From SAR202 cluster bacterium Casp-Chloro-G4 (lineage in GTDB: Bacteria; Chloroflexota; Dehalococcoidia; Lucifugimonadales; JADFKI01), in NCBI GenBank assembly GCA_002816705.1, contig MUCK01000004.1, forward strand, positions 1 to 34,568: a stretch of DNA of 34,568 nt, read 5' to 3'. Shown one piece after another: positions 1-34,568 of this stretch (the first letter of the stretch is position 1; each line of letters starts with the position of its first letter). Both the position numbers and the translations under genes were made by a program. The notes beneath the pieces were generated by a model. That model had not been told where the DNA came from and did not search any database. It saw only the letters and a program-made list of their open reading frames with translations.

Positions 1-654
1 CACCCGGCTGCTGAGGGAGGCCTCGATAGTGTCTCCTCCGGTGTAGCCACCAAGCCGGTGCCTTTAATCTCACGGGCGGCGCTTTTCCCAACCATCGTTT
101 TCATGACCTATACCTTCACCACCGCGCCGGTGAACACCTTTCTGCCCATTCTGGCTATTGAGCGGAGTCTCGGGAATCCTGGCCTGTACTTCACTGTTTG
201 GTCCAGTACGTCGATAATCGCCATGATGGTCTCCGGCCCGGTGGCGGACCGCTTTGGCAGGGCTAGCGTCATAGTCCCCGGTCTTGTTTTAACCGCCGTC
301 GCCATGTTTGTACTGAACGTGGCGTATGTTCCCCTTATGCTGTGGGCTGCGGGCCTGTTTGCAGGCATCGGATTCGGACTGATTCAACCGGGCATACAGT
401 CATTTACCATAGATAGGGTCTCGCCAAGAGAACGCAGTTCCAGTATGGCGACGCTTCAACAGGCGTGGGATATAGCAGGCTCTGGCGGCTCCTTCGTTAT
501 TGGGCCGCTGGGCGGCTTGATGGGAGTCGCCAACACCTTCGGCGTAACCGGCGCTGGGGCTCTGGTAGGGGCTTTGGGATTCATCGTCGGCTATAGGCGA
601 AAGCCCTTAGCTCGGCCAGAAGGCCAGGCCAGCCTGCCGGAAACCGCGGACTAG
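1..654 (+). CDS. MFS transporter, C-terminal half (5' end outside window)
   Basis: The frame is open from base 1, so this is the 3' part of a longer gene. A short hydrophilic stretch (about 30 residues, like the central cytoplasmic loop of an MFS protein) is followed by about six hydrophobic segments. The first begins at ALFPTIVFMTYTF. The loop VADRFGRAS matches the conserved MFS loop of the D/G-R-x-G-R type between the first two helices of a half-transporter. The tail is short and polar. An exporter or uptake carrier of the major facilitator superfamily is clear; the substrate cannot be told. A GTG at 58 could be read as a start, but it would give only half a transporter, so truncation by the window edge is the better reading. 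Confidence 0.85.
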   Translation, partial: HPAAEGGLDSVSSGVATKPVPLISRAALFPTIVFMTYTFTTAPVNTFLPILAIERSLGNPGLYFTVWSSTSIIAMMVSGPVADRFGRASVIVPGLVLTAVAMFVLNVAYVPLMLWAAGLFAGIGFGLIQPGIQSFTIDRVSPRERSSSMATLQQAWDIAGSGGSFVIGPLGGLMGVANTFGVTGAGALVGALGFIVGYRRKPLARPEGQASLPETAD

Positions 655-748
655 CCTTTTGGCAAATTGTTGATTCCCCGGCAGTGGCGGCTGATGTTCC
701 AGCACTTATCCGGTCCGGCAGCGGCAACCCCTCTAAGGCACGTAGCCC

Positions 749-776
749 TTGACAGCCGGTAACATACGGCTACAAT
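749..776 (+). promoter_or_regulatory. Sigma-70-like promoter upstream of the HpcH/HpaI aldolase gene
   Basis: TTGACA at 749-754 and TACAAT at 771-776 are separated by 16 bp, an almost consensus pair. The spacer itself carries a dyad, AGCCG (754-758) and CGGCT (767-771), filling the space between the two boxes where an activator or repressor of MerR-like geometry could sit. Start of transcription would be near 783, leaving a leader of about 80 nt before the aldolase start. Confidence 0.65.
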
Positions 777-863
777 CACTTTGCTTTTTAGCAAACATTT
801 ACGCGGACAATTAGGCCCTTTATCGTCTCGGTACTGGGCACATAAGGATAATAGGGAGGACAG

Positions 864-1679
864 ATGAACGGAGCAGAACTTAAGCAAAAGGTCAATTCGG
901 GGGGCATCGTTTACGGCACTATGATCAGCATTGGGCGAAATCCCCGCTGGTCGTCGGCATTCGCCAACTTCGGACTTGACTACGTGATAATCGACACCGA
1001 GCACTCACCTAGAGGTCGAGCCGAGGTAGCCGACTTCATCGCGGCCTTTCAGTTTAGCGGCGTGGTGCCCATCATTCGCATTCCCATCCCCGACTCTCAC
1101 TACGTGACCATGGCCCTAGATGCCGGCGCGCACGGCATACTTGCGCCGTACTGCGAAACGGTGGACGAAGTGAAAGAGGTGGTAGGCGCGGCCAAGTGGC
1201 GTCCCCTCAAGGGCGAGCTAGTCCGAAAGGCTGTCGATAAAGGCGAGCTACCCAGTCAGGCCAGCAAGGACTACCTTGAGAACCGCAATCGCAACAACGT
1301 TTGCATTATCGGAATCGAGAGCACCCCCGCCATTTCCAAGCTGGAGAACATTCTAAAGGTCGATGGCATCGACGCCATCTTCGTCGGCCCCAACGACCTC
1401 AGCATTAGCCTGGGCGTTCCGGACCAATACGATCACCCCGACTACGAGGGCGCGCTGCGGGAGATTATCGCCAAGTGTCAGGCTGCAAATACGCCGGTGC
1501 TTATGCACCACCAGACCGTGCCTTTGACGATAAAGTGGCTACAGGAGGGCGCGCGTTTCGTCCTTTACAGCAGCGACGGCCGAAGCCTGCACAACGCCTA
1601 CCGCGAGGAGTTTGGAGCCATCAAGCAGGCTGGTGAGGGAACGACCGGCGACGTCGGCGAGTCCGAGGAAGTAATTTAA
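864..1679 (+). CDS. HpcH/HpaI-family aldolase (2-oxo acid aldolase)
   Basis: This 271-residue protein belongs to the class II, metal-dependent HpcH/HpaI aldolases, which cleave 4-hydroxy-2-oxo acids to pyruvate or a related oxo acid and an aldehyde. Family residues are visible: the catalytic His in DTEHSPR (H47), the substrate Arg in IIRIP (R72), and the metal ligands Glu in GIES (E152) and Asp in GPNDLS (D178). The glycine-rich segment MALDAGAHGILAPYCE is also typical. The start ATG follows GGGAGG at good spacing. The next gene, an SMP-30 lactonase, lies 92 nt downstream on the same strand, suggesting one catabolic transcript for sugar-acid or aromatic-derived oxo acids. The precise substrate is not predictable from sequence. 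Confidence 0.9.
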   Translation: MNGAELKQKVNSGGIVYGTMISIGRNPRWSSAFANFGLDYVIIDTEHSPRGRAEVADFIAAFQFSGVVPIIRIPIPDSHYVTMALDAGAHGILAPYCETVDEVKEVVGAAKWRPLKGELVRKAVDKGELPSQASKDYLENRNRNNVCIIGIESTPAISKLENILKVDGIDAIFVGPNDLSISLGVPDQYDHPDYEGALREIIAKCQAANTPVLMHHQTVPLTIKWLQEGARFVLYSSDGRSLHNAYREEFGAIKQAGEGTTGDVGESEEVI

Positions 1680-1771
1680 TAGCATTCAGCGCATAGCCTT
1701 CAGCAATCGGCGTTACCAGAGAAATGCTGATCGATGAAGGCTGAGACCTGATTGCTAATGAGGAGCTAGAT

Positions 1772-2677
1772 ATGACCTGGCAATTTATAAGAGTTAACGG
1801 ACCTTACGGTGGAGTAACGGAGGGGCCTGCCTGGGACGGCAGCGGTCTGCTCTTCTCCCACATCCCGGCCAGCCGGATTTATCGTTTCGATCCGCTGACC
1901 AACAACTCCTCCGTCTACAGGGAAGATACGAATCAGGCTAACGGGCTGGTCTTTGACCCTCAGGGAAGGCTGTACGCCTGCGAGGGTGGAGCACGTCGTG
2001 TGGTGCGCTACGAGGCCGACGGTAACGTCACCGTCTTGGCTGACGGCTTCGAGGGCAAGCGCCTGAACGTGCCGAACGACCTTGCAGTGGACCTCCAGGG
2101 CCGGGTCTGGTTCACGGACCCGTACTACGAGGGCGCAGGCGGTGAGTGGAGCCGAGACCGGGCCAACAAGGATTTGGATCACGATTCGGTGTATAGATTG
2201 GACGAAGGCTCCGATGGAAAGTGGAGCATCACCCGCGCCACATTCGATACATCGCGGCCTAACGGCCTCCTGTTCTCCCTGGACCACAAGACGCTGTACG
2301 TTGCCCAGAGCGGTCGCGAGGCCGACGAGAAGCGCCAACTCCGGGCTTATCCCGTCAACGACGACGGTAGCCTGGGCAGCTTCGCGGTGCTGCATGACTT
2401 CGGCGCATTCCGAGGCATCGATGGCATGGTGCTGGACGTGGAAGGCAACATAGTGGCCACGGCAGGCAATCGCAACGGCGGCCCGGGTCCTATGATCTAC
2501 ATCTTCTCTCCGTCAGGCGAGGTTATCGAAACCCACCCAACGCCGGCGGACCAGCCGACCAACTGCACCTTTGGCGGTCCAGACATGACGACGCTTTACG
2601 TGACCAACGGCGGCGGAGACCTGTTCCGGACTTTAACTGATCGAAAAGGCCGACTGCACTACCCCAAGGCTTCATAA
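1772..2677 (+). CDS. SMP-30/gluconolactonase-family lactonase
   Basis: A 301-residue six-bladed beta-propeller of the SMP-30/gluconolaconase/LRE family, which hydrolyses sugar lactones with a divalent metal. Probable metal ligands are E17 in VTEGPAW, N102 in NVPNDL, N164 in SRPNGLL and D217 in GIDGMVLD. Repeated W/Y-x-G/D blade signatures run through the protein. No signal peptide is seen, so it is probably cytoplasmic. The ATG follows GAGGAG at about 7 nt. With the upstream aldolase and downstream Gfo/Idh dehydrogenase it fits an oxidative sugar route (dehydrogenase, lactonase, then aldolase), although no sugar-acid dehydratase is present in the window. Assignment to the family is firm; the lactone is unknown. 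Confidence 0.9.
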   Translation: MTWQFIRVNGPYGGVTEGPAWDGSGLLFSHIPASRIYRFDPLTNNSSVYREDTNQANGLVFDPQGRLYACEGGARRVVRYEADGNVTVLADGFEGKRLNVPNDLAVDLQGRVWFTDPYYEGAGGEWSRDRANKDLDHDSVYRLDEGSDGKWSITRATFDTSRPNGLLFSLDHKTLYVAQSGREADEKRQLRAYPVNDDGSLGSFAVLHDFGAFRGIDGMVLDVEGNIVATAGNRNGGPGPMIYIFSPSGEVIETHPTPADQPTNCTFGGPDMTTLYVTNGGGDLFRTLTDRKGRLHYPKAS

Positions 2678-2724
2678 GTTAAAGGGCTAGGAGAGACTGA
2701 GTAGTTCAGGCTCGTTATTGCAAG

Positions 2725-2838
2725 ATGCTTGAGTCCGAAATCATCATAATGGGCGGCGGTATCGTAGGTGCGTCCGCCGCTTTGCATCTGGACTCAAAAA
2801 ACCCATTCACCTATAATCGTGGCCTCAAATATTGTTAG
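2725..2838 (+). pseudogene. N-terminal stub of an FAD-dependent oxidoreductase
   Basis: A 37-codon reading frame starting ATG at 2725 encodes EIIIMGGGIVGASAALHL, an unmistakable N-terminal FAD-binding Rossmann motif (GxGxxG) of the DAO/glycine-oxidase type. It then runs into unrelated sequence and stops at TAG 2836-2838. The rest of such an enzyme (about 350 residues) is absent. This looks like a deletion scar. The lost continuation begins around 2790, exactly where the promoter-like sequence for the next gene starts. The possibility that it is a functional micropeptide is remote. Confidence 0.7.
2789..2817 (+). promoter_or_regulatory. Promoter-like sequence upstream of the Gfo/Idh gene
   Basis: TGGACT (2789-2794) and a perfect TATAAT (2812-2817) are spaced by 17 bp. 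Only 47 nt separate the -10 box from the ATG at 2865. It overlaps the end of the FAD-oxidoreductase stub, so the dehydrogenase may have gained its own promoter when that gene was deleted. Confidence 0.55.
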
Positions 2839-2864
2839 TGAAGAAACCTGGAGGGACCCCATTC

Positions 2865-3911
2865 ATGGCAGATGACACAATTCGAATTGGCTTCGTAGGC
2901 GCTGGCGCAAATACGGAGTTGCGACACATTCCAGGCTTCCAGGCCATGGACGGCGTAGACCTGATGAGCGTGGCCAACCGCAGTCGCGCTTCCGGGCAGC
3001 GCGTTGCAGACAAGTATGGCTTTCCCAATGTTTACGACAACTGGGTGGAGCTTATCGAGTCGGACGACACCAACGCCATCTGCATTGGCACCTGGCCTAA
3101 CATGCACTGCACCCTGGTATTGGCGGCGCTGGAAAACGAGAAGCACGTTATGACCGAGGCCCGCATGTCGGCAACGGCGGAAGAGGCCCACATCATGCGG
3201 GAGGCGGCCAAGCTGCACCCCGGCCTGATAACGCAGATCGTGCCTGCCCCACACACCCTGAAAATCGACAGGACTTTGCAGGGGCTCATTGAGGACGGTT
3301 ACCTGGGCGATATCCTTTCCGTGGACATGGCGGTGCACCAGGGCGGCTTCCTCGAGGGCGAGCGCGACAATCCTTACCACTGGCGCAACGACAGGGACTT
3401 CAGCGGTTTCAACATTCTGCAGATGGGCATCTGGTACGAAGCCATGATGCGTTGGTTGGGCCCTGCCGAAACCGTTACAGCCCTAACCCGTGTGCAACTG
3501 AAGGCCCGCTACGACGGCAACGGCAAGCGTAGGGTCATCACCATACCCGACCACGTAGAGGCCCTGTTGGAGATGTATTCGGGCCCGGTGGTTCGCATGC
3601 GTTTCAGCACCGTGACAGGCCTTGCCCCCAGCGACGGCGTTTGGTTCTTCGGAACGGAAGGCACCATTCACCTCGACTCCGCCAGCATGACGTTGCGCGG
3701 CGGACGCAAGGGCGATAGTGAGCTTTCTGAGATCCCCATCCCGGCTGAGAAGCAAGGCGGCTGGCGCGTCGAAGAGGAGTTCATCAACGCCATACGAGGG
3801 ATTGAGCCCATAACGCACACCGACTTCGACACCGGCGTGCGCTACATGGAGTTCATGGAAGCGGTAACTTACAGCGCCCAGGGTGGCGAGAAGGTACACC
3901 TGCCCCTCTAA
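2865..3911 (+). CDS. Gfo/Idh/MocA-family NAD(P)-dependent oxidoreductase with altered EKP motif
   Basis: This 348-residue protein has an N-terminal Rossmann fold (IRIGFVGAGANTELRHIPGF) and the C-terminal alpha/beta dimer and substrate domain of the Gfo/Idh/MocA family, which oxidise or reduce sugars, inositols and related polyols with NAD(P). The ATG at 2865 follows GGAGG at suitable spacing; an in-frame TTG 33 bases upstream has no such site. In family members the segment KHVLCEKP supplies a catalytic Lys; here the aligned segment reads KHVMTEAR, so both Lys and Pro of the EKP motif are missing. The enzyme may use another residue or a different reaction, or be non-catalytic. It follows the lactonase and probably acts in the same sugar pathway. 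Confidence 0.88.
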   Translation: MADDTIRIGFVGAGANTELRHIPGFQAMDGVDLMSVANRSRASGQRVADKYGFPNVYDNWVELIESDDTNAICIGTWPNMHCTLVLAALENEKHVMTEARMSATAEEAHIMREAAKLHPGLITQIVPAPHTLKIDRTLQGLIEDGYLGDILSVDMAVHQGGFLEGERDNPYHWRNDRDFSGFNILQMGIWYEAMMRWLGPAETVTALTRVQLKARYDGNGKRRVITIPDHVEALLEMYSGPVVRMRFSTVTGLAPSDGVWFFGTEGTIHLDSASMTLRGGRKGDSELSEIPIPAEKQGGWRVEEEFINAIRGIEPITHTDFDTGVRYMEFMEAVTYSAQGGEKVHLPL

Positions 3912-4018
3912 GTTTTTAGGATTTATAAATAACAAACGCAGGTTGTGGTGAAAAACGAGAACCACCAGTTTCAGCCTGCGCTTAGAACGCGTCCCGCATG
4001 GGGTGCTGAGAGACCACA

Positions 4019-5197
4019 TTGGACTACAAAAGCTTACTGTCACATAACCGACCTGTGGAAGTTGATATGCCCGCAGGCCTTCAGGCCAAGACCAAGTACA
4101 TATTCTCCGTCACCAACGCCGTGCCGGAGTTCATCGACGTGGAAAAGTATTCCGCCGCCGCCAGAGACATCATAATGAGAGAGGGCAAGGACCTTGCGCC
4201 GTACCCGCCTCCCAGTGGTCACGAGGGTCTGCGCGGGCTTATCGCGGACAACCTTCGAGACAAACGCTCTGCCAACGTCGACGTAGACTCTGTTCTCCTT
4301 AGCGACGGTGCCGGAGGCTTCATAAAGCTATACCTTGACGCCTTCATAGATGCTGGTGACGTTGTATTTCTGGAGGAGTTCAGCTACCTGGGGACGCTGC
4401 GCATGCTGCTGTCCAAAGGAGCTGAGGTCGTGCACATTCCCACCGATGACCAGGGCATGGACACGGAGGAACTGGAGCGGGCCATCAAGGCGGTTAAGGC
4501 GCAGGGGAAGACGCCCAAGCTCATCTACGCCATCTCCGTGTTCCAGAATCCCATGGGCGTAACGTTGAGCCTTGAGCGGCGCAAACACATGGTGGAGATA
4601 GCTCAGGACTACGGTGTGCCCATACTTGAGAACGAGTCATACGCCGACTTTCGTATCGACGGCGACCCGTTGCCCCCATCAATGCTTGGCATGGACGATC
4701 AGGACTCGGTGGTCTACGTGTCTTCCTATACGAAGCTGTTGGGCTGTGCCATACGCCTGGGATACGGCGTGGCGCCTCAGCCCGTTCTAGACGCCATGGA
4801 GGCCCGCCGTCCCAGTCACGTTGCGGCCATGCTGGTCTACGAATACCTACGCCATCACAAAGACGATCACATAGAGAGCGTGCGTAAGGGCCTCATGGCG
4901 CGGCGCGATGCTCTCTTGGCTGCCTTGGAGGAGCACTTTCCGCCCAGCTGCACATGGACCCGGCCTCAGGGAGGCATGATGCTTTGGCTCCAGTTACCCC
5001 AAGGGGCAGACACCTGGAAGGCCCTTGACCATGCGGTAGAAGCCGACGTGAAATACAATCCCGGTGGAGTGTTTCGTGCCGGCAGAGACTGCAATAATTA
5101 CCTGCGGCTGACATACAGCCACAACACCCCGGAAGAGATACACGAGGGCATCGGCACACTGGCAGAGGTCTTCCGTCAACAGGGATTTTTTGAGTAA
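4019..5197 (+). CDS. PLP-dependent aminotransferase, class I/II fold
   Basis: A 392-residue fold-type I aminotransferase close to the MocR-domain/2-aminoadipate aminotransferase group. Visible motifs are YPPPSGHEGLRGLIA near the N-terminus, FQNPMG (N177 stacks near PLP), SSYTKLLGCAIRLGY with the Schiff-base lysine K239, and the C-terminal substrate arginine in NYLRLTY. The segment normally read as EDDPY, which holds the Asp that contacts the PLP ring nitrogen, is ENESY here (N205 in place of Asp). No DNA-binding domain precedes it. The TTG start is the first in-frame start, with GAGAG 7 nt upstream. It is followed after 30 nt by the EndoQ gene. The amino donor and acceptor are unknown. Confidence 0.88.
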   Translation: MDYKSLLSHNRPVEVDMPAGLQAKTKYIFSVTNAVPEFIDVEKYSAAARDIIMREGKDLAPYPPPSGHEGLRGLIADNLRDKRSANVDVDSVLLSDGAGGFIKLYLDAFIDAGDVVFLEEFSYLGTLRMLLSKGAEVVHIPTDDQGMDTEELERAIKAVKAQGKTPKLIYAISVFQNPMGVTLSLERRKHMVEIAQDYGVPILENESYADFRIDGDPLPPSMLGMDDQDSVVYVSSYTKLLGCAIRLGYGVAPQPVLDAMEARRPSHVAAMLVYEYLRHHKDDHIESVRKGLMARRDALLAALEEHFPPSCTWTRPQGGMMLWLQLPQGADTWKALDHAVEADVKYNPGGVFRAGRDCNNYLRLTYSHNTPEEIHEGIGTLAEVFRQQGFFE

Positions 5198-5227
5198 GCA
5201 AAAGGACTCGTAGAGGCCTTAAGCCCA

Positions 5228-6442
5228 ATGACCTATGTAGCCGATCTTCACCTGCACTCGTCATATGCTATGGCGACTAGCAGGAACCTGAACTTTGAGA
5301 CCTTGACCAGGTGGGCCAAGTACAAAGGCATAGCCCTGTTGGCCACAGCAGACTTTACCCACCCGCTCTGGTTTCAGGAGACGCGGGATAAGCTGAAGGA
5401 CCGGGGCAACGGCCTTTACGAGTTCGACGGCGTCAGCTTTGTTTTGGGCACCGAGGTCAATTGCAACGCCCAGCAGGACGGTCGCAGCCGGCGAGTGCAC
5501 GTTCTGATATTTGCGCCCGATCTGGATATCGCGGCGTCCATAACAGACGCGCTTTCCAACAAAGGCAAACTGGGGTCCGACGGCAGGCCTACCGTGCACC
5601 TGACACCCCGCCAACTCCTGGAAACCCTCCTGCATATCGACGACCGTATACTCCTCATTCCAGCACATTCGTGGACGCCATGGTTCGGAATCTTTGGCTC
5701 GAAATCGGGCTTTGATTCCCTGGAGGAGTGCTTCGGCGATCTGAAAGAACATGTGCTAGCCATTGAGTCCGGCCTTTCCAGCGACCCGGCCATGAACTGG
5801 CAAATCCCGGAGCTGGACGACGTTGCCATCGTCTCCTTTTCCGACGCTCACTCTGCACCCAAGCTGGGCCGTGAGCTGACCAAGTTTGGTGGCGCGTTAA
5901 GCTACGCCGGTCTTTGGAATTCGATCAAAAACCAGAACATACACTGCACTATGGAGTTCTTCCCTGAAGAGGGCAAGTACCACAACTCGGGCCACCGAAA
6001 ATGTGGCGTCAGCATGTCTCCGGAAGACGTTCGGGAAAGGGGCGAGCTATGCCCGGCGTGCGGTCGCAAAGTCACCCTGGGCGTCTCACACCGTATACGG
6101 CAGCTTGCACAGAGGCATGTGGAGACTTGGCAGGACGACAGCGGATTTACCCTGGCGGCCAACGGCAGACCAGCCTTCAAGTCCATTGTCGGTCTTCAGC
6201 AAATCGTCGCCGAAGGCCTTCGCCGTGGGGTAAATACCAAAGGGGTGCAGGCTCAGTATCACACTCTGGTAAGTGAGTTCATCTCTGAACTCGATGTGCT
6301 GATGAATGCCAGCATACGGGACATTTCCAGGGTAGCCGGCGAGAGGATTGCAGAAGGCGTGTCACGCGTGCGCAATGGCGACATTGCCATAGAGTCCGGC
6401 TACGACGGTCAATTTGGTAAAGTCAGCGTCTGGCCCATCTGA
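5228..6442 (+). CDS. Endonuclease Q-like PHP-domain nuclease with zinc finger
   Basis: This 404-residue protein matches the endonuclease Q family, which cuts DNA 5' to deaminated bases (uracil, hypoxanthine, xanthine) and AP sites. The PHP metal site is visible: DLHLHSS (D6, H8, H10), TADFTHP (D42, H45), GTEVNC (E76), H91, IPAHSWTPWFG (H147) and SFSDAHSAPKLGRELT (D206, H208). A zinc-binding segment follows with C259, C275 and C278 in HRKCGV and CPACGRK, then GVSHRI and a helical C-terminus. This order is that of EndoQ and not of histidinol phosphatases. The ATG has a weak GAGG 11 nt upstream and probably shares a transcript with the aminotransferase. EndoQ is best known from Thermococcales and some Bacillus, so its presence here is noteworthy. 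Confidence 0.85.
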   Translation: MTYVADLHLHSSYAMATSRNLNFETLTRWAKYKGIALLATADFTHPLWFQETRDKLKDRGNGLYEFDGVSFVLGTEVNCNAQQDGRSRRVHVLIFAPDLDIAASITDALSNKGKLGSDGRPTVHLTPRQLLETLLHIDDRILLIPAHSWTPWFGIFGSKSGFDSLEECFGDLKEHVLAIESGLSSDPAMNWQIPELDDVAIVSFSDAHSAPKLGRELTKFGGALSYAGLWNSIKNQNIHCTMEFFPEEGKYHNSGHRKCGVSMSPEDVRERGELCPACGRKVTLGVSHRIRQLAQRHVETWQDDSGFTLAANGRPAFKSIVGLQQIVAEGLRRGVNTKGVQAQYHTLVSEFISELDVLMNASIRDISRVAGERIAEGVSRVRNGDIAIESGYDGQFGKVSVWPI

Positions 6443-6512
6443 ACTCTTTGGATTTTTTTGGAAAATCGGAAAGAAGTTCGAAGAATCCATTAGCTAGAAA
6501 AAGGAGCGGCCG

Positions 6513-6932
6513 ATGGCAATAGAATTCACTGATGAGATGCGAGAGCTAATCACCAGTGCCTTGGTCGACAGGCTGTTCTGTGCGGTGGGGACTGCATCCA
6601 AAAACGGCGTTCCCAACATTAGCCTCAAGGGGAGCGTGGCGGTCTACGACAACGAAACCCTTGCCTACTGGGAAAGGGTGAAGGGCTCGGCTCTGGCCAA
6701 CGTGGTCGAAAACCCCAACATTGTCATCTTCTATCGCAACCCCGATAAGCGTATCAACTGGCGTTTCCACGGCACAGCCACGGTCCACGAGTCAGGGGAT
6801 ATCTGGGAAAAAGTGCACGTCATCACCCCCCAGGGCGAATTGGATCGCGACCCTGAACTTAAGGGCGTAGCAGTGCTGGTAAAAGTCGACGCAATCACCG
6901 ACCTGGGAAGCCGCGTCTTGCAGAGTCGCTAG
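6513..6932 (+). CDS. Pyridoxamine 5'-phosphate oxidase-family (split-barrel flavin) protein
   Basis: A 139-residue single-domain protein of the PPOX/split beta-barrel family, which usually binds FMN, F420 or haem. Typical features are the N-terminal helix (TDEMRELITSAL), the strand VGTASKNGVPNISLKGSVAVYDNETLAYW with its dimer-interface pattern, and VVENPNIVIFYRNP followed by WRFHGTATVHESG. Members of this size are often oxidoreductases or flavin-binding proteins of unknown substrate. AAGGAG precedes the ATG at good distance. It lies 70 nt after the EndoQ gene and converges with the SRPBCC gene, the two stop codons being separated by one base. Confidence 0.85.
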   Translation: MAIEFTDEMRELITSALVDRLFCAVGTASKNGVPNISLKGSVAVYDNETLAYWERVKGSALANVVENPNIVIFYRNPDKRINWRFHGTATVHESGDIWEKVHVITPQGELDRDPELKGVAVLVKVDAITDLGSRVLQSR

Positions 6933-6933
6933 C

Positions 6934-7377
6934 TTAGGATTCTAGCTGGGCTTTCAAGTTGCGAAGCGTCTTATTCATGCTGGGATGGGCCACTAACGGC
7001 CCTATTAGGGCCTTGAACATAATAGCCATTACGGGATTGAGGTCGACCTCCACATGGCGCTTCAACAGCGTGTGATCGCCTTGTGGCTCGAGCGTTATGC
7101 CCCCATGAAATGGGAAACCCTTTGCGTCTGTGGCCAGGAAGCTTATTCGACTAGGAGCATTGTAGGCCGTAATCTTGACATCGTTCTGAATATCCTTTCC
7201 CATTTGCTTTCCTATCGACTTGTACTCGCTTCCTACGGCGACTGGCCCATCCGAAACGGCCTCCATGCGAAGTCCGTCAGTCCACTCCCCGTGCTTAGTA
7301 AAATCGGATACGTAGTCGAACACCTTTTGCTGATCGGCGTTGATGCTGATCTCGTAGTTGAAGACTAGGTGCGTCAT
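6934..7377 (-). CDS. SRPBCC-family (START-like) ligand-binding protein
   Basis: The 147-residue product begins with VFNYEISINADQQKVFDYVSDFTKHGEW, the standard opening of SRPBCC/polyketide-cyclase-like proteins, and ends with the long C-terminal helix (MNKTLRNLKAQLES) that closes the hydrophobic cavity. Such proteins bind lipids or other hydrophobic small molecules; some are cyclases or stress proteins. AGGAGG precedes the ATG at 7 nt. It is the last gene of a minus-strand unit headed by an MFS transporter, so a role in handling the transported hydrophobic compound is possible but not shown. There is no signal peptide. Confidence 0.85.
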   Translation of the reverse strand: MTHLVFNYEISINADQQKVFDYVSDFTKHGEWTDGLRMEAVSDGPVAVGSEYKSIGKQMGKDIQNDVKITAYNAPSRISFLATDAKGFPFHGGITLEPQGDHTLLKRHVEVDLNPVMAIMFKALIGPLVAHPSMNKTLRNLKAQLES

Positions 7378-7486
7378 TATTGGCCTCCTGTTGCCCGCAT
7401 CTGGAGTAGTAGTAGCGACCAGGAAATCCTTGACGTTTACCGGAAGTCACCACGCTGTTTTACAAGCATAATACTCGATCAAGACT

Positions 7487-7687
7487 CTAAAGTCTGCGGT
7501 GTTTCGCCCTTTGAGTCAGGTAAACCGTCATTATTGCGACAGGCATTGCAAGCACCACCAGGCCCAGCCCGATAACGATGGTTTCCGGCCCAAGGCCGAG
7601 TATCGAGTCTATCTGGTCCTTGATCCACCCCAGCAGGATGGGGTCGCCAGGCTCCGAATGGTGGGCGAAAATCGTTAGCGGAATCAA
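7487..7687 (-). CDS. Small single-span membrane protein coupled to the MFS gene
   Basis: A 66-residue protein with one hydrophobic segment (ETIVIGLGLVVLAMPVAIMTVYL) followed by a basic tail QRAKHRRL, predicting a single membrane helix with the C-terminus in the cytoplasm by the positive-inside rule. The N-terminal part holds an acidic, Pro/Gly-containing stretch preceded by FAHH. Its ATG overlaps the stop of the MFS gene by four bases, an arrangement for translational coupling, so it is likely made together with the transporter and may be an accessory subunit. I recognise no family. Confidence 0.65.
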   Translation of the reverse strand: MIPLTIFAHHSEPGDPILLGWIKDQIDSILGLGPETIVIGLGLVVLAMPVAIMTVYLTQRAKHRRL

Positions 7688-8994
7688 TTGCCGTCTCCCG
7701 TCCCAGTGGCCGCTGCTAACGTCGGCTGGTACCTGATGGAATAGCGGCGCTCCTTGATACTGAAGCTGGCGATACTGGCTATTATCAGCATGGCCCCAGC
7801 CAGGGCAAACGGAATTTCGTACGCGCCCAACCTGTCGTACAGGAAGCCCGCCATCAAGACGCTTATGGCTCCGCCTATCTGGTGGGCGAAAGTGGAAACG
7901 CCGCCCAGGGTTCCCAAATTTCTCAATCCGTAAATGTCAGCGGTTAGCGATGTCGTCAACGGAGGGGTGGCCACCCAGGAAAGGCCCGCCAGAATTGCGA
8001 ATCCCCATATGCCGACGGACCCGGGCAACGTTACCAGCATCACGTATGCGGTGAAACGGATGGCGTATACAGTGCCCAAAAGGTTCTTACGACTGAACTT
8101 ATCAGCCAGGAAGCCGATAATTATCACGCCTACTATATTCAGTCCGCCCATGAGTCCAAATGCTGCCGCCGCCTCTCCCGGCGACGTACCCCGGTCCAAG
8201 GCGAACGGCACGTAGTGGAAGGAAATGATTAGGGTTGTCATGCCGCAGACAAAGTAGGCACCCGATAGCTGCCAGATAGGCGGCGACCTCAATGAATCGG
8301 TCCAGGTCTGGGTAGCCAATGGCGGCTCTGGTTGGTTAGAAGCACCTGAAGTATTGCCCTTGGTCGCGGCGCTAATCCGACCTTCGGGTATCTCGCCTAT
8401 ATCCCCTGGATTGTTTCGGAAAATAAGTAGTGCCAGCGGCAAGGCCAGGAAAAAGATGAAGGCTCCCAATACGAACCATGCCACACGCCAATTGGCCGTT
8501 ATGATCAGATAGGTGGCAAGGGGCACAAGGATAAGGGCGCCCGCCGACGGCCCCGCGCTACACAGACTCAACGCCATGCCTCGCCTGCGGTAGAACCATC
8601 GGGCTATCATTGCGTGCACCGTCACCAGCGATGCGCCACTCAACGCAGTTGAGCTTACGAAACCAAACAACCCTATCAGCACCCAGATGCTGTTGATCTG
8701 GCTCATGAGCATAGTGGATATGCCCAGGACGGCAAGACTGATGGAGATTACTACGCGCCCGCCAAACTTGTCGTAGAGGCGACCCAAGAAAGGTTGCGTC
8801 AGGCCATTCATCAAAATGCCAATGGCTCCGGCTGCGGACACCTGGCTTCGCGTCCACTCCAACTCTTCGCTCATGGGGATTACGAATACGCCGAAAGCAT
8901 TTCGGGCGCCCGTTGCCAGGAATAGCGTGAAGAATCCCACGGCAACTATCAGCCAGCCGTAGAACAACTTGTTGCCTTTAATATTCTCAGCCAT
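7684..8994 (-). CDS. MFS transporter, monocarboxylate/oxalate:formate antiporter-like
   Basis: A 436-residue, 12-helix MFS protein. The N-terminus FYGWLIVAVGFFTLFLATGARNAFGVFVIPM and the loop LYDKFGGR resemble the oxalate:formate antiporter/monocarboxylate-porter group. The second half repeats the motif (FLADKFSRKNLLG). The ATG at 8994 gives the usual short cytoplasmic N-terminus; a TTG at 9018 is an alternative with a GGGAG nearby. A promoter-like pair lies upstream. It heads a minus-strand unit with a small membrane protein and an SRPBCC protein. An organic-acid substrate is a guess from the subgroup. Confidence 0.88.
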   Translation of the reverse strand: MAENIKGNKLFYGWLIVAVGFFTLFLATGARNAFGVFVIPMSEELEWTRSQVSAAGAIGILMNGLTQPFLGRLYDKFGGRVVISISLAVLGISTMLMSQINSIWVLIGLFGFVSSTALSGASLVTVHAMIARWFYRRRGMALSLCSAGPSAGALILVPLATYLIITANWRVAWFVLGAFIFFLALPLALLIFRNNPGDIGEIPEGRISAATKGNTSGASNQPEPPLATQTWTDSLRSPPIWQLSGAYFVCGMTTLIISFHYVPFALDRGTSPGEAAAAFGLMGGLNIVGVIIIGFLADKFSRKNLLGTVYAIRFTAYVMLVTLPGSVGIWGFAILAGLSWVATPPLTTSLTADIYGLRNLGTLGGVSTFAHQIGGAISVLMAGFLYDRLGAYEIPFALAGAMLIIASIASFSIKERRYSIRYQPTLAAATGTGDGN

Positions 8995-9030
8995 TGATCT
9001 TCTACCCGAGGCTCCCAAGTTCGATAATCA

Positions 9031-9059
9031 AGTCTAACATCGGGTTAATGGGATAGCAA
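9031..9059 (-). promoter_or_regulatory. Promoter-like sequence for the minus-strand MFS unit
   Basis: Read on the minus strand, TTGCTA (9059-9054) and TAGACT (9036-9031) are spaced by 17 bp, about 37 nt ahead of the MFS start. Each box matches consensus at four of six positions, so this is moderate evidence only. It is back-to-back with the better promoter at 9133-9161. Confidence 0.35.
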
Positions 9060-9132
9060 CGGAACCTGCACGCCCGATACGGCAAACCTCGGTTTAAATG
9101 TTCATCTGGAGAAAAGTTGCCACAAAGGGTGA

Positions 9133-9161
9133 TTGAGCATTCTTTTAGCTCCCCGTAGAAT
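9133..9161 (+). promoter_or_regulatory. Promoter-like sequence for the plus-strand MFS gene
   Basis: TTGAGC (9133-9138) and TAGAAT (9156-9161) with a 17-bp spacer lie 41 nt before the TTG start at 9202, on the plus side of the divergent MFS/MFS intergenic region. Confidence 0.5.
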
Positions 9162-9201
9162 GCGGCCTTAATAGGCCAGTTTGATCGCCAAGGGAGAAGG
9201 T

Positions 9202-10440
9202 TTGTCCGCACAGTCCGCTGCAGTAGGAACGCGCTTTCAGGCAATTAGCGCGTTGCGACATCGTAACTACCGCCTTTACTGGTTGTCCGGGCTGGGTCAG
9301 GCCATGGCTGTGGGCATGCAGTTCCTTATCCTGGGTTGGCTGGTGCTGCAGTTAACCAACTCGGCCTCGCAACTCGGGCTCGTGATATTCCTGTATGGCT
9401 TGCCCAACCTGTCCATGCTCTTATTCGGTGGCATCTTTGCCGACCGCGTCGACCGTCGTTTAATGCTGGTGTACTCGCAGATGGCGGTGACTGCACTTGT
9501 ACTGCTAGCTGCGACGTTGACCTTGCTACAACTCATTTCCATATGGCACATATATGGGATAGCCCTGGTCTTGGGCGTCATTCAGGGAATCAACATGCCC
9601 GCCCGCATCTCTATCGTTGCCGACCTTGTGCCCAGGGAGGACATCCTCAATGCCACATCATTGAACATGGCGGTCTTCAACACCGGTCGCATCATTGGGC
9701 CGTCGATTGCCGGCGGGATAATCGATTATGTTGGACTAGGCCATGCCCTGTTTATCAACGCTGCGCTTTATGCTATGGGCGTGTTGTTTTTGCTGATGAT
9801 GAGCGGTGTGCCCTCAAAGACTGCCCGCAACCACGGGAACCTGCTCATAGGTCTTTGGGAGGGAGTACGGTATACCGCCGTTACGCCTATTGCCTATTCG
9901 CTGGTGGGCCTGAGCTTTGCCTTTGGTTTTTTCGGCGCAGCCTACATCCAGGTGTTGCCCGCTTTCGCCAAAGATGTGCTGAGGGTAAACGCCAGTGGTG
10001 CGGGCTGGCTAATCTCAGCCAGCGGGATCGGCTCGCTTTTTGGCAGTATGTACATGGCCTCTCTAGGCAACACCCGGCACAAGAGCGCCCTGCTCATCGG
10101 AATGATAACCCTATTTGGAGTGATGCTTTTCTTTTACTCGTTGTCACCCATATATGTCCTTTCCTTCATCATCTTGCTAATTGCCGGGATAGGCTTCACC
10201 GGCTTCATTTCCATGGGTACCACAATTTTTCAACTGTCCACACCTATGGAACTCCGAGGCCGGATGATGAGTCAGTGGCTGGTCGGAGCGGCAACCCAAT
10301 TCGTCGGGGCATTTCCGATAAGCCTGGCTGCAGAATACCTGGGGTGGCATACCGCCATGGCGGGCAGCGCTCTCATGATGTTGGCCATGGTCTTTTGGCT
10401 TGGGATCTACCGGCCAACGTTCCGGCAATTGAAGCTTTGA
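9202..10440 (+). CDS. MFS transporter, EntS/MFS_3-like exporter
   Basis: A 412-residue MFS protein whose N-terminus RHRNYRLYWLSGLGQAMAVG and following GWLVLQLTNSASQLGLV are characteristic of the MFS_3/enterobactin-exporter-like group; the conserved loop FADRVDRR follows. Twelve hydrophobic segments are seen. I place the start at the TTG at 9202 because GGGAG lies 5 nt upstream; the first in-frame TTG is at 9181 and would put that ribosome site inside the gene. The gene stands alone between divergent MFS genes and polA. It probably exports a small hydrophobic compound or siderophore-like molecule; the substrate is unknown. Confidence 0.88.
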   Translation: MSAQSAAVGTRFQAISALRHRNYRLYWLSGLGQAMAVGMQFLILGWLVLQLTNSASQLGLVIFLYGLPNLSMLLFGGIFADRVDRRLMLVYSQMAVTALVLLAATLTLLQLISIWHIYGIALVLGVIQGINMPARISIVADLVPREDILNATSLNMAVFNTGRIIGPSIAGGIIDYVGLGHALFINAALYAMGVLFLLMMSGVPSKTARNHGNLLIGLWEGVRYTAVTPIAYSLVGLSFAFGFFGAAYIQVLPAFAKDVLRVNASGAGWLISASGIGSLFGSMYMASLGNTRHKSALLIGMITLFGVMLFFYSLSPIYVLSFIILLIAGIGFTGFISMGTTIFQLSTPMELRGRMMSQWLVGAATQFVGAFPISLAAEYLGWHTAMAGSALMMLAMVFWLGIYRPTFRQLKL

Positions 10441-10510
10441 CGATGCCGTAATAAGGCACGCCGACCAGTTTGCCCGCGCGATGTATAATCCCCTTGTACA
10501 TTTAGGATTT

Positions 10511-10519
10511 TGATAAAAT
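10511..10519 (+). promoter_or_regulatory. Extended -10 element ahead of polA
   Basis: TG-A-TAAAAT at 10511-10519 fits an extended -10 box, 35 nt before the polA start. A second perfect TATAAT lies at 10484-10489. Neither has a convincing -35 box at normal spacing, so the choice between them is open. Confidence 0.35.
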
Positions 10520-10553
10520 TTCCCACCCCAAACCACATCCACAGGTGAGCGCT

Positions 10554-13352
10554 ATGACCACCGGCACTACAAAATCCATGTTCAAAGAGAAGCCCTTGCT
10601 GATCCTGATTGACGGTCATGCCCTGGTTCATCGGGCCTTCCACGCCTTTCGCGATCCGCTGAACGTTCGCGCCACCGGCGAAGAGGTCACGGCCGTTTAT
10701 GGCTTCCTCAACACGTTGCTGCGGACGATAAGCGAGTGGAGTCCTACCCACTGCATCGTGACCTTCGACGTATCTGCGCCAACCTTTCGGCATAAGGCGT
10801 TCGCAGCGTACAAAGCGCACCGTCCTCCTACTCCGCCAGAGCTTCGGGGCCAGTTCGGGCGTGTCCGCCAAGTCGTTGAGTCCTTCAAGATTCCTATTTT
10901 GGAGTTGGAGGGCTTCGAGGCCGATGACATTTTGGGGACCCTGGCTATGCAGGCGGAAGAGAGCGAAATCGAGACACTGATCCTCACAGGGGACAGCGAC
11001 ATCTTGCAGTTGGTGTCGCCCTGGGTACGGGTGCTGCTTTCGGCCAACGCCAACAGGACCAACGTCTACGACGCCACGGCTGTAAAGGAACGCTACGAGG
11101 GCCTGGGTCCGGAGTACGTGGCAGAGATCAAGGCCTTGCAGGGCGACACGTCAGATAACATACCGGGTGTCCCTAAGGTCGGTGCGAAGAGCGCCATAAG
11201 GCTGCTCACGGCTCACGGTAGCGTTCAGGGTATTTATGACCACATCGACGAGGTTACGCCTCCCAGTGTGCAGAAATCCCTGCGCGAAAACAAAGACCTG
11301 GCCTTCCAGTGCAAGATGCTAACCACTATTCGCCGAGACGCCCCGGTCACCCTGGACCTGGAGGCCGCCCGCTTCGGCAATTACGATCGGGCAGAGGTTG
11401 TCGACCTCATGCGTGAGCTTGAGTTCTTCAGCATGGTGAATCGCATTCCGGCAGACGGCGCCAACAGCGACAATGGTGAGCAGTTGGAGCTTATGGCCAT
11501 GGCCGAAGAGGAGCGCGTTCCCACGGAATATACGCTGGTGGACACAGGGGCTGCGCTGGATGAGATGATAACCAGCCTCTCAGCTGCGGACATCTTTGCC
11601 TTTGATACAGAGACCACCTCTCTGAACGCCATGCAGGCCGAACTAGTTGGCTTGTCCTTTTCCATCGAGGATGCTAAGGGCTGGTACGTGCCGGTGGGCC
11701 ACGAAGAGGGTACCCAGGTCCCCATGCAGCAGGTACTGGACAAGCTTCGTCCGATATTCGAAAGCCATGAGATTGCCAAGGCCGCTCACAACGCCAACTA
11801 CGACCTGATGATTCTGGCGAATTATGACATTAAGGTGCAGAACGTCACGTTTGACACCATGCTGGCCGCTCACGTTAGCGGAAGAAAGGTCATTGGACTC
11901 AAGGCACTGGCCCTGGAGTGCCTGCACGAGGAGATGACCGAGATCAGCGAACTTATGGGCACAGGCCGTAAGAAGATCACGATGGACAAGGTCGAAATCC
12001 AGAAGGCCGCCGATTACGCCACTGCCGACGCGGACATGACCCACCGGCTGATGTCCATATTCGAAGAGGAGCTTGCGCAGAAGGACGTGCGGAAACTCTT
12101 CGACACTGTGGAGATGCCGTTGGTGCCCGTGTTGGTGGACATGCAACGCACCGGCGTGACCATCGACTCCAATATGCTGGCTGATATGTCCGAGGAATTG
12201 GGCGCGCAGTTAGGCGAAATTCAGCACAACATGTACCAGGTGGTGGGCCACGAGTTCAATATAAATTCCTCACAGCAGTTGGGCGACGTCTTGTTTAACG
12301 AGCTACGACTGCCCGTTACCCGTCGCACCCAGAAAGGCTATTCCACGGACGCGGCGGCGTTGGAGGGCCTCAAAGAAATGCTGGACCTGGGAAAAAGCGA
12401 GGGCGTTGACCCCAAGTCATACGAGGTGCTGGACCACGTTTTGGAGTACCGCCAGCTATCCAAGATAAAGTCGACGTATGTGGATGCTCTGCCCAACCTT
12501 GTTAATCCAAAGACGGGCCGAATTCACACTAGTTATAACCAGACAGGCTCTGCCACCGGTCGCCTATCCAGCAACGAACCCAACGTGCAGAACATACCTG
12601 TGCGCACGGAGTTGGGCCGCAAAGTCCGCAACGCCTTTGTCGCGGAGAACGCTCCGGCGTGGACGCTGCTGGCCGCCGACTACTCGCAGATTGAGCTGCG
12701 AATACTGGCGCACATGTCCGAGGACGAGCGGCTGCTGGCCGCGTTTCATAGGGGTGAGGACATCCACGCCGCCACGGCATCTTCTGTGTTCGACGTGCCA
12801 ATAGACGGCGTGACATCAGACATGCGGCGCATAGCCAAGATCATGAACTTCGGCGTGCTGTACGGCCTGAGCGCCTTCGGCATACGTCAGCAGACGGGCC
12901 TGAGCGCGGAAGAAGGCCAGCGCTTCATCGAGACCTACTTTGGAAGCTACCCCGGCATTCGCACCTACATTGATAGGACGAAGGAGAAGGTCAAAGCGGA
13001 TGGGTATGTAGAAACCCTGCTGGGCCGCCGACGCTACATTCCCGAGGTTCGTTCCACGAATGGCAACATTCGGAACGCTGGTGAGCGTATGGCCATCAAC
13101 ATGCCGATTCAGGGTACTGCTGCCGACATAATCAAGATTGCCATGATAGCCATTCAGGACCGCCTGGAAGAGAAGGGCCTGCGCTCCAAGATGATCATTC
13201 AGGTCCACGACGAGCTGATCTTCGAGGTGCCGCGTGAGGAGCTGCAACAGATGCGTGAGATGGTCAACGAGCTAATGCCGGCCTCCATGGAGTTGGCCGT
13301 GCCACTGGACGTGGCTCTTAAGACAGGCGACTCTTGGGGCCAAATGGAGTGA
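10554..13352 (+). CDS. polA: DNA polymerase I with 5'-3' and 3'-5' exonuclease domains
   Basis: The 932-residue protein carries all three Pol I domains. Residues 1-290 are the 5' nuclease (LLILIDGHALVHRAFHAF, FEADDILGTLA, GDTSDNIPGVPKVGAKSA with its helix-hairpin-helix). Residues 320-510 are the 3'-5' exonuclease with intact acidic residues: FDTET (D351, E353), NYDLM and YATADAD. Residues 530-932 are the polymerase: ADYSQIELR (D709), the O-helix RRIAKIMNFGVLYGLSAFG, and VHDELI (D886). Proofreading should therefore be active, unlike Taq-type enzymes. The ATG at 10554 follows AGGTGA; a GTG nine bases upstream is the alternative. It acts in Okazaki-fragment maturation and excision repair. Confidence 0.97.
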   Translation: MTTGTTKSMFKEKPLLILIDGHALVHRAFHAFRDPLNVRATGEEVTAVYGFLNTLLRTISEWSPTHCIVTFDVSAPTFRHKAFAAYKAHRPPTPPELRGQFGRVRQVVESFKIPILELEGFEADDILGTLAMQAEESEIETLILTGDSDILQLVSPWVRVLLSANANRTNVYDATAVKERYEGLGPEYVAEIKALQGDTSDNIPGVPKVGAKSAIRLLTAHGSVQGIYDHIDEVTPPSVQKSLRENKDLAFQCKMLTTIRRDAPVTLDLEAARFGNYDRAEVVDLMRELEFFSMVNRIPADGANSDNGEQLELMAMAEEERVPTEYTLVDTGAALDEMITSLSAADIFAFDTETTSLNAMQAELVGLSFSIEDAKGWYVPVGHEEGTQVPMQQVLDKLRPIFESHEIAKAAHNANYDLMILANYDIKVQNVTFDTMLAAHVSGRKVIGLKALALECLHEEMTEISELMGTGRKKITMDKVEIQKAADYATADADMTHRLMSIFEEELAQKDVRKLFDTVEMPLVPVLVDMQRTGVTIDSNMLADMSEELGAQLGEIQHNMYQVVGHEFNINSSQQLGDVLFNELRLPVTRRTQKGYSTDAAALEGLKEMLDLGKSEGVDPKSYEVLDHVLEYRQLSKIKSTYVDALPNLVNPKTGRIHTSYNQTGSATGRLSSNEPNVQNIPVRTELGRKVRNAFVAENAPAWTLLAADYSQIELRILAHMSEDERLLAAFHRGEDIHAATASSVFDVPIDGVTSDMRRIAKIMNFGVLYGLSAFGIRQQTGLSAEEGQRFIETYFGSYPGIRTYIDRTKEKVKADGYVETLLGRRRYIPEVRSTNGNIRNAGERMAINMPIQGTAADIIKIAMIAIQDRLEEKGLRSKMIIQVHDELIFEVPREELQQMREMVNELMPASMELAVPLDVALKTGDSWGQME

Positions 13353-13379
13353 GTCATCTTGTTACTTGTATAGTTTCTC

Positions 13380-13694
13380 CTAATCTCCGAATGACAGATA
13401 CGGCTCAGCCTTTATATTGAGGTGCTTCAACTTAGCCTCCATGAATTCTTGAAGTTCAATTTTCCCTTCAAGAATGGCTACTAAATCCTCGCCGTCCATC
13501 AAAATGATTTTCTTGTCAGGGTTCTGTTTAAGTACGCCCGGTACATTGTCGGACCAACCCAAGATTGATAAAAAGACCCCCAACGTTTGATATCCCGAAC
13601 GGACTACTGGGCCAAGCAAACCGTCCGTATCGCGTCCATCGGCGAGTTTTTGCCTCCACCGACATTCCACGATGTAGTGCCAGCCTGTAGCCCG
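13380..13694 (-). pseudogene. C-terminal remnant of a restriction-endonuclease-like (Mrr/PD-(D/E)xK) protein
   Basis: The minus frame reads RATGWHYIVECRWRQK and ends in IILMDGEDLVAILEG plus a helical tail. WHYIVECRWRQK has the E-x-K end of a PD-(D/E)xK nuclease core, and LMDGEDL-AILEG is the familiar C-terminus of Mrr-like restriction-endonuclease domains. An in-frame TGA (13697-13695) stands immediately before this, and no N-terminal part is found upstream. The only possible internal start, GTG at 13670, would cut into the active site. I read it as a broken gene. Its N-terminal edge abuts another broken gene on the opposite strand. Confidence 0.65.
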
Positions 13695-13718
13695 TCAACT
13701 AAAGAGAGGGGAACGGAA

Positions 13719-13868
13719 ATCAATATAGTTAGGGTAACCGGCCTGAGACATAGCGTAATGGCGAGAGGCCTTACCGAGGATGACTTTGAGGGCAAGAACA
13801 CGGGCTTCGGTCTGCCGCCAGATGCCGTAGAGGCCATCATGAATTTCGACAAGGTCGTGACATTCTAA
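13719..13868 (+). pseudogene. C-terminal remnant resembling DsrE/DsrF-like sulfur-relay proteins
   Basis: The plus frame encodes about 49 residues ending ARGLTEDDFEG...DAVEAIMNFDKVVTF and stop TAA. The pattern ARGL-EDDF, a variable loop and a final KVVTF is how DsrE-like peroxiredoxin-family proteins end; the upstream two thirds are missing. Further upstream the frame is only antisense to the nuclease remnant. ATG at 13758 would give 36 residues; an ATC at 13719 has GAGGGG 7 nt upstream. It may be a decayed gene or a very small protein. The family call is tentative. Confidence 0.35.
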
Positions 13869-13878
13869 TCGCCGGGCC

Positions 13879-13913
13879 TGTACGAGTTTGGTAGCTTCGG
13901 CTTCGCTCGTACA
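13879..13913 (+). terminator. Hairpin after the DsrE-like remnant
   Basis: TGTACGAG (13879-13886) pairs with CTCGTACA (13906-13913). Inside it AGC-TTCG-GCT can form a UUCG tetraloop stem. It lies 10 nt after the TAA of the DsrE-like frame. No T-tract follows, so it is a hairpin of terminator-like position and not a standard rho-independent terminator. Confidence 0.45.
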
Positions 13914-14033
13914 TGCCTTAGTTCTTAGCTAGCCCCTTTCAGCGGACCGTCCAATGTCACCGGGTACAGGCTTTAGCGCTCTCCGCATCCCAGTCGTTCC
14001 GCCAAATAGCCCCTTGGGCCCCACATAGCTAAA

Positions 14034-14092
14034 AGCGGGTTAATCAATGCATAACCCGGTATAATGTAATCCTGTATGCATTTTTACCCGCT
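14034..14092 (+). promoter_or_regulatory. metH promoter region: -10 box inside a large dyad
   Basis: A perfect TATAAT lies at 14060-14065, 63 nt before the metH ATG. Around it are inverted copies of two blocks: AGCGGGT (14034-14040) with ACCCGCT (14086-14092), and AATGCATA (14046-14053) with TATGCATT (14075-14082). The -10 box sits in the 21-nt centre. The left arm also forms a tighter inverted repeat, CGGGTTA (14036-14042) with TAACCCG (14052-14058), overlapping the -35 region, which itself has no good consensus. This is what an operator for a repressor or activator of methionine synthesis could look like. I see no cobalamin riboswitch. Confidence 0.5.
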
Positions 14093-14128
14093 CTATTTGC
14101 CACTTAAATTAAGAGGACCGTTGACTTA

Positions 14129-17100
14129 ATGACTGGAAGCCGAACAGACGCAAAAGTGAATATCGTAGACTGCACTTTGGAACTGGAGAAGATCCTGGAG
14201 CAGCGTGTCCTGGTGCTGGACGGCGCTTGGGGAACCATGATTCAGACGCACGATCTGCAAGAGGAAGCGTTCAGAGGCGACCGATTCAAAGATCACCCTC
14301 GAGATATCAAGGGCAATAACGACATCCTGTCCCTAACGCAACCGCAAATTGTTGAGGAGATACAGCGGCAGTACGCAGAGGCCGGCGCTGATTTTCTTAG
14401 CACCAATACCTTCACGGCTACCAGCGTGGCGCAGTCCGACTACGGCCTGGAGTCCTTCGCTTATGAGATCAATCTTGAGGCCACCCGAATCGCCCGGCGC
14501 GTCGCCGATGAGTACACGGCCAAGCACCCCAACAAGCCGCGGTTCGTCGTGGGTTGCCTGGGGCCTACTAACCGCACCGCGTCCATTTCGCCAGACGTTA
14601 ACGACCCCAGCTACCGCAACATAACCTTCGACGAACTGGTGGAAGCGTACACAGAGAACGCCCGCGCACTCCTGGATGGCGGGGCCCACATCCTCATGAT
14701 TGAAACGGCATTCGATACTCTGAATGCCAAGGCCGCCCTGTTCGCCATCGACCAGCTATTCGAAGAGATTGGCGTGCGAGTTCCGATAATGGTATCGGGC
14801 ACGATCACCGACGCCAGCGGCCGAACCCTTACAGGCCAGACCATTGAGGCATTCTACGCCTCTGTGTCACACCTGCCTCTGCTCAGCGTGGGCATTAACT
14901 GCGCCCTGGGCAGTCGTGAGATGGGGCAGTACTTGCGAGACCTGGCGCCTATTTCCCAGTTCTTCGTCAGCACGCACCCCAACGCGGGCCTTCCTAACGA
15001 GTTTGGGGAGTACGACGAGACACCCGAATACATGGCCTCACAAGCCGCTGGCTACGTGCAGGGCGGGCTGGTAAACATCGTTGGCTCCTGTTGCGGGTCC
15101 ACACCTGCGCACACCAGGGCTATAGCTGAGGCGGTCCAAGGCCTATCGCCTCGAAAGCGCCCCGATTCCGTCGGCAACACTCTTCTCAGCGGCCTGGAAA
15201 AGCTGGAGATACGTCCGGAGTCCAACTTCATCAACGTGGGCGAGCGCACCAACGTCACAGGCTCGGCCCGCTTTCGGCGTCTCATCCGCCAGGAGAAGTA
15301 CGAAGAGGCGCTAACCGTAGCTCGCCAGCAGGTGGAAGACGGTGCGCAGATCATCGACATCAACATGGACGAAGGCCTACTGGACTCTGAAGATGCCATG
15401 CGGCGCTTCGTTAACCTTGTCGCCTCCGAGCCAGACATCTCTCGGGTCCCGCTCATGATTGACAGCTCTCGATTCAGCGTCATCGTGGAAGGGTTGAAGG
15501 CCTCGCAAGGAAAGTGCGTCGTCAACTCCATCTCCTTGAAAGAGGGTGAGGAGCCATTCCGCCATCAGGCCATGCTGGTCCGACGGTACGGCGCGGCAGT
15601 CATCGTCATGGCCTTCGATGAGGAAGGTCAGGCCGACACCATCGAGCGCAAGGTGGAGATTAGCGCCCGCGCCTACCGCATTTTGGTGGACGAGTTGGAT
15701 TTCCAGCCAGAGGACATAATCTTCGACCCAAACATATTCGCAGTAGCCACCGGTATCGAGGAGCATAACCCCTACGCCGTAAATTTCATCGAGGCTTGCC
15801 GGCAACTCAAGGAGCGCTTCCCTCGGTCGCACATCAGCGGAGGCGTCAGCAACGTATCCTTCTCATTCCGAGGCAACGACAGGGTACGGGAGGCCATTCA
15901 CTCCGTCTTCCTGTACCACGCAACCCAGGCCGGGATGGACATGGGCATCGTGAACGCGGGCCAGCTTGCCGTGTATGAAGAGATTCCCAAGGACCTTCGT
16001 GACATCGTGGAGGATGTAGTCCTCAATCGCAGCGACGATGCTACCGAGAGGTTGCTGGAAATTGCAGAATCCTTCCGGGGCGATGCACAGGAGCGAGTTG
16101 TCGATGATTCCTGGCGACTGGAGTCCGTGGAAGAGCGGCTTAAGCACGCCCTTATAAAAGGCATTGATGACTTCGTAGTGGAAGACGTGGAAGAGGCCCG
16201 CCAGTCTGCGGAGCGTCCCATTCACGTTATCGAAGGCCCGCTCATGGACGGCATGAACGTCGTCGGCGACCTCTTCGGCTCCGGCAAGATGTTCCTTCCA
16301 CAGGTGGTTAAAAGCGCTCGCGTTATGAAGAAGGCCGTCGCCCACCTTGTGCCGTTTATCGAGGACGAAAAGACAGCTTCCCGTAGCGTCTCGTCAAAGG
16401 GCAAGATAGTTATGGCCACCGTCAAGGGCGACGTTCACGATATCGGGAAAAACATCGTAGGCGTAGTCTTGGCCTGCAATAACTACGACATCATAGACCT
16501 GGGGGTCATGGTGCCTTTCCAAAAAATACTGGATACCGCTGCCGAAGAGGGCGCGGACATTATCGGCCTTAGCGGGCTTATTACCCCGTCCCTTGATGAA
16601 ATGGTGACAGTCGCCAAAGAGATGAAGCGTCAGGAGTTGAACATACCCCTGCTTATCGGCGGAGCCACTACCTCTGTCGCTCACACCGCCGTTAAGGTCG
16701 ACCCTGAATACCCCAACGGCGTCATACATGTCAAAGACGCATCGCGCGCCGTAGGCGTCGTGGGGGAGCTTCTGCGGGAGGAAACCAGGGACGATTACAT
16801 AAAGAAGTTCAAGGATGAGTACGAGGCGGTCCGGATTTCCAGGGCGGATCGTAACTCGGCTCCCGTGCTGCTATCCCTAGCCGCCGCACGCAGCCGCAGA
16901 GAGACCTTCGATTGGGCCGGTACGGTGGCGCCCGCCCCTACCTTCATTGGGAATAAAGTATTCGACGACTATCCGCTGGAGGAGTTGCTAGGCCACATCG
17001 ACTGGTCGCCTTTCTTCCAGGCGTGGGAGTTGCGTGGCCGCTTTCCCGACATTCTCATTAACCCAATTTACGGCAAGGAGGCCACAAGCCTCTACACCGA

Positions 17101-17863
17101 CGCGCAGGCCATGCTCCGCCGTATGATCGACGAAAAGATTCTCACTGCCAAGGCCGTCGTCGGCTTCTACCCTGCTGACGGTGAGGGGGACGACGTCCAG
17201 CTATATCAAAACGAGGACCGCCTGTCCCAATCCAAGAAACTTCACTTTTTGAGACAGCAAAACGACAAATCGAGGCTGCGAGAGGCCTTCCGTGGGGGCA
17301 ACTATTGCCTATCCGATTTTGTTGCTCCGAAAGAGACGGGCGTGGCAGACCACATAGGTCTGTTTGTTGTCACCGCGGGCATTGGCCTGGACGAGTTCGT
17401 GCGCACGCTGGAGCAGGACCACGACGACTACAGCAGCATTTTGGCCAAGGCGCTGGCAGACAGGCTGGCCGAGGCATTCGCAGAGCGCATGCACGAACGT
17501 GTGCGCCACGAGCTTTGGGGCTACGCCGCCGACGAGAAGCTGGATAACGGCGATCTAATCAAAGAAAGTTACCAGGGCATTCGCCCGGCCCCCGGCTATC
17601 CCGCATGCCCTGACCATACGGAGAAGCGTGCCCTGTTCGACCTGTTGGATGTGGAAAGCAGCGTCGGCGTTACGCTAACGGAAAACTTTGCCATGATGCC
17701 CGCGGCTACGGTAAGCGGCTTCTACTTCGGGCACCCTGGGTCGCACTACTTCGGCGTGGGCCGCATCGGCAAAGATCAGATCGAGGACTACGCCGCCCGT
17801 AAAGGCATGACCGTCGATGAGACCGAGCGTTGGCTCCGCTCCAACCTCGCCTATGACGGGTAG
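14129..17863 (+). CDS. metH: Cobalamin-dependent methionine synthase
   Basis: The 1,244-residue protein has the full MetH architecture. Residues 20-345 are the homocysteine/zinc domain ([16 protein letters not shown] with C258, GSCCGSTP with C321 and C322). Residues 370-630 are the methyltetrahydrofolate domain ([16 protein letters not shown]). Residues 650-890 are the cobalamin cap and binding domain, with [12 protein letters not shown] carrying D768, H770 and G773 of the DxHxxG cobalt-ligand motif. Residues 900-1244 are the reactivation domain ([30 protein letters not shown]). It methylates homocysteine from methyl-THF in the cytoplasm and needs B12. AGAGGA stands 11 nt before the ATG. Nothing essential is missing. 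Confidence 0.97.
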
Positions 17864-17937
17864 ATATTGTTAGGCGCAGCCATAAGAATGCGTTACGCTA
17901 CGCCCCCATCCTAACTCCGACGCGTCTGGGGACAAAT

Positions 17938-17979
17938 CTCTTCTCCCTCGACGGGAGAGGATTAAGGTGAGGGTGAGGC
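17938..17979. repeat. Short interspersed palindromic repeat, CCCTC/GGGAG type
   Basis: TCTCCC (17942-17947) and GGGAGA (17953-17958) form a stem with a 5-nt loop, followed by ATTAAGGTGAGGGTGAGG. This pattern (CTCTCCCT-loop-GGGAGAGG then GGTGAGGGTG) is a widespread intergenic repeat found in many copies in various bacterial genomes. Only one copy lies in this window, so the repeat call rests on recognition of the pattern. Confidence 0.6.
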
Positions 17980-18018
17980 GCCTGCCAACAAGACGACGCT
18001 CGCTTAATACTTTAACGC

Positions 18019-18052
18019 CTTAGATTCCTCTATGCGCTCGGAATGACATAGG
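18019..18052. repeat. Short interspersed repeat, GATTCCTC...CGGAATGACA type, copy 1
   Basis: AGATTCCTCT (18022-18031) and GCTCGGAATGACA flank a short loop; ATTCC (18024-18028) pairs with GGAAT (18040-18044). A longer relative lies at 34417-34474 with the same AGATTCCTCT start and CTCGGGATGACA end. Confidence 0.6.
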
Positions 18053-18105
18053 TATTGCATGTGTGAACGGTCCCCCTCAAACCCACTACCCAACAATCGC
18101 CTCTC

Positions 18106-18134
18106 TTGCCAAGCAACCACGGCCCGGCTAAACT
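18106..18134 (+). promoter_or_regulatory. Promoter-like sequence for the NHL-repeat gene
   Basis: TTGCCA (18106-18111) and TAAACT (18129-18134) with a 17-bp spacer, about 100 nt before the NHL start. The -10 sequence TAAACT is shared with the promoter proposed at 22326-22355. Confidence 0.45.
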
Positions 18135-18233
18135 GCATCGCCATAGAGACTTTGTCTTCAACATGCGTTCACGCCTCAACGTTCGAGGCATTTCCCATGA
18201 AAGAAAAACCTTAGCCCCCGGGAGGATGAAAAC

Positions 18234-19106
18234 ATGACAATCGTTGGCACACAGACCAAATACGAAGCAATTCTGGACTTCCCCAGGCTGCCCGCCGGAG
18301 AAGAGTTCGGCGTAGTCAGTTCTGTTGCCACTGACTCGCAGGACAACCTGTACGTCTTCCAGCGAAAAGACCCGGTGATGATGGTGTTCGATAAGGACGG
18401 CAACTTCCTTAACTCCTGGGGCAACGGCGCCGTCGAGTCGCCCCACGGTTTGACCATCGCCAACGACCTGGTGTACATCACGGACAGGGAAGGTTCCGTC
18501 GCCGTTAAGTTCAGCCTGGACGGCAAACCCATCCAGATTCTGGGCCAGCGCGGCTTTTACTCGGATACGGGCTGCGAAGTCGCCGGCGAACTGGTCCCGC
18601 GAGCGGCCGGACCCTTCAATTTCCCAACGGAGATGGCCCCTGGACCGTCCGGCGACATCTACGTCTCCGACGGCTACCGCAACAGCCGAATCCACAGGTT
18701 CTCTGCTGATGGCCAACTGAAGAACTCCTGGGGCACCCCCGGCAACACGGAGCCGGGCCAGTTCCAGCTTCCCCACAGCATCATGGTGGACGCCGACGAG
18801 AAGGTCTACGTCTGCGACCGGGCCAACAAACGCATTCAGATTTTCACGGCCGATGGCGAGTTCATAACCATGTGGACCGGTATGGGCGGCCCCAACAATA
18901 TGGTCCAGGACAGGGATGGCTTGTTCTATATCGCAGAGCAGGCTTACGACGGCAACCCGGACTGCCTGACGATTCGCGATGGTGACGGCGAAATCGTCGA
19001 CAGGTGGCCTGTGCGCCATGCCCACGGCCTATGGGTCGATTCCCGTAGGGATATTTACCTTGGCCTGACCACATTCCGCAACGTGGACAAGTACGTTCGC
19101 AATTGA
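18234..19106 (+). CDS. NHL-repeat beta-propeller protein, peptidyl-hydroxyglycine lyase-like
   Basis: The 290-residue protein is made of NHL repeats: VATDSQDNLYVFQR, MAPGPSGDIYVSDGYRNSRIHRFS, IMVDADEKVYVCDRANKRIQIFTADG and others, forming about six propeller blades. The repeat pattern and the Y-R-N-S-R-I and DRANKRIQ segments resemble the peptidyl-alpha-hydroxyglycine amidating lyase group, but no signal peptide is present and bacterial members are mostly uncharacterised. GGGAGG precedes the ATG at 8 nt. It is the first gene of a co-directional series with LLM oxidoreductase, bicupin and LigB genes, so a lyase or lactonase role in the same catabolic route is plausible. The substrate is not known. 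Confidence 0.8.
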   Translation: MTIVGTQTKYEAILDFPRLPAGEEFGVVSSVATDSQDNLYVFQRKDPVMMVFDKDGNFLNSWGNGAVESPHGLTIANDLVYITDREGSVAVKFSLDGKPIQILGQRGFYSDTGCEVAGELVPRAAGPFNFPTEMAPGPSGDIYVSDGYRNSRIHRFSADGQLKNSWGTPGNTEPGQFQLPHSIMVDADEKVYVCDRANKRIQIFTADGEFITMWTGMGGPNNMVQDRDGLFYIAEQAYDGNPDCLTIRDGDGEIVDRWPVRHAHGLWVDSRRDIYLGLTTFRNVDKYVRN

Positions 19107-19186
19107 TTATTTTTGGGTTTCGGGCAAAGCGATTTTTGGTGTTCTCAACCCTGCATTGAGTGGGACCGCTCGGGAGGTCTTTTAAA

Positions 19187-20296
19187 ATGGAAAGAATGCA
19201 AATAGGCCTTTACGACGTGTTCAGTCCGGCGGTCATGGCCGAATCGCCCGTGGCCGCCGACGTTTATGACGACCACATCCGCACCGCACAAGAGGCGGAG
19301 CAGATGGGTTACGAGTACTACTTCTCGATAGAGCACCAGACGTCGGCATTGAGCAACCTCAGCGCGCCCAACATCTACCTGACTGCGTTGGCGCGGGCCA
19401 CCAGTGTCATTCGCTTTGGCATGATGATCTACCAGCTACCCTTTCACCAGCCCATTCGGTTGGCGCAGGACACTGCCATGCTGGACCAGCTTTCCAGGGG
19501 AAGGCTGGAATTCGGGGCAGGAACCGGAGTTTCACCCCACGAGTTTATTCGCTGGAACGTACCCTTCGAAAAGCGCCGCAAGATCAGCGAAGAGGTGCTG
19601 GAAATCATCTTGCAGGCGTGGACGGAGCAGTCCGTCACATTCGACGGCGAGTTCTTTAAGTTTATCCAGGTGCTTACTACGCCCAAGCCGTACCAGGACC
19701 CTCATCCGCCCGTCTGGTTTGCGGCACACAGCGCGGCAAGTTTCGAGTACGCAGCCCGTATGAATTTCAGCGTGTCGCAAAACATAGACACTGACCCGGT
19801 CGTAGGGGAGAAATTCGCCAACTGGCGCAAACTGAGTGAGGCATATGGCCACGACGATCCCAAGCCCAAGGCATTCCTCACGCGACACGTCCACGTGGCG
19901 GAGACCGACGAGCAGGCCAGGGCGGAAGCGGAGCCACACCTCGTTATGCCTCGGGAGCCCGACCCTGAGTTCGACGATTCTGGCCGGGACGCGATGGCTC
20001 GAGCGGGCATGGCTCTGGGCCTGGACAATCGATACGCCAACCATGAGCCCACGCCGGAGCAGATGGAGTTGCAGCGCATCTTTCGGGAGCGTGGCAGGTC
20101 CTACGACTTCTGGGTGGACAACGGCATTGCCATTGTAGGCAGTCCGGACACGGTGACACGCAAGATGATGGAACAGCGAGACCTGATCGGCCACGACGTG
20201 TTCTGCGCGCATCACGTCTTCGGGCACATGCCCCGGGACACGGTCAAGAAATCCATCGACCTTTTCGGCAAAGAGGTCCTGCCTTCCTTTCGATAG
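19187..20296 (+). CDS. LLM-class flavin-dependent oxidoreductase (luciferase-like monooxygenase)
   Basis: This 369-residue protein belongs to the bacterial luciferase-like family, which uses FMN or F420 for monooxygenation or hydride transfer. Family marks are the N-terminal strand IGLYDVFSP, the EHQ motif YYFSIEHQTSALSN, IRFGMMIYQLPFHQPIRLAQDTAMLDQLSRGRLEFGAGTG with its flavin phosphate-binding glycines, and a C-terminal GSPDTVTRKM segment. The ATG at 19187 has GGAGGT 8 nt upstream; an in-frame start at 19160 lacks one. Many paralogues of this family are a known trait of SAR202 Chloroflexota, where they are proposed to oxidise recalcitrant organic matter. Next to a dioxygenase-like gene, it may hydroxylate a ring or chain substrate. 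Confidence 0.88.
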   Translation: MERMQIGLYDVFSPAVMAESPVAADVYDDHIRTAQEAEQMGYEYYFSIEHQTSALSNLSAPNIYLTALARATSVIRFGMMIYQLPFHQPIRLAQDTAMLDQLSRGRLEFGAGTGVSPHEFIRWNVPFEKRRKISEEVLEIILQAWTEQSVTFDGEFFKFIQVLTTPKPYQDPHPPVWFAAHSAASFEYAARMNFSVSQNIDTDPVVGEKFANWRKLSEAYGHDDPKPKAFLTRHVHVAETDEQARAEAEPHLVMPREPDPEFDDSGRDAMARAGMALGLDNRYANHEPTPEQMELQRIFRERGRSYDFWVDNGIAIVGSPDTVTRKMMEQRDLIGHDVFCAHHVFGHMPRDTVKKSIDLFGKEVLPSFR

Positions 20297-20403
20297 AGGA
20301 CCGTCCACTTTCGTAAATCTTAAGTTGGGGAGTCGGCATCAACCGGAACCCGAACGAACGCCAGCATATATCGTTTTGCTTTCTATTAAAAAAGGAGAAT
20401 TTT

Positions 20404-21099
20404 TTGGAACCTGTTATAAGAAGTCACAAGGGCCTTTTTGAGCCCCACGGAGCATCGGCCAGGCTTATTTGGCTGGACGACAACCCACCCACATGCACCA
20501 TGACCTACCTGGAGATAGACCCAGGCAGGACCAGCCCTCATCACATCCACGAGTGGGAGCACGAGGTGTACATCATTGAGGGCACCGGCACGCTGGTGTG
20601 CGACGGCAAGGAGTACCCGGTCAAGGCGGGTGACGCCATATACGTGCCACCGAACGTCGATCACTACACGCTGAACAGCGGTGGCCCCGGCGTGCTGCGG
20701 CGCATCGAGGTCAACCCGCTTATTGCAGCGCAGAGCGGCGGCGCACAGAACGACGGCGGCGAGGGCACGGGGCAGGTCCCTGTCATCCGCAACCTGGCGG
20801 ATCTTGGCCTGGTGCCGGGACCGGCGCAGCCCGTCATATCCACGCCTGAAGGTGCGACCAATTACATGACGGCGCACCGCTGCCTGGGCGGAAACGACAA
20901 CAGCCCTATGCACGGGCATGAGTGGGAGCACATGGGTTTTATACTTGACGGCTCCTGTCTGCTCATCGTGGAGGGCAAGGAGTACACAGTTACCGAGGGT
21001 GATGCCGTTCTCGTGCCGCCTCATGCCGACCACAAATGGCGAGCCATCGGCGCGAACAAGGCCGCCTGGCTGGTCTTCAATCCGATAGCTAGGTCATAG
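20404..21099 (+). CDS. Bicupin protein (two cupin_2 domains)
   Basis: A 231-residue protein with two cupin barrels. Domain 1 (about 30-105) has the motif HHIHEWEHEVYIIEG with H47, H49 and E54, and H87 in VPPNVDH, a complete metal site. Domain 2 (about 150-230) reads MHGHEWEHMGFILDG with H170 and H172, and H210 in VPPHADH, but the position of E54 is Met (M177), so its metal site is altered. Such proteins include dioxygenases, isomerases and sugar-binding proteins. Translation begins at TTG, 6 nt after AAGGAG. It lies between the LLM oxidoreductase and LigB-like genes on the same strand, suggesting a role in the same oxidative catabolism. Confidence 0.85.
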   Translation: MEPVIRSHKGLFEPHGASARLIWLDDNPPTCTMTYLEIDPGRTSPHHIHEWEHEVYIIEGTGTLVCDGKEYPVKAGDAIYVPPNVDHYTLNSGGPGVLRRIEVNPLIAAQSGGAQNDGGEGTGQVPVIRNLADLGLVPGPAQPVISTPEGATNYMTAHRCLGGNDNSPMHGHEWEHMGFILDGSCLLIVEGKEYTVTEGDAVLVPPHADHKWRAIGANKAAWLVFNPIARS

Positions 21100-21189
21100 C
21101 GCGAGGGCATGGCGCAAAGGAAAAGAGCAAAAGATATTACGAATCAAAAGAGTATCGTTATTGTAAATCCAAATTAATCAGGGGAACCC

Positions 21190-21195
21190 GGAGGT
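21190..21195 (+). promoter_or_regulatory. Shine-Dalgarno site that points to an ATC start for the LigB-like gene
   Basis: GGAGGT at 21190-21195 is followed by 5 nt and then ATC at 21201. No ATG, GTG, TTG or CTG start occurs in frame between the upstream in-frame TAA (21195-21197) and the ATG at 21240, which has no ribosome site before it. Confidence 0.6.
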
Positions 21196-21200
21196 AAGAT

Positions 21201-22172
21201 ATCGCGGAGATACTAGGACTTGGCTGCACCCACGCACCTATGATTTTGTTTCCACCGGAGCATTGGAAGAACGTAAGGAAGGGCCTGGGTGGGCGTATTC
21301 CTAACTACCAGCCCCCTGAAGAGTTGGTTTCCGACCTGGGCGACGATAACGGCCTGACCCAGGACAAGATTAATCACCAGCGCATCATGGATGCCTTCGC
21401 CGTTCTTCGCGAGAAGCTGCACGCGTGGAAACCCGACGCGGTCATACTCATAGGCGACGACCAAGCAGAGAACTTCAAGCGTGAAAATCTGCCCACGTTC
21501 TGCATGTACACAGGCTCGCAGGTGGACGGTTACCCTTTCCACGCCGCCAGCGACGACAATAACGTGTGGAAGATTCAGCCGGAGACCAAGTTCTCCTACA
21601 ACTGCCCGGATAAGTTCGCGACCGACCTCGTCAAATTCGTTATCCGTGACGGCTTTGATATGTCATCTTCCACAGAACTGGCTGGATGGGAGTGGGGCCT
21701 GCCCCACGCCCACATCAACCCGCTAATGTACCTGGACCAGGACGGCGAATTGCCCATTCTGCCGCTGTTCGTAAACTGCCTCGGCGAGGAGGCTGGCGAC
21801 GGCTATCCTCCCAGGCCCACGGCCAAGCGCTGCCACGAACTGGGCCAGTCCATACGCCGTTTCCTGGACACCAGGTCCGAGCGTGTGGCCGTGATAGCGT
21901 CTTCAAGCTGGTCACACTTCTTCCTGACTGAGAAGTTCGACCGATGCGCCTTCGACAGCGAGTTCGACCACCGAAATCTTGAGCTGGTTCGTAGTGGCCA
22001 GGGCAGCAAGCTGGCGGAGCTTACGCCAGAAGAGTTGCAGTCCTCCGGCGATCACGAATTCCTGAACTGGATGATAACGCTGGGTGTTGTAGGCGATAGG
22101 CCAGCCGAAATCCTGGACGCGCTGGACGCTCAGTCTCAGATATCGTTCAAGGTCTTCGCAGTCTGGGAATAG
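21201..22172 (+). CDS. LigB-like extradiol dioxygenase-family protein with apparent ATC start
   Basis: The 323-residue product resembles the catalytic LigB subunit of class III extradiol dioxygenases (protocatechuate 4,5-dioxygenase type). Read from ATC 21201 it begins AEILGLGCTHAPM, whose H11 is the first iron ligand. A start at ATG 21240 would remove it. The catalytic His (SSSWSHFFL, H239) and the Glu ligand (DSEFDHR, E254) are present. The second iron His, usually in a NDH or DDH motif, is Gln here (LIGDDQAENF, Q88). Thus it may be a divergent dioxygenase or a non-redox hydrolase of the fold. It follows LLM oxidoreductase and bicupin genes, a setting that suits ring or enol cleavage. Confidence 0.82.
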   Translation: MAEILGLGCTHAPMILFPPEHWKNVRKGLGGRIPNYQPPEELVSDLGDDNGLTQDKINHQRIMDAFAVLREKLHAWKPDAVILIGDDQAENFKRENLPTFCMYTGSQVDGYPFHAASDDNNVWKIQPETKFSYNCPDKFATDLVKFVIRDGFDMSSSTELAGWEWGLPHAHINPLMYLDQDGELPILPLFVNCLGEEAGDGYPPRPTAKRCHELGQSIRRFLDTRSERVAVIASSSWSHFFLTEKFDRCAFDSEFDHRNLELVRSGQGSKLAELTPEELQSSGDHEFLNWMITLGVVGDRPAEILDALDAQSQISFKVFAVWE

Positions 22173-22246
22173 GCTTGGATAATCAGCTTACGGTGGACGG
22201 AGTACGATCAACAAACGGAATATTATGCGAAATATGTGAAGCCACA

Positions 22247-22263
22247 CTTCAGGTGACCTGAAG
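22247..22263. promoter_or_regulatory. Perfect 17-nt palindrome between the LigB-like and DUF3500 genes
   Basis: CTTCAGGT-G-ACCTGAAG has 8-bp arms around one central base. It lies 75 nt after the LigB-like stop and 63 nt before the proposed -35 box of the DUF3500 gene. The tight symmetry suits a dimeric regulator site more than a terminator; no T-run follows. Confidence 0.4.
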
Positions 22264-22325
22264 CATTTCCTGCGCACTTAGTCCCCAATTAGCGATAGGT
22301 CTGTGGCACATTAAAGACGCGTCTG

Positions 22326-22355
22326 TTGACAGGATTAGAAGGCCGATAATAAACT
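22326..22355 (+). promoter_or_regulatory. Promoter for the DUF3500 gene
   Basis: A perfect TTGACA (22326-22331) and TAAACT (22350-22355) are spaced by 18 bp, leaving a leader of about 75 nt before the TTG start at 22439. Confidence 0.5.
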
Positions 22356-22438
22356 CACTGCAATATTGGGTTCCCACACAACCCCGAAATATGGGGACCT
22401 CACTGTTTGATTGAACCTGAAATTGGGAGGAGACGAAC

Positions 22439-23437
22439 TTGGCCACAGAAATCCAGCACGGCCACGCACATGCGGCAGCGGCCTCTGATATAACCGGGGC
22501 GGCAAAGAAATTCCTGGCTAGCCTTTCCGGAGACCAGAAGGCTAAGGCGATGATCGAGTACACCAAGGGCGAACGGTTCTTCTGGTACTACCCGCCGCTT
22601 AACAGGCAGGGACTGCCGCTACGGGATATGAACGATTCCCAGCGCGAACTGGCGATGAACGTCATAAAGACCACCATGAGCGAGGAGGGCTACAACCGCT
22701 CCAAGCTAATCATGGAACTCGAGGACATTCTTGGCCCCCTGGAGGCTGAGGAAGACAATGTGGGCTGGGAAAGAAGGCCCGATCTCTACTACTGGACCAT
22801 TTTCGGCGAACCGGGTGGAGACGGCCCCTGGGCTTGGCGTGTAGAGGGACATCACATCTCGGTGCAGTTCAGCATCTGGGGCGACAACATCATAGCCTCG
22901 ACGCCGTTCTTCTTTGGGGCCAACCCCGCAGAGGTTCCCAAGGGTCCCAAGCAGGGCCAACGAGTCCTACACGTCAGGGAGGACACAGGATTCGAGCTGC
23001 TGAACTCTCTGGATGCCAGTCAGCGCGTTAGGGCTATCGTGCACGAAAAGGCGCCGTGGGACATCTACACCTACAACGCTACCAGGCCATCGCTGCCCGA
23101 GGGAGAGGGGCTTCCTGCGTCGGAGATGACCGGCTCACAGCGGGAGATTCTAATGTCTCTCATTGCGGAGTACGTGAACCAGGTCCGAGGCGAATTTGCT
23201 GACCAGAAGATGGCTGAAATTCAAAAGAAGGGCATCGACGACTTCTTCTTCTCGTGGCATGGCGGCACTACCAGGGCCGACAAGCATTACTACAGGATTC
23301 ACGGCGGTACCTTCGTTGTCGAATTCGACAACTTCCAGAACGATGCCAATCACATCCACTCGGTGATTCGCGACGTGAACAACGACTTCGCGAACGACGT
23401 GATTCGTGAGCACCGCATCATGTACCACATCGACTAG
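22439..23437 (+). CDS. DUF3500-family protein
   Basis: A 332-residue protein recognised as DUF3500 from the segment SWHGGTTRADKHYYRIHGGTFV, VEFDNFQNDANHIHSVIRD and the opening LSGDQKAKAMIEYTKGERFFWYYPP. The family has no established biochemical function. The conserved W-R-x-x-G-H-H and N-D-A-N-H-I-H segments are rich in His, Asp and Asn and could bind a metal. An N-terminal stretch HGHAHAAAAS is His/Ala-rich, but there is no signal peptide. The TTG start follows GGGAGGAG. It has its own promoter and is closed by a strong terminator, so it can be expressed alone, although it sits at the end of the oxidoreductase block. Confidence 0.85.
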   Translation: MATEIQHGHAHAAAASDITGAAKKFLASLSGDQKAKAMIEYTKGERFFWYYPPLNRQGLPLRDMNDSQRELAMNVIKTTMSEEGYNRSKLIMELEDILGPLEAEEDNVGWERRPDLYYWTIFGEPGGDGPWAWRVEGHHISVQFSIWGDNIIASTPFFFGANPAEVPKGPKQGQRVLHVREDTGFELLNSLDASQRVRAIVHEKAPWDIYTYNATRPSLPEGEGLPASEMTGSQREILMSLIAEYVNQVRGEFADQKMAEIQKKGIDDFFFSWHGGTTRADKHYYRIHGGTFVVEFDNFQNDANHIHSVIRDVNNDFANDVIREHRIMYHID

Positions 23438-23467
23438 TCACTGGTAACCTGGCTAAGAAGCTAATCT

Positions 23468-23507
23468 AGTATGGCCCCCTGATACGTCCGGGGGCCATAC
23501 TTATTTG
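23468..23507 (+). terminator. Rho-independent terminator after the DUF3500 gene
   Basis: A 12-bp stem, AGTATGGCCCCC (23468-23479) with GGGGGCCATACT (23490-23501), loop of 10 nt, followed by TATTTG. This is the strongest terminator in the window and separates the catabolic block from the dehydrogenase/ABC region. Confidence 0.85.
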
Positions 23508-23572
23508 ATAGGCTAAACGCGCTGGATGTGGTTCACAATAGGAAAAGAAATTCGAGTTATATCGAACCAAGT

Positions 23573-23596
23573 ATTGTGGATACGCTATGCCACAAT
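23573..23596 (+). promoter_or_regulatory. Leader hairpin upstream of the dehydrogenase/permease fusion gene
   Basis: ATTGTGG (23573-23579) and CCACAAT (23590-23596) form a perfect 7-bp stem with a 10-nt loop, 21 nt before the ATG. A second small dyad TTCGA/TCGAA lies at 23551-23566. Either could be an operator or a 5'-leader structure. No convincing -35/-10 pair was found. Confidence 0.35.
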
Positions 23597-23617
23597 CGTG
23601 TGTAGGTGGTCAAGAAA

Positions 23618-25075
23618 ATGGCGAATATCGGATTCGTAGGCTTGGGCGTAATGGGGAGCCGCATGGTCCAGCGCCTCATGGATGCGGGCCACACAGTGAC
23701 CGGATACAACCGCACCAGGTCCAAGGCAGAGGAGCTGTTGGACAATGGCATGCTATGGGGCGATACGCCGCGCGCCGTCGCCGAGGCCTCTGAATACACG
23801 CTGAGCATGGTTTCCAACACCGAGGCACTTTATGCCATCACGGGCGGTCCCGACGGCGTGCTGGCAGGCCTGAGTCCAGGCAAGTTCTACGTGGACATCA
23901 GCACCGTGAGCCCGGCCGCCAGCAGGGACCTCGCCAAACAGGTTTTGGGTACTGGGGCGCAAATGCTGGATGCCCCGGTCTCCGGCAGCGTCATTACGTT
24001 GGAGCAGGGCACCCTGTCGCTCATGGTTGGGGGCGACCCTGAGGCCTTCGAGGCGGTCAAGCCGATACTGGAGGCCATCGGGCCTACCGTAAATTACGTC
24101 GGCGAAAATGGCCTGGCAGTCACTATGAAAGTTGCGACGAACCTCAGCCTCGTGGTCCAGATGCTGGCATTCTGTGAGGGCGTTCTTCTGGCTGAGAAGA
24201 GTGGCATCAAGCGCGAGACCGCCGTTGAGGTGCTATTGAATAGCGTCATAGCGTCGCCCATGATCAAGTACCGAGGCCCCTTCGTGCTGGATATGCCAGA
24301 CGAGGCCTGGTTCGATGTGAACATGATGCAGAAGGACCTGAGTCTGGCCCTGGAATTGGGCAAAGAGATGGATGTTCCCCTGCCAACCTCGTCCGTCACC
24401 AACGAGTTTCTTACAGCAGCGCGCGGCATGGGGATGCAAAATCAGGACTTCGCCGTTATTTTCGAGGTGCTTGCCGCTATGTCCGGCGCAACTATGGTGA
24501 TTACTATCGCTGTGGGAGCCGTCATCGGCGCAGCTTCGGGATACTTCGGGGGGCACATCGATGAGCTATTCATTCGCATTGTTGATCTACAAAATGCGTT
24601 GCCCTTTATTTTGGCGGCGCTAGTCGCAGTCGGAGTCTTTGGAGCAAGCTTCGGAACCCTTCTCGTAATTGTAGCGATCTTTTCCTGGGGCGGTACGGCG
24701 CGACAAATCCGGGGCGAGGTCCTCCAAATAAAAGAGATGGACTACGTATCCCTCGCCAGAGTGGCTGATGCGTCGCCTACTCGAATCATTTTCCGACACC
24801 TGCTTCCGGGTGTAACAAATACGCTAATCGTGGTTGCTACCTTGGGCACGGGGCAGATCATACTCACTGAAGCCACACAAAGCTTCCTGAGCGTGGGCAT
24901 TCCGCCCCCCAATCCTGCCTGGGGCAGTATGGTATCGGACGGCAGAGACTACATTGGCTCAGCCTGGTGGATTGCGGTTATTCCCGGCGTGGCCATCGCA
25001 CTAGTCGTGGTTTCCCTCAACTTCTTGGGAGACTGGCTGCGCGACCATTTCGATCCCAGGTTAAGACAGATTTAA
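23618..25075 (+). CDS. Chimeric protein: beta-hydroxyacid dehydrogenase fused to truncated DppC-type permease
   Basis: Residues 1-289 form an essentially complete 3-hydroxyisobutyrate dehydrogenase-family enzyme: IGFVGLGVMGSRM (NAD(P) site), DAPVSGS, and GLAVTMKVATN with catalytic K171 and N175. It ends FAVIFEVLAAMSG, where the family normally stops within a few residues. From about residue 291 the same frame continues as the C-terminal two thirds of a DppC/OppC permease (AVIGAASGYFGG, the EAA loop EMDYVSLARVADASPTRIIFRHLLPG, ending GDWLRDHFDPRLRQI). The permease lacks its first membrane helix, its periplasmic segment and part of helix 2. The ATG follows AGGTGG. It could be a true fusion, a recombination scar, or an assembly join near 24488; no known protein has this order to my knowledge. 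Confidence 0.85.
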   Translation: MANIGFVGLGVMGSRMVQRLMDAGHTVTGYNRTRSKAEELLDNGMLWGDTPRAVAEASEYTLSMVSNTEALYAITGGPDGVLAGLSPGKFYVDISTVSPAASRDLAKQVLGTGAQMLDAPVSGSVITLEQGTLSLMVGGDPEAFEAVKPILEAIGPTVNYVGENGLAVTMKVATNLSLVVQMLAFCEGVLLAEKSGIKRETAVEVLLNSVIASPMIKYRGPFVLDMPDEAWFDVNMMQKDLSLALELGKEMDVPLPTSSVTNEFLTAARGMGMQNQDFAVIFEVLAAMSGATMVITIAVGAVIGAASGYFGGHIDELFIRIVDLQNALPFILAALVAVGVFGASFGTLLVIVAIFSWGGTARQIRGEVLQIKEMDYVSLARVADASPTRIIFRHLLPGVTNTLIVVATLGTGQIILTEATQSFLSVGIPPPNPAWGSMVSDGRDYIGSAWWIAVIPGVAIALVVVSLNFLGDWLRDHFDPRLRQI

Positions 25076-25170
25076 CCGGCCACAGGATGTCTCTCCAGGG
25101 TGTTGTGTGGTTCGCGCAAATCACGACTCTTACCCACTGAGCAATTGATGTCGAAGTCGTTGGGGTACGA

Positions 25171-25199
25171 TTGACATCCCTAATATGAGGACTTATAGT
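25171..25199 (+). promoter_or_regulatory. Promoter for the first ABC-transporter operon
   Basis: A perfect TTGACA (25171-25176) and TATAGT (25194-25199) with the ideal 17-bp spacer, about 100 nt before the TTG start of the substrate-binding lipoprotein. Confidence 0.75.
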
Positions 25200-25300
25200 T
25201 GTTGGCATCTAAGGCCACCATTTAGATTAAAAACCTGATTGCACATAGGGAAAACTGTGTGCATGTGACAGATTGTCATCGAATAGAGGAGGAGTCTCAA

Positions 25301-27130
25301 TTGAAGAGGATTTCAACAGCATTACTGGTCACCGTGATTTCTTCGCTGTTTCTTGCGGCCTGCGCCAGTAGCCCCGCGGCCGCGCCAGAGCCTCAAATTG
25401 TTGAGGTCATAAAAGAGGTGATTAAGGAAGTCCCTGTCGAGGTCGTTAAGGAGGTGGAGGTCGTAAGAGAGGTCGAGGTCGTGAAGGAGGTAGAGAAGGA
25501 AGTAATCCGAGAGGTTGTCGTAATAGCGACCCCCGGGCCTGTTAGCGAAGGCCAATTCTTCATGCAAACTCTCGATGCCTTCCCCCAGCGCGGCGGCACC
25601 TTACGCCTTGGCGCGCACGGACCACCTGCCCACTTCGACATGGCTGCCTCGGTGACTATTGCCAATCACGGCTCCCAGTCCGCCATGTATGACACCCTTC
25701 TTCGGCACGACCCGCGAACTTCGAGCGTTCCCATAGTGCCGGACCTTGCGCACAGTTGGGAGATATCTCCTGACGGCCAGACCTACAGATTTTTCCTGCG
25801 CAAGGGAGTCAAGTTCCACGACGGCGCTGAGCTTACCTCTGCGGACGTCAAAGCCACTTATGACCGCATCATCTTCCCTAGAGAGGGCCTCGTCAGCCTG
25901 AGGCAGGTCTTCTTCCAGGCAGTGGAATCCGTAGTCACGCCTGACGACTATACTGTGGAGTTCGTCTTGAAGGAGCCGAGAGCCCCTGACACCATGCTGG
26001 CTTCCTTCGCCTCAGAGTGGAACCACATCGTCAAAAAGGACGTCCTTGACGCCAATGATGGGAACCTCCGCCAGATAGACGACCATCCCGGCACTGGGCC
26101 ATTCAAGTACATGTCCCGGGACGATGACAAGTGGGTCGTGGAAAAGAACGTCGACTACTGGAATCCCAACGCTCCGTACGTTGACCGTATCGAGCATGTC
26201 TGGCTCGTTGCGTGGACGCCCCAGAATACTGCTGCGCTTCTTGGCGGACAAACCGACTGGACGATGTGGCTTGCTCCCAAGGACGGTAGGAACATTGCCG
26301 ACAAGGAAGGCTTCAATCAGGCCAGAATGCACTCCTTTACTGCAGGCATGGTGAACCTGAACGTTGAGCACGAAGGCCTTGATAATCCTCTGGTACGAAG
26401 GGCGATGATGCTGGCCGTGGATGCGCCGATTCTGGTGGAAACCGTGAAGGACATCATCGGTATCGAGTGGGGCGAATTCTTCGTTGCCGGCACTCCCTAT
26501 GCCTTGTCGTCGTCGGAATCTGCCAAGATTCCCGGCATCCGCTCCCCTACCGAGGAGGACCTGGCCGAGGCCAAGCGCCTGATGGCCGAAGCTGGATATC
26601 CCGATGGCGAAGGATTTCCCACTCTGGACCTTCTCACTCGTGAGACTCCCGACCAGAGGACACAAATGCCCGCCTTACAGGCCATGCTGTTAGAACGGCT
26701 TGGAATCAAAGGAGAAATCCGGCTTTCGGACGTTTCTCAGTACATTGAAGACACCGTCGACGGCAACTACGATGTTGCCCTCGGCTCTTCTAAGTCGCTT
26801 GCCGGGGACCCCAGCGACTATTTCAGAAACGCCTATGGCGTCTGCGGTGAGCAACTCTGCGACAACAACTTCTCCCGCTGGCGTAACGATGAGTTCAATC
26901 AGCTTATGAGGGAATTCGAGTTGGAGCTAGACCTGGATAAGCGTATTGCCATTACTAATGATTTACGCACGCTCCTGCTGCAAGAGGCCCCCGCAATACC
27001 TACTATCAACAGCGAAATTGTCTACTGGGGTTGGAACGACGATGTCAAGGGAATGATGCCCAACGACAGCGACTTCTTCACATGGTACGAACTGCACAAA
27101 TGGGATAACGTTTGGCTGGACCGGCGCTAA
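25301..27130 (+). CDS. ABC transporter substrate-binding lipoprotein, family 5 (peptide/nickel type)
   Basis: The 609-residue protein starts at TTG 25301 with GGAGG 8 nt upstream. It has a lipoprotein signal peptide with lipobox LAAC (C21). A spacer of about 40 residues (33-75) consists of Val-Glu-Val/Val-Lys-Glu-Val repeats, a linker style common in Chloroflexota lipoproteins. The SBP_bac_5 domain follows (GGTLRLGAHG, DLAHSWEISPDGQTYRFFLRKGVKFHDG, NPLVRRAMMLAVD). It would capture peptides or other oligomeric solutes outside the membrane and deliver them to the DppB/DppC genes downstream. An in-frame GTG at 25259 would put 14 extra residues before the signal peptide and is rejected. Confidence 0.92.
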   Translation: MKRISTALLVTVISSLFLAACASSPAAAPEPQIVEVIKEVIKEVPVEVVKEVEVVREVEVVKEVEKEVIREVVVIATPGPVSEGQFFMQTLDAFPQRGGTLRLGAHGPPAHFDMAASVTIANHGSQSAMYDTLLRHDPRTSSVPIVPDLAHSWEISPDGQTYRFFLRKGVKFHDGAELTSADVKATYDRIIFPREGLVSLRQVFFQAVESVVTPDDYTVEFVLKEPRAPDTMLASFASEWNHIVKKDVLDANDGNLRQIDDHPGTGPFKYMSRDDDKWVVEKNVDYWNPNAPYVDRIEHVWLVAWTPQNTAALLGGQTDWTMWLAPKDGRNIADKEGFNQARMHSFTAGMVNLNVEHEGLDNPLVRRAMMLAVDAPILVETVKDIIGIEWGEFFVAGTPYALSSSESAKIPGIRSPTEEDLAEAKRLMAEAGYPDGEGFPTLDLLTRETPDQRTQMPALQAMLLERLGIKGEIRLSDVSQYIEDTVDGNYDVALGSSKSLAGDPSDYFRNAYGVCGEQLCDNNFSRWRNDEFNQLMREFELELDLDKRIAITNDLRTLLLQEAPAIPTINSEIVYWGWNDDVKGMMPNDSDFFTWYELHKWDNVWLDRR

Positions 27131-27158
27131 AGGCTAGCGCATAAATAGCCCTGGAAAC

Positions 27159-27196
27159 GAGGAGAGGTAGATTGTTAGACGGGTCTGCCTCTCCTC
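27159..27196 (+). terminator. Intra-operon hairpin between lipoprotein and permease genes, operon 1
   Basis: GAGGAGAGGTAGA (27159-27171) and TCTGCCTCTCCTC (27184-27196) form a 13-bp stem with one G-U pair and a 12-nt loop, followed by ACTTTAT. The T-tract is poor, so partial termination or 3'-end protection of the lipoprotein mRNA is more likely than full stop. The second operon has a hairpin of the same size in the same place (31742-31779). Confidence 0.65.
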
Positions 27197-27394
27197 ACTT
27201 TATCGGCATGGCTACACTAACAATACAGATTCGGCTCATTCATCAAGGGCTGTGAATGATTGAACAATCTTAAAAGTCCCTGATTTAGATTTAGTACACT
27301 CTCCGAGACAAAGCCGTATGGCAACCAGGTAAGAAGGTTGTGTAGAAAGCGAGTCTGACGCCAACCCCAAGACCGAACCCGAGGGCCGCACAGT

Positions 27395-28354
27395 TTGTAT
27401 ACCTACATAGCCAAGAGACTCCTATACGCGATTCCTGCGCTCTTCGGCGTAACGATTTTGATTTTCGTAATCATGCGAGTCCTCCCCGGTGACCCCCTTG
27501 GAGCATACTTCGGCGTAGAGGAGATCAAACGTCTGACGGACGCTCAAAAGGCAGAGGTGCTAAACGACCTGGGACTGGATAGGCCCTACATTGTCCAATA
27601 TGGCTCATGGATTGGGGACATACTTCTCAGAGGTAGCCTGGGTGAGTCTTTTTTCCGTGGCGATCCGATAATTAGAATCCTGGCCTCCCGTGCCCCGATA
27701 AGCGCTGAGATCGGCATCTTGTCTGTCTTAATCTCTTGGCTGATCGGTCTCCCCGTCGGGATAATTAGCGCTTTCAGACCTCAGTCGAAGATGGACTCCA
27801 CCGCCAGTATGTTCACTGTTCTCTTTCTGGCCATCCCCGGCTTTTGGCTCGGTATGCTTCTAGTAGTAGGCCAGATTACGCTATTCGGATACAAGTCCCC
27901 GATAACCGCCGTTCAGATCTGGCAAAATCCCTGGATAAACTTCCAAATCATCATTGGTCCGGCAATTGTACTGGGTCTGGGACAGGCCGCTTACATTGCC
28001 CGAATGGCACGCTCATCCTTATTCGAGGTGCTCCGCGACGATTACGTTCGTACCGCGCGGGCCAAAGGCCTGGGTGAAAAGCTTGTTCTGGTTCGCCATG
28101 CCCTTCCGAACGCACTGCTGCCGGTGATAACCCTGAGTGGCGTCCTCTTGGGATTCGTATTGGGAGGATCGGTCGCCATCGAGCAGGCCTTTGCGGCGCC
28201 TGGACTGGGCAAAGCCCTGGTAGCGGCCGCCATAGACCGGGACTTTAACGTTGTGCAAAATATCACGCTTTTCTATGCCGTAGTGTTCATTGTGGTTAAT
28301 CTTTTTGTAGACCTTCTTTACGGCTGGTTGGATCCCAGAATACGCCTATCCTAA
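27395..28354 (+). CDS. ABC transporter permease, DppB/OppB type
   Basis: The 319-residue inner-membrane permease has the DppB opening YIAKRLLYAIPALFGVTILIFVIMRVLPGDP, six hydrophobic segments and the cytoplasmic EAA loop DDYVRTARAKGLGEKLVLVRHALPNALLP that docks on the ATPase. The end GWLDPRIRLS is typical. Translation begins at TTG with GAGG upstream. It lies 264 nt after the lipoprotein gene, beyond a hairpin, and 53 nt before its DppC partner. With DppC it would form the channel for peptides or similar solutes. Confidence 0.92.
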   Translation: MYTYIAKRLLYAIPALFGVTILIFVIMRVLPGDPLGAYFGVEEIKRLTDAQKAEVLNDLGLDRPYIVQYGSWIGDILLRGSLGESFFRGDPIIRILASRAPISAEIGILSVLISWLIGLPVGIISAFRPQSKMDSTASMFTVLFLAIPGFWLGMLLVVGQITLFGYKSPITAVQIWQNPWINFQIIIGPAIVLGLGQAAYIARMARSSLFEVLRDDYVRTARAKGLGEKLVLVRHALPNALLPVITLSGVLLGFVLGGSVAIEQAFAAPGLGKALVAAAIDRDFNVVQNITLFYAVVFIVVNLFVDLLYGWLDPRIRLS

Positions 28355-28407
28355 CGCATGATTTTCAAACGGCTCGGGTTGCATTCGACCCAAAAGAGGA
28401 CTCCTAG

Positions 28408-29295
28408 ATGACTCAGGAACTAGAGCTTCCGGCAGTACGGATTGCCTTAAACAAAAGCGTTAGGAACGTGCGGCGGTTCGCCGTACGAAGCCCATTCGCG
28501 GCTGCGTGGGGCGTCGTAGCTATTTTGCTCGTCCTTATGGCAATCGCGGCCCCAATCATTGCGCCAAAGGATCCCATCAAATCAAATTTTACGAAGATGC
28601 AGGCACCGCCGGACAGGTCCAGTCTATTCGGCACCGACAATATCGGAAGGGATATTCTTAGCCGGGTCATACACGGGTCCCGCGTGAGCCTCTTTGTGGC
28701 GCTTACCTCCGTACTATTGGGAACTTCCTTGGGAGCGGTTTGGGGCATTGCCAGCGGCTATACCGGAGGAAAGGTTGACCTCATAGCCGAGCGCATTCTT
28801 GAGATTATCATGGCAACGCCTGGTCTCATTCTGGCCTTCCTGCTGGTCCTGGTGCTTGGCTCGACCGTGTGGACGATAATCCTGGCCATTGCAGTCACGC
28901 GCCTGCCGTTCGGAGCCCGTGTCATCCGTTCCGTTGCGCTCTCAGTACGGGAGATGACGTATGTTGAGGCCGCAAGGGCCATCGGGGCGTCTCCACTCAG
29001 GACTATGGTCCAACACGTGGCTCCGCAGTGCATTGCCCCCTTTATCGTGCTCGTAACCGTTCACCTTGGCACCGCCATCGTAATCGAGGCGTCTCTCAGC
29101 TTCCTTGGTATTGGAATCCGGCCTCCTACGGCTACATGGGGAGGTATGTTAGGCGAAGCCTCAAACCAGCTAGTGCCCAACTGGTGGTTTGTGTTCTTTC
29201 CCGGCGTCTTCATCACAATAGCGGTCATGTCCTTTAACCTGGTAGGCGACGGCCTTCGGGATATTCTAGACCCGCGCCTTCGCGGAACTACTTAG
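28408..29295 (+). CDS. ABC transporter permease, DppC/OppC type
   Basis: The 295-residue protein has the DppC pattern: one N-terminal membrane helix (VVAILLVLMAIAAPIIAP), the conserved LFGTDNIGRDILSRVIHGSRVSL, five further helices, the EAA loop EMTYVEAARAIGASPLRTMVQHVAPQ, and the end GDGLRDILDPRLRGT. GAGGA precedes the ATG. It is complete, unlike the DppC part of the fusion gene at 23618-25075. It pairs with the DppB gene upstream. No ATPase gene follows. Confidence 0.92.
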   Translation: MTQELELPAVRIALNKSVRNVRRFAVRSPFAAAWGVVAILLVLMAIAAPIIAPKDPIKSNFTKMQAPPDRSSLFGTDNIGRDILSRVIHGSRVSLFVALTSVLLGTSLGAVWGIASGYTGGKVDLIAERILEIIMATPGLILAFLLVLVLGSTVWTIILAIAVTRLPFGARVIRSVALSVREMTYVEAARAIGASPLRTMVQHVAPQCIAPFIVLVTVHLGTAIVIEASLSFLGIGIRPPTATWGGMLGEASNQLVPNWWFVFFPGVFITIAVMSFNLVGDGLRDILDPRLRGTT

Positions 29296-29454
29296 AAATC
29301 CCAGTAACGCCCGCCAAACAAAGTCTGACATTGATTGGCTACCCCTCTTGTAGTGATAATTTCGCCCCTTTTTCTGCTGCTTCCAACCCACAACGGGGCC
29401 TTGATATCTATTTAGTCTTCGTTGTGATCGAGCCCATACTGCCGGCCGAGTCCG

Positions 29455-29483
29455 TTGACATGCAAATCCCGACCTAGTAGGAT
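29455..29483 (+). promoter_or_regulatory. Promoter for the second ABC-transporter operon
   Basis: A perfect TTGACA (29455-29460) and TAGGAT (29478-29483) with a 17-bp spacer, about 80 nt before the lipoprotein ATG. The -10 box matches at four of six positions. Confidence 0.5.
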
Positions 29484-29571
29484 TCCCGCTAGGGAAAGCC
29501 ACGTAGTGATTTGGCTTGGCTAAATTTGGATACCAATATGGTTGGAACTTAGGCTAAAGAAGGGGAACTTA

Positions 29572-31665
29572 ATGGTTGCACCGGTAAGAATAAAACGCCT
29601 ACTAGGGGCAGGTATCGGACTAGTGATGTTGCTTGCTATGGCATGCGCTAGTCAGCCTGCTCAACCCGCGTTCGACGCGGAACAGCTTGCACAGCTTGTG
29701 CAGAGCGCGGTGGAGAACGCCGTGCCCGACCAGTCGGCACAGCCGGCCCCGGTTTCAGCTGCTGAAATTCAACGCATGGTACAGGCGGCTGTAGTGGTAT
29801 CCGCGCCTGCGGGGGCATCGGCTGAAGAAATCAGGGCGATGGTCCAACAGGGAGTGGCCGCCTCGGTTCAGCCGGGCGTGACCGCCAGCGAGATAGAGAG
29901 TCTTGTGAATAGGGCTGTGGCAGGCGCTGCCGCGTCCCAACAGCCGGGCCTGACCGCCGCCGATGTTGAATCGATTGTCGCCAGGGTCGTTCAGGCTGTG
30001 CCTGAGGCCGCTGCGCCCGCTCCCTCCGGCGCGAAACCCAGTGGAGAGCTTGTAGTAGGCATACCGGGCCTGCCACCGCTAGTGCAATTGGGCTCTAAGG
30101 ATGCGGCAGGTACCGTCAGCCGCGGCATGAACTGGGGTATATACGAAGGTATCCTGAAGGCCCAACCTGCTCCTCAACCCGGTGAGGCATCATCTCCCGA
30201 TCCCGCCACATACCTCCCTGAGCTAGCAGAATCGTGGACGATAGCTCCGGACCAGTCGAAAGTGACGTTCAAGATCCGACAGGGCGTTCAGTTCCATGAC
30301 GGGTGGGGAGAACTAACCGCAGAGGACGTTGCCTGGACCTTCAATGAGTCCTGGATTCTGGGCTCGACGGGCAACGGCGCAGAGCAGCTTCCTCCGGCTC
30401 TTAAAGTCGGTTGGGACGTTGAAGACAAATACACCGCCGTCATGAACATCGAACAAGGCGGCTACCCGCCAACATGGGGTGTGCTGGTTGGCAAGGGCTG
30501 GTCAGACACCTTTGGCATGTTGAGCAAAACCCTATACGACACGGTTGGAGAGGACGAGTTCATCAGCACACCGGTTGGGACCGGACCATACGACGCTATC
30601 TTCTGGAACGGACACGATGAGATGGTGGCCGAGGCAGTGGAGGGTCACTGGCGCGTCACCCCAAGTGTCAAGCTATTGCGTACTGTCGAAATGCCGGAGC
30701 AGGCTACCCGAGATGCAGCGTTACGGACCGCTGAGATTGACATAGCACCGATTCCCGGCAAGGCCCTAGGGTCTATTGTCGACGAAATAGGTGGTGGAGC
30801 AGTAGTAGTGGGACTTACCAGTCCCAACACGATTTACATGTCCGGCAACTATTGGGGCGCGACATGCCCAACATGCGAAGAAACAGATGTATACCGCAAG
30901 TGGCCTGGATTTACCGAAGCCATAGAGAAGGGTTACCCTTGGGTCGGTGATCCTGACGACGACGTTAGTATGGAGAACGCGCGCAAAGTACGCTGGGCCA
31001 TGTCCATGGCTGTGGACCGACAACAGATAATAGACACGGTACTGGGCGGGTTTGGTGATCCCGTGTACATCCACCTGTACTCCCAGTTCCCTACAGGGTC
31101 TCCGATGCACAGAGATGAATGGGTTGTACCCTTCGATACGGTCAAGGCCAATGAATGGCTGACTGAGGCAGGTTATCCCAACGGCTTTGAAGTTACGCTC
31201 TGGTCGGCCCCGGACTTTTCGTTCTGGGACCCGGAGATTGCGGATGCCGTGGGGGAGATGTGGAGGCAGAATCTCGGCCTCGACGTGACAGTGGACCATT
31301 CTCCCTACGCCAGCCGACGCCCTGAGTCTGTAGACAAGAGCATGAATGTGCCCTGGTTGCACGGTTTCGGCATTGAAAAGGGCGGGACCATTGCCAATTT
31401 CTACTGCCCGAGCCCAGGCCACATTGGCGGGCTGACGCTGCCGGACGAATTCTGCGACCTTGGATTCGAGAACGACGTGGAGCCATCATTTGATAAACGC
31501 TTGCAGAATAACGCCGAGCTAGCAAATTTCCTATCCGAACAGCAATTGCACCTCGGCGTAGCGACGGTTGGTAACTACTTCGTCTATCAGCCGTACATTA
31601 AGGGTTGGAAGCCGTTCACCGTAAACTATTTCAACAATCCTGAGAGCATAACTATAGAGAAGTAG
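29572..31665 (+). CDS. ABC transporter substrate-binding lipoprotein with five helical spacer repeats
   Basis: The 697-residue protein starts at ATG 29572 with AGGGG 6 nt upstream; an in-frame TTG 30 bases earlier lacks a signal. The lipobox LAMAC gives C25. Residues 34-153 contain five related units of 21-27 residues built on the pattern (S/T)A-x-(E/D)-(I/V)-x-x-(L/M/I)-V, each ending Pro-Gly or a Pro/Ala run: FDAEQLAQLV, VSAAEIQRMV, ASAEEIRAMV, VTASEIESLV and LTAADVESIV. An SBP_bac_5 domain follows (SGELVVGIPGLPPLV, QGVQFHDGWGELTAEDVAWTF, ARKVRWAMSMAVDRQ). The repeats likely act as a helical stalk holding the binding domain off the membrane. Its permeases follow downstream. Confidence 0.92.
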   Translation: MVAPVRIKRLLGAGIGLVMLLAMACASQPAQPAFDAEQLAQLVQSAVENAVPDQSAQPAPVSAAEIQRMVQAAVVVSAPAGASAEEIRAMVQQGVAASVQPGVTASEIESLVNRAVAGAAASQQPGLTAADVESIVARVVQAVPEAAAPAPSGAKPSGELVVGIPGLPPLVQLGSKDAAGTVSRGMNWGIYEGILKAQPAPQPGEASSPDPATYLPELAESWTIAPDQSKVTFKIRQGVQFHDGWGELTAEDVAWTFNESWILGSTGNGAEQLPPALKVGWDVEDKYTAVMNIEQGGYPPTWGVLVGKGWSDTFGMLSKTLYDTVGEDEFISTPVGTGPYDAIFWNGHDEMVAEAVEGHWRVTPSVKLLRTVEMPEQATRDAALRTAEIDIAPIPGKALGSIVDEIGGGAVVVGLTSPNTIYMSGNYWGATCPTCEETDVYRKWPGFTEAIEKGYPWVGDPDDDVSMENARKVRWAMSMAVDRQQIIDTVLGGFGDPVYIHLYSQFPTGSPMHRDEWVVPFDTVKANEWLTEAGYPNGFEVTLWSAPDFSFWDPEIADAVGEMWRQNLGLDVTVDHSPYASRRPESVDKSMNVPWLHGFGIEKGGTIANFYCPSPGHIGGLTLPDEFCDLGFENDVEPSFDKRLQNNAELANFLSEQQLHLGVATVGNYFVYQPYIKGWKPFTVNYFNNPESITIEK

Positions 31666-31741
31666 CCGGGAGAACTTGCTCCGATGGGGCGAATTAGCTC
31701 AGCGTTGTGAACAGCTAGAATCTCAGTTAATTGCTTGTAAT

Positions 31742-31779
31742 ATGTTGGGGGTACGTTTAAGACTATGTACCCCCAACAT
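31742..31779 (+). terminator. Intra-operon hairpin between lipoprotein and permease genes, operon 2
   Basis: ATGTTGGGGGTAC (31742-31754) and GTACCCCCAACAT (31767-31779) make a perfect 13-bp stem with a 12-nt loop. No T-tract follows, and the DppB start is only 22 nt downstream, so it probably tunes downstream expression or stabilises the lipoprotein mRNA. Confidence 0.65.
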
Positions 31780-31801
31780 CGTGTAATGTCGAAAGGGAGG
31801 C

Positions 31802-32725
31802 ATGCGAAGAATAATCGTCCGGCGAATTTCGGCCATGTTGTTCGTAATGCTTGCCATAACCATTCTGGTTTTCGCGCTGTCGAGGTTGTCGGGAGACCCG
31901 CGCTACCTCTATATGTCTGCTTACACCCGGGTCACCTCCGAGTCATGGGAGGCCCAGGGGAAAGCGATGGGGCTGGATAAGCCGATGGCAGTCCAGTACC
32001 TTGTGTGGCTGAAAAACGCCGTCCAAGGGGACTTCGGTGAGTCTGTGCACTACCGACGCAATTCTCTATTGATGATCGTGGAGAGCCTGCCGGCAACCTT
32101 GCAGTTGTCCGGTGTGTCTTTCGTATTCGCGATACTTCTTGGCCTGCCTCTCGGGATGCTGTCTGCCGTGAAAAGGATGACGGTGTGGGACTACTTCGGT
32201 CGAAGTTTCGCACTATTAGGGCAAGCTACGCCACCTTTTTGGATAGCCATAGTACTGGTACTGGTATTTAGTGTGCAGCTTGACTGGCTGCCAACATCGC
32301 GGCGTGGCGACTGGACACACTACGTACTTCCCGTGGCTACCTTGGCTTGGCTGCCCGCCGCAGGATTGTTGCGCCTCACTCGATCCTCAATGCTAGAGGT
32401 GCTGGACAGCGAGTACATAAAGCTGGCCAAGGCAAAAGGTGTCGGCTCTTCGAAAATTATATGGAAGCACGCTCTACGGAACGCCCTTATAGCCCCGTTA
32501 ACGTTTGCGGCAACTCTTCTCGCAGGATTTCTGACTGGCACAGTAGTAATCGAAACTGTATTCGCCTGGCCAGGCCTGGGTAGACTCGCTGTACAGGCGG
32601 CTCTAAACACTGACTTCCCGCTTATAACCGGACTGGCATTAGTATTTGCAGTCGTTTTCCTGCTATGTAGTATGGCCGCGGATATCTTGTACGCGCTAAT
32701 CGATCCTCGAATTAGGTTCCAGTAG
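31802..32725 (+). CDS. ABC transporter permease, DppB/OppB type (second set)
   Basis: The 307-residue protein has the DppB start MRRIIVRRISAMLFVMLAITILVFALSRLSGDP, six membrane segments, the EAA loop DSEYIKLAKAKGVGSSKIIWKHALRNALIAP and the end ALIDPRIRFQ. GGGAGG lies only one base before the ATG, so the overlapping AAGGGA may be the effective ribosome site; otherwise initiation may be weak. It follows the hairpin at 31742-31779 and is separated from DppC by 7 nt. Confidence 0.92.
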   Translation: MRRIIVRRISAMLFVMLAITILVFALSRLSGDPRYLYMSAYTRVTSESWEAQGKAMGLDKPMAVQYLVWLKNAVQGDFGESVHYRRNSLLMIVESLPATLQLSGVSFVFAILLGLPLGMLSAVKRMTVWDYFGRSFALLGQATPPFWIAIVLVLVFSVQLDWLPTSRRGDWTHYVLPVATLAWLPAAGLLRLTRSSMLEVLDSEYIKLAKAKGVGSSKIIWKHALRNALIAPLTFAATLLAGFLTGTVVIETVFAWPGLGRLAVQAALNTDFPLITGLALVFAVVFLLCSMAADILYALIDPRIRFQ

Positions 32726-32732
32726 ACCATAT

Positions 32733-33620
32733 ATGAGTTCAACAGACTTTCAATTGACCGCGAAAACCGGCTCCTTTGCCAACAAGTTCCAAACGATTCG
32801 GCGTTGGCCTGTTATTCCCCTGTTTGTGGTCTTCTTCATAGTTATTGTCGCCATATTTGCACCGCTTGTTGCGCCCCACCATCCCCTTCAGGCAGATTTC
32901 GAGAAGAGGAACGTTCCCCCCGCCTGGGATGCGGAAGGGGCATCGGATTACCTACTGGGAGGCGACCACATTGGAAGGGACGTGCTGAGCAGAATAATAT
33001 TCGGCGCGCGCATTTCGCTTTTGGTGGCGGTCACTGTGCTTATCGCAGGTACCTTGGTCGGAACGGTGCTGGGGATTGCCGCAGGATACCTTGGCGGCAT
33101 CGTAGACGAGGTGCTCATGCGGCTAGTGGACTTTACCTACGCCGTGCCATTCATTCTAGTGGCGCTGGTGGCTGCCGTCGTGTGGGAACCAAGCCTGATG
33201 CTGGTAATGATCCTCCTGATTCTCTTTACGTGGCCGCCATTTGCTCGCCAGGTCAGGGCCGAGACGCTACAGTTGAAATCAATGGACTACGTATCCCTTG
33301 CCAGGGTTTCCGGAGCTTCGGGTTTTCGAATAGCCTTTAAGCACATCCTGCCGGGGGTGGCCAGCACAGTAATGGTGTTAGCCTCGTTGCAGGTGGGCTC
33401 CTTAATCATAACGGAATCAGTCCTTAGCTTCCTTGGCGTCGGAATTCCAGCGCCGGCGCCCTCATGGGGCAACATGGTGGCTCAGGGACGCAACTACATA
33501 TCGACCGCCTGGTGGATAACCTTCTTCCCAGGACTTGCCATCCTGCTCGTCGTATTCTCGATGAACTTCTTCGGCGACTGGCTCCGCGACAAGCTAGACC
33601 CCCGGCTAAGGCAGCTCTAG
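32733..33620 (+). CDS. ABC transporter permease, DppC/OppC type (second set)
   Basis: The 295-residue protein is a complete DppC: N-terminal helix VIPLFVVFFIVIVAIFAPLVAP, LLGGDHIGRDVLSRIIFGARISLLVAV, the EAA loop SMDYVSLARVSGASGFRIAFKHILPG, and the end GDWLRDKLDPRLRQL. No Shine-Dalgarno site is seen; the start lies 7 nt after the DppB stop, so translation is probably coupled. The C-terminal two thirds is similar to the DppC portion of the fusion gene at 23618-25075, sharing an identical 17-nt run in the EAA loop, so the two are close paralogues. The gene converges with the minus-strand chimera. Confidence 0.92.
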   Translation: MSSTDFQLTAKTGSFANKFQTIRRWPVIPLFVVFFIVIVAIFAPLVAPHHPLQADFEKRNVPPAWDAEGASDYLLGGDHIGRDVLSRIIFGARISLLVAVTVLIAGTLVGTVLGIAAGYLGGIVDEVLMRLVDFTYAVPFILVALVAAVVWEPSLMLVMILLILFTWPPFARQVRAETLQLKSMDYVSLARVSGASGFRIAFKHILPGVASTVMVLASLQVGSLIITESVLSFLGVGIPAPAPSWGNMVAQGRNYISTAWWITFFPGLAILLVVFSMNFFGDWLRDKLDPRLRQL

Positions 33621-33654
33621 CGGGAAATTTTCGCAAAAGGCGTGGAATACTATT

Positions 33655-34362
33655 TCAGAGTATCTGTGAAAGAAATAGTTTTGTGCGGTCGCTCTGGGGA
33701 TTCTCGAAGATCTGTTCAGGAGTCCCCTCCTCGACGATCACTCCATCGTCGAACATAATCATGCGGTCGGCAACCTCTCTGGCAAAGCCCATCTCGTGCG
33801 TAACAACGATCATAGTGATGCCGGAGGTGGATAGCTCCCGCATAACGTCCAGCACCTCCTTAATCATCTCGGGGTCTAAGGCTGAGGTTGGCTCGTCGAA
33901 CAGCATAATCTTGGGTTGCATGGCGGTGTTGCGTTTCAGGTGCCCGGGCTCGAACACTTCAGAAGACATGGTGATGACGCAGCCGATCTCCCTGGTCTGG
34001 CCCACTATTGGGGCAACCCACTCGTCGTTGATGCTGTTCTGCGCCGAGATGAGCACGCCGTCGGACTTCAGGTACGGCTCGATGAGTTGCGTCATCCACA
34101 AGGAGTCGTAGGACTTGCAGGCCAGGAACACGATGTCGAACTGCTCTGTGATGTTGCAGACCTCGTGAAGGTGTAGAGCGTGAACCCGCACGGTGAAGTC
34201 CTCTTCCCGCGTCGACATGTGCAGGCCGACGTTTTTCATAGTGTTCACATGGTCCGGCCACTGGTCGATGATGGTCACGTCATGGCCCGCCTTGGTCAGC
34301 AGTCCCCCGATGGTGCTGCCGGTCCCGCCGGTGCCGATGACGGCTATTTTCTTGCTGCTGAT
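33655..34362 (-). CDS. Chimeric protein: ketopantoate-reductase N-terminus fused to GlnQ-like ATPase C-terminus, apparent ATC start
   Basis: Residues 1-147 match the NADP-binding part of PanE/ApbA ketopantoate reductases: [17 protein letters not shown], the [12 protein letters not shown] segment and LACKSYDSL with QNSIND. The C-terminal substrate domain with its catalytic Lys is absent. From residue 148 the frame reads [18 protein letters not shown] (Walker B and D-loop), VVTHEMGFA (H-loop) and the end of a polar-amino-acid ABC ATPase (GlnQ type). The Walker A and LSGGQ motifs are absent, so it cannot be a working ATPase. No ATG, GTG or TTG precedes the Rossmann motif after the in-frame TAG at 34384-34386; ATC at 34362 has GAGAGG 6 nt upstream. 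GTG 34278 would delete the cofactor site. A decayed gene or an assembly join near 33919 is possible. Confidence 0.75.
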
Positions 34363-34368
34363 TTTGTG

Positions 34369-34374
34369 CCTCTC
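34369..34374 (-). promoter_or_regulatory. Shine-Dalgarno site ahead of the ATC start of the PanE-like chimera
   Basis: On the minus strand GAGAGG (34374-34369) is followed by CACAAA and ATC (34362-34360), then the codons for [12 protein letters not shown]. Six-base spacing is normal for initiation. Confidence 0.45.
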
Positions 34375-34416
34375 TATCGGAATCTAAGACGTAATGTTAA
34401 TTCGGTTAACAAGTGC

Positions 34417-34474
34417 CGAAGATTCCTCTTTTCGTCCGCTGCGGCGTACTTCACTCGGGATGACAGGTGTCAGG
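34417..34474. repeat. Short interspersed repeat, GATTCCTC...CGGGATGACA type, copy 2
   Basis: AGATTCCTCT begins the element and CACTCGGGATGACA ends it; ATTCC (34422-34426) can pair with GGGAT (34457-34461). The middle is longer than in copy 1 (18019-18052) and contains a CCGC/GCGG inner stem. It lies between the cyclase-family gene and the PanE-like chimera. Confidence 0.55.
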
Positions 34475-34478
34475 TCGC

Positions 34479-34568
34479 CTAATCTTCCAGCAGCGCGGCG
34501 GCCCTGGTCGGCCCGCCGTGGGCTCCCTTGAGCTTCAGCGGCAAGCCAATAAAGGTGAAGCGTTTGCC
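34479..34568 (-). CDS. Cyclase-family protein (kynurenine formamidase-like), C-terminal end only
   Basis: The last 29 residues of a minus-strand gene that begins outside the window: KRFTFIGLPLKLKGAHGGPT followed by RAAALLED and stop. The FIGLPLKLKG-HG-P-RA ending is that of the cyclase/metal-dependent hydrolase family related to kynurenine formamidase, in which this segment closes the active site. It lies upstream of, and in the same direction as, the PanE-like chimera, with 116 nt and a repeat between. The substrate is unknown. Confidence 0.65.
   Translation of the reverse strand, partial: GKRFTFIGLPLKLKGAHGGPTRAAALLED

Follow-up and report, generated by a model that had tools for sequence, protein, structure and literature searches.

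A probable AUC start codon in a LigB-like gene of a SAR202 cluster bacterium, and AUC or AUU starts of recF in the same order

In the 34,568-nucleotide stretch analyzed here (the window), a LigB-superfamily frame on the forward strand is open from an ATC at 21201 to the TAG at 22170-22172, and its first ATG is codon 14, raising the question of where its translation begins. The original prediction named the ATC. In the sequence as given, our analysis indicates that this ATC is probably the start codon, which would make the LigB-like gene a new AUC-start case of the kind known from infC.

Anatomy of the start region

The features of the start region are collected in Table 1. The predicted spacing of GGAGGT, 5 nt ahead of the ATC, was borne out by the coordinates. 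Because the TAA is in frame, the start of the frame is confined to positions downstream of 21197, as had been argued, and no start other than the ATC keeps the conserved N-terminus. The locus therefore combines a strong Shine-Dalgarno sequence at proper spacing with a conserved N-terminus that begins at a codon other than ATG, GTG or TTG and has no canonical alternative. In a genome of the same family, the 3' end of 16S rRNA (locus L134) reads ...CACCTCC, the matching anti-Shine-Dalgarno sequence. Conversely, the 20 bases preceding ATG 21240 (TTGGCTGCACCCACGCACCT) hold no Shine-Dalgarno match, in agreement with the claim that this ATG is without a ribosome site. The possibility that translation begins upstream and shifts frame was dismissed, the TAA being in frame and the Shine-Dalgarno sequence exactly placed; RNA folding around the start region revealed nothing distinctive.

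Table 1. Features of the start region and its surroundings (window coordinates)
Feature	Position	Strand	Remark
Shine-Dalgarno GGAGGT	21190..21195	+	5 nt before ATC; matches anti-Shine-Dalgarno CACCTCC
In-frame TAA	21195..21197	+	bars starts further upstream; overlapped by GGAGGT
GAT codon	21198-21200	+	between TAA and ATC
ATC	21201..21203	+	inferred start codon; homologous codon ATG in 29/29 orthologues
Codons 2-13, AEILGLGCTHAP	21204..21239	+	conserved N-terminus; first core beta strand; invariant H11
First in-frame ATG (Met14, codon 14)	21240..21242	+	lacks a ribosome site; not taken as the start
LigB-superfamily gene	21201..22172	+	323 aa; PF02900
DUF3500 gene	22439..23437	+	TTG start; downstream neighbor; marks syntenic site in G001

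Across 1.28 Mb of the bacterium's own genome, GGAGGT lies 4-7 nt upstream of 29 of 36,908 ATC trinucleotides (0.08%). The arrangement of GGAGGT and ATC exceeds chance, and this ATC also falls on the exact codon that is ATG in every orthologue. We collected 29 distinct orthologues (58-81% identity) from searches of relatives, of the order and of the genome collection, the named relatives being Chloroflexi/Dehalococcoidia MAGs. All 29 carry ATG at the homologous codon, preceded within a few bases by a Shine-Dalgarno match in nearly all, and none starts at the later ATG, the outcome that the original prediction had called for checking. Since the orthologue starts align with the ATC codon, the true N-terminus lies there and Met14 is ruled out. 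By the same comparison, the ATC is a private, single-base ATG to ATC change; conservation of the non-canonical start, as might be expected of a functional AUC, AUU or AUA (AUH) start, was not found among the 29, and there is accordingly no sign that selection has maintained the AUC.

Further downstream, at 23606-25075, a 3-hydroxyisobutyrate-dehydrogenase-like protein is fused at about residue 294 (~24,485) to a truncated DppC-type ABC permease. The fusion point is 3.3 kb away from ATC 21201. The fusion was found in none of 12 relatives searched, and in G001, the sole other genome of the genus examined, the dehydrogenase ends normally at 298 residues; the fusion may reflect a deletion or an assembly misjoin.

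Family, fold and N-terminus of the product

The product belongs to the LigB superfamily by both profile and fold: it matches PF02900 at 79.6 bits (curated cut-off 26.3; E 2.7e-22), and the best hits of its AlphaFold model (pLDDT 92.6) are LigAB, MhpB, DHPAO and DesB. It shares the fold of the class III extradiol dioxygenases (LigAB 1bou, MhpB 8k04, DesB) at a Foldseek E of 1e-16, with 17-19% identity in the structural alignment. In the model, the first core beta strand comprises residues 3-9 (mean pLDDT 93 for residues 1-10). Within residues 2-13, A2, E3, G6, G8, C9, H11 and P13 are invariant in eight close sequences, and adding paralogues at 32-38% leaves E3, G6, G8, H11 and P13 invariant. 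All 29 orthologues conserve the first core strand and H11, both of which would be lost from a start at ATG 21240.

From its place after strand 1, we infer that H11 is the counterpart of LigB H12, and E286 and H239 align in sequence with LigB E242 and H195. The second iron histidine of LigB, H61, aligns with Gln88 in a DDQAENF motif, a residue invariant across all orthologues and examined paralogues. By alignment, the canonical 2-His-1-Glu iron site (LigB H12, H61, E242) is thus not intact, and LigB activity should not be assumed. The prediction that the N-terminus carries an iron-binding histidine was right about an invariant residue that would be lost from ATG 21240, but the iron site it presupposed has glutamine at the position of LigB H61.

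AUC, AUU and AUA starts in the lineage

A start at AUU, AUC or AUA is classical for infC. Eight of eight relatives conform to this, with infC starting at ATC in five (G002, G003, G005, G006 and G057), at ATT in G001, and at ATA in two (G073 and G086). The relatives were examined because infC was not found in the bacterium's own 67% complete draft. An infC (IF3) match was likewise absent from G004, a genome of the same family (6 contigs, 94% complete), while the other searched relatives have the gene.

A scan of the 1.28 Mb of own genome read for a Shine-Dalgarno sequence followed by a near-cognate codon was noisy, and yielded recF as a second gene with an AUH start, ATT after GAGGT (L102, minus strand, 10466; contig C23). 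For the other inspected hits, a canonical start that looked plausible lay upstream or close by. Among 29 sampled genomes of the order (loci L152-L181), recF starts with ATC in 12, ATT in seven, ATG in five, GTG in four and TTG in one, so that 19 of the 29, own genome included, use an AUH codon. In 14 of these 19, the stretch from the upstream stop to the start codon contains no in-frame ATG, GTG or TTG, and a Shine-Dalgarno match is present at nearly all of them. The 20 recF genes examined from other parts of the class and phylum all start at ATG, GTG or TTG. When start codons were compared across 208 gene pairs with G004, recF was the only clear AUH case, in keeping with the statement that AUC initiation is very rare, which is right for ordinary genes; other flags in that comparison were shadow frames, Shine-Dalgarno overlap or a likely selenocysteine TGA. 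A search of the available literature returned no report of an AUC or AUU start in recF, a result that is not proof of absence. The AUH start of recF, conserved in the order, is a stronger and better-supported find than the AUC of the LigB-like gene. Judging by the sequences of infC and recF, AUC is usable as a start codon in this lineage. The central claim of the original prediction thus gains from this lineage-wide usage and from the position of the N-terminus, but the AUC itself is not conserved.

Separately, a gene that we take from its motif to be DUF3179-like has an in-frame TGA at the first Cys of a CPLC motif (VTW-TGA-PLC), conserved in two genera (L105, minus strand, frame position 9449, contig C26; L151, ~12145, plus strand). 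As the TGA is conserved at a Cys and the bacterium's own genome has both tRNA-Sec (L100:8580-8677) and SelB (C29), this gene is a selenoprotein candidate.

Non-canonical starts have been described for infC, which starts with ATT in E. coli and ATC in Streptomyces, and for sigR, whose GTC start is repressed by IF3 (PMC5472188). In S. aureus, infC (AUA), cvfC1 (AUU) and ccpN (AUA) all have extended Shine-Dalgarno motifs, and in poor medium the tested non-canonical starts were expressed at ~10% of the AUG level (PMC13009471). The LigB-like gene resembles infC in having AUC after a strong Shine-Dalgarno sequence, in a lineage whose own infC starts at ATC, ATT or ATA; however, infC keeps its non-canonical start across bacteria for autoregulation, whereas the LigB-like orthologues all have ATG and a regulatory logic is not evident. 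cvfC1, ccpN and the sigR of Streptomyces are likewise ordinary genes, repressed by IF3 or expressed at about a tenth of the AUG level, with an extended Shine-Dalgarno motif in the S. aureus cases; their starts are conserved among relatives and experimentally demonstrated, whereas the AUC start of the LigB-like gene is private and putative. The recF of the same order (ATC or ATT) shares with it an AUH start, a Shine-Dalgarno sequence, the lack of a canonical alternative and the genome itself, yet the recF start, in contrast to the ATC of the LigB-like gene, is shared by many families of the order.

Translation from AUC and its alternatives

We put at a little under 60% the probability that the genomic sequence is right and that translation of the gene begins at AUC 21201. 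Under this reading, a private ATG to ATC change would have arisen in the source species, the strong GGAGGT would position the 30S subunit on AUC 21201, and the ordinary initiator tRNA would read the codon with a third-position mismatch. The product would begin formyl-Met-Ala-Glu-Ile-Leu..., giving the N-terminal peptide (M)AEILGLGCTHAPMILFPPEHWK, at reduced yield. As IF3 proofreads against AUC-type codons, low expression would be expected, rising when IF3 falls. For the LigB-like gene, initiation at AUC, the expression level and IF3 dependence would follow by analogy with the systems above.

The most serious competitor, to which we give somewhat better than one chance in five, is that the assembly gives base 21203 wrongly, whether by a read or amplification error or because a minority variant was taken as the consensus, and that the real start is ATG. 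This would account directly for the ATG in every orthologue. The contig (C4) comes from a 1.36-Mb draft of 53 contigs that is 67% complete, and it bears the odd fusion near 24,485, a possible misjoin seen in no relative searched. The assembly is nevertheless judged not sloppy, because 164 genes (155 kb aligned) contained no frameshift and the in-frame stops flagged among them fell at alignment ends or within shadow frames; single substitutions are poorly bounded by that check, and nonsense changes bound them only weakly. Moreover, a single change from ATG can give seven non-start codons, just three of them AUH, and an error would as readily have produced AAG, ACG, AGG or CTG. Somewhat less probable is that the ATC is real but represents loss of the start in a dispensable gene on its way out, with any residual AUC initiation incidental. 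In G001 the syntenic site, between metH and DUF3500, retains only a degenerate 51-codon C-terminal remnant of the gene (L202, 9403-9555), while DUF3500 and the dehydrogenase show 92% and 91% identity to the bacterium's own; in addition, a TAG interrupts the frame in one orthologue out of 30 (L062, G226). Some genomes can thus dispense with the gene, and a recent loss of its start codon is accordingly a live alternative.

Against such decay, the 323 codons hold no further lesion, the Shine-Dalgarno sequence is intact, and a start codon offers mutation a small target next to that for nonsense and frameshift changes. Nor are private changes in excess: we counted 11 amino-acid changes on the gene's own branch versus 16 on the sister branch, with one private change on its own branch at otherwise invariant columns, and dN relative to the sister is 0.135 against a dS of ~1.3 (saturated). 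By these substitutions, the coding body is under purifying selection, with no sign of long-term decay. Because the AUC is not conserved and a relative in the same genus holds only a remnant, sequencing error and recent start loss together keep a real share of the probability. Very little falls to a start elsewhere that yields a shortened protein: the first canonical start, ATG 21240, has no ribosome site before it and would remove the conserved strand and H11, and a near-cognate codon such as ATA 21210 lies 14 nt from the Shine-Dalgarno sequence, too far for use.

If translation from AUC 21201 is correct, the LigB-like gene would stand among the few AUC starts outside infC. Gene callers that allow ATG, GTG and TTG alone would start it at Met14 or miss it, and a Met14 prediction describes an enzyme without its first core strand and invariant His. 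More tentatively, and with the odds against it, the order may keep a small set of AUC- or AUU-started genes under IF3 control, recF beside infC, with the LigB-like gene a recent recruit turned down by its AUC. The AUC and AUU starts of recF across many families of the order offer a direct way to test whether IF3 controls a DNA-repair gene.
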